64,000 nt of DNA, from positions 1-64,000 of the forward strand of contig JACDOE010000009.1 in NCBI GenBank assembly GCA_017656255.1, read 5' to 3'. The notes beneath the pieces were generated by a model. It searched no databases. It was not told the DNA's origin and saw only the letters and a program-made list of their open reading frames with translations. This stretch comes from Bacillaceae bacterium. GTDB lineage: Bacteria; Bacillota; Bacilli; JACDOE01. Positions 1 to 64,000 of the stretch are shown piece after piece. The translations under genes and the position numbers were made by a program. The first letter of the stretch is position 1; each line of letters begins with the position of its first letter.

Positions 1-15
1 GTATTCCGCAAGTCG

Positions 16-212
16 TTAATGAATGGATTGAAAAACAAAAGAAGTATTAAGGTAATCTGTTAAAAAGTAAGCGAGGTTTAACCAGTAATGTCCTGTAGGC
101 TCCATGCCAAAGATGCTCGGGCAACATGTTTGTCTTTATCAATATCAATGCCTATAATGGGGGTTAATGGTGTGATTTGCGAAATTTTTCCGCTTATAGA
201 GGTGTTTTGCAT
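16..212 (-). pseudogene. IS110-family transposase remnant
   Basis: From an ATG at 212 the minus strand reads PIIGIDIDKDKHVARA, the RuvC-like start of IS110-family transposases with its first catalytic Asp. The frame is then lost. From 105 to 16 another frame reads MEPTGHYWLNLAYFL, a block that in intact IS110 enzymes lies roughly 60 residues further on, and ends at a TAA at 16-18. There is thus an internal deletion with a frame change, and the catalytic core and C-terminal serine domain are absent here; more may lie beyond the window edge. It is a dead element. The family call rests on remembered motifs and is fairly secure. Confidence 0.75.
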
Positions 213-531
213 GTTAGGTGTTTGAAAAATTTTGAGAATACGTGAGTATTTTAAAGAAAATTTAACTTTATAGAGGGACGGAGAGAGCTTAATCAGGAAA
301 CATAATATTGTTTTCATCATTGATTGGCCCCTATAATGCCCCAATGTCGAGTCAATGTTTCTTGTTTGTTTTTGAATACTTTTTCTTCCGTGTTCATATC
401 TAATCCCTTTCAACATACGAATGACTAGCTGAATAGAAATACAGATTACTTGATCTCGGTACAGATACTTTCTTTAAAGGGTTTCTACTTAACATTTCCC
501 AATCGACAGCTTGTTCAATAGCTGCTATTAA
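213..531. other. AT-rich intergenic, no gene seen
   Basis: No convincing coding frame or RNA was found. An open minus frame runs upstream from the transposase remnant to 416, but its residues resemble no known protein and are probably the flank of the old insertion. Confidence 0.5.
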
Positions 532-1100
532 TATGACATAGTAGTATGGTGTTATTTGCATAAAATAGACAATCTACCAGAAGCATTTCTGCGAACTACA
601 ACAGAGGCATACTCATCAAACGGTATAGAGACTATAAAAAGACTAGTAGAATTTGTTTTTGAAAATAATAAGCATAATATAATAAGTAAAGGTATGATTG
701 TCAAGAATAGTGAATTTGTTCATTCTGAAATTATTAAACATTGGAAATATTGTGAATCATACAAGCCTTAAGTTCTAAAAGTCGGTGATTCGGAAATGTT
801 AATTAGTTACGAGAATAGAGCTGATTTCTATGACTATGAAGTTGCTCAAAGAGATTCTTTTGAATACTTATGTTATCCTTGATGTTCCGTGTGCTACTAG
901 CAAAAAATTCAATACTTTTTCTAAATACAGTAAAAAAGCATTATGGACCTGACGGGAAAATTATTAAAGAAGTTCGAGTAACTGGAAATAACCACGGGGA
1001 TATACCAGGACTTAATGTTAAGGAACCAATACAACACAAACCTAAAACTGGTAAAAAAGTTTCAAAACGAATACAAGTTCTAACCAGCTCAACCAATTGA
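532..1100 (+). pseudogene. decayed gene, toxin-like C-terminus
   Basis: One broken reading frame, or two adjacent ones. Frame 1 runs from 532 to the TGA at 880, interrupted by a single TAA at 769. The reading continues in frame 2 from 881 (DVPCATSKKFNTFSKYSKK) and then shifts at the A-run near 931-936 into frame 3 (HYGPDGKIIKEVRVTGNNHG). The motif YGPDGKIIKEV followed by a Gly/His-rich stretch and KEP..H..PKTGK resembles variable C-terminal ends of polymorphic toxins, but I do not recognise the exact family. An intact small gene follows at 1130, the usual place for an immunity gene. At least one stop and two shifts make it non-functional as a single protein. Confidence 0.45.
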
Positions 1101-1129
1101 TATATTCCAGTATAAAGAGGTGAATAAAA

Positions 1130-1579
1130 CTGTTCGAAGATGAACTAATTAAAGATTATTATGAATGGAAAAATGCTAACCCCGGGAATTTTAACTGGTG
1201 GAGTTATATAAATCTAAAATCTGATTTACAGACAGCATTGGGTTTTGCCCGATTCTTCTACCCCGATATTGTTGAAATAGATGGATGCATTATACTAAAA
1301 CATAGGTTTTCTAAAAAATTGTATAAAGAATGGAAAAAAGAATGTGATAGTGAGAAAACGTGTATCGAAAAAATGATGAATTTGTATCAGCTAAAGGATT
1401 TTTTTCATCTTAATACTCAGGATGATGGCAATTTAGAAGACCAGGTTAAAGCCCTTGGGGATGTGTTAAAACTGTTTTGGTCGATGAGTTTAAAGGATAG
1501 ATTTCCAGATAGAGTATTCAATATTAAAGTTTTCGATGACAATGGCAACCTGTTCATTACAATTTTTGAAGATATTTAA
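1130..1579 (+). CDS. small acidic protein, possible immunity protein
   Basis: Unrecognised family. The frame is open from the TGA at 1121. The only start near a good ribosome site (GAGGTG at 1117-1122) is a CTG at 1130, which gives about 149 residues; the first TTG is at 1238 and would remove 36 well-formed residues (DYYEWKNANPGNFNWWSYIN). The protein is soluble, rich in Trp, Phe, Asp and Lys, with no signal peptide or membrane segment. Size, composition and position just after toxin-like debris suggest an orphan immunity protein; this is inference from context. The CTG start is unusual and untested. Confidence 0.5.
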   Translation: MFEDELIKDYYEWKNANPGNFNWWSYINLKSDLQTALGFARFFYPDIVEIDGCIILKHRFSKKLYKEWKKECDSEKTCIEKMMNLYQLKDFFHLNTQDDGNLEDQVKALGDVLKLFWSMSLKDRFPDRVFNIKVFDDNGNLFITIFEDI

Positions 1580-1887
1580 TTAAAAAGTTTTTAAATTTTA
1601 ATACCATTTCTTCCTCGTTCTTTATTCCAAGGACGGGGTTAATTTTTACAGAGACATTCTCCCTTTCAGTGATGATGACGGGTGGAGGTAATCATGCCCC
1701 CCACACCATCCTTTGACGACACGCGAGGTACCGAAGTCCACCTAGCCTTTACCCGGGGAGTGCTGAGATTTTTTAATCTTGCTAATTTAATTGAATAAAA
1801 AAAGTGTGAAAGAGTAGACAGGTAAATAACACTAACACATTTGTCTAAGAACGGTATTCTTTCGGTAATTTACTCAGGGGTGATCAA
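1580..1887. other. intergenic, nothing recognised
   Basis: About 300 bases with no supportable frame. A slightly GC-richer patch at 1680-1770 differs in base use from its flanks and may be a scrap of foreign DNA, but nothing in it could be identified. Confidence 0.4.
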
Positions 1888-3185
1888 ATGAAATTTTTTA
1901 ACTTCCCAGAACAGATAGAATACGAAGATCTTATTCCCGGTTCGCATAATCGTTGGGGGGAGGATGCCCTTCTATTTAGAGTAAATAAAGGGACGGGAAA
2001 GTTATCTGTTAAGTACGGAACAGACAAGAAGGGAAATACATACGGATTCTTGTTGCTTGATAACAAGCCATTGATAAACAGTTATGGAGAAGAGTTGTAT
2101 TGTCCTACTTGTGCTAAATTTTTGAGTATAGGATTAGGTAGGGATAAAGTTGATAGGAGCTTAGTTGAAATAATTAAATACTCGCAAGAAATAAGCAATG
2201 ATATTACTGAAGTGTCTGAAAATGTAAAACCTGTGCTGTCCATCTTAGAAAATGGATACTACTTACTTACCCGTATAGAGATGTTCCCAACGGATGGTGA
2301 CGGAAATTTTTTTGGGATTTATCTCATGTAAAAAAACGCTATAAAGCGACAGCTGATTTATATTATAAGTTTCATTTTAGTTCGGGTACTCCAAAATTTT
2401 TACTTCCTTCTCAAAGTATAGATTGCCTGAACGAGGAAAGAGTAAACCATTACTTAGATCAGATAAAGTCAGGAAAAATCATGACAGGACTCGCTTTTTA
2501 CTATGAGGGATTTATGAGTACGTTATTGGACGGCCATCATCGAGCCACAGCGGCTTATATAGAAAATAAAAGTATCAATTGCCTGACAATAATAAAAGTT
2601 GCAGGATATGGTTTTAGTCAAGGGAAACAGAAGCCAGATCAATTGTATGCTGGCGGTGAAAAGTATGATTTTAAATTGTTTAAAAACCCGGATAGAATAT
2701 ATAAATATCTTGATAAAATATTTAATTTAAGAAAATCACAACTTTCAGTTGAAGAAGTTGAAAAAATCCTTAATGATTGTCGGAATGTGTGGAAACAGGT
2801 TGATGTTCCAAGAGAAAATAAATTTGGTAAGAGGACCTATCCTGACTATTTATCAATCGGTTTTTCCGATATGGCAGGAGATGTCTCTGATGAACGTATT
2901 AATGAAGTTATGGCCAGGCGTGATGAAGATGCAGATTTTGAGTTGGAGATGATTTTCAAAAAGTTGCAGTTACAAGAACCAGCCAAAGCGTTCGAACTTG
3001 CAAAGAGAATCGCCAATGATGCTAATTGGAGAGTCTTACAAGAGGAAACTTTTCGTTATTTAGCATCAATAGACAGTGAAGAAGTTGAAGATAAATTTAT
3101 AAAATATTTAGTGGACAATGATCATGATACGAAGGATTTATGTAGAAAGATAGCGGATGAGTATCTTAATAATAGGAACCAATAA
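1888..3185 (+). pseudogene. frameshifted gene with ParB-like DGHHR motif
   Basis: Two frames that belong together. 1888-2331 gives 147 residues with a CPTC motif (YCPTCAKFL) and ends just after a run of seven T at 2307-2313. Re-reading one T there (-1) continues without a stop (FFWDLSHVKKRYKATADLYY) into the frame ending at 3185. The joined protein would be about 432 residues. The second part holds LLDGHHRATAAY, the phosphate-binding motif of the ParB/sulfiredoxin fold, then a charged helical C-terminus that looks repeat-like. Function is unknown. It could be a recent frameshift, a homopolymer read error, or real slippage at T7. The only start of the downstream part alone is the ATG at 2481, which would cut the domain. 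Confidence 0.6.
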
Positions 3186-3545
3186 GTATAAAAACTGCAA
3201 TAGTAGATTTCCCGTCACATTTAACCCTTTTAAATCGTAATAAGAGGGGGTAAATTGTTGAGCACTAAAGAGATCTTAAATACTGGAAAGCAGAAGATCA
3301 TTATATAAACACTGAAAAACCAATTGAAAATGCGGATTATACCACTCTTAATTACGAATAATGGTTTTTTCTAAACAGCTCCATCAGGACACAAACAATT
3401 ATTAGGAAAAGTTACATTCATACATTTATGCCCCTGATTGTAAACTTATGTTATATATGGCATATTGTAAATAAATGACTTTGGGGTGAGGTAAAAAGTT
3501 GGTACCCAGTATGATTGAAATTCTTGTAAGTGAGAGGTTGATGTG
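3186..3545. other. intergenic with a short gene scrap
   Basis: No complete gene. A stretch at about 3268-3361 reads RDLKYWKAEDHYINTEKP in one frame, preceded by a stop, and looks like protein-coding debris of unknown origin. The rest is AT-rich and featureless. Confidence 0.35.
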
Positions 3546-4031
3546 ATGTCAGATTACATAAGAAAATTAAGAGAAAAAGTGGGTAATATGCCTATAGTAT
3601 TAAGTACAACCGGGTGTTTAATTTTAAATGAACAGAATCAAGTCCTTTTACAATACCGAACAGATGATAATTTATGGTCCAATCCAGGAGGGGCGGTCGA
3701 ACTTGGAGAGTCGGTTGAAGAATCGGTAAAAAGAGAAGTATTTGAAGAAACAGGTTTGAAACTTCAACAAATTGAATTTTTTAATATCTACTCAGGTGAA
3801 TCCCAACATCATGTTTATCCAAATGGAGATGAAGTTTACTTTGTAAATGTAGTCTATATATGCAGGAATTACGTTGGTAAGCCGATTCCAAATGATCATG
3901 AAAGCAAGGAAGTAAAGTTCTGGGATATAAACGATTTGCCTCAAATAGCACCTCCTACCAAAAGGATTTTAGAGGATTTAAAATTATATCTTAGTGAGGT
4001 AACAAGAGGTGAAAAAAGATCCGGCGATTAA
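3546..4031 (+). CDS. Nudix hydrolase
   Basis: A 161-residue soluble Nudix-fold pyrophosphohydrolase. The Nudix box is complete at residues 49-71: GAVELGE, seven residues, then REVFEETGL, which supplies the glutamates that bind Mg2+. The N-terminal strand CLILNEQNQVLLQYR and the WSNPGG lead-in are typical. Start: GAGAGG at 3532-3537 lies 8 bases before ATG 3546; a GTG three bases earlier is less likely. The substrate cannot be told; related proteins act on nucleoside diphosphates linked to another moiety. It stands alone, with no operon partner, in an AT-rich stretch. Confidence 0.9.
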   Translation: MSDYIRKLREKVGNMPIVLSTTGCLILNEQNQVLLQYRTDDNLWSNPGGAVELGESVEESVKREVFEETGLKLQQIEFFNIYSGESQHHVYPNGDEVYFVNVVYICRNYVGKPIPNDHESKEVKFWDINDLPQIAPPTKRILEDLKLYLSEVTRGEKRSGD

Positions 4032-4175
4032 AACCGAGTGTATAATGGACAATCCATGTTTTCGCCAGAGCATATATAGGGAACAGTAACTCTACAGAAG
4101 TGGTGATTACTTTTTTTCTAATTCACGAAGGATACCCGATTAACGGATCCTTTTTCCAACTGATATATACAATCT

Positions 4176-4925
4176 CTATAATTTTGCGATTATTATAAAG
4201 CGTTCCGAATTTGTCCTAATTCCCTTTTCAGTTTGATTATCCTTAATAAATTGTTGGAGTATTTGGAAATCAACCTCAAACCGCCCAAAGTCCGGAATAA
4301 TCGGAGTATGTTTTAGTAAAAAAATCAGGTCTTCAGCCGTTTGATAATATTCAATAACATTAAATTCAAATGACTGAATGTCGTAAAAGCCCGCTTCGCT
4401 TAATTCAGTAATATATTGATGTTTTAATGTACCCGGCTTTGTTCCGAATGCCTGCCCTCTTCCAAAAGCTTCTTTAATATTTGATTTATCGTTTTCGCTT
4501 ACTTGCTGAGTGAGGAATGTGCCACCCTTAATTAAAACTCTTGCGATTTCTTTAGCAAAAAATTCCGAATGTCTACAGGAGACTACATTAAAAAAGTCGT
4601 CAGGAAACTCCAAATTTTTAGCGTCCATCTTTAGAAAGCGTACATTAGATATGCCTGATTTAGCAGAATTTCTAGTTGCGGTTTCAATCATTCCAGTGGA
4701 TTGGTCAATCCCAACTAGAAGCAGTGCTGATTCAGCTATTGATAAAATCGCTTCCCCGCCGCCAGTACCAACGTCAAGCAATATATCCGATTTCTTGCAG
4801 ATCTTCGTTACTTCACGATAAAAATCCCATTTTGTTCCTTCAGAAATGCATTTTACTTTGCTGAAATCCCAACCGTTGATTTTTCCGACTTTATCATAAA
4901 ACTCTTTATAATCTAATGGATCCAT
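4176..4925 (-). CDS. class I SAM-dependent methyltransferase
   Basis: A 249-residue soluble Rossmann-fold methyltransferase. Motif I LLDVGTGGGEA lies near residues 49-59, the acidic end of strand 2 is in LVGIDQSTGMI, and FLKMDAKNLEFPDDFF carries the next SAM-contacting Asp. A typical post-motif VISCRH-like segment and ARVLIKGGTFL follow. Start: GGAAGGTGG sits about 7 bases before the ATG at 4925; the frame stays open to 4970, but the extra residues are non-homologous in style. The substrate is unknown; the family includes small-molecule and RNA modifiers. Monocistronic, convergent with the Nudix gene. Confidence 0.85.
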   Translation of the reverse strand: MDPLDYKEFYDKVGKINGWDFSKVKCISEGTKWDFYREVTKICKKSDILLDVGTGGGEAILSIAESALLLVGIDQSTGMIETATRNSAKSGISNVRFLKMDAKNLEFPDDFFNVVSCRHSEFFAKEIARVLIKGGTFLTQQVSENDKSNIKEAFGRGQAFGTKPGTLKHQYITELSEAGFYDIQSFEFNVIEYYQTAEDLIFLLKHTPIIPDFGRFEVDFQILQQFIKDNQTEKGIRTNSERFIIIAKL

Positions 4926-5410
4926 TTTGGTTCCACCTTCCAATGAGGATAAGAAGTTAACCGGTATCATTCAATGCTTGATGAGAACTAAAGAGCAGAC
5001 TAGCCCATTGATGGCTGATACGCCCGAAAACTAAACACCTCGAACGATACGAAAAGATATCCATTTCACCTCATTTGAAAGATTGATTCAATTATAATTC
5101 GAAGAAAGTTTCTCAATCAAGAAGTAAAAAAAACTTTGTGAGTGTGCTTTTGCCTCATTATTACATAGAATCTTAGATCATATAGAAAACATCTTATAAC
5201 ACCGTTTTCACGATTAGGGTGACAGGCGCACTCGGTATCGAAGAGAAGGTCAAAAATACAAACCCACTCACTAACAGAGTGGTTTCGCCTTCCGAACATA
5301 ATACTAAGTAAACAATAATTCCAGTCCGAATATGTATCGAAGAAAACTAGCAAAAAGGGGCGAAGAATGGCGGCCATATGGTCGCCGTAAATTTTCAGTT
5401 CAAACTTTTG
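4926..5410. other. intergenic, no supportable gene
   Basis: An 86-residue open frame exists on the minus strand (5117-5377), but it has no ribosome site, odd composition and no recognisable domain. It is more likely random in this decayed region. Confidence 0.4.
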
Positions 5411-5584
<174 letters not shown>

Positions 5585-5616
5585 TTAAAGATGTGGGAAG
5601 GAGATGAACTCCTCCC

Positions 5617-5745
5617 CTAGACCTTAAAACATGGCCATTCGCGACTCTTAGGAGCCACAAACTTTAACGGTTTCTTATCGCTTCGAAAGGCCGTCTCCGG
5701 GCTCACCTTCTCACTCAGTGCCAAATGGGCTTGTTCTGGTAACAT
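5617..5745 (-). CDS. short unknown reading frame
   Basis: A 42-codon frame, MLPEQAHLALSEKVSPETAF followed by a basic tail ending PKSREWPCFKV. Its composition is protein-like, yet no ribosome site is evident and no family is recognised. It ends at an inverted repeat (GGAAGGAG...CTCCTCCC, 5597-5616). It may be the tail of a vanished gene, perhaps a transposase, rather than a real gene. Confidence 0.25.
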   Translation of the reverse strand: MLPEQAHLALSEKVSPETAFRSDKKPLKFVAPKSREWPCFKV

Positions 5746-5860
5746 TCACTCAGCCAAACGTCAAAGCGTACGTTGAGTTGATCCAGAGTTTTGGGCTAAA
5801 CGTTTAGATGTCGTCTTTTTTGTGTTAATATGATGGCATGGACCTGACGCTCGTTTCCGT

Positions 5861-6328
5861 TCAGAATGCGGTTACATCAATCGGTTCGATTCCTTGCTGG
5901 TTACAATACTCAAGGTAACGGTTATGCATTGTTTCCCACGTTTCAATAAAGATGATGTTTCCTTGTTCATCGCGGAATTCAAGAACACCTTGAACGATAA
6001 TAAAGAGGACGACATCGTCATCGCCAGGCTCCGCGACAAAGGTATGCACTGAGCTTGCCGGTTCATAGATCGCAGATCCGGGGCCAGCGATCCAATCATG
6101 TTCTGTATAGCGCCAGTGCCCTTGAATGGTGTAAGCGATTACAGGTCCGTGATGAAGATGGACGCCAAGTGAAGAATCAGGCTTTGCCCGCATCATTACC
6201 ATGAACTCGCCCGTAACCGGGTTGGCCTTCACCAACTGCATGTGAACCCCTTCGGCATACGGAAACCATGGTAAGCTGTTGGTGTCCATGTGATTAGCGT
6301 CTAACTTTTTTGTTTGTTCACTCATCAT
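5861..6328 (-). CDS. cupin, dihydroxyacetophenone dioxygenase family
   Basis: A 155-residue single-domain cupin of the 2,4'-dihydroxyacetophenone dioxygenase (DAD) type, which cleaves a C-C bond in aromatic or diketone substrates using a mononuclear metal. Visible marks: LPWFPYAEGVHMQLVK at the N-terminus, GVHLHHGPVIAYTIQGHWRY (metal-binding His pair plus the GxWRY strand), DWIAGPGSAIYEPASSVHTF (second cupin motif with its His) and VLFIIVQGVLEF. Start: AAAGGG lies 7 bases before ATG 6328. It is divergent from the large regulator at 6522, which may control it, and a flavin monooxygenase stub lies downstream. The true substrate is unknown. Confidence 0.8.
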   Translation of the reverse strand: MMSEQTKKLDANHMDTNSLPWFPYAEGVHMQLVKANPVTGEFMVMMRAKPDSSLGVHLHHGPVIAYTIQGHWRYTEHDWIAGPGSAIYEPASSVHTFVAEPGDDDVVLFIIVQGVLEFRDEQGNIIFIETWETMHNRYLEYCNQQGIEPIDVTAF

Positions 6329-6521
6329 TATCAAACCCTTTCTCCATTGGAATTCGCCTTGAGCGATATACTAGCATCTTAACAACGATACTTAACCGAT
6401 TTCTAACAAGGGCAAAAGAATTTCTAACAAATCAGACTATTCTTACAAATAAGACTGAAAAGTTGGGTGCATTTTGGTTGAAAGATTGTCTGGTTAACAA
6501 GGAGGTCAAGGAGGTCGTAAA

Positions 6522-9230
6522 ATGAAGATCATTGAGACCAAACTGACAATTCCTGATTTCTCTCCCTATCTGGTCAGAGACAGGTTATTCTCCTACCTGG
6601 AGAAAAATCTTGACCGCTCCTTGATCTGTCTGACGGGTAACGGCGGATATGGAAAAACCACACTTCTATCAAGCTTTGTCAAAATAAAGGAGCTACCGAC
6701 GGTATGGTATCAGGTTGGTTATGCTGATCAATATCCGCACGTTTTTCTCTCCTATATAAAAACAGGGTTAAGCCGCATCATGGGGCAAGAAGGCGTGGAG
6801 GAGCAGGTTCAGCCTGAGTGTGTGGAAGAAGAGCTACAGCAGGTTCTGGCCTTACTCTCGGCCTGGCCAACAAGATTGATCATCGTACTCGATGATTATC
6901 AATGGGTCAATCAGAGCAAGGAAATTCAGGAGATTGTGACAAAGCTGGTGTTTCAGTCAGCAAAAACGGTCACGTTCATGATTGCGAGCCGGGTTCGTCC
7001 TGACTTGCCGCTCGTGAAGCTGAAGGTACAACAAAATCTGGCGGAGTTGAAAACGGGCGATCTGGCTTTCAGTAAAGAGGAAACAAATCAGTTTTTTAAC
7101 CAACTGCATCAGCTTCAATTGCAGGAACATGAAATCGAGTTTGTCTTTAGTCGGACAGAAGGCTGGATAGCCAGTCTGCAGCTCATATACGATTTGATCA
7201 AGGAAAAGAGCCATGAGCAACGTCATCGCTTTTGGTCCGATTTCAAGGGAATTCCCGATGTTTATGAATATCTCGGCAGTGAAGTGCTGGCCTTGCAGCC
7301 GGATGACATCCAGCAGTTTCTGTACAAAACCAGCTTGCTTGCAGAATTGCAAGAGGACATCGTCAATCAGTATTTGGACATCGATCGTACGAAAAGCGTG
7401 CTCGAACATCTCCTGGCACACCATCTGTTTATTTACCGGACAGAAGAAGGAACTTACAAATATCATCAGCTGTTTCGCATGTTTCTGTACGAAAGGCTAC
7501 TCATGCAGTCCAACCAGGAGCAGATCAATGCGTACCACGAAAAGATTGGTCACATCTATGAAGACAGATGGCAGTTGTTTAATGCATTTGCCCATTTTAT
7601 GGCCGGTAAAAACTACATGCGTGCTGCCAACGTGATCCGGCAAATGACGGAGCGCTATCATCCCGATCAATTTATGGTCCTCATGGATGGGTGGATAGAA
7701 ACAATTTCGCCCGACCTTTCGCTTGTGAGCACGAACTCCTTTTTGTTCCGCTGTCTTCCTGTTCCCTTGCTTGATGAGGTTGTTGAGCGATTGGAGGCGC
7801 GAGTGGCTGTCTTGAAACAAGAGCAAAATCCTCTGGCCATCGCCCATTATCAGCATCGGCTGGGAACAAGCCAGTTTTTTCGGGGGGATCTTGACCAATC
7901 ACTGAAGCATTATCAGGAGTCTCTGGAAGCTTCCCGTGAGATAAACGACTATGGCTTGATTGCAATCAATTTAAGCATGCTGGGGCAGGTGTATCGCTTC
8001 CAGAATGATTTGGAGACCGCGATTGACTATATCAAACGCTCATTGTCGTATTCAGAACCGCATGGTATCGCTTTCGCACAAATGCATTCACTGTGGTTGC
8101 TGTCCGAAATCTACCTGGTGCAAAATAATCTTGACAGGGCTGAGCCGCTCATTTGGCAAGCGATAGCTGTTTCCGAGCAATGTGATGAAGCCGCAAAAGT
8201 ATTTTTGTATTGTTCAATGGTAAAATTGCTCCGGTTGCGTGGTGAATACGCGCAGGCGCTCGAGTGGGCAGTCGATGCCCTGCATCATGCTGGCAAATTT
8301 AACATTGATCCGGATATCGGTTGGCTGTACATGGAGATGGGATTGACGTATCTAGAAAACGGACAGAAGCAAGAGGCGAAAACATATCTGGAAAAGGCGG
8401 ATCAAAAGTTAAGCCGGCAGTTGAATTTATATTTCAAGGAAGAGATGGAAAAACTGCAGGCAAAGAGTGGCCCTTCCGTTGAGGTATTGGGAAAGCAGGA
8501 CGATGTGCTGAAGATTCGGACCCTGGGGCCTTTTGAAATGACATATCGGGGACAAGCGCTCCGGTTAGGTCGGAAGTCAAGCCTGCGACTACTGCAATTT
8601 TTTATCGTGAATAGGGATCGGAAGCTGACCAAAGACCGGATACTCGATTACGTTTTTCCCGAAGGCTCGATTCAATCGATCAACAATCATTTTTATGTCT
8701 CGCTTTCGGCACTCAGAAAAGCGTTCGAACCAAAGCTGCAATCAGGACGTAAGTCTCGTTTCTTTATACAGGAGGGTGAACACTATACATTTAGGACGCA
8801 GGAATTGCAGTTGGATGTGGATGGATTTTTACGATTGGCGACGGAGCAGCCTGATGGGCGGATTGAGAGCTTGCGGCAAGCGGAACAGCTTTATCGAGGT
8901 GATTTTTTCGAAGAGTATCCCTATGAGAGCTGCCTGGAAGCGGAGAGGGAAAAGGTGCGCAGCGTCTATTTGAATCTTATGCGGGAGCTGGCAGGCTATT
9001 ACTGGGAGCGCCATGACTACGCCAACAGCATGAGCTATTATGAGAAGATGCTGGAAAAGGACCCGTATCAGGAACAGGTGTATGCGGAGTACATCCAACG
9101 GCTGATTGCTGCCAGGCTTTTCTCGAATGCCAGACAGGTTTCCAGGCGCTACCACAAATATATCGAACAAGAATTAGGCATTCCAGTTCAGGACAAAATC
9201 CGGAAGTTGTTCGGAACATATTCATTGTAG
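6522..9230 (+). CDS. ATPase/TPR/BTAD transcriptional regulator
   Basis: A 902-residue regulator of the MalT/AfsR-like (STAND) class. N-terminal P-loop: GNGGYGKTT near residues 39-47, Walker B LIIVLDDYQW near 119-128. The middle (about 330-640) is helical and TPR-like, including YQHRLGTSQFFRGDLDQSLK and IAINLSMLGQVYRFQNDLET. From about 663 an OmpR-type winged helix follows (LKIRTLGPFEMTYRGQALRL, then KDRILDYVFPEG), and a BTAD domain occupies about 770-902. Proteins of this build couple ligand and ATP binding to transcription activation. Start: GGAGG about 8 bases before ATG 6522, with a second GGAGG upstream. It is divergent from the cupin at 6328, its most likely target. The inducer is unknown. 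Confidence 0.88.
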   Translation: MKIIETKLTIPDFSPYLVRDRLFSYLEKNLDRSLICLTGNGGYGKTTLLSSFVKIKELPTVWYQVGYADQYPHVFLSYIKTGLSRIMGQEGVEEQVQPECVEEELQQVLALLSAWPTRLIIVLDDYQWVNQSKEIQEIVTKLVFQSAKTVTFMIASRVRPDLPLVKLKVQQNLAELKTGDLAFSKEETNQFFNQLHQLQLQEHEIEFVFSRTEGWIASLQLIYDLIKEKSHEQRHRFWSDFKGIPDVYEYLGSEVLALQPDDIQQFLYKTSLLAELQEDIVNQYLDIDRTKSVLEHLLAHHLFIYRTEEGTYKYHQLFRMFLYERLLMQSNQEQINAYHEKIGHIYEDRWQLFNAFAHFMAGKNYMRAANVIRQMTERYHPDQFMVLMDGWIETISPDLSLVSTNSFLFRCLPVPLLDEVVERLEARVAVLKQEQNPLAIAHYQHRLGTSQFFRGDLDQSLKHYQESLEASREINDYGLIAINLSMLGQVYRFQNDLETAIDYIKRSLSYSEPHGIAFAQMHSLWLLSEIYLVQNNLDRAEPLIWQAIAVSEQCDEAAKVFLYCSMVKLLRLRGEYAQALEWAVDALHHAGKFNIDPDIGWLYMEMGLTYLENGQKQEAKTYLEKADQKLSRQLNLYFKEEMEKLQAKSGPSVEVLGKQDDVLKIRTLGPFEMTYRGQALRLGRKSSLRLLQFFIVNRDRKLTKDRILDYVFPEGSIQSINNHFYVSLSALRKAFEPKLQSGRKSRFFIQEGEHYTFRTQELQLDVDGFLRLATEQPDGRIESLRQAEQLYRGDFFEEYPYESCLEAEREKVRSVYLNLMRELAGYYWERHDYANSMSYYEKMLEKDPYQEQVYAEYIQRLIAARLFSNARQVSRRYHKYIEQELGIPVQDKIRKLFGTYSL

Positions 9231-9921
9231 AATGACATGAATAGTACAAGAACGGATAAAGTTGTTAGTCAGTGTTAAGAAAGTAAAGATTATGTCATCA
9301 CCTTATGTGGAATATCAAAATTATTTTTTACTTCAAAAAAGTGGCTAATAACCACTCTCTTAGTCTGTTCAACATGACCACCTAGGTGAATGTTATAATA
9401 TCTTAAAGGCTTTTTCGCAAGAATTAGGGTAATAGACTTTTGATAAATCTTTAATAATCGTTTTTTCAGTAGCTCCAATTTCTAATGTATGGATACGTTA
9501 TTTTTTTCACCATCATCTGAGAAGCTTATGGCTTACATTTATGACCATTCGTGAATTCCGTCTAAATTTACTATATATACCTTGCCCTGTTATATCAAAT
9601 CCACAGTGGTGACATGATCCTAGGAGGATTGACGGTGAGGAAATCTTTTTATGATAATTAAAAAATGAAATGATATGAAGATAAAATGTTTTCACATCCC
9701 ATCTCCTTTATAAAGGGGTATTTCATTGTCAGCATCAATTTTCTTCGATGGGACTCGATAGAGTAGAAGGGGGTTAGGGGTATTTAGAAAAACGCATTCC
9801 ATCATGTTGGAAACATGTCAGTGATCTCAATTTAACCTACAATAATCGCCCATTTTGTTTTCCGATAAGTAGGCAACCGCATAGGATGAAAAAGGAATAA
9901 TGAACCCTGGGAGGAGTGCAA
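9231..9921. other. 690-base intergenic stretch
   Basis: Two short open frames on the minus strand (9290-9478 and 9513-9695) lack ribosome sites and known domains, although the second contains a CHHC group. They could be eroded remains. The last 100 bases are probably the leader of the cupin at 9922. No RNA gene was recognised. Confidence 0.4.
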
Positions 9922-10545
9922 ATGTACCATCGCTTATTTTACCGCATTCAAGGGTATCATCCTATGTACCACAACATGTGGAGTCATCACTTGAACCCCT
10001 ATCATTACAACTGGAACCCTCATCACTGGAACAACAACTGGCATCATAACAACTGGTGGAACAATATGTGGAATCCAAATAAAGGCATGCTCAAGTTAAA
10101 AGATTATGGGCCAAAACCATTTGTCATCAATATTGAGCAAGCAACACTGCAAAACAAAACGTTTCGCACCGCATTATGGACGGGAAAATATTTGCAACTG
10201 ACTGTTATGAGTCTTAATGTCGGGGAAGACATCGGTTTGGAAGTCCATCCGGATGGGGATCAATTCATCCGCATTGAATCAGGTCAGGGGATTGTTCAGA
10301 TGGGGGACAGCAAAGATAATCTGGATTTTGAAAGAAGAGTCTTTGATGACGATGTCATTTTGATACCCGCTGGAAAATGGCACAATCTCACGAATACGGG
10401 TCATCGACCCATGAAACTGTACGTGATTTATGCTCCGCCTGAGCATCCGTTTGGAACTGTTCATGAAACGAAAGCGGATGCCATGGCAGCTGAAGCTGAA
10501 CACCATGATAACGGGCGTGGGATCGAAAAAGAGATATACTCATGA
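9922..10545 (+). CDS. cupin with His/Asn/Trp-rich N-terminus
   Basis: A 207-residue protein in two parts. Residues 1-55 are very rich in His, Asn, Trp, Tyr and Met (for example NPHHWNNNWHHNNWWNNMWN), a composition seen in spore-surface proteins and likely to bind metal. Residues about 60-190 form a cupin: EVHPDGDQFIRIESGQGIVQ is the first motif, and DDVILIPAGKWHNLTNTG the second with its His. Start: GGGAGGAG five bases before ATG 9922, better placed than a GTG at 9916. A clear terminator follows at 10570. A spore-coat or metal-storage role is inference; no catalytic function can be assigned. Confidence 0.8.
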   Translation: MYHRLFYRIQGYHPMYHNMWSHHLNPYHYNWNPHHWNNNWHHNNWWNNMWNPNKGMLKLKDYGPKPFVINIEQATLQNKTFRTALWTGKYLQLTVMSLNVGEDIGLEVHPDGDQFIRIESGQGIVQMGDSKDNLDFERRVFDDDVILIPAGKWHNLTNTGHRPMKLYVIYAPPEHPFGTVHETKADAMAAEAEHHDNGRGIEKEIYS

Positions 10546-10569
10546 GTGTATGAGGTAGAACATCTGGAG

Positions 10570-10610
10570 CCGAGCCGCGGGAAAGTTGCCGTGGTTCGGT
10601 TTGTTTTTTT
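10570..10610 (+). terminator. intrinsic terminator after cupin gene
   Basis: An 11-base stem (10570-10580 with 10589-10599, two G-U pairs) and an 8-base loop, followed by TTTGTTTTTTT. It lies 25 bases after the stop codon at 10545. Confidence 0.85.
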
Positions 10611-10631
10611 AAAAATAATATTCTCAGCGGA

Positions 10632-10657
10632 AATGGTGGGGCGTAACCCCCACCATT
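10632..10657 (-). terminator. hairpin between convergent genes
   Basis: A perfect 10-base stem AATGGTGGGG/CCCCACCATT with a 6-base loop, just past the stop of the minus-strand gene at 10671. On the minus strand only a weak T-tract follows, so termination there is likely but not certain. Confidence 0.6.
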
Positions 10658-10670
10658 ATTGTTGCATCTT

Positions 10671-11501
10671 TTAGTCTGACGAATTTACCTTTTGTGCCAT
10701 CATTGTCGTCATGGCATGTTTGTGAGGAATACCGGACGAATTGCAGTCGAAAACAACTTCCGAACTGTCTTTAATCAACCAGTCTTGGTAGTGGGAAAGC
10801 AACTCGCCGGAATACCATTTGTAAGCGTTAGGCTCTTTTTCAGGAGGGGGTGCAATGAACGGTTTATCTACAAACACGTTAAAGACATGCAATCCATTCG
10901 GGTTGGTAAACTGCTTATAATTATCAAATATCTCTTTGCGCAGGTCAGGCTTGATGTAGTGTAACACACCGCTTGAAAACAGGATGTCAAAATGAGAATC
11001 CAGTCGAAAATCCAGTATATCTGCCTTGAAAACATTGACATGAACCCCAATTTGATCAGCCAGTCTTTTCGTTTTCTCAATACCTGCGTCTGAGATATCA
11101 AAGGCGGTGACATCATAGCCATTTCTTGCAAAAAACACGGCGTCTTTTCCTTCTCCGCAGCCAATATCCAATAACTTTAAGTGTCGGGTCGGTGGCATTG
11201 CCTGTAAGACTTGATAACAGGCTTTGTTTGGTTCCGTTCCCCAGTAGTAATCCTGTGTTTTGTATTCTTCCTCGTAAATGGTAATCGGTTTGTCCTGAGA
11301 GACATACCCGAGAAGTCTGTCAATGCTTACTTGCAGGGCTCTTGATAATTCGGGCAGCAACGATATATCAGGCATGGTCTGGGCATTTTCCCACTTCGAT
11401 ACGGCTTGAAACGAAAGGCCGAGCCTTTGCGCAAGTTCTTCCTGGGTAAGACCCCTCTCTTTACGATATCTGTTTATGTTCCGTGCCAGTTTTTCTTTCA
11501 T
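10671..11501 (-). CDS. XRE HTH fused to SAM methyltransferase
   Basis: A 276-residue fusion. Residues 1-65 are a Cro/C1-type helix-turn-helix (RKERGLTQEELAQRLGLSFQ then AVSKWENAQTMPDISLLPEL). Residues about 85-270 are a class I methyltransferase with motif I LKLLDIGCGEGKDAVFFARN, the acidic loop VTAFDISDAG and a FSSGVLHYI post-motif, close to the TehB/thiopurine-methyltransferase group. This architecture is common in Bacillus and relatives; its target and substrate are not established. The gene stands alone between two terminator-like hairpins and the divergent secreted-protein gene at 11675. Confidence 0.87.
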   Translation of the reverse strand: MKEKLARNINRYRKERGLTQEELAQRLGLSFQAVSKWENAQTMPDISLLPELSRALQVSIDRLLGYVSQDKPITIYEEEYKTQDYYWGTEPNKACYQVLQAMPPTRHLKLLDIGCGEGKDAVFFARNGYDVTAFDISDAGIEKTKRLADQIGVHVNVFKADILDFRLDSHFDILFSSGVLHYIKPDLRKEIFDNYKQFTNPNGLHVFNVFVDKPFIAPPPEKEPNAYKWYSGELLSHYQDWLIKDSSEVVFDCNSSGIPHKHAMTTMMAQKVNSSD

Positions 11502-11674
11502 TATTTATCTCACGCTCCTTTATGTCATAAAATATAATTGAAGTCGTCTGGAACGAACAATAACCTGTTAATTGAACTTTTACAAGATTCAACTGAAAGT
11601 TGAAATGACAGAAAAGCTGTACCAACCGTCATGTGATATCATGAATTAAAAAAATGGCTGAATAAGGAGGAAAA

Positions 11675-12193
11675 ATGCGAAAGAAAAACATATTTTTTTC
11701 CTTAATTGTCTTAATAGCAATCTTCATTTGGCCGGGCATACTACCGGATTCTATTGAAAAAGCAATAGATGATAAAGGCTGGAGCGACATTTTTTTAATT
11801 GAGCAACTGGACGGCGATTCAGCCCTGGTTTTTATGGAAGAAGATACAGGGAAAATTCGAATAGCAAGTGTCCATAAAGGTTTCTTTGGTTGGAAAGTTG
11901 TTGATTATACAGGGCTTTTATCGGTCAACGACAATGTGGATGGTTTTAGTGGGATGGCGGGCACCTTAACACTAGATGAAAATGAGCTTCACTTTTTAAT
12001 GGGAATTATTAAGGATCAAGACATAGATAAAATGACTTATAAATCAAGTCAATTAAAACAAGAAAAATTAATTAATACATTTACAACCAAAAAAGGAACC
12101 AGAATTTATTATGCGATTAATGAGGCAGAATTAAGCGATGTAAGGTATGTTGCATATTCGGATCAAGGTGAAGTTTTATACCGAAAACCCTAG
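11675..12193 (+). CDS. membrane-anchored or secreted hypothetical protein
   Basis: 172 residues. The N-terminus MRKKNIFFSLIVLIAIFIWP is a positively charged head plus hydrophobic core, so a signal peptide or single anchor. The rest is an extracytoplasmic-looking mix of short strands with a KGTRIYYAINEAELSDVRYV segment. No domain is recognised. Start: AAGGAGG about 5 bases before ATG 11675. It is followed within 21 bases by a 34-residue membrane peptide and then by another anchored protein, suggesting one operon. Confidence 0.7.
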   Translation: MRKKNIFFSLIVLIAIFIWPGILPDSIEKAIDDKGWSDIFLIEQLDGDSALVFMEEDTGKIRIASVHKGFFGWKVVDYTGLLSVNDNVDGFSGMAGTLTLDENELHFLMGIIKDQDIDKMTYKSSQLKQEKLINTFTTKKGTRIYYAINEAELSDVRYVAYSDQGEVLYRKP

Positions 12194-12213
12194 GGATGAG
12201 GGAGGTTCGAATA

Positions 12214-12318
12214 ATGTCAGTGTTTTTGGGATCACTGCTGATTTTTTGGGGTGCCCTGATCCTCTATGTTTCTTTATTCAAGATGAAGCAAGTTGATTAC
12301 CGGGATAAGGTATTATAG
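12214..12318 (+). CDS. 34-residue single-span membrane peptide
   Basis: Reads MSVFLGSLLIFWGALILYVS then LFKMKQVDYRDKVL. One hydrophobic helix with a basic cytoplasmic tail, by the positive-inside rule. GGGAGG lies about 9 bases before the ATG. The tight placement after the gene ending at 12193 supports translation. Function unknown. Confidence 0.6.
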   Translation: MSVFLGSLLIFWGALILYVSLFKMKQVDYRDKVL

Positions 12319-12379
12319 GTGCAAGTGGTTACAATTGTAAAACAGATGGAAAATATAACAAGGAGAATGAAATTTACAT

Positions 12380-12964
12380 ATGGGAATGAAGGAAGGCATA
12401 TTAAAGAATAGCCGAAAAGCATTGTTTTTATTAATCATTCTAGTTATCGTAGTGACTGCTATAAGTGTTTTGGAATACACGACTGATCGGAAAAGTTATT
12501 TATCGGCTGTTGACCAATTGCATATGAGCATGAGTAATGCAAATGAAGCTTTAAAAGAGGCGACATTATCAGCTGATAAAGAGTCATTTGAAGAAAAAAT
12601 GATACTGGCTTCTTTTTGGATTGGTAGAACGCAAACATCATTTGAATATCTAATTGTTGAATCAAAGGATTATTGGATATTTGACGAATCTAAATTACTT
12701 AACTCAAAATTACTTTACTTACGTGATCATTTGTCAGGAATACTACAATGTATTGATAACGAAACAGAGTGGGGTAATCAAGAGGGGATGAGGACCTTGA
12801 AATTAATTCAAAAACACCTTGACTGGCTCATTAATGAAGATCATAAAGCTTTTTTTAGAGCCTTAAAGAACTCCGATACAGAAAAGGTAAGTCATTTTAT
12901 TAACAAATGGGATGAATATAGGTATCGGGCTTTAACACCTTATGGTGATTCAGTGTGTGATTGA
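12380..12964 (+). CDS. membrane-anchored hypothetical protein
   Basis: 194 residues. A single hydrophobic segment at about residues 13-32 (KALFLLIILVIVVTAISVLE) follows a short basic head, so an uncleaved anchor with the bulk outside is likely. The rest is helical and acidic, with SYLSAVDQLHMSMSNANEAL and a C-terminal Trp/Tyr-rich part. Unrecognised. AAGGAG is 14 bases before the ATG, longer than usual, but no better start exists in frame. It closes the apparent three-gene cluster that starts at 11675. Confidence 0.65.
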   Translation: MGMKEGILKNSRKALFLLIILVIVVTAISVLEYTTDRKSYLSAVDQLHMSMSNANEALKEATLSADKESFEEKMILASFWIGRTQTSFEYLIVESKDYWIFDESKLLNSKLLYLRDHLSGILQCIDNETEWGNQEGMRTLKLIQKHLDWLINEDHKAFFRALKNSDTEKVSHFINKWDEYRYRALTPYGDSVCD

Positions 12965-13083
12965 TGTTCAAGGGTTTAATAACCGTTTGGTTTAGAGGAA
13001 CTATAAAAGGGATCAACCGGGTAAAATAGGCGATAAACCGCTTCCAGCTCCAGCACAGAAAGCGGCTTTCCTCACCCATTCCT

Positions 13084-13386
13084 CTAAATCCCCCCGAGCC
13101 TCCGCCGTCCTTCCTCCGTCATCCTTTCCGGCGTCCAGGCAGGTTCCCACACCAGCTCTACATCCACGTTCTTAACCTCCGGCACCGACATAACCGCCTG
13201 CCGTACACCGTTGGAAATACTGTCGTGAAGTGGACACCCCGGGGTGGTCAGGGTCATTCGGATACTCACATTCCCATCCTCATCGACGTTCACTTGATAG
13301 ATCAGGCCAAGATCCACCACATTCACACCGAGTTCAGGGTCGATCACCCTCTTGAGCGCCGACATCACCTGATCCTTCAGTTCCAT
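13084..13386 (-). CDS. MIP18/PaaD-type Fe-S assembly factor (DUF59)
   Basis: A 100-residue soluble protein of the metal-sulfur cluster biosynthetic (SufT/PaaD/MIP18) family, which helps deliver Fe-S clusters. Signature: KRVIDPELGVNVVDLGLIY, then MTLTTPGCPLHDSI with the conserved Cys, and VELVWEPAWTPERMTEEGR at the end. Start: AAGGAGGG six bases before ATG 13386; the frame stays open to 13506, overlapping the end of the upstream gene. It is the last gene of the minus-strand set 15175-13084, behind a Crp/Fnr-type box. This fits a need to rebuild clusters damaged by NO; that link is inference. Confidence 0.88.
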   Translation of the reverse strand: MELKDQVMSALKRVIDPELGVNVVDLGLIYQVNVDEDGNVSIRMTLTTPGCPLHDSISNGVRQAVMSVPEVKNVDVELVWEPAWTPERMTEEGRRRLGGI

Positions 13387-13415
13387 AAGACGTCCCTCCT
13401 TCATAAGTTGCCCCG

Positions 13416-14708
13416 TTATTTTCTTAAAACCCCAATAAGTAACTGACTGTACCGAAGTACTGATAACACCACGAGTCCCTGAGTGACCATAAAAAGGAAC
13501 CACCAACCTTCGACCATCGAGATCATCACCCCGATCACGGCAACGGCCAGTAGCAGAAACACCTGTATCCCGCTCCGTTCATCCACCATCTCTTTTAGCG
13601 TTGGCACCCCGTCCTGTCCCACTTGCTTGCTGAACCGGTGCGTCCACCAGAGAAAGGGGATGATTTTGAACAGATATCCCATGATGCTGAACGTCACCCA
13701 GATCATCACAAAGCCATACACGACTACCGCGAAGGCATCCGATTTCCAGGAAACAGGCAGGAGCAGTATCATCACACCCGCCAGGTGAATCAGCCAGCCT
13801 CCCCCGATAGCCAGAAGCGCGAAGGAAAATCCCGGATCCAACTGTTTTTTCATACGTTTCCTCAGAATTCGGCTGATGTGAAAGGCAAACAGGGAAAAAC
13901 CGGTCAAAAGCAGAACGAACCCGATCCGAATTATCCCCGCGGTATCCATCCAAATCCCCGCAAGTGTCGTCAGCAAACCACCCGTGTACAACCCATATAC
14001 CCAGTAGGACGGCATCATGGAAAAACCATGGGATAATGCGAACATGGGTACCATTTTATATGAAAAGCCCATAATCAATAGCGTAAACCAGCCGACCAAG
14101 CCCAGTAGCACATGACTGGCAAAAAGAGCCTCATGGTTGATCGGATACAGAAAGCCTGCGCCGATCGCGTCAAGAAAGATCTTCATCGCACCTGAGATGG
14201 AAACGGCCAGTATCAATCCCGCAAGCAGGGTCGCCAGCAGACTGATGAGAGCCGAAGATACAAACAGGCTGATCATATCTCTTTCTTTTTGTCGCCACAG
14301 CACAAGCCCCATTTGAAACAGAAACAGGAGGGTTCCAGCCAGAACAAGTCCTCCGGCCTCCCGGGCCAGCGAAGGATAAAACCCCAGCGACAAAGCCAGC
14401 AACATCACGCCTGCCGTGGTGATCCCGAACTGGATGAATCCCAGGCGTTCGCTGTAGAGCGGGGTCTGGAAGGTGACAGGAACCAGTTGATACATCGTTC
14501 CCATGGCCACCAGCATGCCCCATCCCAGAACGAGAAAATGGGCGGCCATCCACATGCCGGGGCTGCGGAAGGCCATGTCCATCACCAGAGCGCCATGGAA
14601 CAAGAGAACCAGTTGCCCGAGCAGGAGAGACACCACTCCTGCGCCGATGAACGAAAGAGGAAGGCGGACGCTCACAGCCGTTTTTCCCGTCACCGATGGC
14701 ATCATCAT
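13416..14708 (-). CDS. NnrS/heme-copper-oxidase-like membrane protein
   Basis: 430 residues with about 12 membrane helices. Conserved-looking histidines sit in or beside helices (LLFHGALVMD, WMAAHFLVLGWGML, FASHVLLGLVGWF, LIHLAG, WWTHRFSK), reminiscent of NnrS and of subunit I-like proteins found next to NO reductase genes. A heme or copper role is plausible but not proven. Its start overlaps the stop of the DUF2249 gene at 14705 (ATGATGATG), implying translational coupling. Position in a set regulated by a Crp/Fnr box and facing the quinol NO reductase suggests a task in NO tolerance or NO-reductase assembly. Confidence 0.75.
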   Translation of the reverse strand: MMMPSVTGKTAVSVRLPLSFIGAGVVSLLLGQLVLLFHGALVMDMAFRSPGMWMAAHFLVLGWGMLVAMGTMYQLVPVTFQTPLYSERLGFIQFGITTAGVMLLALSLGFYPSLAREAGGLVLAGTLLFLFQMGLVLWRQKERDMISLFVSSALISLLATLLAGLILAVSISGAMKIFLDAIGAGFLYPINHEALFASHVLLGLVGWFTLLIMGFSYKMVPMFALSHGFSMMPSYWVYGLYTGGLLTTLAGIWMDTAGIIRIGFVLLLTGFSLFAFHISRILRKRMKKQLDPGFSFALLAIGGGWLIHLAGVMILLLPVSWKSDAFAVVVYGFVMIWVTFSIMGYLFKIIPFLWWTHRFSKQVGQDGVPTLKEMVDERSGIQVFLLLAVAVIGVMISMVEGWWFLFMVTQGLVVLSVLRYSQLLIGVLRK

Positions 14709-14929
14709 CGCTCAGTCCCTTTTTTACGGATGGTGATCTGGTAAGATCCGTCCTCAAGGGGCACCGTCTCATAGATGTAACCCCGTTCGTCCAGTTCTGG
14801 ATATAGAAACAGAGGCTCCCGGTCGTTGATAATGGTCAGCGATTCGTGATCTTCCAGTTTTTCCAGTGCCTCCAGGGTGCGCATCATCGGCTGGGGAGGT
14901 TTCAGCCCCCGGTTGTCCAGTTGCATCAC
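14705..14929 (-). CDS. DUF2249 protein (first of pair)
   Basis: 74 residues, TusA-like two-layer fold of the DUF2249 family: LDNRGLKPPQPMMRTLEAL, then ESLTIINDREPLFLYPELDE. The opening LDxRGLxPPxPM is the family mark and aligns with the sulfur-carrier region of TusA, but no Cys is present, so it cannot carry sulfur by that route. It is sandwiched between the second DUF2249 gene (3 bases away) and the membrane protein (overlapping). DUF2249 genes are commonly seen with denitrification and RIC genes; their chemistry is undefined. Confidence 0.85.
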   Translation of the reverse strand: MMQLDNRGLKPPQPMMRTLEALEKLEDHESLTIINDREPLFLYPELDERGYIYETVPLEDGSYQITIRKKGTER

Positions 14930-14932
14930 CGC

Positions 14933-15175
14933 TCACTCCTTTCTGGTGAAGGTGACAATCCAGTGGTCACTGTTTTTCTTTTCCGCTTGATAATCAAATC
15001 CTTTACGTTTCATAACGGCAAACAGCGGAAGCGGCTTAAACGTCGTGTGCAGGACAAACACATCATCCTGCCCCAGATTCTTGACCGTGTCCATGATCAG
15101 GTGAAAGGGTTCTTCGTTTTTTCGCAGGATATCACGTACATCCAGTTCCACGATGTGGTCGTCATGATTTAGCAT
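14933..15175 (-). CDS. DUF2249 protein (second of pair)
   Basis: 80 residues: HIVELDVRDILRKNEEPFHL and VFVLHTTFKPLPLFAVMKRK, the other common DUF2249 subtype with a conserved H/F-KPxPL turn and an aromatic C-terminal strand (HWIVTF). No Cys. Start: GGAGG eight bases before the ATG at 15175; an ATG at 15181 and a GTG at 15184 overlap the ribosome site. First gene of the minus-strand operon running to 13084; its promoter carries a TGTGA-N6-TCACA box (15240-15255). It may bind a metal or heme, but this is unproven. Confidence 0.85.
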   Translation of the reverse strand: MLNHDDHIVELDVRDILRKNEEPFHLIMDTVKNLGQDDVFVLHTTFKPLPLFAVMKRKGFDYQAEKKNSDHWIVTFTRKE

Positions 15176-15213
15176 AACCATCACCTCCGATGCTAACGCA
15201 AGAGTTTATGCTC

Positions 15214-15255
15214 ATTGTACTAAATAAAAAAATACGGGATGTGAGCGTACTCACA
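15214..15255 (-). promoter_or_regulatory. Crp/Fnr-box promoter of the DUF2249 operon
   Basis: Minus strand: TGTGA-N6-TCACA at 15255-15240, then a TACAAT -10 at 15219-15214. With the usual spacing, transcription would start near 15207, putting the box centre at about -40.5, the class II activator position. There is no -35 match, as expected for an activator-dependent promoter. The box is also the core of the hairpin at 15236-15259. Confidence 0.75.
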
Positions 15256-15259
15256 TCCC
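15226..15259 (-). terminator. terminator of the Crp/Fnr regulator gene
   Basis: A perfect 10-base stem GGGATGTGAG/CTCACATCCC with loop CGTA (15236-15259), 30 bases beyond the stop at 15290 and followed on the minus strand by TATTTTTTTAT. The same bases contain the Crp/Fnr box used by the next operon. Confidence 0.75.
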
Positions 15260-15289
15260 AGTGTTGATTTTCCCCACATGTTCAGGGAC

Positions 15290-15982
15290 CTAGATACCAA
15301 ACAATTCTTCTTTCAGCGTCTTGGTGTTGATGATAATATGCCCGGATTTATCAATGTCAATGCACCCTTTTTTACGGAGATGGGTCAGGGTTCGGCTAAC
15401 CGTTTCCCGGGAGGAGCCGATCATGTTGGCCAGTTCCCGGTTGGTAAAATGGGACGTCAGCCGGATGGCTTCGTCTTCGATTTGTTCGCCGTAGGTTCTG
15501 GCCAGACGGAGAAGCAACATAATGATCTGTTCGTATGTATTATGGAGCACCTGTTCTTCCAGACGGTTGTGAAGGTCCATAATTTTGTCGCCCATTACGC
15601 GAAACAGTTTGATGCTCATACCCGGATATCGGAGCAACAGGTTTTCAAAGTCTTCGATTGCAATAACGACCAGAATCGCCTTTTCCACGATTTCAGCGTG
15701 TGCCGGATAGTCCCCTTTTCGAAAAAAACCGGCATGGGGGAACATATCTCCCGGCTGCAGAATATCAATGATTTGTTCTTTTCCGGACGGGTCGGTTTTG
15801 TAGATTTTGACCTTGCCGGAATGGATAAAGAAAACACGATCCAGCGGATCTCCCTGCATAAATACAATGGCCCGTTCCCGGTATTCCCGTTTGTGGGCGA
15901 TCTCGGCTATCTGGTGAAGTTCGTCTTCCGACATCTCCTGGAACAGATCTACATGGCGAAGTACGTCAACAATTGATTCCAT
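15290..15982 (-). CDS. Crp/Fnr-family regulator without Fe-S cysteines
   Basis: 230 residues. An N-terminal cyclic-nucleotide-binding-like beta roll (about 1-115; IVFMQGDPLDRVFFIHSGKV, IIDILQPGDMFPHAGFFRKG), a long dimerisation helix, and a C-terminal winged helix with recognition helix SSRETVSRTLTHLRKKG. The RETVSR pattern has the Arg, Glu and Arg that read TGTGA half-sites in CRP. There is only one Cys (GCIDID), so neither E. coli- nor Bacillus-type Fnr clusters can form; it is closer to Dnr/NnrR-type NO sensors or to ArcR. It is divergent from the NO reductase and lies upstream of the DUF2249 operon, so it is probably the local switch. Confidence 0.88.
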   Translation of the reverse strand: MESIVDVLRHVDLFQEMSEDELHQIAEIAHKREYRERAIVFMQGDPLDRVFFIHSGKVKIYKTDPSGKEQIIDILQPGDMFPHAGFFRKGDYPAHAEIVEKAILVVIAIEDFENLLLRYPGMSIKLFRVMGDKIMDLHNRLEEQVLHNTYEQIIMLLLRLARTYGEQIEDEAIRLTSHFTNRELANMIGSSRETVSRTLTHLRKKGCIDIDKSGHIIINTKTLKEELFGI

Positions 15983-16107
15983 CTGCTGCCCCTCCTGTCA
16001 GGTGCTCATGGTCAGTGCCCCATTTTTCCCCTGTTTTTATTGTAATCTTCCCCGATGAAAAGATAAAGAAACTTTCCGGAGTTGAGTCATTTAATCTGAA
16101 TCACTGT

Positions 16108-16202
16108 TCACGAACCTGTCAAAAACCAGGCAAGTTCGTGATTAAAATCACAAGCCGGGGTTGAGTAATCTCACGCGTGATCCGGTCCCGTGAAAATATG
16201 AT
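16108..16202 (+). promoter_or_regulatory. NO reductase promoter region with palindromes
   Basis: Three signals. TCACGAAC (16108-16115) pairs with GTTCGTGA (16134-16141). CGTGA-N6-TCACA at 16137-16152 is one base from the Crp/Fnr consensus. TCACGCGTGA at 16171-16180 is a perfect palindrome. A TATGAT -10 lies at 16197-16202, giving a start near 16209, with box centres near -64.5 and -33.5. The arrangement is inferred, not measured. Confidence 0.5.
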
Positions 16203-16245
16203 GAAATCGAAACCCGATCAAAATGTCAAAAGGAGTGATGGGGAA

Positions 16246-18582
16246 ATGGCACAACGGGAAGGAAAAGGCAGCAAAACAGGCTTTCTGAAGTCCATACTCG
16301 TGTTTACGATTATTCTCAGTTTTTCAGTGTTATTGCTGGGAGGTTACTGGATATTCAAATCGGCTGCCCCGCGACCGGCGGAAATCGTCGGGCCGAATGG
16401 CGAGGTGGTCATGACGAAGGATGCCATCATGGGGGGGCAGGCGGTGTTTCAGAAGTATGCGCTGATGGACTATGGGAGTGTCCTGGGGTACGGATCCTAC
16501 CTCGGCCCCGATTACACCGCGGAAGCCCTGAAAGTTTATACGGAAGCGATGCAGGATTATCAGGCCGAGCAGCGGTTCGGACGGCCTTTTGCAGAGTTGG
16601 CTGATGAAGCGAAGACAGTGGTCCGGACTGAAGTCATCGATGAAATGCGAGAGAATCGGTATAATCCAGTCACCCAAACGCTGACCCTGACGGAAGCCCA
16701 GGTTTACGGGGTTACGAAAGTACGGGAATTTTACCGGAACGTTTTTACGGAAGGGGATGGATGGGGTCTTGCCCCCGGATTGATTCAGGAAAATCACATG
16801 CCGCAGGATAATCGGGCCTGGGTGGCTGACGGCGATCAGATCCGGCAGATATCTGATTTCTTCTTCTGGACGGCCTGGCTGTCCAGCACCCAGCGACCGG
16901 GGGATGACATTACCTATACCAATAACTGGCCCTACTATGAAGAAGCGGGTAATACCATGTCCCTGTCCGCCATCTGGTGGAGTGCAGGGAGCGTGACACT
17001 GCTGATTTTGTTCACGGCGATCATTCTTTACTTCTTTTACCGGTATCGTCTCGGGATGGAAGATGCCTATGCGGAAGGGCGTTTCCCGAAACTTGAGCTG
17101 GAGCGGTTGCCGCTGACCCCGTCCCAGTTAAAAACAGGTAAATATATCATGGTCGTGTCGCTGCTCTTTTTTACACAGGCCATGTTCGGCGGGCTGATGG
17201 CCCATTATTATGTGGAGCCGGACAGTTTCTACGGCCTGGACTGGATCTTCTCACTTTTGCCGTTCAGTATCGCGAAAAGCTTCCACCTGCAGCTGGCGAT
17301 TTTCTGGATCGCCACCGCCTGGTTGGCGATGGGGATTTTTGTCGCCCCGATTGTGGGCGGGAAGGAACCGAAACGGCAGGGGACGCTGGTTGACATTCTT
17401 TTCTGGGCGCTGGTCGTACTGGTCGGCGGCAGCCTCATCGGTGAGTGGCTCGGTCAGCGGGGTGAACTCGGAAACCTGTGGTTTCTGCTGGGGCACCAGG
17501 GATGGGAATATCTTGAACTGGGGCGGATCTGGCAGGTGGTTCTCGCAACCGGCATGGTTATCTGGCTCATCATTGTCTGGCGCGGAATTCGTGACGGTCT
17601 GAAACGGGAAACAGACCGCGGCGGTCTGATTCACCTGTTGTTCTATTCATCCATTGCCGTTCCGGCGTTCTATATCTTTGCCTTCTTTATCAATCCGGGT
17701 TCTCACTTTACGATGGCCGATTACTGGCGCTGGTGGCTGATTCATCTCTGGGTGGAAGGTATTTTCGAGGTCTTTGCCGTGGTGGTCATCGGATTCTTAC
17801 TGGTCTTTATGAAACTGGTGACGCGTAAATCGGCTGTGCGCGCCCTCTATTTCCAGTTGATTCTGCTTCTGGGTAGCGGTGTGATCGGCATTGGACACCA
17901 CTATTATTACAATGGATCACCGGAAGTGTGGATTGCCCTGGGCGCCGTATTTTCCGCCCTGGAAGTAATTCCGCTCACGCTGTTGATTCTGGAGGCGTAT
18001 GAACAATACAAAATGATGAAGGATGGCGGTGTGGACTTCCCGTATAAAGCCTCGTTCTGGTTCCTGATCTCAACGGCAATCTGGAATCTGCTGGGGGCCG
18101 GTGTCCTCGGATTTTTGATCAATATGCCTGCAGCCAACTATTTTGAACACGGACAGTTTTTGACGGCGACCCATGCTCACGGTTCGATGATGGGGGTTTA
18201 CGGTATGTTCGCCATTGCGGTGATTCTGTTTACCCTGCGCAGTATTGTCAATCCGAAGGCCTGGAATGACCGCATTCTGAAGGTGTCCGTCTGGGGACTG
18301 AATCTCGGGCTGGCCGGCATGATTCTGATCACCCTGCTCCCGGTGGGATACCTGCAGTTTAAGGAGGCCTTTGAATCGGGATACTGGGCGTCACGGGCCG
18401 CAGATTTCTATCGGCAGGAAATCGTGGAAACGTTGCTCATGTGGCGGGTATTGCCGGATGCCATCTTCATTGTATTCGGTATTTTGCCGTTGCTCTATGT
18501 CAGTGTCAGGGCGATGTTTAACCTGCGAAAAATAACGCACAGGGACGGCGAGAAACTGCCGGTTGATGATCTGTACGATTGA
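16246..18582 (+). CDS. norB: quinol-dependent nitric oxide reductase (qNOR)
   Basis: 778 residues; reduces NO to N2O using menaquinol at the membrane. The N-terminal part is one anchor helix plus a large extracytoplasmic domain with GGQAVFQKYALMDYGSVLG, the qNOR-specific extension that replaces the NorC subunit. The C-terminal part is a heme-copper-oxidase-like core of 12 helices with metal-ligand histidines in WWLIHLWVEGIFEVFAV, IGIGHHYYYNGSPEVW and LTATHAHGSMMGVYG. Start: ATG 16246 with AAAAGGAG 10 bases upstream; an in-frame GTG at 16177 lies upstream of the proposed promoter and lacks a ribosome site. It is divergent from the Crp/Fnr gene and followed by the radical SAM gene. Confidence 0.95.
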   Translation: MAQREGKGSKTGFLKSILVFTIILSFSVLLLGGYWIFKSAAPRPAEIVGPNGEVVMTKDAIMGGQAVFQKYALMDYGSVLGYGSYLGPDYTAEALKVYTEAMQDYQAEQRFGRPFAELADEAKTVVRTEVIDEMRENRYNPVTQTLTLTEAQVYGVTKVREFYRNVFTEGDGWGLAPGLIQENHMPQDNRAWVADGDQIRQISDFFFWTAWLSSTQRPGDDITYTNNWPYYEEAGNTMSLSAIWWSAGSVTLLILFTAIILYFFYRYRLGMEDAYAEGRFPKLELERLPLTPSQLKTGKYIMVVSLLFFTQAMFGGLMAHYYVEPDSFYGLDWIFSLLPFSIAKSFHLQLAIFWIATAWLAMGIFVAPIVGGKEPKRQGTLVDILFWALVVLVGGSLIGEWLGQRGELGNLWFLLGHQGWEYLELGRIWQVVLATGMVIWLIIVWRGIRDGLKRETDRGGLIHLLFYSSIAVPAFYIFAFFINPGSHFTMADYWRWWLIHLWVEGIFEVFAVVVIGFLLVFMKLVTRKSAVRALYFQLILLLGSGVIGIGHHYYYNGSPEVWIALGAVFSALEVIPLTLLILEAYEQYKMMKDGGVDFPYKASFWFLISTAIWNLLGAGVLGFLINMPAANYFEHGQFLTATHAHGSMMGVYGMFAIAVILFTLRSIVNPKAWNDRILKVSVWGLNLGLAGMILITLLPVGYLQFKEAFESGYWASRAADFYRQEIVETLLMWRVLPDAIFIVFGILPLLYVSVRAMFNLRKITHRDGEKLPVDDLYD

Positions 18583-18655
18583 TTGCATTAAAAACTGGTG
18601 AGTCCGCCGCAGACAGGGGCGGGCTCTCCCCTGAGAGCGGAAGGAGGCGATGACT

Positions 18656-19795
18656 GTGTTTAACCGTGATTATCATGAAAACCCGTTTATTGTCATCTGG
18701 GAAGTCACCCGCGCCTGTCAGTTGAAATGCCTGCACTGCCGGGCAGAAGCCCAGGACAAACCGGATCCGCGGCAGCTTGACCATGAAGAAGGAAAACGCC
18801 TGATCGACCAGATCAGGGAAATGGGCAACCCGCTCCTCGTGTTTACCGGCGGTGACCCGTTGATGCGGGAGGATCTGTTTGACCTGGCGGAATACGCTGT
18901 GGGAAAAGGGTTGCATATATCGATGACACCCAGTGCCACCCCGCTGGTGACGAAGGAGGCCATTCGCCGTGCGAAGGAAGTGGGCCTCTCCCGCTGGGCG
19001 TTCAGTATTGACGGTCCCGATGCCCGCATTCATGACCGATTTCGGGGGACGTCCGGATCATTTGATCTGACGATGCGGGCCATAGCCTATCTGCAGGAAC
19101 TGGATATCCCTCTGCAGATCAACACCACCGTCTCCCGTTACAATAAGGATCACCTGGATGAGATGGCGCGGATGATGGAAGAGTTGGGAGTTGTGTTGTG
19201 GAGTGTGTTTTTCCTCGTTCCTACCGGGAGAGGAAAACAGGATGACATGTTGAGCCCCGTGGAACATGAAAAAACGCTGCAGTGGCTGTATGAACAGAGC
19301 AAGCTGGTTTCATTCGATATTAAGACGACAGCGGCCCAGCATTACCGGCGGGTGGTGATTCAGAACCGGATGAGGGAACGGATGGATCGAGGATCTGATG
19401 GAGACACCGCGATTCGTTATGAGGATGTACTGGTTGAAGGAGGAACCGGCCGGATTGACGGACTGGGTCGGGCACCGAAAGGAGTAAATGACGGGAACGG
19501 ATTTGTGTTTATCTCCCATACGGGAGACGTCTATCCCAGTGGTTTTCTTCCCATTCGCTGCGGCAACGTCAGAAACACGCCTCTGGCGGAGATTTATCGT
19601 GATCATGAAGTTTTTCGAAATTTACGTAATCCCGACCTGTATAAAGGTAAATGCGGTGTGTGTGAGTTCCGGCATGTGTGCGGTGGGTCACGCTCCCGTG
19701 CCTACGCGCTGACCGGTGATTATCTGGCTAGTGAACCCTGCTGTGTCTATATACCGGAAGCGTATCGAAAAAGAGTCGGATCAACGGATAAATGA
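18656..19795 (+). CDS. radical SAM/SPASM protein (TIGR04053-like)
   Basis: 379 residues, cytoplasmic. The radical SAM cluster CQLKCLHC follows WEVTRA near the N-terminus; FTGGDPLMREDLFDL is the GGE-like SAM loop. The C-terminal SPASM-type region has Cys in KCGVCEFRHVCGGSRSRAYA and SEPCC, enough for a second 4Fe-4S cluster. It resembles the group annotated TIGR04053, related to NirJ and AhbD heme enzymes and to peptide maturases; no precursor peptide was seen nearby. Start: AAGGAGG is 8 bases before GTG 18656; ATG 18650 would be only 2 bases away. Its place between norB and ric suggests a link to NO or heme metabolism, which is inference. Confidence 0.85.
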   Translation: MFNRDYHENPFIVIWEVTRACQLKCLHCRAEAQDKPDPRQLDHEEGKRLIDQIREMGNPLLVFTGGDPLMREDLFDLAEYAVGKGLHISMTPSATPLVTKEAIRRAKEVGLSRWAFSIDGPDARIHDRFRGTSGSFDLTMRAIAYLQELDIPLQINTTVSRYNKDHLDEMARMMEELGVVLWSVFFLVPTGRGKQDDMLSPVEHEKTLQWLYEQSKLVSFDIKTTAAQHYRRVVIQNRMRERMDRGSDGDTAIRYEDVLVEGGTGRIDGLGRAPKGVNDGNGFVFISHTGDVYPSGFLPIRCGNVRNTPLAEIYRDHEVFRNLRNPDLYKGKCGVCEFRHVCGGSRSRAYALTGDYLASEPCCVYIPEAYRKRVGSTDK

Positions 19796-19819
19796 TGTTG
19801 ATGAAAAACACAGACAACG

Positions 19820-19862
19820 TGTGATGCGCGTCACGCTGGCCATATTTTTACTATTGTACACT
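19820..19862 (+). promoter_or_regulatory. Crp/Fnr-box promoter of ric
   Basis: TGTGA-N6-TCACG at 19820-19835 matches the Crp/Fnr consensus in nine of ten fixed bases. TACACT at 19857-19862 as -10 gives a start near 19869 and a box centre at -41.5. The gene follows at 19896. Confidence 0.7.
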
Positions 19863-19895
19863 TTTGATACAGAATAGTGAGGAGGGGAAAATGTC

Positions 19896-20600
19896 ATGCC
19901 GCACGTTTTTAATCGCTCGATGAAGGTCGGTGATATTGTCAACCGGTTTCCGGGAGCTGCCGAAGTTTTTAAACAATACCGCATTGATTTTTGCTGTGGC
20001 GGAGACAGGCCGCTCAATGATGCCGTCCGGGATCAGAATCTGGATGTGGATGACGTTCTTGAAAATCTGCATGCCTCTTATGAAAAGGAACAACACCGTC
20101 AGAACAGGAGCATTGATTGGACAAAGGCTTCCTACGGCGAGTTGATTGACCATATTATCTACAAACACCATGCCTTTTTGAAAGAGGAGTTGCCGCTGGT
20201 CAGCCAGTACACGACCAAAATATTCCGTGTTCACGGGTTGTCCCATCCCGAACTGGCTGACGTGCACAGATTGTTTCACCAGTTGAAAATCGATCTGGAA
20301 CATCATATGGAGCGGGAGGAGAAGGATGCGTTTCCGCTGATTCGGGACTATGAGCATGACCCGGGAGATGAACAGCAACATCATCTGAAACAGGTGATTG
20401 AGGATCTGGAAGCAGAACATGATACAGCGGGAGATATTTTGAAGAAGCTGAGTGAAGTGACAAGTGATTATACGCTTCCGGAAGATGCCTGTGGTTCCTA
20501 CCGGTTGACCTATCAGAAACTGAAGATGATTGAATCCGATATGTTTGATCATGTGCATCTGGAAAACAACGTGCTTTTTCCACGGGTGATGGGGTCGTAA
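19896..20600 (+). CDS. ric: iron-sulfur cluster repair di-iron protein RIC
   Basis: 234 residues, family ScdA/YtfE. The N-terminal ScdA domain (DIVNRFPGAAEVFKQYRIDF followed by CCGG) carries the paired Cys. The C-terminal hemerythrin-like bundle supplies iron ligands in YKHHAFLKEELP, LEHHMEREEKDAFPLI, EAEHDTAGDIL and DHVHLENNVLFP. Family members restore Fe-S clusters broken by NO or peroxide and may release NO. Start: GAGGAGGGG about 8 bases before ATG 19896. The gene has its own Crp/Fnr-type promoter and sits in the NO island, so induction by low oxygen or NO is expected. Confidence 0.95.
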   Translation: MPHVFNRSMKVGDIVNRFPGAAEVFKQYRIDFCCGGDRPLNDAVRDQNLDVDDVLENLHASYEKEQHRQNRSIDWTKASYGELIDHIIYKHHAFLKEELPLVSQYTTKIFRVHGLSHPELADVHRLFHQLKIDLEHHMEREEKDAFPLIRDYEHDPGDEQQHHLKQVIEDLEAEHDTAGDILKKLSEVTSDYTLPEDACGSYRLTYQKLKMIESDMFDHVHLENNVLFPRVMGS

Positions 20601-20663
20601 ATGACTCATGGCATTAGATTGAGATAGGAAAATTGTTTATGCGCGTATAGCGGGGTGATGTTG

Positions 20664-21383
20664 ATGCGGAAAATACCAATACCCAATCAACACGGGGCCT
20701 GGGCCATGGTAATTTTACCTTTTATCGTGGGGGCCGGTCTGGGAGGTATCTCCTGGATCCACCTCCCGCTGTTTCTCGGATGGTTTTCGCTCTATCTCGC
20801 TTCTCATCCGCTGTTGATGATGGTCAAACGCCGCAGGGAGCGCCGTTATTATGCAAAATGGACAGCTGGCTATATGGCGATGGCTGCGCTGTTTTTAGCG
20901 GGGCCGCTGATGAACCATCCGGAATTGATAGGGTTGGGGCTCCTTTTGATACCAGGCCTTGTAATTAATATTTATTTTGCGATGAAGAAAAATGAGCGGG
21001 CGATCGTCAATGATTTAACTGCCATTGCCGGCTTATGTCTGGGGGGACCGATCGCCTATCTGGCAGGGACAGGCTCTCTGGACAGGATGGCCGGTGTGAT
21101 CTGGTTGTTGTGTGTCCTCTTCTTTACGGGAAGTGTCTTTTATGTGAAACAGTTGATTCGGGAGCGGAACAACCCTCAATTTCGCCGATATGCCCGGGTC
21201 TATCATATTCTCGTTCTGGCTGTCATTCTGGTATCGGAATTCTGGATTGTGGCGATGGCGTATCTTCCCAGTTTAATCAGGGTCCTGGTGTTTTCCCGTC
21301 ACACGATGTCACCCCGGCATATCGGGATGGTTGAGATCGGTAATAGCATTGCATTCGGTTTGATGATATTGATTCTGCTATGA
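20664..21383 (+). CDS. YwiC-like integral membrane protein
   Basis: About 240 residues with seven or eight membrane helices. The opening IPIPNQHGAWAMVILPFIVG is the hallmark of the YwiC-like family; NDLTAIAGLCLGG and a C-terminal HIGMVEIGNSIAFG are also family-like. In Bacillus subtilis ywiC lies beside fnr and nar genes, and here it follows ric, so the anaerobic context is conserved although no activity is known. The His/Asp layout resembles UbiA-type prenyltransferases in part, which is speculative. Start taken at ATG 20664; ATG 20658 or GTG 20655 are possible. Confidence 0.85.
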   Translation: MRKIPIPNQHGAWAMVILPFIVGAGLGGISWIHLPLFLGWFSLYLASHPLLMMVKRRRERRYYAKWTAGYMAMAALFLAGPLMNHPELIGLGLLLIPGLVINIYFAMKKNERAIVNDLTAIAGLCLGGPIAYLAGTGSLDRMAGVIWLLCVLFFTGSVFYVKQLIRERNNPQFRRYARVYHILVLAVILVSEFWIVAMAYLPSLIRVLVFSRHTMSPRHIGMVEIGNSIAFGLMILILL

Positions 21384-21396
21384 TTTTCAGATAAAG

Positions 21397-21436
21397 AAAA
21401 CGCCCTTTTGTTCGGTGATGAACAAGGGCGTTTTTT
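21397..21436. terminator. bidirectional terminator
   Basis: Hairpin AACGCCCTTTTGTTC/GAACAAGGGCGTT (one bulge) with a T-run on the plus strand and A-run before it, between the convergent genes ending at 21383 and 21449. Confidence 0.9.
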
Positions 21437-21448
21437 ATTACCAATCAT

Positions 21449-21925
21449 CTACTCGTTAACAGCAGATTGTACAATTTGCAGGGCATTTTCCCCGGCATAA
21501 TCAGTGGCTTCCGCTTTGACAATGTATCCGTCTTTCACAATGGCATAACCCCGTTCCGGCCAGAGCTGATTTTGCTGATCTTTGATGATCAGGCCGAACG
21601 TCTGGTGAAATGTTAAGTCGGAGACGGGCATGACAGGGAAAACAAGACCCAGTTCTTCCTTCATGTTCTCAACCGCTTGAGGGGTCCCCGGTACGATGAC
21701 GTGAATTTCAGCATTCGGGTCCTGGATATCCGGCCAGTTTTCATTCAGCTTCACGAGCTGATCCCGACAGGTCGGTCAGGTTGGCGATGTAAACAGGAAA
21801 AACACGTGGGTCCCGTTTTGATATTCTTGCATATCGGCGGGCAGTCGATTCCCGTTGTCTCCCATACTACATGCGGTGAAAAGGATGGAGATGATCATGA
21901 ATAGTCTCAGGGTTTTTTGTGTCAT
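21449..21925 (-). CDS. selenocysteine thioredoxin-like lipoprotein (UxxC)
   Basis: 158 residues when the TGA at 21778-21776 is read as Sec50. ATG 21925 has AAAGGAA upstream. Residues 1-18 are a lipoprotein signal ([12 protein letters not shown]) with lipid-modified Cys19. The thioredoxin-fold strand HVFFLFTSPT runs straight into U-P-T-C (50-53), the position of the CxxC motif, then RDQLVKLNENW. The rest (VIVPGTPQAVENM, FPVMPVSDLTFHQTFG) fits a peroxiredoxin/TlpA-like domain. A short hairpin lies 14 nt after the TGA. Read with a stop, the only product is a 49-residue stub, while a frame with a perfect fold continues. It is probably an extracytoplasmic thiol or peroxide enzyme. The two other Sec genes in the window support this reading. 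Confidence 0.82.
21745..21761 (-). promoter_or_regulatory. SECIS-like hairpin in the lipoprotein gene
   Basis: A six-base perfect stem TCAGCT/AGCTGA with loop CGTGA, beginning 14 nt after the in-frame TGA. Its size and place fit a bacterial SelB-binding element, although the loop differs from the GGUCU of fdhF. Confidence 0.5.
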
Positions 21926-22011
21926 AAACGTATTCCTTTCTTGTGCGAATATATATTATAACAAATTTTATAATATCCTGTCATGATTATTTTAACATAA
22001 TTAAAAACCGA

Positions 22012-22045
22012 AAAATGGGCTGCCTTTTTCAGGACAGCCCATTTT
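22012..22045 (-). terminator. terminator after fdhF
   Basis: A perfect 11-base stem AAAATGGGCTG/CAGCCCATTTT with a 12-base loop, directly after the fdhF stop at 22056; the minus strand continues into TTTTT. Confidence 0.88.
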
Positions 22046-22055
22046 CTATTCTCTA

Positions 22056-24146
22056 TCAGCTTGCCGCCTGTTCCACCTTTTCAATCCTGACCGCACATGA
22101 TTTAAATTCAGCCGTACCTGCTTTTGGATCTATGGCATTAATGGTAAGCACGTTGGTTTCCGCTAGTTCAGGAAAATGAAAGGTCATAAAGACGAGACCG
22201 GGTGACATTTTTTTGCTGATTTTTGTTTTGACCGTTACTTCGCCTCGCCGGGAACTGACCTTCACGATGTCGCCATCCGCCAGACCCAATTTTTTCGCAT
22301 CAGCTTCACAGATTTCAAGGTATTCTTCGGCATTTTTAATCTTCTTGTAATCCTGTGTCTGGACCCCGGTATTATAAAACTGAAGTCGGCGGCCTGTCGT
22401 TAATTGAAACGGGTAGTCTTCATCCGGCAGCTCAATCGGCGCTTGATATTCAACAGGATGGAAGGGGGCTTTCTTTTCATTCGTATCTGACCATAGACGC
22501 TCGTGTAGATACTTGACGCCTCTGTCACTGTCATCGGCATCCCGGCAGGGCCATTGAATGCCTCCGAACTTATCCATTTTTTCATACGTAATACCGGCGA
22601 AATTAGGGGCCACCAGGCGTATTTCATTCCAGATATCTTCAGCGGAGCTGTAGTTCCAATTGGCTCCCATGCGATTTGCCATATCCTGAACAATCACATG
22701 GTCAGGCCGTGCCTCACCCGGGGGCTTAAGCCCCTGTCGGACTCGTTGCACACGTCGTTCCCCGTTGGTGAATGTTCCATCTGTCTCAATCCAGCTTGCA
22801 GCACCGGGAAGGACAACATCTGCCATCCGGGCTGTTTTTGTCATGATAATATCCTGCACGACAAGGAAATCAAGGCCTTCAAACAGTGATTTGACGTGGT
22901 TTCCATTCGCGTCTGACTGGACAGGGTTTTCACCGATGACATAAAGGGCTCTAATTTCTTTTTTATCCATGGCATCCAGCATGGCGCTTTGATGTTTGCC
23001 TTCCTTTGGCGGAACAGGGACGCCCCAGACTTTTTCGAACAGTTTGGTTCCTTCCGGGTCATCAAAATCCCATCCACCTGTGAGGCGGTTAGGCAAAGCG
23101 CCCATATCTCCGCCGCCCTGTACATTGTTCTGGCCACGCAGGGGGTTCAAACCGGAGCCGTATTTTCCAATGTGGCCCGTCAGCAGGGCAAGATTGATTA
23201 AAGCGAAAACATTCTCTGTGCCATTATGATGCTCCGTTATGCCAAGTGTCCAGTTGATGATGGCTCTGTCAGCCTTTGCATACATACGTGCCACTTCACG
23301 AATATCTTCGGCTTTAATGCCGGTGATTTTTTCAGCTTCTTCAGGTGAATATTTTTCAACGGCTTGTTTGTAGGCCTCAAAATGTTCGGTTGCTTGCTCA
23401 ACAAATTCTTTGTGATACAAGTTTTCTTTAATGATGACATGGCCCATGGCGTTTGCCAGTGCGATATCTGTTCCGACGCGTACAGGTAACCATTTCTCGG
23501 CCAGTTTGGTCTGGTCAATTTTTCTGGGGTCAATCACGATCATTTTTGCCCCATTTTTGATACCGCGTCTCATGTGATTAAAAATGATAGGATGACACTC
23601 CTGGGTATTGCTTCCCCAGGCAATAATTAAATCGGTATGTTCTAATTCTTCATAGGAAGTGGTTGCTGCACCTGTTCCGAATACCGCCACCAGACCGGTG
23701 ACGCTGGGAGCGTGTCAGGTGCGGTTACAACTGTCAATATTATTGGTTCCGATAATCGTCCTCATAAATTTGGCTGCCAGATAATTTAATTCATTGGTAG
23801 AGCGGGAAGAACTGAAGCAGCCAAAAGCATCGGGCCCGTATTTTTCCTTAATGGAACCAAACCGGTCAGCGATCAGATCGAGTGCTTCATCCCATGATGC
23901 TTCTACCAGCTCGCCATTTTTACGAATCAGAGGTGTTGTGATACGTTTGTCACTGTTAACGTATCCCCAACCCATTGCTCCCTTGATACACGTTTCTCCA
24001 TGGCTGACCGGGTTGTTTTTGTCTCCTTTGACTGTCGTTATCCTGTTGTCCTCAATGGTTACACGGAGTCCACACCCGGTTCCACAGAAACTGCAAATGG
24101 TGTCCACTGTTTTGGCATGATCTGTGCTTTGGGTTTCTGTTTGCAT
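22056..24146 (-). CDS. fdhF: selenocysteine formate dehydrogenase, catalytic subunit
   Basis: 696 residues when the TGA at 23717-23715 is read as Sec144. It oxidises formate to CO2 with a bis-pterin guanine dinucleotide Mo/W centre. The N-terminal 4Fe-4S ligands are Cys18, 21, 25 and 53 (CSFCGTGCGL, ETCIKG). The Sec context CNRT-U-HAPSVTGL matches the U-H-x-P-S-V-x-G-L of E. coli FdhF, where Sec and the next His are catalytic. Later marks: IIAWGSNTQECHPI, LRGQNNVQGGGDMG, DAFHPV-like C-terminal cap. Its length matches the FDH-H type without extra Fe-S domains, so it needs a separate electron acceptor, not seen nearby. A SECIS hairpin follows the TGA by 11 nt. A naive reading splits it into 143- and 544-residue pieces. 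Confidence 0.93.
23685..23703 (-). promoter_or_regulatory. SECIS element of fdhF
   Basis: On the mRNA, exactly 11 nt after UGA, a seven-base stem CGUCACC/GGUGGCG (one G-U) closes a GGUCU loop. Loop sequence and distance agree with the remembered E. coli fdhF SECIS, the site bound by SelB. Confidence 0.88.
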
Positions 24147-24328
24147 GACAAAACCTCCTTTTTGGTTTTTATAAGATTCCCGGCAACTGCCGGGGATGAC
24201 AGGACAAAGTTGTGCCTGGCAGGATCATGTTTAAGAAAGAGAGAGATGGTATATGTTTCTGCGGGATTTTCTTCTACAACACGTGTATGCGGTGATTATT
24301 TTTGTATATGTTATGAGGATATAAATAA

Positions 24329-24476
24329 AACCGTTGCATGATCACCCCGGTGATACGGAAGAAGTGAAAATGCAACGGTTATACAATAGCAGGATCGCTA
24401 CTATGTACTAACAGTTACGGGTCAAGTGTTGACGTTTAAACCGATAACAGGGTCGCTGTTTCGATTCAAACGGTTT
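24329..24476 (-). promoter_or_regulatory. structured leader upstream of fdhF
   Basis: A perfect 11-base stem AACCGTTGCAT/ATGCAACGGTT (24329-24339, 24370-24380) encloses a small hairpin ATCACC-CC-GGTGAT. Upstream on the minus strand, AAACCG/CGGTTT (24438-24443, 24471-24476) encloses AACAG-GGTCG-CTGTT. On the minus strand the large stem runs into TTTTATTTAT, so it looks like an attenuator in the fdhF leader, 183 bases before the start. No known riboswitch class was recognised. Confidence 0.45.
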
Positions 24477-24624
24477 GATATATGATTGGATTTTACATGA
24501 TTATATCACATTGCAATTCTTGTTTTCAATGTGTCAGATCGATGATTCTGTGAAAAGAGGGCCGTGTGAAACTCAGGGAAGAATGGTATTATGAAAAAAT
24601 AATATGTTAAGGAAGGTAACGGGG

Positions 24625-25554
24625 ATGAAAATAGGTTTTCGCATTATCAAAACGGTGATTGCTGTTGTTTTATCCATGTACATGGCCTACTGGCTGGGGC
24701 TGGATGAGTATACCTATGCCGGTGTCGTTGCCGCTCTCTCCATGCAGACGACCCGTCAGCAATCGGTGCGTGTTTCCCTTCAAATGTTTGCCTCAGCGAT
24801 ACTCAGCCTGATTGTCTCCACCCTTGTTTTCTGGCTATTCGGTTTCCATCTGTGGATAACCGGAATGTTGCTTCTTCTGATTATTCCCGTTTTGGTTCGT
24901 CTTCACATCGAGCGGGGTGTCATCATCAGTCTGGTGATCATCCTATTAGTCTATCACACACAGACCGTTGCCAGCCTTCCGCAAATCGGGATTTTGTATC
25001 TGCTTGTGACAGGGATGGGGGTTTCCCTTCTCATCAATCTGCTATATATGCCAGACGCCACAAAAAAACTGGAACAACTTCGTCAGCGGCATATGCAGGA
25101 AACCTCTCAGGTCTTTTCTCATATGTATCGCCATTTGACAGAGAAAAATTACATCTGGTCAGGGAAAGAATTGCTGACGATCGAAGAGATTTTAAAAGAG
25201 GGAAAAGATGTGTCTCTCGTCTCTATGGAGAATCAATTGTTAAGAAACGAAGACCCGTACTATACTTATTTTCGCAGGGAAGAAAAGCGATTCGACATCA
25301 TCCAGCGGATGGTGCTGGCGTTATCCCGCATTAACACGACATTTATTCAAACCCATATGCTGTCTGAAGTATTTCAGCTATTTTCTCAACAGCTTCATGA
25401 AGGGAAATTGGACACGGATCGTTTATTGAAGCATCTGCGTGAGCTGGAACAGGCATACAAGCAAATGGAACTCCCCAAAACCCGGCTGGAGTTTGAAGTG
25501 CGGTCTGCTGCGCTTCAACTTTTGAGAGAGCTGGAGCTTTATTTGCTGGTTTGA
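24625..25554 (+). CDS. aromatic acid exporter (ArAE)/DUF939 family protein
   Basis: 309 residues. The N-terminal half has five or six membrane helices beginning MKIGFRIIKTVIAVVLSMYM, then YAGVVAALSMQTTRQQSVRV, a typical opening of Gram-positive ArAE-like proteins. The C-terminal half is cytoplasmic and helical (LEQLRQRHMQETSQ, RREEKRFDIIQRMV, LKHLRELEQAYKQM). It probably exports small organic anions; the substrate is unknown. Start: AAGGAAGG about 7 bases before ATG 24625; the in-frame ATG at 24604 lies before this ribosome site. Divergent from fdhF across a 480-base gap. Confidence 0.82.
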   Translation: MKIGFRIIKTVIAVVLSMYMAYWLGLDEYTYAGVVAALSMQTTRQQSVRVSLQMFASAILSLIVSTLVFWLFGFHLWITGMLLLLIIPVLVRLHIERGVIISLVIILLVYHTQTVASLPQIGILYLLVTGMGVSLLINLLYMPDATKKLEQLRQRHMQETSQVFSHMYRHLTEKNYIWSGKELLTIEEILKEGKDVSLVSMENQLLRNEDPYYTYFRREEKRFDIIQRMVLALSRINTTFIQTHMLSEVFQLFSQQLHEGKLDTDRLLKHLRELEQAYKQMELPKTRLEFEVRSAALQLLRELELYLLV

Positions 25555-25559
25555 GGGTC

Positions 25560-26318
25560 TTATGATTTCCAGAGCTCTTTTAATGCCATCGATAACCCGT
25601 CAAAACAGGGATGTTCGACAACCTCATCGTCCATTCCCCAGGCAACAAGAGCGTAAACCCCATTCTGGAGAGCGAAACACTCAAGTGTTTGATCCTCCGG
25701 ATTAACCAGCCAGTAGTGTTGCACGCGAACATCCTGATAAATACTTAATTTTTTCAGGCGATCTTTGCGGTGAGTGGACGGGGACAGGACTTCAACGACC
25801 AGTGTGGGGGGACCGTCAATCCGTTTCTCTTTTACAATGTCTTTTTGTTTCCCTGATATATAGAACACATCCGGCTGGACGACGGTTGTGTCCAGGAACG
25901 TTACATCCAGCGGGGCATTAAAGATTTCACCCTCGGGATCAACTTCCCAGAAATAGTCTTCCAGCATGCGCTGTATCCGACGGGAAACGCGTTGATGCAT
26001 GACCGTCGGGGAAGGTTCTTTGATCAGGATGCCATTGAGAACCTCGTAACGGTAACCCGGTTCCTCGGGAAGATTCAGATAATCCTGGTAGGTGAATGTT
26101 TCATCCGATTCGGGTTGATACTCAACCGGCTTTTCCCGGACAACGGTTGAATCTGTCAGTGCCCTGATGACCTCATCAAGGTTGTAGCGGTATTGTTTGT
26201 TTCCCAGTTCGACACAGGGGATTTTTTTCTCACGTGTGTATCTCCAGATGGTCTCGACGGACAAATTCAGGTTATCCGCCAGCTCCTGGGCGGTTATCAG
26301 TTTGTTATCACAGGCCAT
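25560..26318 (-). CDS. HTH plus Uma2 (DUF820) endonuclease-fold protein
   Basis: 252 residues. Residues 6-55 are an excisionase/MerR-like helix-turn-helix (LITAQELADNLNLSVETIWR). Residues about 75-250 are a Uma2 domain of the PD-(D/E)XK superfamily: YRYEVLNGILIKEPSP, VVQPDVFYI with the catalytic Asp, and TLVVEVLSPST with the ExV element, so the nuclease residues appear intact. Uma2 proteins are numerous in cyanobacteria and sporadic in Bacilli; their role is uncertain, and some are linked to mobile elements. Start: AGAGGTGAT three bases before the ATG. Convergent with the exporter gene, 5 bases apart. Confidence 0.85.
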   Translation of the reverse strand: MACDNKLITAQELADNLNLSVETIWRYTREKKIPCVELGNKQYRYNLDEVIRALTDSTVVREKPVEYQPESDETFTYQDYLNLPEEPGYRYEVLNGILIKEPSPTVMHQRVSRRIQRMLEDYFWEVDPEGEIFNAPLDVTFLDTTVVQPDVFYISGKQKDIVKEKRIDGPPTLVVEVLSPSTHRKDRLKKLSIYQDVRVQHYWLVNPEDQTLECFALQNGVYALVAWGMDDEVVEHPCFDGLSMALKELWKS

Positions 26319-26420
26319 CCGATCACCTCTATCTTTGTTACATTAAAGTATATACCTTCTATCAAGTTAAAACAACTATTATTAACTGAAATAAACTAAA
26401 ATCAATTAATTGATTGAATT

Positions 26421-27287
26421 TTAGGTAATGTCCAGCGGATGAATCTCCGGTTCATTATATTTAATATTTGAGATTTCAAGCTTAATACTGGTGAAATCTC
26501 CTGAATCGAGGTGCCATGTGACTTCTGCTCTTGCAGGAATGCGGAAGCCGCCAAATTCTTTATATTGATCGACCTTTGTTGACCACGTCTCCAGTGAATA
26601 AGTCCCTTTTCGTTCCATGTAACGTTCTGCTGTGAATTTATGAATTTTTCCCTGATTATCAAACGTAAAAATGCCGGATGCCGTAACACCCCCATAGTGC
26701 ATTGTTGCTTTTGCAGAATGGGAATCGATACTTTCCCATTCGACATAATTGCTTAAGGCTGCCGTTGGAAACCAGGTTATTTCGCCGAGATATCTGATCA
26801 TTGTTCCCTGATCCATTTCGTCGCCTCTTGCATTAGCCAGGGTAAACAGGGAAAGCAGTTTGATTCTCATATTTCCCCTGCCTTGAACGTATTTATCTTT
26901 CCCTGTGATAAAGAGGAAAGGGGCAAATTTAACACGGGCTTTCCACAGAAAAGCCGGCGGTTGCGTTGTAAAATATTGTTCCGCGGTAAAAGGCATCCAG
27001 TTTTTGTCCGGAGCTGTTCTCAGCATCCCTTTTTGCTTTAATCGGATCGTTCTAATGTACTCTTTTCCTACAACCTGTGAGGCTTTTAACCAGGTTTGTA
27101 CAGGCTCAGGCAGAAGTTTCAGATCTTCTTCACGAATCATCTTTTTCTCCTTGTTAACCGTACTCCCGTTCAATAATTCGGCGATTTCATCCTTATTATT
27201 CAGGTTTGTTCGATATAGGATAAATGAAATGAAAATGAAAAAAAGAAGGATAAGCATTAAAGGGATGAATAGGGTGTGACCCAACAT
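26421..27287 (-). CDS. DUF6544-like membrane-anchored protein
   Basis: 288 residues. An N-terminal membrane segment (GHTLFIPLMLILLFFIFISF) is followed by a soluble beta-rich domain. The stretch LLPEPVQTWLKASQVVGKEY, then IRLKQKGMLRTAPDKNWMPF and TAEQYFTTQPPAFLWKARVK, matches the pattern I associate with DUF6544, predicted to bind a lipid-like ligand. Function unknown. Start: AGGAG nine bases before ATG 27287, better than the TTG at 27296. It is single, divergent from the bile-acid-symporter-like gene, with a Crp/Fnr-like site in the shared gap. Confidence 0.75.
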   Translation of the reverse strand: MLGHTLFIPLMLILLFFIFISFILYRTNLNNKDEIAELLNGSTVNKEKKMIREEDLKLLPEPVQTWLKASQVVGKEYIRTIRLKQKGMLRTAPDKNWMPFTAEQYFTTQPPAFLWKARVKFAPFLFITGKDKYVQGRGNMRIKLLSLFTLANARGDEMDQGTMIRYLGEITWFPTAALSNYVEWESIDSHSAKATMHYGGVTASGIFTFDNQGKIHKFTAERYMERKGTYSLETWSTKVDQYKEFGGFRIPARAEVTWHLDSGDFTSIKLEISNIKYNEPEIHPLDIT

Positions 27288-27356
27288 CAAAATCAACTCC
27301 TGTCTTCATTCGGTTGAACATATATCAACAGTTTTTCAAATAATAACGGCTACAGA

Positions 27357-27372
27357 AGTGATTTATATCACA
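27357..27372. promoter_or_regulatory. possible Crp/Fnr box
   Basis: AGTGA-TTTATA-TCACA differs from the consensus in one base. It lies 71 bases upstream of 27287 (minus) and 128 bases upstream of 27500 (plus). The spacing to likely -10 sites is not standard, so control is uncertain. Confidence 0.4.
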
Positions 27373-27415
27373 CGTCTTCAACAATTGAAAAGTGACACAT
27401 TTTCACGGAATGATA

Positions 27416-27444
27416 TGGAAAAAGATACAACCCTGAATTATAAT
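27416..27444 (+). promoter_or_regulatory. sigma-A-like promoter
   Basis: TGGAAA (27416-27421), 17 bases, TATAAT (27439-27444). The -10 overlaps an in-frame ATG at 27443, so translation of the next gene should begin further on, at TTG 27500. Confidence 0.55.
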
Positions 27445-27499
27445 GAAAGAATCTTCGTGTATAAATATTCCATCCATGCACTGGAAAGGAGTGACTAGA

Positions 27500-28477
27500 T
27501 TGTTGCGAATATTAGAAAACGTCAGTCGTTTTGTCGGAAACACGTTTGCTTTCTGGGTTCTGGGATTTGCGATTCTGGCCTATTTTGCCCCATCAGGGTT
27601 CACCTGGATCGCGCCGTATATTGTGCCACTGCTGGGTATCATCATGTTTGGAATGGGGCTGACCCTGTCGGCTTCGGATTTTAGAGAAGTATTTCGCAGG
27701 CCCCGGGATGTCGCGCTGGGGGTTGTGGCTCAGTATGTGATTATGCCGCTTCTGGCCTACGGACTCGCCGTCGGGTTCAACCTTCCTCCCGAGGTGGCGG
27801 TCGGCGTTATTCTGGTCGGTTCAACCCCGGGTGGTACGGCATCCAATGTCATCACTTACCTCTCTCGGGGAGATGTGGCGCTTTCCGTGTCCATCACATC
27901 GGTCAGCACACTGCTGGCACCTCTGGTCACGCCGGCGCTGGTCCTGTTGTTTGCCAGCCAGTGGATTCCGATAGATGCGATGGCCCTGTTCTGGTCGATT
28001 GTCAAGATTGTTATTATTCCCATTGTCTTGGGGATTCTGGTTAAAGCCTTTTTTAACCGTCAGGCACAGGCTGCCGTAAAAGTCCTTCCTCTGGTTTCCG
28101 TCACGGCCATCGTTGCCATTGTGGCTGCTGTTGTGGCGGTCAGTCAGGAAAAACTGGCGACCACCGGCCTGATGATATTTGCGGTTGTCATGCTACATAA
28201 TCTGCTCGGGCTGGCGATCGGCTATGGGGCTGCGAAGTTGCTTGGAATGGATGTCCATAAACGCAAGGCGGTATCCATTGAAGTGGGGATGCAGAATTCC
28301 GGACTGGGTGCGGCAATTGCATCCGCGCATTTTAACCCCCTTGCTGCGGTACCCAGTGCCATTTTCAGTGTGTGGCACAATATTTCCGGTCCGATTATCG
28401 CGACGATTTTCAGCCGGATGAAAGATGAAAAAGCAGATGAAGCGGAGGCCGGTCCGCCTCCGACGATCAACGGCTGA
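27500..28477 (+). CDS. bile acid:sodium symporter family transporter
   Basis: About 325 residues, ten predicted helices of the BASS/SBF fold. Marks: PLLGIIMFGMGLTLSASDF, VILVGSTPGGTASNVITYLS (crossing region that binds Na+ and substrate) and EVGMQNSGLGAAIASAHF (second crossing). Bacterial members move organic anions such as pantoate or keto acids with Na+. Start: AAAGGAG about 8 bases before TTG 27500; the upstream ATG at 27443 falls within the proposed -10 element. A terminator follows at 28497, so it is monocistronic. Confidence 0.9.
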   Translation: MLRILENVSRFVGNTFAFWVLGFAILAYFAPSGFTWIAPYIVPLLGIIMFGMGLTLSASDFREVFRRPRDVALGVVAQYVIMPLLAYGLAVGFNLPPEVAVGVILVGSTPGGTASNVITYLSRGDVALSVSITSVSTLLAPLVTPALVLLFASQWIPIDAMALFWSIVKIVIIPIVLGILVKAFFNRQAQAAVKVLPLVSVTAIVAIVAAVVAVSQEKLATTGLMIFAVVMLHNLLGLAIGYGAAKLLGMDVHKRKAVSIEVGMQNSGLGAAIASAHFNPLAAVPSAIFSVWHNISGPIIATIFSRMKDEKADEAEAGPPPTING

Positions 28478-28496
28478 TTGGGAGATTGATGCTATG

Positions 28497-28524
28497 GGAG
28501 CTGTGATTGATACAGCTCCTTTCT
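28497..28524 (+). terminator. terminator after symporter gene
   Basis: Eight-base stem GGAGCTGT/ACAGCTCC with a 7-base loop, followed by TTTCT. Confidence 0.65.
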
Positions 28525-28634
28525 CCGTCTTTCAGGAAAATCGGTTGCGGTTGTGAGGTTCATCATATCAAACAATCACGTATGGAAATAAAGTAAAGGT
28601 GAAGACGGAAAATTTTACAAAAGGGTGTGTTGGT

Positions 28635-29141
28635 ATGTTTATTCGTTTTTTACGAGAAAATCAGGTTGCCTCGGGAATTTTGCTATTATTCCGATTGTAT
28701 CTGGGATGGGCCTGGTTGACCGCAGGCTACCACAAAATCGTTGACGGATTTGACGCTTCAGGGTATCTGGCAGGGGCCGTCCAGAAAGCGACCGGTGAAC
28801 ATCCGGCCGTGCCGTCCTGGTGGGCCGGTTTTCTGGAGGGATTTGCCATACCCAATGTGGGACTGTTCAACGTGCTGGTGCCGTGGGGGGAATTCCTGGT
28901 TGGTATCGGTCTTCTGCTTGGGGCATTGACGACTTTTTCTGCGCTGATGGGGATTGTCATGAACTTTGCGTTTTTATTTTCGGGTACCCTGAGCACGAAC
29001 CCGCAGATGGTACTGCTGACCATTTTTATTCTGGCGGCAGGTTATAATGCGGGCAAATTGGGGGTAGACCGCTGGCTGGTTCCTTATCTGAGGGGTAGAT
29101 TCAGCCGTTCGGGACGTGGCGTGGAAACGGGTGGATATTAA
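28635..29141 (+). CDS. DoxX-family membrane protein
   Basis: 168 residues with four helices of the DoxX family. Marks: LLLFRLYLGWAWLTAGYHKI in helix 1, PWGEFLVGIGLLLGALT in helix 2, then FLFSGTLSTNPQMVLLTIFI. The Lys-Ile pair and the Gly-rich second helix are typical. Members are linked to thiosulfate/quinone chemistry in archaea and to redox stress in bacteria; which applies here is unknown. Start: AAAAGGGTG about 7 bases before ATG 28635; a GTG at 28599 has no ribosome site. Confidence 0.82.
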   Translation: MFIRFLRENQVASGILLLFRLYLGWAWLTAGYHKIVDGFDASGYLAGAVQKATGEHPAVPSWWAGFLEGFAIPNVGLFNVLVPWGEFLVGIGLLLGALTTFSALMGIVMNFAFLFSGTLSTNPQMVLLTIFILAAGYNAGKLGVDRWLVPYLRGRFSRSGRGVETGGY

Positions 29142-29275
29142 AGCCATTCATTTATTTGTTCCATTGCTCGCCGATTCAAGAATTTAGGAATCGTAAGCAA
29201 ATGATTCGTCCGGCCATCCACAACATCATCACTGGAAATAGCCAATCATACCTGTGCTTGACACAGTTCCTGCTG

Positions 29276-30229
29276 TCAAATCAACTCAGGCACTACCTCT
29301 CTCACACGCTGAATCCCGCATATATCGTCATCCAGCAGCGGAATACCATACAGAGGATAGCGCCCCTTTAATTTTTTTTGCAACTGTTGCAGCCACTTCT
29401 TTTCCATTGATTTGCGAGACTCCCAGAAGGCATCCCCGGCCGGATCCGGTAGCAACCGGTTTACAATCACGCCGCCGATGGGAAATCCCTGATCCGTCAA
29501 CTGCGCCACCAGCCGTACCGTTTCCTGTACCGGCAGAGCCTCCGCCACGGTCACCGGGACAAAAGCGGTTTTTGTCTCATCCAGGAACAGACGCTCCACC
29601 CGCTTGATCTTGTCCAATCGCTTCATAAGCGTTTCATAGATCGGGTCCTCATGTTTATCATCATTCCCGCCGGCATCGGAAAGAGCCCGGGTTCCCTGTT
29701 GAACCTGATGGACCCGGTCCCGCTGTTTCAACAGGTTTTTCACGAAAGGCTCCAGCAGGGCGGGCATCGATAACAACCGCAGGGTATGGCCGGTGGGGGC
29801 GGTATCGAAGATAATCAAATCATAGTCATCCTGATAGTCGAGAAGAATGGACGCCATCTTTTCAAAAATCGCGGCCTCTTCACTGCCGGGCGTATGTTTC
29901 ACCATTTTCAGGTGGCGGTCCACGGCGCCTGCCATATCCGTGGAAACTACCTGCAGTAATTGTTTTCGCACATCTCCGAGAAACCGTTTCATTTCCCGGC
30001 GGGAATCAATATCCATCGCCGACAGGAAGGGAAACAGTTTTCTGGGGCGGTCATCTATTTTTTTACCCCAGATGTCCATGGTGGAATGAGCCGGGTCTGT
30101 CGATACAATCAGGGTGTTGATGGAGCGAGTCGCCGCCTGATAGGCCAGTACGGCGGAGGCCGTCGACTTGCCGACGCCCCCTTTTCCGCCTAAAAAAAGA
30201 ATCTGTCTGTTAAAAAGGTCCGGATGCAT
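29276..30229 (-). CDS. ArsA/GET3-family ATPase
   Basis: 317 residues, soluble. The deviant Walker A GGKGGVGKSTASA near residues 14-26, switch I STDPAHSTMDIW and switch II LIIFDTAPTGHTLRLLSMP are all intact. There is a single ATPase domain, as in GET3, without the metal-binding Cys set of ArsA and with no ars genes nearby, so arsenite export is unlikely. It is third in a minus-strand set after cstA and the small Cys-Cys-ending protein, gaps of 27 and -4 bases. The conserved trio suggests a task in handling a membrane protein or the small partner; this is inference. Confidence 0.88.
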   Translation of the reverse strand: MHPDLFNRQILFLGGKGGVGKSTASAVLAYQAATRSINTLIVSTDPAHSTMDIWGKKIDDRPRKLFPFLSAMDIDSRREMKRFLGDVRKQLLQVVSTDMAGAVDRHLKMVKHTPGSEEAAIFEKMASILLDYQDDYDLIIFDTAPTGHTLRLLSMPALLEPFVKNLLKQRDRVHQVQQGTRALSDAGGNDDKHEDPIYETLMKRLDKIKRVERLFLDETKTAFVPVTVAEALPVQETVRLVAQLTDQGFPIGGVIVNRLLPDPAGDAFWESRKSMEKKWLQQLQKKLKGRYPLYGIPLLDDDICGIQRVREVVPELI

Positions 30230-30256
30230 CAGATAACCCCCTTTTCTGACCGGGTA

Positions 30257-30520
30257 TTAACAGCAGGGGAACCCCGCCAGCGGTGAATGTTCCATGCCCA
30301 TCCGTTTGTGCCAGGCATGAAAATCCTCGTAAAAGTACGGGTATAGCTCGACGGTGTAGTAACTGATCGGGTTCGGTAGCCCCAGCAATTCCGAAAAACA
30401 GAGAAGCGCGAAGAAGTCTTCCAGATTGCGTTGCTCTCTTAACAATGACCGTCGATAGGGGTCGACGAACACCTCATCAAACAGTTGCTTTGCCTGTCCG
30501 GTTACGGATTTGTGCGTCAT
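30257..30520 (-). CDS. cory-CC-star-type small protein
   Basis: 87 residues ending in Cys-Cys directly before the stop (LAGFPCC). Helical and aromatic-rich: FVDPYRRSLLREQRNLEDFF, LLGLPNPISYYTVELYPYFY, FHAWHKRMGMEHSP. It fits the family that databases call cory-CC-star, as I recall it, and its neighbours (CstA before, ArsA-like ATPase after) agree. The end pair could bind a metal or be lipid- or thiol-modified; nothing is proven. The start ATG overlaps the cstA stop by four bases, so translation is coupled. Confidence 0.75.
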   Translation of the reverse strand: MTHKSVTGQAKQLFDEVFVDPYRRSLLREQRNLEDFFALLCFSELLGLPNPISYYTVELYPYFYEDFHAWHKRMGMEHSPLAGFPCC

Positions 30521-32178
30521 GATTCAAGCCCCCGTGTATCGTTGTTGCGAAACGCGGCGATGGCTTCAATAATCAGCCAGAAGGCGAGCCCCAGGATGAC
30601 GACGCCCAGGGTGCTGAGCAGGATATTTTTCTCGGCAAAGTATTGGCCCAGATTCATGATCATGCCGATCGTGGTCATGATCAGAATAAAAATCATGGGC
30701 ACCATGGTGTAAATGATCGGACGTCCCAGCCGCTTCAAGTAAAGGGATACAACAGTCAATGTCAATCCGGCGGTTAACTGGTTGGTGGTTCCAAACAGGG
30801 GCCAAATCAGCATACCGCCGCGTCCGCCTTCCGCTGAGAAGGCCAGTACCAGACAGGATCCCACTGCGATCAGGGTGGCCCAGACACTCTTCGTTAAAAA
30901 GGGGATGTTGTAGGCCTGTCCGATCTCGCCGACAATGTAACGCTGCAGGCGGACACCGGTATCCATGGTGGTTGCCGCAAAATTGACGATCATCACCGAA
31001 GCGAAGATGATGGCGAAACCCTCGGGAATCCCCAGTCCGGATGCAAAAACGGCGATCCCCTGCACAAACGCATTTTGGGCATTAATTCCGCCCCATTCTG
31101 CGTAAAACTGGTTCCAGTCGGCGAACGTGGCGAACCCGGCGGTGGCGGCCAGAATGGACAGGAGAGCCAGTGACCCTTCGCCGATGGCACCGAAGTAACC
31201 GACAAACCGGGCTTCCGGTTCTTTATTCAACTGTTTGGACGTGGTACCGGAGGCGACCAGACCGTGAAATCCGGAAATGGCCCCACAGGCAATCGTAATA
31301 AACAGGATCGGGATCAAAGGAGGTGTTCCCGCAGGCGGATCGTTAAAGGCCGGGGCGACAATCTCCGGGTTGACGAACAACATGCCGACATACCCGATCC
31401 CGAGGGCAACAAATAACTGAAGGGCATTAATAAAATCCCGTGGCTGCAGGAGGGTCCATACCGGCAAAATGGAGGCGATGGCAGCATAGAGAAAGAGCAG
31501 CAGGATCCAGATCACCGCGCTGTCCAGGCCCCACAATGTCTCGGGAAATGCAATCGGAAAAAGCGTTCCCAGATAGATGAAGAAGTAGAGGATTACCAGC
31601 GCAATAAAAGAGGGGATCACAATCCCGGCCCGTCCTCTATACACCATAAAACCGATGGCGATGGCGATCGGAATCTGGACGAGCCAGGGCAAAACACTTC
31701 CCGGAAAAGATAGAAACAGTCCGGTGATAACCACCGCAAACACGGCGTTTACCATCAGCAGCAACATAAAGATGATGAATAGAAACAGAATTTTGGCGCG
31801 GGGGCCCAGGATGACTTTCGTAATCGACCCGATCGATTCCCCCTTATGTCTGGCGGAAATCACCAGCGCAGAGAAATCGTGAACCCCGGCAAAAAAGATG
31901 GTCCCCAGCACCACCCATAGAAAAGCGGGCACCCATCCCCAGATGACGGCGATGGCAGGACCGACGATAGGTGCCGCTCCGGCAACGGAGGTAAAATGGT
32001 GTCCCCAGAGGACGTACTTGTTAGTGGGAACATAATCAACCCCGTCGTTAAATTCATGGGCGGGAGTTCGAAAGGCCGGATCGAGACGAAAGATTTTTTC
32101 GGCAATAAATTTGGAGTAAACAAAATATCCGATGACAAATGCACTTAATCCCATGATGGCAACCAGTATCGCCTGCAA
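30517..32178 (-). CDS. cstA: CstA-type pyruvate/peptide transporter
   Basis: 553 residues, about 16 helices. Hallmarks of CstA: FNDGVDYVPTNKYVLWGHHF, then TSVAGAAPIVGPAIAVIWGW and FFAGVHDFSALVISARHKGE; further on SGTTSKQLNKEPEARFVGYF. Family members import pyruvate or peptides under carbon limitation; this one is shorter than the E. coli type (about 700) and like the Bacillus form. Start: AAAGGGGTG eight bases before TTG 32178. First gene of the set with the Cys-Cys protein and the ArsA-like ATPase. Confidence 0.93.
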   Translation of the reverse strand: MQAILVAIMGLSAFVIGYFVYSKFIAEKIFRLDPAFRTPAHEFNDGVDYVPTNKYVLWGHHFTSVAGAAPIVGPAIAVIWGWVPAFLWVVLGTIFFAGVHDFSALVISARHKGESIGSITKVILGPRAKILFLFIIFMLLLMVNAVFAVVITGLFLSFPGSVLPWLVQIPIAIAIGFMVYRGRAGIVIPSFIALVILYFFIYLGTLFPIAFPETLWGLDSAVIWILLLFLYAAIASILPVWTLLQPRDFINALQLFVALGIGYVGMLFVNPEIVAPAFNDPPAGTPPLIPILFITIACGAISGFHGLVASGTTSKQLNKEPEARFVGYFGAIGEGSLALLSILAATAGFATFADWNQFYAEWGGINAQNAFVQGIAVFASGLGIPEGFAIIFASVMIVNFAATTMDTGVRLQRYIVGEIGQAYNIPFLTKSVWATLIAVGSCLVLAFSAEGGRGGMLIWPLFGTTNQLTAGLTLTVVSLYLKRLGRPIIYTMVPMIFILIMTTIGMIMNLGQYFAEKNILLSTLGVVILGLAFWLIIEAIAAFRNNDTRGLES

Positions 32179-32374
32179 AGTCGGAACACCCCTTTAACGA
32201 AAAATGTGTATATTTCCAGTTAAAGGTTAGTTTGTGCAGACCGACCATCGATATGCAGAAAATGATTACTTTAATAGAGGGGATAAGCAACATAAGTAAA
32301 AAGCATGTTTACAGTTTTTAAAACCTCATTTAAAATCAAAGTTAATGGAAAATTACGGAAAAGGGGTTCGGACA

Positions 32375-32863
32375 TTGATACGTCCATTCAATCAACGGGA
32401 TATCGACTATGTCATTGAGTCACATTATCAAATCTATCAACGGGAATATCAGTATGACTTAACCTTTAAAGCGTTTGTTGAAAGTTCCCTGACCCGTTTT
32501 TTAGAAAAATTTGATCCCGAACGGGAAAATCTGTGGATTCTGGAGGTGGATCAGCAGCCGAGGGGATCCATTTGTATTGAAAAAATTGAAGCGGATACTG
32601 CGCAACTTCGTTTTTTCCTGGTCGAACCTGCTGTGAGAGGTCAAGGTTTTGGCCATCAACTGTTGAAACAGGCTGTAGATTTTTGCAGAGACAAAGATTA
32701 TCAAACGTTGTTTCTCTGGACTAATCGGAACCTGGTTACGGCGAGACGGTTATACGAAAAGTTCGGATTTTTTATTACAGAAACTCGCGAACAGTTATTA
32801 TCCAATCAGAATCTGGTCGAAGAACGCTGGGAATTACCCCTTAATCGACCTGGAAAGGATTGA
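32375..32863 (+). CDS. GNAT-family N-acetyltransferase
   Basis: 162 residues. GNAT core: IRPFNQRDIDYVIESHYQIY, LWILEVDQQPRGSICIEKIE, then LRFFLVEPAVRGQGFGHQLL, which carries the acetyl-CoA pyrophosphate loop RGQGFG, and LFLWTNRNLVTARRLYEKFG. It resembles acetyltransferase halves found with MarR domains in other bacteria, but no MarR part is here. Start: AAAAGGGG eight bases before TTG 32375; an ATG at 32345 has no ribosome site. Followed closely by a lipoprotein gene. Substrate unknown. Confidence 0.85.
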   Translation: MIRPFNQRDIDYVIESHYQIYQREYQYDLTFKAFVESSLTRFLEKFDPERENLWILEVDQQPRGSICIEKIEADTAQLRFFLVEPAVRGQGFGHQLLKQAVDFCRDKDYQTLFLWTNRNLVTARRLYEKFGFFITETREQLLSNQNLVEERWELPLNRPGKD

Positions 32864-32868
32864 TTGCA

Positions 32869-33891
32869 ATGAAGAAAATAACATCAATCCTGTTACTGTT
32901 ATTTTTAATTTCCAATACAACAGGATGCACCAGTCACACACCGATAAACAAACAGGAAGAGGTTCTTCCGGAGAAAATTATTTTACACGATCCGGTCTGG
33001 GGAGACATTACAATAGATGAACAATCAGATATCCAAAGGATAGAAAAATTAAGAAATCAAATGGAGGAAACAAATCAAACACCTGATGATTTTCAAGGTA
33101 AAAAAGTACCCGCTGAATGGGTCTATCCTTCCGGGATAAAGCAGGATGCCATTTTTTCAGCACTTTTTCTCAAAATAGGCCATGATATGTATGCGGGTGA
33201 CACGGCACAAAACATCATGGAAATGATTGAATCCTATAAGTACCGTTCCGATCGATTACAACATCTTCTTTCCGACAGTAAAGAAGTGAATGTATATGCA
33301 CGGGATCTCGACAGCACGCCTGTCACACTCAATTCGGCACAGATTGCCCAATTGAAAGACGGCTTTCGTGACGCCAGGCGCTTTTCTGAAGATATCGACA
33401 TATTGATCATGTCCAATTCGCAATTCCCGAACTATGAACTGGTTCTGAGAACAAAGAATCATAAAGAGATCAGAATTCGAATACTGAATGAGACATTCTT
33501 TATTGTTGATGTTCCCGGCGAAACTTACATACATTTTCGGGACAGCGGTCTGCTTTACAATACCGTCAAGGGTCTGTACCCGGTTCCAAAAATAACGGAT
33601 GACAGCCTGCTGTATCTGTTCCAGGCAAAGAAAGTCATTATGAAACAAAAACACCGGGAAGAAGAACATGACTTGTCCGTGATCAGGAATCGCATTGTTC
33701 GGTCTTTGATTTACGAAGAAGAAGCGGAGAATCTGGGAAATGAAGATTATCCGGTTCAATTAATATTCTATTTTGCAGATGGCAAGCAAATAAAAGTGGC
33801 AGTTTACGAACATCATCTGATGTTTAACAATAAAAGAATAGACAATCAAGGGGTAGGCGCTGCATTTTACAGCATGCTTCGTACAAATTAA
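32869..33891 (+). CDS. lipoprotein of unknown function
   Basis: 340 residues. Lipoprotein signal MKKITSILLLLFLISNTTGC, Cys20 as the lipidation site. The mature part is charged and mixed alpha/beta (VWGDITIDEQSDIQRIEKLR near the start, LIFYFADGKQIKVAVYEHHL near the end) and may hold two related halves, but no domain is recognised. ATG 32869 gives the clean signal peptide; a TTG at 32860 would add three residues. Probably co-transcribed with the acetyltransferase, whose stop is at 32861-32863. Confidence 0.75.
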   Translation: MKKITSILLLLFLISNTTGCTSHTPINKQEEVLPEKIILHDPVWGDITIDEQSDIQRIEKLRNQMEETNQTPDDFQGKKVPAEWVYPSGIKQDAIFSALFLKIGHDMYAGDTAQNIMEMIESYKYRSDRLQHLLSDSKEVNVYARDLDSTPVTLNSAQIAQLKDGFRDARRFSEDIDILIMSNSQFPNYELVLRTKNHKEIRIRILNETFFIVDVPGETYIHFRDSGLLYNTVKGLYPVPKITDDSLLYLFQAKKVIMKQKHREEEHDLSVIRNRIVRSLIYEEEAENLGNEDYPVQLIFYFADGKQIKVAVYEHHLMFNNKRIDNQGVGAAFYSMLRTN

Positions 33892-33935
33892 CCGCAACGG
33901 GACAGGAGCGAAAATCAAGATCGGAGTGATCCCTT

Positions 33936-34661
33936 TTGGTAACCAAAAATGAGATACGGCACAAAATCTGGACTCGCCTCCAGCAGGAAAAAAACGGGCG
34001 TTTTCCGTTTCCGCTGACCAACCGGATTCCCAATTTTAAAGGCGCAGAACGAGCCGCGCAGCACATCACCACACTCCCGGCATATCAGAACGCCCGGGTG
34101 GTGAAAGTGAATCCGGATGCTCCCCAGTTGCCGCTGCGGACGCAGGTACTCAAGGACGGGAAGGTGCTGCTCATCCCCACGCCACGGTTAAAGGCGGGAT
34201 TTATCCGGATAAACCCGGAGGACGTCCCGCCGGGAGAAGAGCGGAAAGCCGCCAGCCTCAAACATATGAAACAATATGGGCGGGAAATGCCACTGTCAGA
34301 AATCCCGCAGATCGATTTGATTGTGGTCGGTTCGGTCGCCGTCCATCAAGACGGCCGCCGCATTGGAAAAGGGGAAGGCTATGCCGATCGGGAGTACGCC
34401 ATCCTGCGGGAACTGGGGAATCCGCCGGTGCCGGTCGTGACGTCTGTTCACAGCACCCAGGTTGTTTCGGATGACATTCCCAGGGACCGGTTTGATTTGA
34501 CGGTGGATTGGATCGCCACCGAGAAAGACTTGATCGAGACCCACAGTCCTTATACAAAGCCGGACGGGATCATCTGGGATCTGGTGACGGAAGAGGAAAA
34601 AGAGGAGATGCCGGTGCTTCAGGATCTGTTAAGGTGGAAGGAAGAAAGAACGGAACCGTGA
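33936..34661 (+). CDS. 5-formyltetrahydrofolate cyclo-ligase-like protein
   Basis: 241 residues. Related to 5-formyl-THF cyclo-ligase and the MTHFSD branch: EIRHKIWTRLQQ at the N-terminus, VVKVNPDAPQLPLRTQVLKD, LIPTPRLKAGFIRINP, and the phosphate-binding IGKGEGYADREYAILRELG. The last is the GxGxGYxDxE turn of the family, slightly changed (GKGEGYADRE). Whether it closes the folate ring or acts on another cofactor is not known for this branch. Start: GGAGTGAT five bases before TTG 33936. Followed by a MOSC protein gene. Confidence 0.8.
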   Translation: MVTKNEIRHKIWTRLQQEKNGRFPFPLTNRIPNFKGAERAAQHITTLPAYQNARVVKVNPDAPQLPLRTQVLKDGKVLLIPTPRLKAGFIRINPEDVPPGEERKAASLKHMKQYGREMPLSEIPQIDLIVVGSVAVHQDGRRIGKGEGYADREYAILRELGNPPVPVVTSVHSTQVVSDDIPRDRFDLTVDWIATEKDLIETHSPYTKPDGIIWDLVTEEEKEEMPVLQDLLRWKEERTEP

Positions 34662-34722
34662 ACATGAAAAGATATTATGTTTAATATACTTTCAATAAAT
34701 CTTGATTTGGGAGAGGTATACC

Positions 34723-35448
34723 ATGTTAATCGGTCATATAAAAGCGTTGATTCGCCACCCTGTCAAATCTTTTCAAGGCGAGCACGTGCCGAAAACAAAC
34801 GTGATGTCATATGGACTGTATGGCGACCGCAGCCATGCCTTCCTGGACGAAACCAGATCCGGCAAGTATTTGACGATCACACAATTCCCGGAAATGGCGG
34901 CTTATCGTGCCCGATTCGTGGGGGAAGAATCGGTGGAAGCTTATCCCGATGTGGAAGTGACGACACCGGAGGGCAGGGTGATGAAGTGGGGAGATAAAGA
35001 CCTGATCAGGGAAATCGAAAATAAATCTAAACGGAATGTTACCCCGGTCCAGTATTCTCCCTCTCATGTTCCCCCGGGTGCAATTGAGCTTGAAAACATA
35101 TTGCTGGTTACGGATGCATCTCTCATTCAATTACAGGAAATGTGGGGAAAAGCGATCGATCATCGCCGTTTTCGACCCAATATTGTGCTGTCATTAAAGG
35201 AGAAAACCCCTTTTATTGAAGAAACGTGGCTGGGCAAACGACTACAAATAGGGAAGAACGTGGAAATACAATTAAACAGCCATTGTGAACGGTGCATGAT
35301 TATCACAGTTCATCCCGATCATGCGGAACGGGATCCGTCTTTGCTTAAAATGATTGTCAATGAACGAGAGCAAATTTTTGGGGTGTATGCTTCTGTGATA
35401 AAAACCGGTGAAATTGAAGTGGAAGATGAGGTGGTTTTGCTTGACTGA
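34723..35448 (+). CDS. MOSC-domain protein
   Basis: 241 residues. An N-terminal beta-barrel (IGHIKALIRHPVKSFQGEHV) and a MOSC domain with RRFRPNIVLSL, WLGKRLQIGKNVEIQLNSHC and the conserved Cys in HCERCMIITVHPD. MOSC proteins carry sulfur to the molybdenum cofactor or bind Moco for reductive reactions. A molybdoenzyme (formate dehydrogenase) is in the window, but no link is shown. Start: GGGAGAGG six bases before ATG 34723; 34702 lacks a ribosome site. Confidence 0.87.
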   Translation: MLIGHIKALIRHPVKSFQGEHVPKTNVMSYGLYGDRSHAFLDETRSGKYLTITQFPEMAAYRARFVGEESVEAYPDVEVTTPEGRVMKWGDKDLIREIENKSKRNVTPVQYSPSHVPPGAIELENILLVTDASLIQLQEMWGKAIDHRRFRPNIVLSLKEKTPFIEETWLGKRLQIGKNVEIQLNSHCERCMIITVHPDHAERDPSLLKMIVNEREQIFGVYASVIKTGEIEVEDEVVLLD

Positions 35449-35587
35449 GGTGGCGGGGTGAAGCGGTTTGAGTATCACGTCATTTGCAAAGTCTAAAATT
35501 TAAAGTTATAATACATACAGATATAACCAGTGTATAGACTTTAACACGTACCGTTATAAAAGTTAAAAAACACGTTAATATTAAAAA

Positions 35588-35615
35588 GACCGTTTGGTGC
35601 GGCAACACCAAACGG
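35588..35615 (-). terminator. distal terminator of the toxin transcript
   Basis: A perfect 10-base stem CCGTTTGGTG/CACCAAACGG with a 6-base loop; the minus strand continues into TCTTTTTAA. It would end the toxin mRNA about 80 bases past the open frame. Confidence 0.7.
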
Positions 35616-35664
35616 CCTGAGTACAATAGATGATCCCCTCTAAAGGGGTCTGGCTCGGGGAGTC

Positions 35665-35704
35665 GAAATAGACCGCTACCCTCTGCTCAAGGGCGGTCTA
35701 TTTC
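35665..35704. terminator. hairpin at the toxin stop codon
   Basis: An 11-base perfect stem AAATAGACCGC/GCGGTCTATTT (35666-35676, 35693-35703) with an inner CCCT/AGGG pairing. The toxin stop codon lies in the stem. It could end both the toxin mRNA and a converging antitoxin RNA. Confidence 0.6.
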
Positions 35705-35772
35705 CATTTTAGTATAGAAACAATTAACATCCCAAACATGAACATAAGGGATAATGTTTCATATACTGTCAT
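35698..35772 (-). CDS. type I toxin, holin-like (24 residues)
   Basis: MTVYETLSLMFMFGMLIVSI then LKWK. One hydrophobic helix with a short charged head and a basic tail; the opening MTVYExLSLM is that of the putative holin-like toxins of Bacilli and Lactobacilli, whose overproduction damages the membrane. Start: AGGGGG eight bases before ATG 35772; an ATG six bases upstream is too close. It is shorter than usual (about 30-35), ending within the terminator hairpin, so it may be slightly truncated. An antisense RNA antitoxin from the plus strand is expected by analogy and was not located precisely. Confidence 0.65.
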   Translation of the reverse strand: MTVYETLSLMFMFGMLIVSILKWK

Positions 35773-35899
35773 AGGCATCACCCCCTTTCTGGAGGGGATG
35801 AGCCAGACCACCCTTGAGGAGCCGTTTTCTATTGTACCTATTAAAATTGTATCATAAATTTGGAAAATGACACAGACACTAGTAGATTATAAATAGCAT

Positions 35900-35921
35900 A
35901 GGTGCAAAATTTTTTGCACCT
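35900..35921. terminator. palindromic terminator
   Basis: AGGTGCAAAA/TTTTGCACCT with a two-base centre, just after the stop of the small membrane protein at 35930; it can serve either strand. Confidence 0.65.
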
Positions 35922-35929
35922 TTAGAATT

Positions 35930-36088
35930 CTATTTTGGAGTCAGCCGCTTGTACGTTGAATATGCCAGCAAAGTCAATCCCGAACCAAATCCCAATCCGG
36001 AGATAAAATCGGAGTATACTTTTATGAATAACGAAACCACGACCAGGGTCATTCCGATAGTGACCAGCCACAAATGCCCATTTTTCAT
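35930..36088 (-). CDS. 52-residue two-span membrane protein
   Basis: MKNGHLWLVTIGMTLVVVSL for helix 1, then a short loop FIKVYSDF and a Gly-rich helix ISGLGFGSGLTLLAYSTYKR. GGAAGGTGAT lies five bases before the ATG. This frame is preferred to an overlapping 60-codon frame of odd composition. It may follow frdB readthrough, but a terminator at 36135 separates them. Function unknown. Confidence 0.65.
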   Translation of the reverse strand: MKNGHLWLVTIGMTLVVVSLFIKVYSDFISGLGFGSGLTLLAYSTYKRLTPK

Positions 36089-36134
36089 TTATATCACCTT
36101 CCATTCATTTTATAATCTATATTCATTCCGAACA

Positions 36135-36164
36135 ATAAAAAACCCTTCCCCGTCATCGGAGAAG
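36135..36164 (-). terminator. terminator of frdCAB
   Basis: CTTCTCC/GGGGAAG stem (one mismatch) with a 6-base loop, then GGGTTTTTTATTG on the minus strand, about 30 bases after frdB. Confidence 0.75.
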
Positions 36165-36194
36165 AGCCTCAACCTGAATATCCGACGTAAACCT

Positions 36195-36923
36195 TTACCG
36201 CTTCCAGCCCGCCGCCGCCATTTTTCTGCGAACATAAGCCAGTTGCCCCTGTAGCGGAATATCGATCGGACAGTTATCATCACAGGCCATCAACCCGATA
36301 CAGCCGAAAATCCCGTCTTCCGATCCGACCACATCAAAATACGCCTGTTCATCCCGTTCATCACGGGGATCCACCATAAAACGCGCCACCCGGTTGACGC
36401 CCGCCGCCCCGATAAAATCCGGTTTAATATTGGCCGTGGCACATCCGCCGATGCAACAGCCGCATTCAATGCATCGTTCCGCTTCGTAAATCTGAAGCGC
36501 CGTTTCATTACTCATCCGTTCCTCTTCCGCTTCCGGATCAAACGGTTTATCCGTGTGAATCCAGGACTCCGTACGAAGGGAAATATCCCGAAACCACGTG
36601 CCCGTATCCACCGACAAATCCCCCAGCAATTTAAAGACCGGCAGAGGCATTAGGGTAATGTCATCGGGCAGCGTTTTGGTCAGGGTCTTGCAGGCCAGGG
36701 TCGGCTTCCCGTTAATTAACATCCCGCAGGAACCACAGATCCCGGCCCGGCACACAAAATCAAATTTTAACGTCGGATCCTGTTCTTCCCGGATTTTGTT
36801 CAAGGCGATAAAAAGGGTCATGCCTTCTTCTTCCTGCAGCGTAAACGTCTCTGTTTTCGGTTCGTCATTGGGATCTTCTGGATTATATCGAAAAATATGA
36901 ATGGCCAATTCGCGCTGACTCAT
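36195..36923 (-). CDS. frdB: fumarate reductase/succinate dehydrogenase Fe-S subunit
   Basis: 242 residues; electron link between the flavoprotein and the membrane quinone. 2Fe-2S ligands Cys58, 63, 66 and 78 (FVCRAGICGSCGM, LACKT). The ferredoxin half has CIECGCCIGGC and CIGLMACDDNCPIDI for the 4Fe-4S and 3Fe-4S clusters. The sequence style and the gene order C-A-B match the Wolinella-type menaquinol:fumarate reductase more than Bacillus SdhCAB, hence the frd name; the direction of catalysis in the cell is not shown by sequence. Last gene before a terminator. Confidence 0.9.
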   Translation of the reverse strand: MSQRELAIHIFRYNPEDPNDEPKTETFTLQEEEGMTLFIALNKIREEQDPTLKFDFVCRAGICGSCGMLINGKPTLACKTLTKTLPDDITLMPLPVFKLLGDLSVDTGTWFRDISLRTESWIHTDKPFDPEAEEERMSNETALQIYEAERCIECGCCIGGCATANIKPDFIGAAGVNRVARFMVDPRDERDEQAYFDVVGSEDGIFGCIGLMACDDNCPIDIPLQGQLAYVRRKMAAAGWKR

Positions 36924-36959
36924 GTTTATTTCCTCCCATCCTGAGTCTGAATTTTCCTG

Positions 36960-38789
36960 TTAACTTGATGAGTTGGACTCCGCTGATTCCCGGGTAGCTT
37001 CCCCATAACCCCGGTCTCCCGGCGGCAGTTCTGTGATCTTGACCGGCTCATATTCCAGTACGGGTTCCTTGGCCCCTTCCGGCCAGTAGGCGAGTGTTCG
37101 TTTCAGCCAGTTGTCATCATCACGGGCGGGAAAATCCTCCCGATAGTGGCTTCCCCGGCTCTCTTCCCTTGCCAGGGCACCGGCTGCAATGCAGTAGGCC
37201 AGTTTAATCATGCCGGTAATACGGAGTGCGGAGGCCAGTTCCGGATTGGCGCCTTTGCCATCGCTGGTCAGTCCCACGTGATAAGAACGTTCCAGCAGTT
37301 CGTGCAGTTTACTCACCGCTTTTTTGAGCGGTCCTTCTGAACGGAAGATCCCCACATTCTCACTCAGGGTTTCCTCCATTTCCCGTCGCAGTTCATACAC
37401 GTTTTCATCGCCGTTTCGTGCTTCAATCAGGGCCTGGATCCGGTCTTCCTGGAACCCGACATGATCATCGATCAGAGATGAGGAATACTGCAGATCTGCT
37501 TCCCGGGTGTAGGAAGCGATCTTGTCTCCAACCACCATGCCGGCGACTACTGTTTCCGCAAGCGAGTTCCCGCCCAGCCGGTTAAAACCGTGCAGGTCCC
37601 AGCAGGCTGCTTCTCCCAGGGCAAACAATCCTTCCAGCCCGTAAGCTATTCCGTTGATGTCGGTCCGGATCCCGCCCATACTGTAGTGCTGGGTGGGGCG
37701 CACCGGAATCAGGTCGTGAACCGGATCAATTCCCCGGAAATTGCGGCAGATATTGGCGATTTCCCGCAGGTTGGTGTTGATGTGTTTTTCCCCCAGGTGA
37801 CGGATATCCAGCCAGACATGCGGTCCGTGCGGGCTGTCGACCCCGTACCCCTTTCGGATATGTTGCATGATCCGGCGGGATACCACATCACGGGAAGCCA
37901 GTTCCTTTTTCTTCGGTTCATAATCCGGCATAAAACGGTGGTGATTTTTATCCAGGAGATATCCACCGTCTCCCCGGGCCCCTTCTGTAATCAGGATCCA
38001 TGTAGGGACAATACCGGTGGGGTGAAACTGGACCGCTTCCATATTCCCCAGAGGCACCTTACCGGTTTCCAGTGCCACAAACATCCCGCTTCCTTCGTTA
38101 ATAACGGCATTGGTAGAAGCACCGTACAACCTTCCGTAGCCCCCGGTGGCAATCACCGTAGACCGGGCAGTGTACACGCGGAGTTGTCCGGTTCGCAGGC
38201 ATCTGGAAACCACCCCGAAGCAGCGTTTATCGTCGTGAATCAGGGAAAGGACTTCGGTTCGGTCATGGACGGTAATCCCCAGTTTCAGGACCACACTGTC
38301 CATGGTATAAAGCAGTGAGTGACCCGTTCCATCCGAGGTATAGCAGGTGCGCCACTTGGCGGTTCCCCCGAAATTGCGAGCCGTGATCAGACCTTCTTTT
38401 TCTGGATCTTCCTGAATTTCTTTTCCGTCATAAATCCGTTTCTCTGCTTTTACCCGGTTCCAGGGGACCCCCCAGTAAGCCATTTGCCGGACCGCAATCG
38501 GGGCGTTTTCCGCAAACAGTCGAGCCACATCCTGATCACATCCCCAGTCCGATCCTTTAACGGTGTCCGCGAAATGAACATCGGGGTTATCCCCTTTTCC
38601 CATGGCGCTGTTTCCCAGAGCCGCCTGCATCCCGCCCTGGGCAGCCGAACTGTGTGAGCGTCTGGGGGGGACCAGGCTGAGTATGATCACATTCAGGCCC
38701 CGGGAAGCGGCCTCGATGGCTGCCCGTTCTCCGGCCAGTCCTGCGCCGACGACCAATACATCCGTGGTAAAGTGGTCATAGTGTTTCAT
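36960..38789 (-). CDS. frdA: fumarate reductase/succinate dehydrogenase flavoprotein
   Basis: 609 residues. FAD-binding VLVVGAGLAGERAAIEA near the N-terminus, the covalent-flavin His in RRSHSSAAQGGMQAAL, substrate-site blocks QFHPTGIVPTWILITEGARG and PTQHYSMGGIRTD, and LGGNSLAE near the second FAD contact. Complete. Start: ATG 38789 with GGGGGG five bases upstream; it overlaps the frdC stop by four bases. The open frame continues to 38903, but that part duplicates frdC coding bases. Reduces fumarate or oxidises succinate on the cytoplasmic side. Confidence 0.93.
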   Translation of the reverse strand: MKHYDHFTTDVLVVGAGLAGERAAIEAASRGLNVIILSLVPPRRSHSSAAQGGMQAALGNSAMGKGDNPDVHFADTVKGSDWGCDQDVARLFAENAPIAVRQMAYWGVPWNRVKAEKRIYDGKEIQEDPEKEGLITARNFGGTAKWRTCYTSDGTGHSLLYTMDSVVLKLGITVHDRTEVLSLIHDDKRCFGVVSRCLRTGQLRVYTARSTVIATGGYGRLYGASTNAVINEGSGMFVALETGKVPLGNMEAVQFHPTGIVPTWILITEGARGDGGYLLDKNHHRFMPDYEPKKKELASRDVVSRRIMQHIRKGYGVDSPHGPHVWLDIRHLGEKHINTNLREIANICRNFRGIDPVHDLIPVRPTQHYSMGGIRTDINGIAYGLEGLFALGEAACWDLHGFNRLGGNSLAETVVAGMVVGDKIASYTREADLQYSSSLIDDHVGFQEDRIQALIEARNGDENVYELRREMEETLSENVGIFRSEGPLKKAVSKLHELLERSYHVGLTSDGKGANPELASALRITGMIKLAYCIAAGALAREESRGSHYREDFPARDDDNWLKRTLAYWPEGAKEPVLEYEPVKITELPPGDRGYGEATRESAESNSSS

Positions 38790-39424
38790 GCGGATCCCCC
38801 CAGTGAATAAAATACCCACAGACTGATCAGCCCCAGCCCGATGGTACAGATAGTGACGATCGTCAGGATGCGTTTCAGGCTGTGTCGTTTGACATAGCCC
38901 CATTTCACAAGTGCCCGGTACAATCCGACACTGGCATGATACTCGGCCAGGAAAAGAAAGACGATATAAAACCAGAGCATCCAGGAATGTACCCTTTCAG
39001 CACTTAACGTCGAGTCGATCCCGGCATAGACGACAATAAACACATGAATGATGATCAGGATGAGCATGGCACTTCCGGTCACGGCCTGAAACAGCCATGA
39101 CCAGGTGTCGTTATGTTTAATGGTTCGGGCGTGCTGCCAGATCATCTTTTGTTCCTGCCATCTGCCCGGGACTCGGCGGAGTACCGCCCCAACATGAGCG
39201 CCGACCGCCAGAATGATAAAAATGACGGCAGCGTCCAGCAGGTGATAATGTTCCATAAAACCGGCCAGGGCATTAAACGCATTCACACCCAGTAAAATGG
39301 ATGCGACAAAAATCATGTGGGTCCATAAGAAAGCGACCAGTAGCAGGCCGCTTATCGTCTGGACCAGTTCAACCAGAAAATCTGTCTTTTTTCCTGAGAT
39401 ATAAGTGCGCTGTAACTCCATCAT
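38786..39424 (-). CDS. frdC: fumarate reductase cytochrome b subunit
   Basis: 212 residues, five membrane helices. Histidines within helices, LVAFLWTHMIFVASILL, LAVGAHVGAVL, LIIIHVFIVVYAG and LFLAEYHASVGLYRAL, are the right number and spacing for two hemes b, as in the diheme Wolinella type. It anchors frdAB and reacts with menaquinone. First of frdCAB, 25 bases after the small zinc-ribbon-like gene at 39450, with which it is probably transcribed. Confidence 0.88.
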   Translation of the reverse strand: MMELQRTYISGKKTDFLVELVQTISGLLLVAFLWTHMIFVASILLGVNAFNALAGFMEHYHLLDAAVIFIILAVGAHVGAVLRRVPGRWQEQKMIWQHARTIKHNDTWSWLFQAVTGSAMLILIIIHVFIVVYAGIDSTLSAERVHSWMLWFYIVFLFLAEYHASVGLYRALVKWGYVKRHSLKRILTIVTICTIGLGLISLWVFYSLGGSA

Positions 39425-39449
39425 CCAGACTCCTTTTCATCAAAAATGG

Positions 39450-39617
39450 TTAAGGTTCCCGCTCATCAGCTTCCGGTTCGTGAAGTCCGACAATACTTCC
39501 GCAACACGTACAGATCCGGATCGGAATCTCCAGATCATAGGGGTCGTCATAAACAAAGGGATGATCGGTGCGATATTCCACCCGCGTAGGAGCGCCACAG
39601 CATTCAGATAAAAGCAT
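39450..39617 (-). CDS. 55-residue Cys-rich zinc-ribbon-like protein
   Basis: MLLSECCGAPTRVEYRTDHP at the N-terminus and IRICTCCGSIVGLHEPE later. The paired CC-G and CTCCG knuckles could hold one zinc or a cluster. AAAGGA lies about 10 bases before the ATG. Its frame is preferred to the longer overlapping frame (39440-39700) because the cysteine spacing is ordered and it has a ribosome site. It precedes frdC by 25 bases in the same direction, so it may belong to the operon. Function unknown. Confidence 0.6.
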   Translation of the reverse strand: MLLSECCGAPTRVEYRTDHPFVYDDPYDLEIPIRICTCCGSIVGLHEPEADEREP

Positions 39618-39752
39618 GCAAAACCGTCCTTTCCAGAAATGTGCTGTGGTGTATCCGCTGTAAAAATCCTGCCGGTTTCAGATGAAGACGGGTAGAGCAT
39701 ACACTGCTTTTCATTAATACATATTCAAATCAACTCACGAACATGTCTGCAA

Positions 39753-39785
39753 ATAAAAAAACAGGGCTCCTCCAAAGGAACCCTG
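39753..39785 (-). terminator. terminator after small membrane protein
   Basis: Minus-strand hairpin CAGGGTTCC...GGAGCCCTG followed by TTTTTTTATTT, about 40 bases past the stop at 39824. Confidence 0.75.
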
Positions 39786-39823
39786 AACAGGTGAATCGTC
39801 ATGTATTCGGTTAAGACAAATGG

Positions 39824-40009
39824 TTATTTAACGGTTGACAGATGTTCTTTACGGATACGATCTTCTTTTAGCGATTGATAGAGAGCCGCAACCAGTAAAA
39901 CAAGGGAAGTAGCAGAAAAAACAAACAAAACGGCACCGGGATAAGTCAACTGGGCAACGTAACCAATTAATAGGGCAACTAGTGACAACAAAAAGAGTGT
40001 GTTCATCAT
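39824..40009 (-). CDS. 61-residue membrane protein
   Basis: Two hydrophobic helices, MNTLFLLSLVALLIGYVAQL and PGAVLFVFSATSLVLLVAAL, then a basic tail LKEDRIRKEH. AAAGGAAG lies six bases before the ATG at 40009 (a second ATG follows at once). It has its own terminator and is a plausible free-standing gene. No family recognised. Confidence 0.6.
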   Translation of the reverse strand: MMNTLFLLSLVALLIGYVAQLTYPGAVLFVFSATSLVLLVAALYQSLKEDRIRKEHLSTVK

Positions 40010-40243
40010 GTAAAACTTCCTTTCAATCAAAATGTGACAAAGCGTTTGCGAAAAAATGTCAAATTTGTGAACTTGCTATCTACAGAATACGACAATATGA
40101 AGAAAAATGGAATAGGAAACTTAAAATAATCAGGATTTTCCCCCATGGACCGTCTGACCGCTTCTTGACTTGTTATCACCCCCCTGATTTACCGGGCATA
40201 TAACTAATACGTACGATCTCAGATATATGAGGAGGAAGAAACG

Positions 40244-40792
40244 GTGAAACATCATGTGGTGAACGAAGATTCACGGGAAGAAAATAATAGCCGGCAACAA
40301 TATCCTTATGGTTACGGGCCGTTCCATCCTTACGGATATGGAGGGGGACTCGGTCAGGGGCCTTTTCACCCTTATGGCTGGGGACAGGGATCCGGACCCG
40401 GGGCGGGTCTGTTCAATCCTTACGGTCCCGGATACGGACAGGGAGGACCGGGGCCCGGTTGGGGCCTTTACTATCCTTATCAATGGGGGCAACAGGGATG
40501 GGGATACAGCCCCTATCGGCCGGTCAGTTATCGGGGATTGGGTCATTCGATGAATACGGGTACCTATTTGAAAGGGCGTACACCGAATGAATGGATAAAA
40601 TATATTAATCCGCTGGTCGAACGGGCGCTGGAGGAAAAAGCGGAAGGGATCCCGGATCGCCATCTGTTTCAGGAATTTATTTTATCCGGGGTACTGGTCG
40701 GAATGGGATACAAACCGGAACGAGCCATTGAAATGGTGGAAGAGTGGGAAAAAACGGAGAAGTCCCAGTTGCTTCAACAGAGTAGAGTTTAA
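40244..40792 (+). CDS. Gly/Tyr/Pro-rich spore-coat-like protein
   Basis: 182 residues in two parts. Residues about 18-100 are low complexity, rich in Gly, Tyr, Pro, Phe and Trp with repeated PFHPYG and GPG units, as in spore coat or crust proteins. Residues 110-182 are ordered and helical (TPNEWIKYINPLVERALEEK, GVLVGMGYKPERAIEMVEEW). Start: AGGAGGAAG about 5 bases before GTG 40244. Role in the spore is inference from composition; it is unlikely to be an enzyme. Confidence 0.72.
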   Translation: MKHHVVNEDSREENNSRQQYPYGYGPFHPYGYGGGLGQGPFHPYGWGQGSGPGAGLFNPYGPGYGQGGPGPGWGLYYPYQWGQQGWGYSPYRPVSYRGLGHSMNTGTYLKGRTPNEWIKYINPLVERALEEKAEGIPDRHLFQEFILSGVLVGMGYKPERAIEMVEEWEKTEKSQLLQQSRV

Positions 40793-40838
40793 AATGCATC
40801 CATGGAAGATTGATAGGGAATGGAGTCATATGCCATGT

Positions 40839-40881
40839 AAAAAAGGCAGGATCTGCGCCGGTTTTCGACGCTTGACCTGCC
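40839..40881 (-). terminator. terminator of the thiamine-precursor operon
   Basis: GGCAGG/CCTGCC stem around a 25-base loop, followed on the minus strand by TTTTTT, 22 bases after the thiZ stop. Confidence 0.55.
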
Positions 40882-40902
40882 TCAGGAAACAATAATGATC
40901 TA

Positions 40903-41706
40903 TCAGGGGATCTGTTTTTTTCGTACCGGCGCCTCATGAGAGATGCCATCCTCGAGCCAGTGTAACAGCTCTTTTTTCAGAGACGTAAATGACGGATCAG
41001 CCGACGTTCTGGCGGCGCGTGGCCGCGGGATGTCGACGCTGATTTCAGTCAGGACCCGACCCGGTCGGGGTGAGAAAACATAAATACGATCCGATAGCAG
41101 GAGGGCTTCATCCACACTATGTGTGACCAGCAGGACAGCGTGTTGAAAGGTCTGCCACATTTTCATCAGCCATTCCTGCATTTTCATTCGGGTCAGGGCA
41201 TCCAGACTGGCGAACGGTTCATCGAGCAGCATCACATCTTTTTTCTGCAGATATGTGCGAAGAAAAGAGGCACGCTGGCGCATCCCGCCGGACAGCATAA
41301 ACGGATAATGGTCGGCAAACTGTTCAAGGCCGAAGTCCGGAAGCAGAGCAAGGGCTTCCTGGCGGGCTTCTTTTTTGCGAACACCCTGAACCTGGAGGGG
41401 AACAATCACATTGTCGAGAATCGTCCGCCAGGGAAACAGGGAATCTTTCTGGGGCATGTACGAGACATGCCCTTTTTCCGATACAATGGATGTACCGTTT
41501 AACAGAATGTCTCCGTCATCCGGGACACTGAGCCCGGCGATCATGTCGAGCAATGTGCTTTTTCCGCACCCGCTGGGGCCGACGATACTGACAAACTCAC
41601 CGTCGCGAATCGAAAGGGAAACGTCCTGCAGGGCCGTGACAATCTCGCCTTCCTGGCGGGTGGCAAACGTTTTTTTAACATGGCGGACTTCCAGTTTATA
41701 GATCAT
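40903..41706 (-). CDS. thiZ: thiamine-precursor ABC transporter ATPase
   Basis: 267 residues, cytoplasmic. Walker A GPSGCGKST, Q-loop in SYMPQKDSLFPW, signature MLSGGMRQRA, Walker B DVMLLDEPFASLD and switch His in LLVTHSVDEALLL are all intact. It is of the nitrate/sulfonate/taurine-like class. Fourth in the operon behind a TPP riboswitch with thiX and thiY, so the load is most likely a pyrimidine precursor of thiamine, as for Bacillus ThiXYZ. Confidence 0.9.
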   Translation of the reverse strand: MIYKLEVRHVKKTFATRQEGEIVTALQDVSLSIRDGEFVSIVGPSGCGKSTLLDMIAGLSVPDDGDILLNGTSIVSEKGHVSYMPQKDSLFPWRTILDNVIVPLQVQGVRKKEARQEALALLPDFGLEQFADHYPFMLSGGMRQRASFLRTYLQKKDVMLLDEPFASLDALTRMKMQEWLMKMWQTFQHAVLLVTHSVDEALLLSDRIYVFSPRPGRVLTEISVDIPRPRAARTSADPSFTSLKKELLHWLEDGISHEAPVRKKQIP

Positions 41707-41734
41707 CGTGATCTCCCCCCGGGGTCATATCCCG

Positions 41735-42775
41735 TTATCTCTCCGGTAAAAATTCATTGGTAAACGCCTTGTCCGGATCGATCATATTTTCGATCAGGTC
41801 GCGCTCATACATCCATTTCGCATAACGTTCCCAGACTTCTTTTTTCTGAATGCCCCACTGCTCGGCATCTGCCTGGTACTGCTGGCTGAGCCATTCCTGG
41901 CTGGCTTTAACCAGGTCTGCATTTAATTCCGGCGCATGTTTCAGCAGAATCTCCGCAGATTCTTCCGGATTCTCGATGGCGAATTCATAGCCGCGGGCGG
42001 TGGCTTCCACAAATTTATTCACCAGTTCTTTCTGTTCGTTGACATGCTGCTCGTTGGTGACAATAACCGGTGTATAGTAATCCAGAGCGGGATCAAGGTC
42101 TTTGAGCATAATCAGGTTCAAATCGACGCCGCGCCGCTCAGCCTCAACACCATCCCAGCCATAATAAATCCATTGGATATCGGCGTCACGACCGATAGAT
42201 TTGAAGAAATCCGTTGCACCGAGGGTGACGATTTCCAGTTTGCTGAAATCAGCTCCCGCATTTTCCATAACGGCTTTCAATACGGCTTCTTCAACCGGGG
42301 ATCCCCAGCCGCCGTAGCGTTTACCTTCAAAGTCAGAGACGGTTTCAATTCCCGATTCCTTCAGGGTAGCAAAAGCAGAGGTATTATGCTGAATGACCGC
42401 AGCAACCGACACGATCGGAACACCGCTGGAACGAGCCTGTGTCACACCTTCCTGGTAACTGATGCCGAAATCGGCATTTCCGGAGGCCACCAGCTGGTCG
42501 GCGGTACTTCCTTCACCGGGTTGGACAATTTCAACCTCAAGTCCCTGTTCTTCATAAAACCCTTTTTCCAGCGCGACATAGAGTCCGGTGTGGTTAGTAT
42601 TGGGATACCAGTCCAGCATGACAGACACTTTTTGCAGGTTTTCTTCCTCAGCCGGTTCTTCGCTGTCACCGGAGCCGGGTGCGGATGCATTTTCCCCGCT
42701 GGAACAGGCCGTAAAAAGAATACTGATCAGCGTGATAAGTAGAGCAGACATGAACCATCGTTTTTGTCGTAACAT
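41735..42775 (-). CDS. thiY: thiamine-precursor-binding lipoprotein (NMT1/THI5-like)
   Basis: 346 residues. Lipoprotein signal ending LFTAC with Cys near residue 24, then an acidic linker. The core [20 protein letters not shown] is the opening of the NMT1/THI5-like family; [20 protein letters not shown] and [18 protein letters not shown] follow. It catches formylaminopyrimidine or HMP outside the cell. Third gene of the set. The ligand is inferred from riboswitch and family, not shown. Confidence 0.9.
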
Positions 42776-42803
42776 ATCAATTCCTCCTCGTTTTTGAGTT
42801 GTT

Positions 42804-43610
42804 TCAGGCAGGGTCTTTTTGTTTGTGATACCAGGGCATCATCACCCTTGCCAGAATTTCAACGAACGCATAAATGGAAAGACTTAACAGAGTAATTACT
42901 ACAATAATGGCAAACACCCGGTCCGTCAGGTAAGACTGGGAAGCACGGATCAAGAAGATCCCCAGCCCCCGGCTGGCCCCGATCATTTCACCGATGACCG
43001 CCCCCATCACACTGTAAGTGGCGGCAATACGCAGCCCTGAAAAAAAGGAGGGCAACGCAGCCGGCAGTTTGACCATACGAAAAATCTGGACGGGGCTGGC
43101 ACCCATCGATGTCATGTAACGCACCATGTCCCGGTCCACCATCCGGTATCCGTCGGCCAGACTGATGGTCACGGGGAAAAAACAGACCAGCGCAACCACG
43201 AATACTTTGTGTGTAAACCCGTACGACAGCCAGATAAACAATAAAGGGGCGACAGCCACAATCGGGACTGTCTGGGTGGCAACCAGCAGCGGATAGAACG
43301 ATTTTCGAAGCAGTTCGGAACTCTCAATCACCGTTGCAATCAACACGCCGACGGCGACTGCTATCGCCAGTCCCACCAGTGTCTCGCTCAGGGTTTGCAC
43401 ACTGTGATACCACATTAAATCCCGGTTACCCCACAGGGCTTCGATAATGGCGATCGGTCCCGGCAGTAGCCATTCTTCGATCCCGGACAGGTTGACAAAC
43501 AACTGCCAGATGGTGATGAGTAAAAGAAATACAGACAGGGGGAGAAGGAAAGCCTGCCATCCTTCCGACCCGGGTCCCCTTTTTTTAACGGTATTTCGCC
43601 AGTTTTTCAT
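42804..43610 (-). CDS. thiX: thiamine-precursor ABC permease
   Basis: 268 residues, six helices of the BPD-transporter type. The EAA loop that docks the ATPase is [40 protein letters not shown] is typical of the nitrate/taurine/HMP permeases. Start: AAGGAG nine bases before ATG 43610, which overlaps the end of the thiamine-binding gene (43585). The frame is open to 43649 without a ribosome site. Confidence 0.9.
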
Positions 43611-43872
43611 CCATTGAGACTCCTTCAGGACGATAATGAATTTTGACAAATGTCATCACTTCCCGTGCCCCTGCGTCGATGCAGGCCTGCTGCGCCTTTT
43701 TGACAATCTCCAGCAGTTCGTCCAGTTCTCCTTCCATCACCGTTTCCATGGCACCGACTTCGTATTTGACTCCGGATTGCTGGACCACTTCAATCGCTTT
43801 ATCCACGATTTGATACGTATCCATGCCGTCCGCCTTCGGAATCACCTCAAATCCTACATTGATCGCCGGCAT
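43585..43872 (-). CDS. thiamine-binding protein (MTH1187/YkoF-like, DUF77)
   Basis: 95 residues of the ferredoxin-like thiamine-binding family: AINVGFEVIPKADGMDTYQI, YEVGAMETVMEGELDELLEI and [20 protein letters not shown]. Family members bind thiamine or its pyrimidine in the cytoplasm. First gene after the TPP riboswitch and overlapping thiX, which supports a thiamine role. The tail overlaps the thiX start by 26 bases. Confidence 0.88.
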   Translation of the reverse strand: MPAINVGFEVIPKADGMDTYQIVDKAIEVVQQSGVKYEVGAMETVMEGELDELLEIVKKAQQACIDAGAREVMTFVKIHYRPEGVSMDEKLAKYR

Positions 43873-43909
43873 GTTGATTCCCCCTTTATAGCAAATTCCA
43901 TCTCACATG

Positions 43910-43938
43910 AAAAAAAAGCTGCCCTGATGGGCAGCCTC
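43910..43938 (-). terminator. riboswitch-linked attenuator
   Basis: GCTGCCC/GGGCAGC stem with a TGAT-type loop, then eight T on the minus strand, between the TPP aptamer and the first gene: the expression platform, ending transcription when TPP is bound. Confidence 0.85.
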
Positions 43939-43984
43939 TCGACTAAACGTCATAGAGAAACGCAAAGCCATGATGCATGACTTC

Positions 43985-44080
43985 TGTTCGGGATTCCCTA
44001 CGCTGGCATTACCCAGATCAGGTTCAAGGGTCGGTACGGACTAGTACCCTCTCAGCTGGTTCCCCAGCTCCCCTGACAGT
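43985..44080 (-). promoter_or_regulatory. TPP riboswitch (THI box)
   Basis: Minus strand carries GGGGAGCTGGG, GCTGAGAGGGT, CCCTTGAACCTGATCTGG and GTAATGCCAGCGTAGGGAA, the conserved THI-box order. P1 closes with the final GGGAATCCC region. It controls the four-gene operon ending at 40903. Confidence 0.95.
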
Positions 44081-44149
44081 ATTTGCTTTTACTCCGCACT
44101 CATTATAGCAGTTCAACTGAGGTTTGTAAATTGCAGGTATGCTCTTCTT

Positions 44150-44551
44150 TTACCGTTTTAGTACCCGGTTGGCGCGGGCTACTTTTCTGGCGAAGCGGAT
44201 CGGGTCTTCAACGGATTGATAGTGGATATAAAACAGTCTCGGATTCTCAAACAGCCAGTGATTGTGAAGAGCCGTTACCGTAATGCCACCCTGGCGCAAC
44301 CGGGTGATATACGGGTTGATTTCCTCCTGTAAAATGACTGTTTCTCCCAGGTTTAACGCACGCCCACGCCTGTCCCGATTTTCAAAAGAATAAAGTTGCG
44401 GCAGAACGAGCGGGGATCGGGTTCTTCTTCCGAAAATCCGGACGTTGATATGACGGAGACGGGAAACAGTACAAACGCCGTTTGAGATAGAAGGGGTTCC
44501 GTTCAGGATTCGGGCGAACCGGCGGCAGAGGGTTCTGTTTACTGACATCAT
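44150..44551 (-). CDS. DUF1259 (LppY/LpqO-like) protein
   Basis: 133 residues. GETVILQEEINPYITRLRQG, then ITVTALHNHWLFENPRLFYI, HYQSVEDP. The ALHNH motif after a Glu-rich helix is the mark of DUF1259. The domain normally occurs twice in a larger protein; here one copy is present with a short basic N-terminus. No signal peptide seen. Activity unknown; the histidines suggest a metal. Monocistronic, upstream of the TPP riboswitch in the same direction. Confidence 0.8.
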   Translation of the reverse strand: MMSVNRTLCRRFARILNGTPSISNGVCTVSRLRHINVRIFGRRTRSPLVLPQLYSFENRDRRGRALNLGETVILQEEINPYITRLRQGGITVTALHNHWLFENPRLFYIHYQSVEDPIRFARKVARANRVLKR

Positions 44552-44709
44552 GACACCTCCTTATATCGTACTCTTTCAATCTATGTAAAAGGAGAAAAAC
44601 CTGTATGGTGAGACTATCATGCTCGGTATGAAAACAGGTGAACGTATAAGATGTCGAAAAGACAGAAAAGATATGATTGAGAAAGAAATGAAGAAAGGAA
44701 GGGGCAAAC

Positions 44710-44880
44710 ATGAATTTACTGGTGTGGATTATTTTGATTTTGGCCGGGCACCTGGCCCTTTATTATATGTTAGGCACTGAAAACTGGGTGGGGACCGCTT
44801 TTCTGGCCACGTCAGTGTGGGCAGTTGTCCTTTATTTCATCCGGTGGGTCCGTTATAACAAGCAAAAAGAAGGGGTCTAA
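44710..44880 (+). CDS. 56-residue two-span membrane protein
   Basis: MNLLVWIILILAGHLALYYM and TAFLATSVWAVVLYFIRWVR form two helices joined by LGTENWVG, with a basic end. GGAAGGGG lies just before the ATG at the right distance. Not in a recognised family; no neighbours in the same direction. Confidence 0.6.
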   Translation: MNLLVWIILILAGHLALYYMLGTENWVGTAFLATSVWAVVLYFIRWVRYNKQKEGV

Positions 44881-44966
44881 ATACAGGCCCTTGTTATTGC
44901 TCGGGAAATAATTTTGTTGTTTGATGCGATTTATATTTGATAAATCGGTAAAGAACGAAAAGTGTA

Positions 44967-44998
44967 ATAAAAAAATCCCCTTTATTGTGCAGGGGGAT
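44967..44998 (-). terminator. terminator after nucleotidyltransferase gene
   Basis: ATCCCC/GGGGAT stem with a 12-base loop followed by a T-run on the minus strand, near the stop at 45036. Confidence 0.7.
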
Positions 44999-45035
44999 AA
45001 TGAAAGGGCAGGAACAACTGGGCGGATATTTACAT

Positions 45036-45605
45036 CTAGAACTCATAGATTTTGATCCTGTGCCAGGTCGCTTTCCAGTTCTTTTTCCTCAACCGTTCAT
45101 GATAGACCGTGTGCAGCTTTCTATTTTCTGCAAAAAAAGGTGTCGGCTTAACTTCGAGATTGATGACATCTTGAATTCCGCAGGGAGCCGTTAAAACCAG
45201 CTTATCTTTTTTGTCTAATTTGATACCCAGTGCTGTGGCTGTGTCCGGAAATTTTGCAATGGCGTCGACTGCGGACGCATAGGGCGAAACATCATTGACC
45301 ACGTGCATCCTGGCCTCGTTCTTGACAGACCACGGAACTTCCGGCATAATCTCCTTCAACTTTGCCTCCAGTTTCTTTTCTCTCAGTTCATCAATCTGTG
45401 TTTCATCGAAGTATATGACATCGACATCCGGTAACGGGGTACGATGATGAAAATGATGCAGGGTATCCCATATTTTTGAACGTACAAAACCGGCACAAAC
45501 CCACCAGTCTGGAAGGTTTAATTGTCTGGCCGCTTTTAACACGTTCATCATCCAGTTATCCTGTTCAATAAGCTTGATGATGTCATGTTCCGTTTTGATC
45601 ATCAT
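45036..45605 (-). CDS. nucleotidyltransferase-like protein (DUF925)
   Basis: 189 residues of the NTP_transf_6 group: LPDWWVCAGFVRSKIWDTLH, then PLPDVDVIYFD with the paired Asp of the nucleotidyltransferase fold, and ARMHVVNDVSPYASAVDAIA. The C-terminal VKPTPFFAENRK followed by YHERLRKKNW is family-like. Substrate unknown. The second ATG (45602) is as likely as the first. It is followed upstream by the GrpB-like gene in the same direction, gap 23 bases. Confidence 0.85.
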   Translation of the reverse strand: MMIKTEHDIIKLIEQDNWMMNVLKAARQLNLPDWWVCAGFVRSKIWDTLHHFHHRTPLPDVDVIYFDETQIDELREKKLEAKLKEIMPEVPWSVKNEARMHVVNDVSPYASAVDAIAKFPDTATALGIKLDKKDKLVLTAPCGIQDVINLEVKPTPFFAENRKLHTVYHERLRKKNWKATWHRIKIYEF

Positions 45606-45628
45606 ACAATCCCCCGAAAAAAGTACGT

Positions 45629-46177
45629 TTATGATAACATTTCTTTTGCCCGTTTCGTGATCTTGCTGACAAATTCAGTCTTATGTTCAGTATAGGCTTC
45701 CCGGTCGTTCCTAAAGGTTTGAGCAAGTTTCAGCTTTAAGCGCTCATATTCCCCGGCAACGGAAGGGTGCATACGAAGAAAATCTCTGAAGTAAATCCGA
45801 TCCCATAGAAAATCTTGATCTTCAGGCCCCATATGAACATGAAATGATATTTCTTCTAACCCGGTCGGCGTATATCCCTTCACAAACATCAAATGTTGCT
45901 TTTGCTCTTTCATATGGATGTAATGATTCCGGGTCATCCTGTTCATGATGGCGTCCCTGATTCCCGCCTTATTCGGGATTTCAACCAGTATATCAATGGT
46001 CGGCTTGGCAGATAAACCTGGAACAGCCGTGCTGCCGATATGTTCAATTCTTAATGCCAACGCCGGACCCAGTATCGTTAAAAGTGTGTCTTTCTCATTT
46101 TTAAAAAAGGAAACCCAGTTTGGGTCATAGGGAACAACTTTTACCGGGTATAATTTTCCAAGCTCTTCTTTATTCAT
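45629..46177 (-). CDS. GrpB-family protein
   Basis: 182 residues, GrpB/UPF0157 nucleotidyltransferase-fold: VKVVPYDPNWVSFFKNEKDT, then LRIEHIGSTAVPGLSAKPTI and DILVEI, the GSTAVPGLxAKPxIDI signature. HVHMG and LRDFLRxHP-like blocks follow. Start: AAAGGAG five bases before ATG 46177; the frame is open to 46222. Often annotated as a kinase-linked or nucleotidyltransferase protein without proof. Probably co-transcribed with the DUF925 gene. Confidence 0.9.
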   Translation of the reverse strand: MNKEELGKLYPVKVVPYDPNWVSFFKNEKDTLLTILGPALALRIEHIGSTAVPGLSAKPTIDILVEIPNKAGIRDAIMNRMTRNHYIHMKEQKQHLMFVKGYTPTGLEEISFHVHMGPEDQDFLWDRIYFRDFLRMHPSVAGEYERLKLKLAQTFRNDREAYTEHKTEFVSKITKRAKEMLS

Positions 46178-46296
46178 CTTTTCTCCTTTCAGCCATGCCT
46201 CATCCATCCCATTATACATCAAACGATTTTTACAGGGTCAACAGCCGGCATCCTTTTTGCTAGAATGGTCATAGAAACAGCACAGAGGTGATCGAC

Positions 46297-46767
46297 ATGG
46301 TTCGTGTATTATTCGTATGTCTGGGCAACATTTGCCGCTCTCCGATGGCGGAAGCGGTATTTCGCAAACAGGTTCAGGAAGAAGGACTCGAAGATCGGAT
46401 TGAAGTGGATTCCGCCGGAACCGGTCACTGGCATGTCGGCGAAGCTCCTCATGAGGGGACCCGGCAGATCCTGGACCGGCACGGGATTGACTACAGTGGC
46501 ATGAAGGCCCGTCAAATCGTCAAAGATGATCTGTTTGAGTTTGATTACCTGATTGCCATGGACGCCGACAATCTGGGTAATCTGCACAAAATGGCCGGAA
46601 CGAAAAAGGCAGGTTATATGGCCCGTCTGCTCGATTTTGTTCCCGAGGATAAACGGGATGATGTGCCCGATCCCTATTACACCGGAAATTTTGAAGAAGT
46701 CTATCAACTGGTGGAAACGGGATGCAAACGGCTGCTCGCCTTTATTCGGGAGCGTGAAGGGCTGTGA
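46297..46767 (+). CDS. low-molecular-weight protein-tyrosine phosphatase
   Basis: 156 residues. P-loop CLGNICRS at residues 8-15 (Cys8 nucleophile, Arg14) and the general-acid Asp in DVPDPYYTGNFEEVYQLVE. Complete. Start: AGAGGTGAT four bases before ATG 46297; a GTG at 46288 is part of that ribosome site. The stop overlaps the start of the fructosamine kinase gene, a pairing seen in other bacteria where both remove sugar-phosphate or protein-phosphate damage. Confidence 0.93.
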   Translation: MVRVLFVCLGNICRSPMAEAVFRKQVQEEGLEDRIEVDSAGTGHWHVGEAPHEGTRQILDRHGIDYSGMKARQIVKDDLFEFDYLIAMDADNLGNLHKMAGTKKAGYMARLLDFVPEDKRDDVPDPYYTGNFEEVYQLVETGCKRLLAFIREREGL

Positions 46768-47633
46768 AGCAGCTGATCGAAGACGTGTTGAGGCAGATGG
46801 GAGAGGATGGTCCGATTTGCGGCATCCGTCCCGTTTCCGGCGGAAGTATCAGCCGGGCTTATCAGGTAGAAACCGGGCGGGGCACCTATTTTGTCAAAAT
46901 CAATACAGAGGCGCCGCCTGCCCTGTTTACCCGGGAAGCCGAAGGTCTGACATTGTTAAAAAAATCGGGTGCCGTCCGAGTCCCGGAAGTCTACCACGTC
47001 AGCCTTCCTGCCGCTGCTACCGGTTATATCGTCATGGAATGGGTGGAAGGAAGTCGGACTGCCGGGACAGAAGAAGAGCTAGGGCGAAATGTGGCCTGTC
47101 TGCATCAGGTGACCGGCCCCGATTTCGGGCTCGAACAGGACAATTACATCGGACGTCTGCCTCAACCCAATGGCTGGGACAGGGACTGGATCACATTTTT
47201 ACGTGAAAAAAGGCTCGGTTATCAGGCTAAGCTGGCGGAGAACAACGGATATTTTCCGGCAAATCGCAGGCGTAAAATGGACCATCTACTGGCGTCGCTG
47301 GATCGGTGGATCGATGTGAAGCAGGTCAAACCGTCTCTGTTGCACGGTGATCTCTGGGGCGGCAACTGGATGACCGGCTCCGGTGGCATGCCCTATCTGA
47401 TCGATCCCGCTGTGTTCTACGGCGACCGGGAATTTGAACTGGCTTTTACCGAACTCTTCGGCGGGTATTCATCCGTGTTTTACCAGGCTTATCGGGAGGT
47501 TTATCCGTTATCCCCCGGTTATGAAGAACGAAAAGAAATCTATCAACTCTATTATCTACTGGTCCATCTGAATTTGTTTGGAGAGTCTTACGGGTCTTCC
47601 GTAGATCGGATTCTGAACCGTTACGTGGGATAA
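46764..47633 (+). CDS. fructosamine kinase family protein
   Basis: 289 residues, APH-like kinase fold. PVSGGSISRAYQVETGRGTY (glycine loop), FVKINTEAPPALFTREAEGL, catalytic LLHGDLWGGNWM and DPAVFYGDREFELAFTELFG with the metal-binding Asp. Phosphorylates protein-bound ketosamines so that they fall off, a repair of glycation damage. GTG start at 46764, coupled to the phosphatase stop (four-base overlap). A terminator follows at 47658. Confidence 0.92.
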   Translation: MKQLIEDVLRQMGEDGPICGIRPVSGGSISRAYQVETGRGTYFVKINTEAPPALFTREAEGLTLLKKSGAVRVPEVYHVSLPAAATGYIVMEWVEGSRTAGTEEELGRNVACLHQVTGPDFGLEQDNYIGRLPQPNGWDRDWITFLREKRLGYQAKLAENNGYFPANRRRKMDHLLASLDRWIDVKQVKPSLLHGDLWGGNWMTGSGGMPYLIDPAVFYGDREFELAFTELFGGYSSVFYQAYREVYPLSPGYEERKEIYQLYYLLVHLNLFGESYGSSVDRILNRYVG

Positions 47634-47657
47634 ACAGAATATGAATCTGAAAGAATC

Positions 47658-47694
47658 AAAACAGTCCTCGCACATGAACGAAGACTGTTTTTTT
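47658..47694 (+). terminator. terminator after fructosamine kinase gene
   Basis: AAAACAGTC-TCG stem with CGA-GACTGTTTT and seven T on the plus strand. Confidence 0.85.
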
Positions 47695-47725
47695 GTACGC
47701 GTTTCACTTATAATGTAATCAAATA

Positions 47726-48346
47726 CTAGATTTTACCGGCGAGGGAGATATCCCGTTTAATTCCCGGCATGCCCGGGACCCAGTTGGCTGGTACACCCAG
47801 CCCTGTTTTACGCCCGAACTGGATGCCCTGGAGCAGGCGAATGATTTCCGGGATATTACGCCCCACTTCAGCAGGATTAATCAATTTGGTGACAATGACA
47901 CCGTCCGGGTCGACAATCACCGTAGCTCTAAATGCCACTCCCGCCTGTTCATCGAGTACACGGTAAGCCCGGCTGATCTGCTGGTTCCGGTCACTGATCA
48001 GCGGGAACTGGATCCGGCTGGCGGATGGTGACACCTCGGTAAACACCTTGTGGGCAAAGACACTGTCTGTACTGATTCCCCATACAACAGCATTCAGCTT
48101 TTTGAATTTTTCATATATAGCAGCGACCGCTGCCAGTTCGGTCGGTCAAACAAATGTAAAATCGCTGGCATAAAAAAATAACACCACCCACTTACCCCGA
48201 TAATCTTCCAGTCTCAATTCTTTAATTTTCCGATTCACATAGGCTTCAGCGGTAAAAAGGGGAGCCATGTCACCACGTGTCGCACAAAAGGGAAGCGGGC
48301 ACTGTGTCAGTTCTTCAACTCCGGGGACATGATTGCTGTTTTTCAT
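47726..48346 (-). CDS. selenocysteine peroxiredoxin
   Basis: 206 residues when the TGA at 48148-48146 is read as Sec67. Typical AhpC/TSA fold: [19 protein letters not shown], where the family has DFTFVCPTEL with the peroxidatic Cys; then [35 protein letters not shown] and [16 protein letters not shown] 48346 follows AGGAG-like bases. Only the stop separates it into 66- and 106-residue readings. There is no C-terminal resolving Cys; an unusual N-terminal CPLPFC pair (residues 16-21) might serve, or an outside thiol. Reduces peroxides. A SECIS-like hairpin lies 10 nt after the TGA. Downstream gene order is convergent with the fructosamine kinase. Confidence 0.92.
48118..48135 (-). promoter_or_regulatory. 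SECIS-like hairpin of the peroxiredoxin gene
   Basis: UGGCAGC/GCUGCUA stem (one G-U) with loop GGUC, starting 10 nt after the UGA. The loop shares GGUC with the fdhF element. Confidence 0.78.
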
Positions 48347-48429
48347 TTGATCCGATCACTCCTTTCTCCATTTACATATATGCAACAGGGCGGGTGTCCG
48401 GTCACAGGATTGTATCACGTGATCTGTTT

Positions 48430-48447
48430 TGAGTGAGTGCTCATTCA
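48430..48447. promoter_or_regulatory. FadR/TetR-like operator
   Basis: TGAGTGAGTGCTCATTCA, an imperfect palindrome that differs in three places from the remembered Bacillus FadR site TGAATGAGTAATCATTCA. It lies 23-40 bases before the SDR gene start. Confidence 0.5.
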
Positions 48448-48469
48448 AAGTTGTGTGAGGGGGTTTCGT

Positions 48470-49561
48470 ATGGGGAATGTCTATTTCTTTACTGGTTTTC
48501 CCGGTTTTATCGCCGGTTGCCTGATCAAAAAACTGGTTGAGCAGGATGCGGGGGCACAGTTTGAACTGTTGATCCATCCGTCACAAATGGATAAAGCCCG
48601 CAGGGATGTAGAATGGCTGACTAACCACGGTTATGGCAGTGAACATCAGTATGTCTTGATTGCCGGTGATATCACCAGGCCGAATCTGGGGATTGATTCC
48701 AGAGAGCAGACGGAACTTGAGCAACGGGTGACACATGTGTTTCATCTTGCTGCCATCTATGATCTTGCCGTTCCGGAAGATCGGGCATACCGGGTTAATA
48801 TTCTCGGAACGAAGCACGTTAATGAATGGGTGCTAAGTCTCAAAAAACTGCAACGATATGTCTATTTCAGCACCGCTTACGTGGCCGGAACCCGACCCGG
48901 AACCATTCTGGAGACGGAACTGGACAAAGGACAATCGTTTAAAAACCATTATGAGTCGACCAAATTTGAAGCAGAGCGCCTGGTACAAAGGGTCATGGAA
49001 CGGGTTCCCACCACTATCATTCGTCCGGGGATTGTCGTGGGGGACTCAACCACCGGGGAAACCGTCAAATTTGATGGGCCCTATTTTATCATGCGTTTTC
49101 TGGACCGGATCCGGAAATTCCCCATTCCCCGTATTGGCCGGGGCGCCGTTCCGATCAATCTGGTTCCCGTCGATTATATTGTGGACGCTACCCTGTACCT
49201 GTCGCAGATTGATACGGGGAAAAACAAAGTCTATCATCTGACCGATCCCTCGCCGTACACTGTCAGAGAGGTTTATGACGCCATTTGCCGGGAATTGCTC
49301 GACAAAAAGCCGTTCTGGCGCCTGCCCGTCTCTCTCGTCCGCTGGATGTTGTCCATCCCGCCTGTCCGTCGCTATTTCGGTGTTGAAAAAGAAACGATGG
49401 ATTATTTTGAAGCGAAGGTGGAATATGACTGTACTCAGGCACAACAGGATTTGAGCGGATCCGGCATTTCCTGTCCGGACTTGATGGATGTGGTGCCGAT
49501 TATCGTGGATTACTATCAAAAACACCGCCATGATCAGGAAAAAATCATTTCCGTCAGATAG
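48470..49561 (+). CDS. extended SDR, fatty-acyl-CoA-reductase-like
   Basis: 363 residues. N-terminal FFTGFPGFIAGCLIKKLVEQ is a TGxxGxxG-type NAD(P) loop, HVFHLAAIYDLAVPEDRAYR the usual second strand, and the catalytic set is YFSTAYVAG with NHYESTKFEAE (Tyr-x-x-x-Lys). The order matches the extended SDRs that reduce acyl-thioesters (Male sterility/NAD_binding_4). Start: GAGGGGG about 6 bases before ATG 48470. It is followed 11 bases later by an aldehyde dehydrogenase, a setting that suggests fatty aldehyde metabolism, with a FadR-like operator upstream. Confidence 0.87.
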   Translation: MGNVYFFTGFPGFIAGCLIKKLVEQDAGAQFELLIHPSQMDKARRDVEWLTNHGYGSEHQYVLIAGDITRPNLGIDSREQTELEQRVTHVFHLAAIYDLAVPEDRAYRVNILGTKHVNEWVLSLKKLQRYVYFSTAYVAGTRPGTILETELDKGQSFKNHYESTKFEAERLVQRVMERVPTTIIRPGIVVGDSTTGETVKFDGPYFIMRFLDRIRKFPIPRIGRGAVPINLVPVDYIVDATLYLSQIDTGKNKVYHLTDPSPYTVREVYDAICRELLDKKPFWRLPVSLVRWMLSIPPVRRYFGVEKETMDYFEAKVEYDCTQAQQDLSGSGISCPDLMDVVPIIVDYYQKHRHDQEKIISVR

Positions 49562-49572
49562 GAGCGATCAAG

Positions 49573-51117
49573 ATGACGATGACCGGTGAGAAAAAAAGGA
49601 AAGTCATTTGTCCGGCTACCGGGGAAGAGATCGGAAGGATGGAAGAGACCCCTCTTGCGAAAGTCCCCCTTATGTATGAAAAGGCTCGGCAGGCGTTTCC
49701 GGCATGGGCGGAGATGCCGGTCAAGAAACGCGTTGAACACCTGCGCAGCCTCCGTCTTTACATGCTCGAACATATGGAGGAACTGGTACAGGTGATTACC
49801 GACAGCACCGGGAAAGTCGCTGTCGAAGCCCTCACCGCCGATATCCTGACGGTTGTCGATGCCGTTCAACATATGGAAAAGACAGCGGCCAGTGCCCTGG
49901 CTCCCCGCAGAGTCTCCACCCCGCTTCTGTTCTTCGGCAAAAAATCTTACATCGAATATAAACCGCGGGGGGTGGTGCTGGTCATCTCTCCCTGGAATTA
50001 CCCGTTTCAACTGGCGATGATTCCGGTGGTGAGTGCGCTGGCAGCCGGCAATACGGTGATTCTGAAGCCATCGGAAGTCACCCCGCTGGTAGGAAAATGG
50101 ATAGAAACCCTGTTCCATGAATCGGGGTTTCCCGAGGGCGTGGTCCAGGTCGCCCACGGCGGCAAGGAGCTGGGTGCCGGGCTGGTCGAGAGGAAACCGG
50201 ATTACATCTTCTTTACCGGCTCAGTTCGTACAGGTAAAATCATTCAGGAACAGGCAGCCCGTTACCTGATTCCGACCACCCTGGAACTGGGCGGGAAAGA
50301 TCCGATGATTGTCTTTGGTGACGCTCACCTGGAAAGGGCGGTGAAAGGGGCAGTATGGGGAGGCCTCACCAATTCCGGACAGGTCTGTATGTCCGTGGAA
50401 CGCCTGTATGTTGAGAAACCTGTTTATGACCGGTTTGTCAGGCAGCTGGTAAAAGAAGTCAACCGGTTGCAGCAGGGGAGAGGGACAGACGATGACCTGG
50501 GTTCCATGACGTTTCCGGGCCAGATCGATATTGTCAGGGAGCATATTGAGGATGCCCTGGCCCGCGGTGCACGATTGTTGACCGGGCAGGAACCTTCCCG
50601 CTGGAACATGGACAACGGTATGTTTCTGGAGCCGATGGTACTGGTTGATGTGACTCCGGATATGAAAGTGATGCGGGAGGAATCCTTCGGCCCCATTCTT
50701 CCGGTGATGCCCTTTGAGGGGGAAGACGAAGCGGTTCGGCTTGCCAATGATTCACCTTACGGGCTCAATGCCAGTGTCTGGAGCCGTGATCTGGAGAAGG
50801 CAAAGCGGATCGCCTCCCGTTTGGTTTCCGGTAATGTGGTGATCAATGACGTGATGATCACCGTGGCCAATCCCCACCTGCCGTTTGGTGGCGTCAAGGA
50901 GAGCGGGATCGGCCGTTACCACGGTGATGTCGGTCTGCAGACCTTCTGTCATCAAACGTCGGTGATGGTGGATCCGGGGAAAAGTGCATCAGAAGTTAAC
51001 TGGTTTCCCTACCGGGGGAAATATCCGCTGTTCCTGCAATTAATACGCAGTTATTTCGGAGAGAAAAAAGCATGGTGGAGATTCATCAAATCCTATCTCC
51101 ACCTGCTCAGAAAGTGA
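49573..51117 (+). CDS. aldehyde dehydrogenase
   Basis: 514 residues, NAD(P)-dependent. The cofactor region ISPWNYPFQLAMIPVVSALA and FFTGSVRTGKIIQEQA, the catalytic Glu in TTLELGGKDPMIV, the nucleophile Cys in NSGQVCMSVERLYV, and the C-terminal HLPFGGVKESGIGRYHG are intact. A C-terminal tail rich in Trp, Arg and Lys (KAWWRFIKSYLHLLRK) may touch the membrane, as in fatty aldehyde dehydrogenases. Co-transcribed with the SDR; they would interconvert long-chain acyl, aldehyde and acid forms. The stop abuts the pgcA stop with no gap. Confidence 0.92.
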   Translation: MTMTGEKKRKVICPATGEEIGRMEETPLAKVPLMYEKARQAFPAWAEMPVKKRVEHLRSLRLYMLEHMEELVQVITDSTGKVAVEALTADILTVVDAVQHMEKTAASALAPRRVSTPLLFFGKKSYIEYKPRGVVLVISPWNYPFQLAMIPVVSALAAGNTVILKPSEVTPLVGKWIETLFHESGFPEGVVQVAHGGKELGAGLVERKPDYIFFTGSVRTGKIIQEQAARYLIPTTLELGGKDPMIVFGDAHLERAVKGAVWGGLTNSGQVCMSVERLYVEKPVYDRFVRQLVKEVNRLQQGRGTDDDLGSMTFPGQIDIVREHIEDALARGARLLTGQEPSRWNMDNGMFLEPMVLVDVTPDMKVMREESFGPILPVMPFEGEDEAVRLANDSPYGLNASVWSRDLEKAKRIASRLVSGNVVINDVMITVANPHLPFGGVKESGIGRYHGDVGLQTFCHQTSVMVDPGKSASEVNWFPYRGKYPLFLQLIRSYFGEKKAWWRFIKSYLHLLRK

Positions 51118-52818
51118 TTATTCATCTTTGATCCGCTTCAGCACGGCTTCCTTCATACGCTCCAGCTTATTATGGGCCTGCTGATCGCTGCCAGCCACCG
51201 CACTGAAATAGAGTTTGATTTTGGGTTCGGTTCCGGAGGGGCGAATGGCCACCCAGCTATCGTCATCGAGGATAAATTTGATGACATTCGCCTTCGGAAG
51301 ACCGTCGATTCCCTGTTTATAATCCAGGGCTTTCTGCACGTTCTGCTGTCCGATCTGTTGCAGAGGTTCCCGACGCAGGCTGTCCATCATCGCCTGCATC
51401 TTTTCCTGTCCTTCCCGTCCGGTAAAGGTATAGGAAACCAGGTCTTCCCGATAATAGCCGTACTGGTGGTAGATATCTGTTAAAACATCAACCAGCGTCT
51501 GCCCCTGCGTGCGATAATAGGCCGCCATTTCACAGACCATCATACCGGCCTGAATCGCATCTTTATCCCGGACAAAATCGCCGATCAGATATCCGTAACT
51601 TTCTTCATATCCGAACAGAAACGTATAGGCGCCGGATTGTTCATACTCTTTTATTTTTTCCCCGATGAATTTGAAGCCGGTCAGGGTATTGACCGTATCG
51701 ACTCCGAACGAAGAGGCAATCCGGTTTCCCAGCTCCGAAGTGACGATGGTTTTTAACATCACCCCGTTTTGCGGCAGATGATTCCGCTTCTTTTTCTGGG
51801 AAAGCAAATAGTATAATAGCAGGGCCCCCAGCTGATTCCCGTTTAACGACTGATAGTTGCCGGTACGGTCTTTGACAATGATACCGAGCCGGTCCGCATC
51901 CGGGTCGGTTCCGATGATCAGATCGGCTTCGCGGCGTTCCGCCTCTTTTAATGCCAGTTCAAAGGCCTGCCGTTCTTCCGGATTGGGGGTGGACACCGTT
52001 GAAAATTGCGGATCAGGTTGTTCCTGTTCCTTCACCACATGAACCCGGGTGAAGCCCATTTCTTTCAGTACCCGGCGCAGTGGTTTGTTCCCCGTTCCAT
52101 GCAGCGGGGTGTACACGATGTTTAATTGATCTCCTTCCTGGCGGGCGGCTTCCGGATTGAGAGAAAGGGTCAGCAGGCGTTCGGTATAAGTCCGATCCAT
52201 GTCCTCACTGAGGAAACGGATCAATCCCTGATCAGTGGCTTCCTCCATGGAAAGGACCGGGACGTTCAATTCGTTTTCCACCTGCTCGATTTCCCGCAGG
52301 ATAGCATCGGCGGTGGCCGGTGGAATCTGGCCACCGTCCGGTCCGTATACTTTATACCCGTTATATTCGGGCGGATTGTGGCTGGCTGTAATCACGATCC
52401 CGCCTGCTGCCCCCAATTCCCGTACGGCGAACGACAGCATGGGGGTTGGCCGCAACTCCCGGAACAGATAGGTTTGAATCCTGTGATGGGCCAGCACACA
52501 TGCTGCCTCCTGCGCAAACTCCGGAGACATGTGCCGGGAGTCGTAGGCGATCACCACCCCTTTATGCGAGGCATCCGGTACCGACTTCTTCAGATAACGG
52601 GCCAGCCCTTCCGTGGCCCGGCGCACCGTGTAACGGTTCATCCGATTGGTGCCGGCGCCGATGACGCCGCGAAGTCCGCCTGTGCCAAATGCCAGATGGC
52701 GATAGAATCGATCTTCAATTTCCTTTTTGTTGGAGAGGTTTTCAAGTTCCTGTTTCAGTGCAGGTTCCAGGTTTTCATCCTGTAGCCACCTGCGGTAAGC
52801 GATATGATAATCCGTCAA
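51118..52818 (-). CDS. pgcA: alpha-phosphoglucomutase/phosphomannomutase
   Basis: About 566 residues, alpha-D-phosphohexomutase family of Bacillus PgcA type. FGTGGLRGVIGAGTNRMNRY at the N-terminus, phosphoserine in GIVITASHNPPEYNGYKVYG, metal loop GTDPDADRLG, sugar loop FGYEESYGYL and phosphate loop RPSGTEPKIKLYFS. Interconverts glucose-1- and glucose-6-phosphate for glycolipid and wall polymers. Start: AGGAG eight bases before TTG 52818; GTG 52827 lies inside that site. Converges on the aldehyde dehydrogenase gene without a spacer. Confidence 0.93.
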   Translation of the reverse strand: MTDYHIAYRRWLQDENLEPALKQELENLSNKKEIEDRFYRHLAFGTGGLRGVIGAGTNRMNRYTVRRATEGLARYLKKSVPDASHKGVVIAYDSRHMSPEFAQEAACVLAHHRIQTYLFRELRPTPMLSFAVRELGAAGGIVITASHNPPEYNGYKVYGPDGGQIPPATADAILREIEQVENELNVPVLSMEEATDQGLIRFLSEDMDRTYTERLLTLSLNPEAARQEGDQLNIVYTPLHGTGNKPLRRVLKEMGFTRVHVVKEQEQPDPQFSTVSTPNPEERQAFELALKEAERREADLIIGTDPDADRLGIIVKDRTGNYQSLNGNQLGALLLYYLLSQKKKRNHLPQNGVMLKTIVTSELGNRIASSFGVDTVNTLTGFKFIGEKIKEYEQSGAYTFLFGYEESYGYLIGDFVRDKDAIQAGMMVCEMAAYYRTQGQTLVDVLTDIYHQYGYYREDLVSYTFTGREGQEKMQAMMDSLRREPLQQIGQQNVQKALDYKQGIDGLPKANVIKFILDDDSWVAIRPSGTEPKIKLYFSAVAGSDQQAHNKLERMKEAVLKRIKDE

Positions 52819-53032
52819 TTGCAACACTCCTCATCCCATTTTCGTACAATCTGTCATAAATTCAGTATATTCATTCATACCCCATTTTTCCATCATCTTC
52901 GCGGAAATCACGGGTCAACACGGGAAAATGTGTCGTTGTGGCGGGTCAACACTTTGTTTTCTTTGCAAAACACTGGAAATATGACACAATGAATGAAAAG
53001 TTAAACACGAATTCACGACAGGAGGGTGTGAG

Positions 53033-53728
53033 ATGTATCAGATTATCAAATCGGAAGAGCGTTATCACTTTGATGGCGGGTGGTTGTCCACGCACTGGCA
53101 TTTCTCGTTTGACCATTATTATGATCCGGACAATATCCAGTTCGGCCCGTTGCGTGTGTTCAATGATGATTACATTCAGCCCCATTCCGGGTTTCCCATG
53201 CATCCTCACCGGGAGATGGAAATTGTCACTTATGTGATCGAGGGTGAGTTAACCCATGAAGACAACCTGGGTAACAAAGGCACGATCCGGGCCGGCGAGG
53301 TACAGCGCATGACGGCGGGAAGAGGGATTGTCCACTCCGAATCCAACCAGTCTGATCAAATTGTTCACCTGCTTCAGATCTGGGTGGTTCCGGCAGAAAG
53401 CAAACTGGCCCCTTCCTGGGAGCAAAAACAATTTACGAAGGAACAGCGCAAAGGGGTTCTATTGCCGATTGTCTCCGGTGAGCAGAAAGGAGAGGCGCTT
53501 CATATCCATCAGGATGCCACCTTCTATGTGTCATCCCTCGAGAGTGGCGATCGGGTGTCCCATACCCTGAAGCCGGGGCGCAGGGCTTACCTGTTTGTGA
53601 TTGATGGCAGCATCGATGCCGGCGGGCACTCCCTCTCATCGGGGGATCAGGCCCGGATTACGGAAGAAACGGAGATTGAGATCGTGGCCAGCGAAGCATC
53701 GGAATTGATTTTGATCGATTTGCCGTAA
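53033..53728 (+). CDS. pirin-family quercetinase-like protein
   Basis: 231 residues, double cupin. Metal site His in FPMHPHREMEIVTYVIEGEL (HxHxxxE) and the later H/E of RGIVHSESNQ are kept in the N-terminal cupin; the C-terminal cupin (LKPGRRAYLFVIDGSIDAGG) has lost its ligands, as usual. YhhW-like pirins show quercetin dioxygenase activity, but the natural substrate is uncertain. Start: GGAGGGTG before ATG 53033. Followed by the amidohydrolase with a 38-base gap. Confidence 0.9.
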   Translation: MYQIIKSEERYHFDGGWLSTHWHFSFDHYYDPDNIQFGPLRVFNDDYIQPHSGFPMHPHREMEIVTYVIEGELTHEDNLGNKGTIRAGEVQRMTAGRGIVHSESNQSDQIVHLLQIWVVPAESKLAPSWEQKQFTKEQRKGVLLPIVSGEQKGEALHIHQDATFYVSSLESGDRVSHTLKPGRRAYLFVIDGSIDAGGHSLSSGDQARITEETEIEIVASEASELILIDLP

Positions 53729-53766
53729 TCAAATCTATAGATTAAAAGGAGAGGACTGCCGTCAAT

Positions 53767-55371
53767 ATGGAAAAGAAACTGGTGCTCAACGGTCATATAT
53801 GCACGTTCGATCCCGAACGACCTGAAGCGGATGCTGTTTATATTGAAGACGGCCGCATCCGGGCGGTGGGCAGCGAGGAGGAGCTCAGTCTCCAGTTTGG
53901 TCGTCCGGACGTGGAAAAGATTGATTTGCAGGGAGGATTCTGCTATCCCGGACTGGTAGACAGCCATCTGCACCTCCCCGCTCATGGCATGAAACTGAAA
54001 ATGCTGGATTTTTCCGGTGTGCGTTCCCGGGAAGAGATGCTTTTAAAACTTCGGGAAAAAGCGGCCCATACCCGCCCCGGTGCGTGGATCCTGGGTCTTA
54101 ACTGGAATGAAAATCAGTTCCCGGATCGAGCGATTCCTCACATGGATGAACTGGATGAGGCGGCTCCGCATCACCCCGTGTTTTTGACTCGTACCTGCTA
54201 TCATACGTTTCTGGCGAATCGGGCCGCCTTTCAGGCTGCCGGCATTTCAGAGGATACGCCGGATCCTCCGGGAGGCAGACTGGGGAGAGACCGGTCCGGC
54301 CGTCTTAACGGACTGGTCTATGAAAATGCTTCCCGCCTGTTTGATCAGGCACGCCCGGAACCAACCGAACAAGAGTTGAAAGATTATGTTCGCCTGGCGA
54401 TCCGCGATGCTATCTCAAAAGGCCTGACCGCCGTTCATACCGAGGACCTGCGTTACATACCGGGGATCGAAAAAATGAGGCTGATCTACCGGGAACTGAT
54501 TGAGGAAGGAACGCGGATCCGCACGCATCACTTAATCTATCATCCTTATATGGAAGAACTGGATGAACTGGGGCTTAAAGCCGGGGACGGCGATGCATGG
54601 CTGAAGATCGGCGCGGTCAAGATCTTCTCCGACGGTGCGATTGGCGGCAGAACCGCCCTCCTGTCGCAACCCTATGCGGATGATCCGGACAATACGGGGA
54701 TGGCCATTCACAGTCAGGCGGAATTAAATGAACTGACCCTGCAGGCGCGGAAGCGGCACATGCCGATTGCCGTCCATGCCATTGGAGATCGTGCAGCCGA
54801 CATGGTCATGACCGCCATGGAAGCACATCCGGTTGATCGATACATGACCGGTGGTCTCCCCGACCGTTTGATTCATGCCCAGGTGCTCCGGCGTGACCTG
54901 GTGGAGCGGATGAAACATCTCCATGTGGTTGCCGATATCCAGCCCCGTTTTGTGGCCGGCGATTTTCCCTGGGTTCAGGAGCGCCTGGGGCCGGAACGGC
55001 TGGAGTATGCCTATGCCTGGAAATCGTTGCTTCATGCCGGTATCCGTTGCGGTGGGGGCAGCGATGCACCCATCGAACCGATCGATCCGTTGCTGGGCAT
55101 ACACGCCGCGGTGACCCGGCGCAACCCGGAAGAGCGACACGACGGGTATCTGGCGGATCAGAAACTGAGTGTACGACAGGCACTGTCCCTTTTTACGCAG
55201 GGGAGTGCCTCTGCGGCAGGAGAAGAACAGGAGCGGGGCACGATTTCGCCGGGCAAATTTGCCGATCTGACGGTGTTTGATCGGGATTTGTTGGCCTCGG
55301 ACCCGGATGACCTGTTAAAAGCGAAGGTCACCCTGACCATGACCAACGGATATACCGGTTACCGCCGATAG
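53767..55371 (+). CDS. YtcJ-type amidohydrolase
   Basis: 534 residues of the Amidohydro_3 group. Metal-binding HLHLPAHG after CYPGLVDS, a carboxylated-Lys-type strand KIGAVKIFSDGAIGGRTALL, His in IAVHAIGDRAADMV and LIHAQVL, and the final Asp in GGGSDAPIEPIDPLLGIHAA. Hydrolyses an unidentified amide or carbamate. Start: AAGGAG well before ATG 53767, inside a normal spacing. In line with the pirin gene; no other pathway gene is visible. Confidence 0.9.
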   Translation: MEKKLVLNGHICTFDPERPEADAVYIEDGRIRAVGSEEELSLQFGRPDVEKIDLQGGFCYPGLVDSHLHLPAHGMKLKMLDFSGVRSREEMLLKLREKAAHTRPGAWILGLNWNENQFPDRAIPHMDELDEAAPHHPVFLTRTCYHTFLANRAAFQAAGISEDTPDPPGGRLGRDRSGRLNGLVYENASRLFDQARPEPTEQELKDYVRLAIRDAISKGLTAVHTEDLRYIPGIEKMRLIYRELIEEGTRIRTHHLIYHPYMEELDELGLKAGDGDAWLKIGAVKIFSDGAIGGRTALLSQPYADDPDNTGMAIHSQAELNELTLQARKRHMPIAVHAIGDRAADMVMTAMEAHPVDRYMTGGLPDRLIHAQVLRRDLVERMKHLHVVADIQPRFVAGDFPWVQERLGPERLEYAYAWKSLLHAGIRCGGGSDAPIEPIDPLLGIHAAVTRRNPEERHDGYLADQKLSVRQALSLFTQGSASAAGEEQERGTISPGKFADLTVFDRDLLASDPDDLLKAKVTLTMTNGYTGYRR

Positions 55372-55476
55372 CCATTTTCCATAGAATAATGGAAAACTCC
55401 GATTTTTATTAAAAAAAAGGAATAGAACGGTAACGGGTCGTATAGTCTTAGTAAGCACAAAAATGGGAGGACCATT

Positions 55477-56829
55477 ATGAATGACACGTTTGTTTTCGAT
55501 TATTCCGGCGCAGCCCCGTTAATCAAACCGGGTGCAGAGGACCTCGAACCGGAGATTTCCCGGATACATCATGCCCTGCATAACGGCCGGGGACCGGGAA
55601 GTGACTTTACGGGCTGGCTGGACTGGCCGGAAACTTATGATCGGGACGAATTTGCCAGAATCAAGGAAACGGCGAAGCGGATTCGGGATAACTGTGACGC
55701 CTTTGTCGTGGTCGGAATCGGTGGATCTTACCTGGGGGCACGTGCGGTTATTGAGATGCTGAAACCCTCTTTTTATAATCAATTACCGGCCGAGGTGAGG
55801 CAGGGACCTGAAATATATTTTGTGGGACACCAGTTGAGCGGAGAGTACCTGACCGGGTTACTGGCGATTTTAAAGGGGAAGGACGTATGCATCAACGTGG
55901 TCTCCAAATCGGGAACCACCACGGAATCGGCGATTGCCTTTCGGTTTATGCGGCGGTATCTGGAAGATCGATACGGGGAAAAAGAAGCTGCGAAACGGAT
56001 AGTCGTCACAACGGATGAAAAGAAGGGTGCACTGAAACAGCTGGCCGATGAAAAAAAGTATGAATGTTTTGTCATCCCCGATGATATCGGTGGCCGCTAT
56101 TCCGTTTTGACCCCGGTGGGACTTTTTCCTGTAGCTGTCGCCGGAATTGATATCGACCAACTGATGGCCGGAGCAGCGGAGGCCCGACAGGCATATATGG
56201 ATGAACGCCTGCAGGAGAATCCCTGTTATCAATATGCCGCAGTTCGCTATCTGCTGTACCGGAAAGGGAAGAAAATTGAACTGCTCGTCAATACGCTGCC
56301 GCAGATGCACTATTTTGCGGAGTGGTGGAAGCAGCTGTTTGGCGAAAGTGAAGGGAAAAACAACCGGGGCATCTTTCCAGCGTCTGTTTCTTATACAACG
56401 GATCTTCATTCGCTGGGACAGTATATTCAGGAAGGGGAGCGCCACCTGTTTGAGACCGTGATTCAGGTTGAACAACCCGGGACGGATCTGACCATTTTCA
56501 AAGATAATCAGAACCTGGATGGATTAAATTATCTGGTCGGCCGTACGATGAACGAAGTGAACCAGAAGGCGGTTGAAGGAACGCTGATTGCCCATGCCGG
56601 CGGCGGGGTGCCCCATCTGGGTGTCCGGTTACCCGCATTGACACCTTACCATGTCGGATGGATGCTTTATTTCTTTAAAAAAGCGTGTGCCGTCAGCGGG
56701 TATTTATCGGGCGCGAATCCCTTTGACCAGCCCGGTGTGGAAGCTTATAAGAAAAATATGTTTGCGCTGCTGGGAAAACCGGGGTATGAAGCCGAAAAGG
56801 AAAAGTTGAAAAATCAAATCGTAAAGTAA
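55477..56829 (+). CDS. pgi: glucose-6-phosphate isomerase
   Basis: 450 residues, short Gram-positive type. [20 protein letters not shown] (sugar-phosphate site), [20 protein letters not shown], and [20 protein letters not shown] followed by HVGWML are characteristic; the catalytic Glu and His fall in these blocks. Converts glucose-6-phosphate to fructose-6-phosphate. Start: GGGAGG before ATG 55477. A terminator follows. It lies near pgcA, both handling glucose-6-phosphate. Confidence 0.96.
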
Positions 56830-56840
56830 GGCTAAAGTGC

Positions 56841-56877
56841 GGGATGGTCATTGACGATCCCTTTTTTTAGCATATAT
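56841..56877 (+). terminator. terminator of pgi
   Basis: GGGATxGTC/GACxATCCC stem with a short loop, followed by seven T. Confidence 0.75.
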
Positions 56878-56888
56878 TTAATGGCATG

Positions 56889-56912
56889 AAATATTTATGA
56901 GCATAAATATTT
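56889..56912. promoter_or_regulatory. MarR-type operator palindrome
   Basis: AAATATTTATG-AG-CATAAATATTT, a perfect 11-base inverted repeat 40 bases before the MFS gene start, likely bound by the MarR protein encoded at 58602. Confidence 0.65.
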
Positions 56913-56951
56913 TTTTATGTCATTCAGGCAACAGGAGGATAATCAAACATA

Positions 56952-58595
56952 ATGGAACATTTAAACCACAGAATGAAGTTGTTGATTATGATTGCCATTA
57001 TGTCGGCCATGTTTTTTGCGGCTGTCAATATGACGATCGTCGGAACGGTGTTGCCAAAAATCGTGGCGGCCCTGGGGGGAATGGACTATTTCAGCTGGGT
57101 GTTTACCATATATATGCTGACCTCCAGTGTTACAGCCATACTGGTTGGGCGGCTGTCGGATATTTATGGCCGCAAACCGTTTATTTTAACGGGAATCGCC
57201 ATTTTCATGACCGGCACATTCGTGTCCGGGTTGTCCCAGAACATGATGCAGTTGATCCTGTTTCGTGCTCTGCAGGGAATCGGTGGCGGGATGATTATGT
57301 CCACCTCTTTTACGGCGGTGGGCGATCTCTTTCCGCCCCGGGAAAGAGGACGCTGGCAGGGCCTGATGGGATCGGCATTCGGTGTAGCCAGTGTGCTGGG
57401 GCCGGTGCTCGGCGGCTATATCGTTGACAATCTGGAATGGCGCTGGGTGTTCTGGGTGTTTTTACCCTTCGGTGCCATCGCATTTGTATTGATCTCCCGA
57501 TTCTTCCCGGCAATGGAGAAGAAAGAGACGGGCGAGAGAGTCGATTTTCCCGGATCGGTTCTGCTGACCCTGTGCCTGATTCCGATTCTGCTCGCCTTTT
57601 CCTGGGGTGGATCCAGTTATGCCTGGGTTTCACCTCAGATTATGGGTCTGTTTCTGGGTGCCCTGGTGAGCCTGATTCTGTTCATTCTGGTGGAAAAAAG
57701 AGCACAGAGCCCGGTTCTGCCGTTATCCCTTTTTCAAAATTCTATCTTCACACTCTCCAATTTGATTAATTTTTTGACCGGGATGGGGATGTTCGGTGCG
57801 ATCATGTTTATTCCGTTCTTTGTACAGGGGGTCATCGGGGTATCGGCGACCCAGTCAGGCTTGATTACGATGCCGATGACGGTGAGTATGGTTATCACCA
57901 GTGCGATTGTGGGGCAGATCATGACACGGACCGGAAAATACAAGAAAGTGGGTATTCTCGGTATGGCCATCATGGCGGGGGGGATGTACCTTCTTACCAC
58001 CATGGACATGGAAACCGGGAGTTTCACGGTGGTCGTGTATATGATCATCATGGGAATGGGGCTGGGAAGCAGTTTTCCCGTGTTTACCCTGACCGTTCAG
58101 AATGGTGTATCACATCGGTTCATTGGAGTGGCCACTTCCTCTGTCCAGTTATTTCGCCAGCTGGGTGGAACCGTGGGGGTCTCTTTGATGGGAACGTTGA
58201 TGTCCTCGCGAATGGGGGAAGAGATCCGGAGCAGACTGGCCGGTATGCAGGAAATGGATCCGCAGTTGATGGAAAATATGGAGGCGATCCAGAACCCGCA
58301 GGTTTTGATGGATCCGGACAAAATTGCCGCTGCTCAGGCGCAGGTACCTCCGGAGATGGCCGCTGTTTTTGAAAAAGTGGTGCTGGTTATGAAAGAATCT
58401 TTGAGTGTTGCGATTGCTCATACGTTCAGCTTCGGCCTGATTCTGTTACTGCTGGCGGTAGTGGCCTCCCTGTTTTTAAAAGAAATTCCCCTTCGACTGA
58501 GTAATCAGGAAGAGCCGGAAACCGGTGATAAAACACAGCAACAGACAAACAACGGACAGAGTGGCGGTACGTCCCCACTGGGTGAGAGAGGATGA
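56952..58595 (+). CDS. DHA2-family (EmrB/QacA) MFS drug exporter
   Basis: 547 residues, 14 helices. FFAAVNMTIVGTVLPKIVAA carries the first-helix acidic-neighbour motif, LVGRLSDIYGRKPF is MFS motif A, and ALQGIGGGMIMSTSFTAVGD is near motif B; GPVLGGYIV resembles motif C of drug:H+ antiporters. Long C-terminal region with a polar tail. Exports lipophilic compounds. ATG 56952 has AGGAGG about 14 bases upstream. In operon with the MarR regulator (6-base gap), with a palindrome upstream, so it is likely self-regulated. Confidence 0.92.
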   Translation: MEHLNHRMKLLIMIAIMSAMFFAAVNMTIVGTVLPKIVAALGGMDYFSWVFTIYMLTSSVTAILVGRLSDIYGRKPFILTGIAIFMTGTFVSGLSQNMMQLILFRALQGIGGGMIMSTSFTAVGDLFPPRERGRWQGLMGSAFGVASVLGPVLGGYIVDNLEWRWVFWVFLPFGAIAFVLISRFFPAMEKKETGERVDFPGSVLLTLCLIPILLAFSWGGSSYAWVSPQIMGLFLGALVSLILFILVEKRAQSPVLPLSLFQNSIFTLSNLINFLTGMGMFGAIMFIPFFVQGVIGVSATQSGLITMPMTVSMVITSAIVGQIMTRTGKYKKVGILGMAIMAGGMYLLTTMDMETGSFTVVVYMIIMGMGLGSSFPVFTLTVQNGVSHRFIGVATSSVQLFRQLGGTVGVSLMGTLMSSRMGEEIRSRLAGMQEMDPQLMENMEAIQNPQVLMDPDKIAAAQAQVPPEMAAVFEKVVLVMKESLSVAIAHTFSFGLILLLLAVVASLFLKEIPLRLSNQEEPETGDKTQQQTNNGQSGGTSPLGERG

Positions 58596-58601
58596 GACAG
58601 G

Positions 58602-59051
58602 ATGAGTCAGATTAATCTGGACCAATATGCAGAACGTCTGAAAACAGCGATGTTTACGACCATTAGAAAATTAAACGCGGAGCTTGCCGATGAACTGGGA
58701 GGACAACTAACCCCCACCCAGTTTTATCTAATGAAGCATATGAGTTGCAAGCAGCGCTCAACCGTTTCCGAAATGGCGGAGTTGATGGGGGTAAAACCCA
58801 GTGCCATAACCGGCATTGTCGATCGGATGCACAATCATGGACTGGTCAACCGGGACCGTGATCAGGAGGACCGGCGTGTGGTATGGGTGAGCCTGACGGA
58901 TAAGGGAAAACAGGTTTTGATGGAAACAGAGCGGAAAAGAATCGACATTGTCAAAAAATATATCTCCCTGATGGAGCCGGCAAAGCTTGAAGCTATGGTG
59001 GAAAGTTTTGAAGAACTCAGCAAGTTGATTCAGAACGATAGCGAAAAATAA
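58602..59051 (+). CDS. MarR-family regulator
   Basis: 149 residues, winged helix dimer. AMFTTIRKLNAELADELGGQ, then LTPTQFYLMKHMSCKQRSTV, recognition region MAELMGVKPSAITGIVDRMH and wing DQEDRRVVWVSLTDKGKQVL. The helix-wing block is complete. It sits directly after the MFS exporter and probably represses it at the palindrome 56889-56912, released by an exported compound. No Cys in the ligand region, so redox sensing is unlikely. Confidence 0.93.
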   Translation: MSQINLDQYAERLKTAMFTTIRKLNAELADELGGQLTPTQFYLMKHMSCKQRSTVSEMAELMGVKPSAITGIVDRMHNHGLVNRDRDQEDRRVVWVSLTDKGKQVLMETERKRIDIVKKYISLMEPAKLEAMVESFEELSKLIQNDSEK

Positions 59052-59276
59052 AATGATACGGGGCAGAAAAATAAAGTCAAATCCATTATAATAAAAATAA
59101 GTTATCAAAATTGTCATAATTTTGACACACGCATTGACAATGATAGCGTTTTAATTGTAAGGTACATGGGGGGGTATGTTTATTTTTATTATGTGATACC
59201 TTTTTATTATATGGGCGTTGCCCCGAAAACTTTCAATGGGAGAATTGCCCGAAAAAAACAAAGGAGGTTTTGGCAC

Positions 59277-60470
59277 ATGTCAGAAAGAGAACATCACCAG
59301 GTGGTTGTGGTAGGTGGAGGAACAGCTGGCATCACGGTTGCTTCACAACTCTCCAGACAAATGAGTCAGGCAGATATCGCCATCATCGATCCTGCCACAA
59401 AGCATTATTATCAGCCTTTATGGACACTGGTGGGTGCAGGGGTTTATCCGAAAGAGGTAACGGAACGGGAGGAAGCATCTCTGATTCCGCCGGGTGCAAC
59501 CTGGATTCAGGATGCGGTTACGGAATTTTATCCTGATGACAATTATGTTGTCACCAGGGGAGGCAAACAGGTCGGCTATGATTATCTGGTGGTGGCACCG
59601 GGAATCCAGATTGACTGGGATGAAGTGAAGGGCCTCAAAGATGCCATCGGAAAAGACGGGGTTTGCAGCAATTATGCCTATGAATATGTAAACAAGACCT
59701 GGGAATTTATGAAAAATTTTAAAGGTGGACAGGCTATCTTCACACAACCCAATACGCCGATCAAATGTGGGGGAGCCCCGCAGAAAATTGCTTATCTGGC
59801 TGATGATTACTGGCGTAAGTCCGGTGTCAGGGACAAGACCCATATCACGTTTGCTCTCAATACGCCGACGATCTTCGGGGTTAAAAAATATGCCGATACC
59901 CTGGAAAAGGTCATTGAGCGCAAGGGTATCGAAACTTTATATGAACATAATCTGATTGAAGTTCGGACACAATCCAGAGAAGCCGTGTTTGAAAATCTGA
60001 AAACCGGCGAAGAAGTGGTGCGGAATTATGATTTTCTGCATGTCACACCCCCGATGAGTTCGCCTGATTTTATCAAGGAAAGCCCGCTGGCAGACGAAGG
60101 CGGATGGGTGGATGTCGATGCAGGCACGCTTCAACATAAATCCTATGCTAATGTGTTCGGAATCGGGGATGCCAGCAACCTGCCCACGTCCAAAACAGGT
60201 GCTGCCATCCGTAAACAGGCTCCCGTACTGGTGAAGAACCTGATCTCGGCGATCAAAGGAGAACCGTTAACGGCAAAATATGACGGTTACACATCCTGTC
60301 CGCTCGTAACCGGATATAAGAGCCTGGTCCTGGCTGAATTCGATTATGACAAGAATCCACAGGAATCGTTCCCCTTTGATCAGTCCAAAGAACGTTACAG
60401 CATGTATTTATTGAAAAAATACGCATTGCCCTTATTTTACTGGAAGGGCATGTTAAAAGGCAAAATGTAA
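59277..60470 (+). CDS. sqr: sulfide:quinone oxidoreductase
   Basis: 397 residues. FAD-binding VVVVGGGTAGITVASQLSRQ at the N-terminus, YYQPLWTLVGAGVYPKEVTE, and later cysteines in PIKCGGAPQKIAYL and YTSCPLVTGYKSLVLAEFDY, the pair that forms the trisulfide/flavin relay; NVFGIGDASNLPTSKTGAAI is the second FAD contact. C-terminal YALPLFYWKGMLKGKM is the amphipathic membrane tail. Feeds electrons from sulfide to the quinone pool. Start: AAAGGAGG about 10 bases before ATG 59277; the frame is open to 59166. Terminator at 60487. Confidence 0.93.
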   Translation: MSEREHHQVVVVGGGTAGITVASQLSRQMSQADIAIIDPATKHYYQPLWTLVGAGVYPKEVTEREEASLIPPGATWIQDAVTEFYPDDNYVVTRGGKQVGYDYLVVAPGIQIDWDEVKGLKDAIGKDGVCSNYAYEYVNKTWEFMKNFKGGQAIFTQPNTPIKCGGAPQKIAYLADDYWRKSGVRDKTHITFALNTPTIFGVKKYADTLEKVIERKGIETLYEHNLIEVRTQSREAVFENLKTGEEVVRNYDFLHVTPPMSSPDFIKESPLADEGGWVDVDAGTLQHKSYANVFGIGDASNLPTSKTGAAIRKQAPVLVKNLISAIKGEPLTAKYDGYTSCPLVTGYKSLVLAEFDYDKNPQESFPFDQSKERYSMYLLKKYALPLFYWKGMLKGKM

Positions 60471-60486
60471 TGTGCTGAAAAAAGGC

Positions 60487-60511
60487 GAGGCCGGGTTTCC
60501 GGCCTCTTTTT
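60487..60511 (+). terminator. terminator of sqr
   Basis: Perfect eight-base stem GAGGCCGG/CCGGCCTC with a 4-base loop, then TTTTT. Confidence 0.88.
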
Positions 60512-60649
60512 ATACAGGTGTGTAGGGTGATCGTATACCGGCTTTGACGATCCAGCCGGTTCGTCCGGGGGGACGACTTTATATTAACAATTTCTTTACG
60601 GGGCAGGCTGTGATATATTTCTCACCTTTGAAAAATTTTTTTACTAAAA

Positions 60650-61324
60650 TTATTTTGACACAAATGGATTGTCTTTAATCCAAAATCGCCACGGGTACTC
60701 CTTCGCTTCTTCCGCATAGTCAATATTGATGCGTGGGCCACTCGCAATCCGGTCTTTCGGAATCGGATCCCGATAATGCCTCAGGTAGAGGGGAGGTCGA
60801 TTTAACGGAAGCCCGTACTGTTTTTTATCAATTCCCATGGCCTGACAGAGTCTGGCCGGTCCGGCAGTCAGGCGTTGCAGTGTTCTACGGGGAATTTCCT
60901 GAATATCCGAATTCTCCGGCAGATCCAGGCCTCTTCGTTTTCCCATCAGACGTATTCCTGACACGGGTTGCAACGCGCGAATCAAAACCGCTTCCGGGGC
61001 CCCTTCTTCCGCACTGACTACATTCATGCAGTAATGCATGCCGTAAATGAAATAAACATAGGCGTGTCCCGGCGGACCGAACATGGCACGAGTCCGTTCT
61101 GTCATTTTACCGCCATAGGAATGAGCCGCTTTGTCCAGAGGTCCCCGGTAGGCTTCCACTTCTACAATCATACCCGCCGTCGTTCCCTCAGCTGTTTCAT
61201 GTACGAGTTCCATCCCGAGCAAAGACTTTGCCAGTTCAAGCGTTTCCTGTTTGAAAAAATCCGGGGTGATCATTTGATTGTGCATCCGTCCTTCTTCCTC
61301 TTCCTTCATGTGATAATCGGACAT
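60650..61324 (-). CDS. DNA-3-methyladenine glycosylase (AAG/Mpg)
   Basis: 224 residues, the alkyladenine-glycosylase fold. LAKSLLGMELVHETAEG, then VEVEAYRGPLDKAAHSYGGK with the catalytic Glu, RTRAMFGPPGHAYVYFIYGM, HYCMNVVS and ALQPVSGIRLM. Removes alkylated or deaminated purines. The start is ambiguous: 61324 or a later ATG (61309 or 61285), no clear ribosome site near any. Monocistronic, divergent from the M48 protease. Confidence 0.92.
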   Translation of the reverse strand: MSDYHMKEEEEGRMHNQMITPDFFKQETLELAKSLLGMELVHETAEGTTAGMIVEVEAYRGPLDKAAHSYGGKMTERTRAMFGPPGHAYVYFIYGMHYCMNVVSAEEGAPEAVLIRALQPVSGIRLMGKRRGLDLPENSDIQEIPRRTLQRLTAGPARLCQAMGIDKKQYGLPLNRPPLYLRHYRDPIPKDRIASGPRINIDYAEEAKEYPWRFWIKDNPFVSK

Positions 61325-61426
61325 TCATCTTATATTTTACCGGACAACTTCGCTCATCTGAAAGGTATAATTGGCAACGCTTTGTACTATAGTTAATAGG
61401 GACAGGGATAAAGGGGTGTTGTATCG

Positions 61427-62758
61427 TTGCGTAAATTCTACACGGGTTTTGCCGTATTTATGGTGATATACAGTGTAGCCATCGGTCTCTATCTGCTGAA
61501 CGGGGAAACCCTGGAAGTTCCCCGCGAATACCGGGGAGGACCGGCCGACCCGGCGACCTACATGACACCGGAACAAATGGAACAGGCCCTGGCTTATTCC
61601 CGAACCAAAGATGTGGTGTTTTTTCTGGGAACCCCCTATGAGTGGCTGGTCTATCTGTTGATTCTGGGGTTGGGACTGTCCGCCGCATTTCAGCGTCTGA
61701 GTGAAAAATGGGGAGGTATTCGCAGCCTGAAAACCCATTACCCGACGCTGCGCCAGACCGCTGTATTTATGGGATTATTTCTGGTCATTTATGAACTGCT
61801 GCAGTTTCCCATCTCTTATTATGTCTTTCAACTTCAACACGAATACGGAATATCGACGCAGCCTTTTTCATCCTGGATGGGAGATAAGGGAAAAGGAGTG
61901 TTGATTTCATTTGCGATTGGGACGCCCGTAGTCTGGCTCCTATACCGCGTGATAGCGGCAAGCCCGCGGCGATGGTGGTTCTGGTTCTGGTTGGCTTCGA
62001 TTCCGATTCTGATTCTGTTAATGTTTATTCAGCCGGTGGTGCTCGATCCGCTTTTTAATGAATTTCGCCCGCTTCAGGACCAGGCATTGAAACGAGACAT
62101 TCTGGCCCTGGCCGACCAGGCGGATATCCCGGCTGATCAGGTTTATGAAGTGGATATGTCAAAAAAAACGACGGCGATGAATGCCTATGTCACCGGCATC
62201 GGGAGTAATGCGCGCATTGTGCTGTGGGATACGACCCTGCAAAAAATGGATCGCGGGGAAGTTATGTTTGTGATGGCGCATGAAATGGGGCATTACGTCT
62301 ATAAACACGTACAGTGGATCCTGATCGGCACCATTGCCATGATGTTCGTTCTGCTTTATCTGTTGTACCGGCTACTGGGAGGGATTGTTCGCCGCTGGGG
62401 CCGGCACTGGGGAATTGAAAAAGTGGGCAGTCTGTCATCTCTGCCTCTGATTCTTTTGGTCGTGTCGGTGATCAGTTTTGCCACCAGTCCCATTAACAAT
62501 ATGATTTCCCGGTCTGCCGAAAGGGCAGCGGATCAATACGGCATTGAAATGACTCGGGATACCGATGCGGCGATCAGTGCTTTTCAGAAACTGGCGGTCA
62601 GTGGCCTGGTAGAGCCGTCCCCGCCGGCACTGGTTAAATTCTTTCGTTATACCCACCCGACGCTGGTTGAACGGATTCAATTTCTCCAGGACTATGAAGC
62701 GCGCATGCAATTTCTGCAAAAACGGGATATAACGGGTGAGGTGATCCGTGAGGAATAA
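61427..62758 (+). CDS. M48-family membrane metallopeptidase (CAAX protease-like)
   Basis: 443 residues, seven or so membrane helices with the Ste24 architecture. Zinc-binding FVMAHEMGHYVYKHVQWILI (HExxH) and the third ligand Glu in SRSAERAADQYGIE. AMNAYVTGIGSNARIVLWDT precedes it. Family members clip prenylated or misfolded membrane proteins and peptides. Start: AAAGGGGTG about 8 bases before TTG 61427. No partner gene. Followed by the palindromic repeat array. Confidence 0.9.
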   Translation: MRKFYTGFAVFMVIYSVAIGLYLLNGETLEVPREYRGGPADPATYMTPEQMEQALAYSRTKDVVFFLGTPYEWLVYLLILGLGLSAAFQRLSEKWGGIRSLKTHYPTLRQTAVFMGLFLVIYELLQFPISYYVFQLQHEYGISTQPFSSWMGDKGKGVLISFAIGTPVVWLLYRVIAASPRRWWFWFWLASIPILILLMFIQPVVLDPLFNEFRPLQDQALKRDILALADQADIPADQVYEVDMSKKTTAMNAYVTGIGSNARIVLWDTTLQKMDRGEVMFVMAHEMGHYVYKHVQWILIGTIAMMFVLLYLLYRLLGGIVRRWGRHWGIEKVGSLSSLPLILLVVSVISFATSPINNMISRSAERAADQYGIEMTRDTDAAISAFQKLAVSGLVEPSPPALVKFFRYTHPTLVERIQFLQDYEARMQFLQKRDITGEVIREE

Positions 62759-62854
62759 CGGGGGAGTGAAGGGTTTTCTGTTACAAACATACCCGTGAGT
62801 ATGGGTGTAACAGACGGATCTGGATCTCGCCCATTCATCAATGGCAGGGAAAAA

Positions 62855-63039
62855 ATAGCGGAAATTAATTCCGCTATATCTCGAAAACGGGGAAATTTTA
62901 AATTATAGCGGAAAAAATTGCCGTTATCTCGGGTTGAATGCTTCGTATAATATGAAATGGGCTGAATAGCGGAAATTATTTCCTGTATTTTTGAAAATCA
63001 GGGCCAAATCGGAAAATAGCGGAAACCTTTTTCCGCTAT
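62855..63039. repeat. four-copy ATAGCGGAA palindrome array
   Basis: Copies at 62855-62877, 62905-62927, 62966-62988 and 63016-63039, each about ATAGCGGAA-N5-TTCCGCTAT, spaced 50, 61 and 50 bases start to start. Copies 1 and 4 are near-perfect; 2 and 3 have decayed right arms. The 27-base spacers after copies 1 and 3 are related (TCGAAAACGGGG versus TTGAAAATCAGGG). No cas genes. It is an intergenic repeat, the last copy possibly acting as a terminator for the gene at 63068. Confidence 0.8.
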
Positions 63040-63067
63040 TTATTTTTGTCGACAGCGTCTTTCCCCT

Positions 63068-63157
63068 CTACTTCATCAACAGAATCAAGAAAGTAACCGC
63101 AATCCCACCGATGTAGATCCAGGTGGCATCGCCCTGTGAACAGAACCGCTTCATCAT
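63068..63157 (-). CDS. 29-residue membrane peptide
   Basis: MMKRFCSQGDATWIYIGGIA, then VTFLILLMK. One hydrophobic helix after a short basic head. AAAGGAG lies nine bases before the first ATG. It precedes the fourth palindromic repeat, which may end its transcript. Function unknown; its small size lowers confidence. Confidence 0.45.
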   Translation of the reverse strand: MMKRFCSQGDATWIYIGGIAVTFLILLMK

Positions 63158-63251
63158 CCACACCCGCTCCTTTCCTGATATTGAATGATCTCCCCGATAT
63201 ACCGGTATGGTATACTATACTTACTTTATACTGTTTTGGGGGGCACAACCG

Positions 63252-63485
63252 TTGATTCCATTTTCACATACATGGCCTTATGAGATCACAATGGGAGATG
63301 TCTATTTTCTCAGTTGTCCGATCTGCGGATCTGACAATGTCCGGCTACCGTTTAAACCGGAAGATGTCAAAGAAGTCAGGGAAGGGGTCAAAAAATTGCT
63401 GGTTCTTCCCTGCTGCCATGAAAGTTTTAAAATCGTGGACAGTGACAGCGATTATTTGCTGGCCGACCGGCCGTTGAGAAAATAA
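63252..63485 (+). CDS. small Cys-containing hypothetical protein
   Basis: 77 residues. MIPFSHTWPYEITMGDVYFL, then CPICGSDNVRLPFKPEDVKE and VLPCCHESFKIVDS. Two Cys groups (CPIC, PCCHE) may make one zinc site. Start: GGGGGG eight bases before TTG 63252; ATG 63291 would give a shorter protein without its N-terminal half. A hypothetical family of Bacilli by style, not one I can name. It converges with the minus-strand gene at 63492. Confidence 0.7.
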   Translation: MIPFSHTWPYEITMGDVYFLSCPICGSDNVRLPFKPEDVKEVREGVKKLLVLPCCHESFKIVDSDSDYLLADRPLRK

Positions 63486-63491
63486 CGAATC

Positions 63492-63803
63492 CTATTCCAC
63501 CTGAAAATCCTGGTCCGCCACGTCGTATTGAATGTCAAGGCCGGACGTACCCTGCCTGATGTGAATGGCGGATCTGTCATTTTCCCGGGGGAGAATCGTA
63601 AATTCATACGTAATCGGGTTATCGCGGTCCTGGTTTCCGAAAGCCTCGATCATGCGGTCCAGCGCTTCCGGAGTCAGGGGAACGGTGACGATTTTCCCTT
63701 CTGTGGACGGGATATGGACCACTTTTTTTATTTCTATAAAACTTTCGACCGTTTCCTTCAGCAGTTCCAGCTGGGATAACGTTAACCGTGATGTAAAATG
63801 CAT
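63492..63803 (-). CDS. hypothetical protein
   Basis: 103 residues, soluble, charged. LTLSQLELLKETVESFIEIK, then VTVPLTPEALDRMIEAFGNQ and ITYEFTILPRENDRSAIHIR. Mixed alpha/beta, no known motif. Start: AAAGGAAC about 8 bases before ATG 63803. Not recognised; codon use is like the neighbours. Confidence 0.7.
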   Translation of the reverse strand: MHFTSRLTLSQLELLKETVESFIEIKKVVHIPSTEGKIVTVPLTPEALDRMIEAFGNQDRDNPITYEFTILPRENDRSAIHIRQGTSGLDIQYDVADQDFQVE

Positions 63804-63973
63804 GGATTTTCGTTCCTTTCCTATAGGGTTTCTGATAAAAGCGTACCTGATGGAAACGGCGGATTCAAGGGATAATGGCAGTTGTTTGAACCGGCATCCT
63901 GTGGTAGAGTTTTATTGATTCGTATAAAAATCAGAAGATTAATATATTTTTATATTCATACAGGTGATTGATA

Positions 63974-64000
63974 ATGAAAACAGAGATGGATAGGAGTTTG
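63974..64000 (+). CDS. possible gene start cut by the window end
   Basis: ATG 63974 with AGGTGAT five bases upstream and MKTEMDRSL before the edge. Too short to judge. Confidence 0.25.

Follow-up and report, generated by a model that had tools for sequence, protein, structure and literature searches.

A predicted selenocysteine-containing lipoprotein redoxin in Bacillaceae and related Bacilli

The gene and its surroundings in the window

The window, by which we mean the whole stretch of 64,000 nucleotides that was analysed, carries on its minus strand a gene of 158 codons followed by a TAA stop, and the single interruption of this frame is a TGA at codon 50 (Sec50) within the motif T-U-P-T-C. 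The preliminary description had placed this TGA at the first position of a thioredoxin-type motif (U-P-T-C) in a protein with a lipoprotein signal peptide, with a hairpin 14 nt further on, and all of this was borne out by the features listed here.

21449..21925 (-): selenolipoprotein gene, read from 21925 to 21449
21872..21925 (-): signal peptide, residues 1-18 (MTQKTLRLFMIISILFTA), a hydrophobic stretch and then the lipobox
21869..21871 (-): Cys19 of the lipobox FTAC, predicted site of lipid attachment
21776..21778 (-): TGA, Sec50, first position of UxxC
21767..21769 (-): Cys53, second conserved position of UxxC
21745..21761 (-): bacterial SECIS (bSECIS) hairpin TCAGCT-CGTGA-AGCTGA, with a 6-bp stem and a 5-nt loop, starting exactly 14 nt after the TGA
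21755-21751 (-): apical loop of the hairpin, beginning 20 nt after the UGA
21551..21553 (-): Arg125 of an RG motif
21955..21984 (-): promoter-like site ATGACA-18-TATAAT just upstream of the gene, an 11/12 match with TG before the -10 (extended -10)
22011..22046 (-): intrinsic terminator-like site after fdhF, parting it from the selenolipoprotein gene
22056..24146 (-): fdhF, a molybdopterin formate dehydrogenase gene upstream, with Sec144 in NRTUHAP (TGA 23717-23715)

A Shine-Dalgarno sequence, AAAGGA, lies ahead of the selenolipoprotein gene. Standard ORF calling of the window reported only a 101-aa GTG frame after the TGA. The 108-codon frame past the TGA would have stayed open by chance with a probability of about 0.3% at the local base composition, and GC3 is 0.57 before the TGA and 0.56 after it, which means that the coding signal runs across the TGA. 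The layout of signal peptide and lipobox is common to essentially every homologue, and the lipobox pattern [LVI..][ASTVI][GAS]C was found in all the scanned family members but one, L102, where the site is a less strict LLEAC. Genes of this kind are split at the TGA by standard ORF calling and are probably widely mis-annotated.

The fdhF gene has a hairpin of its own (CGTCACC-GGTCT-GGTGGCG), and its frame ends in a TGA used as a normal stop. It had been pointed out that selenium genes are close together here, and fdhF is indeed upstream with its own Sec codon, but this nearness looks incidental because a terminator intervenes and the selenolipoprotein gene has its own promoter; an operon link with fdhF was rejected on these grounds. 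On the other side, a nitric-oxide/denitrification-like cluster at 13416-20600 that contains qNor (NorB), a radical SAM protein, a ScdA/RIC-type hemerythrin and a Crp/Fnr regulator is convergent with the selenolipoprotein gene, and no copper genes adjoin the locus.

Elsewhere in the window, at 47891-48274 (-), an AhpC/PrxU-like peroxiredoxin is a second thioredoxin-fold gene with an in-frame TGA (48148-48146, FVUPTE), and the hairpin TGGCAGC-GGTC-GCTGCTA follows this TGA. The window's genome also has four other AhpC/TSA genes, each interrupted by a single in-frame TGA (L001, L003, L008 and L017), their motifs being Bcp TPGUT, Prx TPVUG, Prx TGNUE and SelL-like GUPIC. With fdhF, the PrxU-like gene and the selenolipoprotein, this genome has at least seven candidate selenoproteins, which is many for a member of Bacilli. 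A BsrG type I toxin-antitoxin RNA (125 bits) was also detected at 35591-35836 (-).

Selenocysteine at the TGA codon

When 61 genomes of the same class, the window's genome among them, were searched, one clear homologue with 34% identity and with an aligned TGA and lipobox was found. A search of 400 Bacilli genomes, in which a limited number of candidates was scored per genome, gave additional TGA forms and a single Cys form, G085 (FTCSACRYQL), whose TGC codon aligns exactly at the TGA site; a Cys homologue at this site was what the preliminary description had proposed to look for, along with the gene itself in other Sec-using Firmicutes, and the gene proved to be widespread in Sec-using Bacilli. 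The alignment of nine sequences was too diverse to serve a pattern scan. Peptide patterns placed wholly downstream of the Sec residue, and hence with no bias towards TGA, gave 67 loci when 84,980 species genomes were scanned. Of these, 66 have TGA at the site and none has Cys, the 67th being a fragment without the Sec site; the TGA form is thus known from 66 named loci and from further genomes. Dozens of independent genomes whose proteins are 20-35% identical share this TGA. With a rebuilt profile, family members in Bacilli scored 81-250 bits against at most 56 bits for ordinary redoxins. In the Firmicutes-wide sample, where again a limited number of candidates was scored per genome, no true family member was found outside Bacilli and the matches there were ordinary redoxins at about 50 bits; neither the viral contigs searched nor the plasmids searched by tblastn gave a relative. 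Paralogues within the window's genome were sought by family search. A second copy in another genome (L059 in G170, near 8433) belongs to subfamily a and has TGA at the site, and its frame shifts just past the hairpin; this frameshift is either real or an assembly error, and L059 was excluded from the hairpin covariation count.

The bacterial SECIS model calls for a loop of 3-9 nt with a G in its first two positions, a stem of 4-16 bp, a distance of 16-37 nt from the UGA and a minimum free energy of -7.5 or lower. The hairpin has 6 bp, a CGTGA loop and a distance of 20 nt, and its 51-nt fold has -13.4 kcal/mol, all of which fit the model, as the preliminary description had proposed to test; the hairpin taken alone has -6.1 kcal/mol. 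The folding energy of the hairpin region in the single sequence was not significant (z -1.23). In 69 sequences the hairpin keeps a constant position after the TGA with 98.8% of cells paired, a value reached by 0 of 500 shuffles, and two stem pairs covary (AU/GC 36/30 and GC/UA 57/7); the same stem was recovered by RNAalifold. The inner stem is intact in 69 of 70 sequences compared to 53.6±2.1 after codons were permuted with the amino acids kept, a control that leaves shared ancestry in place, and position 2 of the loop is G in 70 of 70, as the model requires. The Cys form has neither an intact covarying pair nor the loop G. Since the QLVxL motif is encoded by the stem, its conservation in the protein is partly an RNA effect. 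For the status of this gene as a predicted selenoprotein gene the comparative evidence is decisive, and the single-sequence fold is uninformative.

In the window's genome selA, selB and tRNA-Sec are clustered on contig C8 (4892-9510, L068), together with the gene for the binding protein of a selenate ABC transporter (TIGR04553). Among the 400 Bacilli genomes selA was found in 85, and it was present in all nine carriers of the TGA form (P = 6e-7) and in eight of eight further named carriers, that is, in 17 of the 17 TGA-form genomes checked. A tRNA-Sec was likewise found in the window's genome and in 9/9 other carriers tested (10/10), whereas the genome with the Cys form gave no match to selA and none to tRNA-Sec. 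These genomes show the predicted exchange of Sec for Cys to be tied to the presence or absence of the Sec machinery.

It is almost certain, on this comparative evidence, that the TGA-interrupted gene encodes a Sec-containing lipoprotein redoxin, in which SelB would insert Sec at the UGA. Decoding of the TGA by some other tRNA, as Cys or as Trp, would likewise hold the frame open, but it is very improbable considering the strict co-occurrence with selA and tRNA-Sec, the conserved SECIS with its loop G, the use of TGA as a normal stop in fdhF, and the occurrence of the Cys form only where selA and tRNA-Sec are absent and the hairpin is broken. That the locus is a pseudogene, that the TGA is a sequencing error or that translation restarts beyond it to give a 101-aa protein, as the short frame from standard ORF calling might suggest, can practically be dismissed, being refuted by the recurrence of the TGA in divergent genomes, by the signal peptide upstream of it and by the UxxC that spans it. 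The family is almost always in the Sec form, with dozens of relatives across many Bacillus-related genera. Selenoproteins are usually linked to anaerobes, and the Bacillus-related carrier genera are mostly aerobic or facultative. What the family presents, therefore, is a Sec form in mostly air-tolerant Bacillus relatives that is predicted to face the outside of the membrane and at some loci lies beside oxidase-assembly genes, and this raises the question what favours the retention of Sec in an extracellular position in the presence of air.

Fold, neighbouring genes and proposed function

AlphaFold2 run on the family alignment gave a thioredoxin-superfamily fold with a pLDDT of 90, for which the best fold matches were PrxQ/Bcp, with ResA lower in the list (TM 0.62-0.71); the model shows a peroxiredoxin/ResA-like fold. 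By profile the closest solved relatives are the AhpE/Bcp peroxiredoxins (E 1e-11 to 1e-12). In these profile and fold alignments Sec50 is opposite the Thr of PxxxTxxC, Cys53 is opposite the peroxidatic Cys and Arg125 is opposite the catalytic Arg, and Sec50 is at the position of the attacking Cys of thioredoxins, so a thioredoxin-like UxxC is combined with a peroxiredoxin-like scaffold. The invariant residues of the family are Cys19, Phe43, Thr46, Sec50, Cys53, Gln56, Leu57, Leu60, Arg125, Gly126 and Gly133. Of the typical peroxiredoxin pattern, PxxxTxxC plus Arg, the Arg is kept, the Pro is absent and the Thr is replaced by Sec or Cys, and the pattern as a whole was not found. It had been stated that the protein does not obviously match a named selenoprotein family. 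That holds insofar as no NCBIfam family (June 2026) reaches its cut-off with these sequences, the scores being 17-36 bits against 120 for the SelL-related redox protein NF040769, 17-21 against 170 for ResA NF002854 and 13-17 against 100 for the TUGYCR redoxin NF053656. Relatives do exist, however, since the Pfam domains Redoxin and AhpC-TSA were matched with E 1e-10 (41.4 and 40.7 bits against gathering cut-offs of 26.6 and 26), AhpC-TSA in 32 of 32 family members.

The genes around the selenolipoprotein gene differ between groups, and a single conserved neighbourhood was rejected, as the gene moves between contexts. At 13 loci of the Halalkalibacter/Alkalihalophilus/Sinobaca/Salsuginibacillus type the order on one strand is CtaG, Sco and selenolipoprotein with gaps of 16-125 nt; at 11 Fictibacillus loci the downstream gene encodes a cupredoxin lipoprotein with a CuA-like CxxPCGxGH motif; and at nine loci, mainly of Neobacillus, a cytochrome c lipoprotein gene is upstream. 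Each of these copper or heme neighbours is confined to one related group and most loci have no such neighbour, and the three associations may represent only three events. In a metagenome-assembled genome of Alkalihalobacillus macyae, some 3.7 kb separate the selenolipoprotein from a redoxin of another kind that carries WUPNC (L108, 4320-4798, minus strand); the hairpin of this second redoxin, GCAGCT-CGGGA-AGCTGC, is at the same distance as that of the selenolipoprotein family.

In Bradyrhizobium TlpA is reported to serve as the reductant of Sco and of CuA subunit II; Bacillus subtilis is reported to be without it, and another reductase is presumed there (PMC6696091, PMC9145763). The copper and heme neighbours in three lineages favour an extracytoplasmic seleno-thiol:disulfide reductase and, together with the TlpA precedent, one that is TlpA-like. 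The lipoprotein would be anchored on the outer face of the membrane, where Sec50 would attack a disulfide (or a peroxide), Cys53 would resolve the Sec50 intermediate by forming a selenylsulfide, and re-reduction of the pair would fall to a CcdA-type thiol donor in the membrane; judging from the neighbours of its relatives, the substrates may be the Cys pairs of extracytoplasmic Sco, CuA-type cupredoxin and cytochrome c. To this reading of mechanism and substrates, taken whole, we give a probability of roughly 0.5. Counting against a reductase is that the peroxiredoxin Arg is kept and the obvious cis-Pro of thioredoxin-like reductases is absent, which suits a peroxidase equally. The more specific proposal, that a Sec-dependent lipid-anchored reductase keeps the cysteines of Sco, CuA-type proteins and cytochrome c reduced on the outer face in largely aerobic Bacillaceae and there fills the unassigned role of TlpA, is tentative and could well prove wrong. 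If it is true, a selenoprotein would serve the assembly of the aerobic respiratory chain, and the question it raises is what reduces Sco and CuA in Gram-positives without TlpA.

The main rival to a reductase is a peroxidase acting outside the membrane on peroxides or peroxynitrite, with either Cys53 or Sec50 as the reducing residue and the other as the resolving one. The profile and fold matches to AhpE, Bcp and PrxQ, the alignment of Cys53 and Arg125 with the peroxidatic Cys and the catalytic Arg, and the NO reductase and ScdA/RIC-type protein among the window neighbours all speak for it; nevertheless, the PxxxT part is not conserved (an invariant Thr46 for Pro and Sec for Thr), UxxC is a thioredoxin-type arrangement, and what adjoins the gene in three lineages is copper and heme proteins and not peroxide defence. 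We regard a peroxidase as a doubtful but serious alternative. The Sec/Cys pair is unlikely to act only as a binding site for a metal or chalcogen (copper, selenite or arsenite), with no turnover chemistry: the Sco and CuA-type neighbours would suit this, Sco itself being a thioredoxin-fold copper carrier (PMC6696091), but the family has no additional invariant His or Met ligand and UxxC alone is a redox motif.

Comparison with known selenoproteins and reductases

As of 2006, three selenoproteins were recorded in Bacillales, and according to a 2026 review aerobic bacteria rarely retain selenoproteins (PMC13188914). UxxC redoxins appear under broad domains in the 2022 and 2026 catalogues, neither of which mentions a lipoprotein, and the 2026 catalogue names no Bacilli, nor a Bacillota family of this kind (PMC13188914). 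The view that selenoproteins anchored outside the cell membrane are seldom described in Gram-positive bacteria has to be qualified, as the 2026 catalogue includes exported bacterial forms, namely the substrate-binding SaoB/SaoX and DsbA/DsbG-like proteins (PMC13188914). Among open-licence papers no description of the selenolipoprotein family was found, and it seems to have no clear match to any family in either catalogue, two entries having been compared by description only.

One of these two entries is the Prx-like thiol:disulfide oxidoreductase selenoproteins (PF00578, UxxC/UxxU; WP_010940744.1), which have the AhpC/TSA fold and UxxC in common with the present family but for which the catalogues mention no lipid anchor, whereas the Bacilli family is a lipoprotein (PMC9312934, PMC13188914). 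The other is the 'Redoxin family protein' of the 2026 catalogue (PF08534, UxxC, HEU0032618.1), which has the same Pfam domain and motif. The SelL-related redox protein (NF040769) is alike in its Prx-like fold with U/CxxC, but its profile is only partly matched by the lipid-anchored family, and the window's genome carries a separate full-length SelL-like selenoprotein. ResA and TlpA are likewise membrane-anchored outside the membrane with CxxC at the start of a helix, whereas the selenolipoprotein has Sec for Cys and a Prx-type Arg instead of the cis-Pro. Finally, the Bcp/PrxQ/AhpE peroxiredoxins, including their selenium forms, are the closest in fold and profile and keep the Arg as well, but the selenium peroxiredoxins have TxxU, with Sec as the peroxidatic residue, and in the selenolipoprotein Sec is three residues earlier (UxxC).
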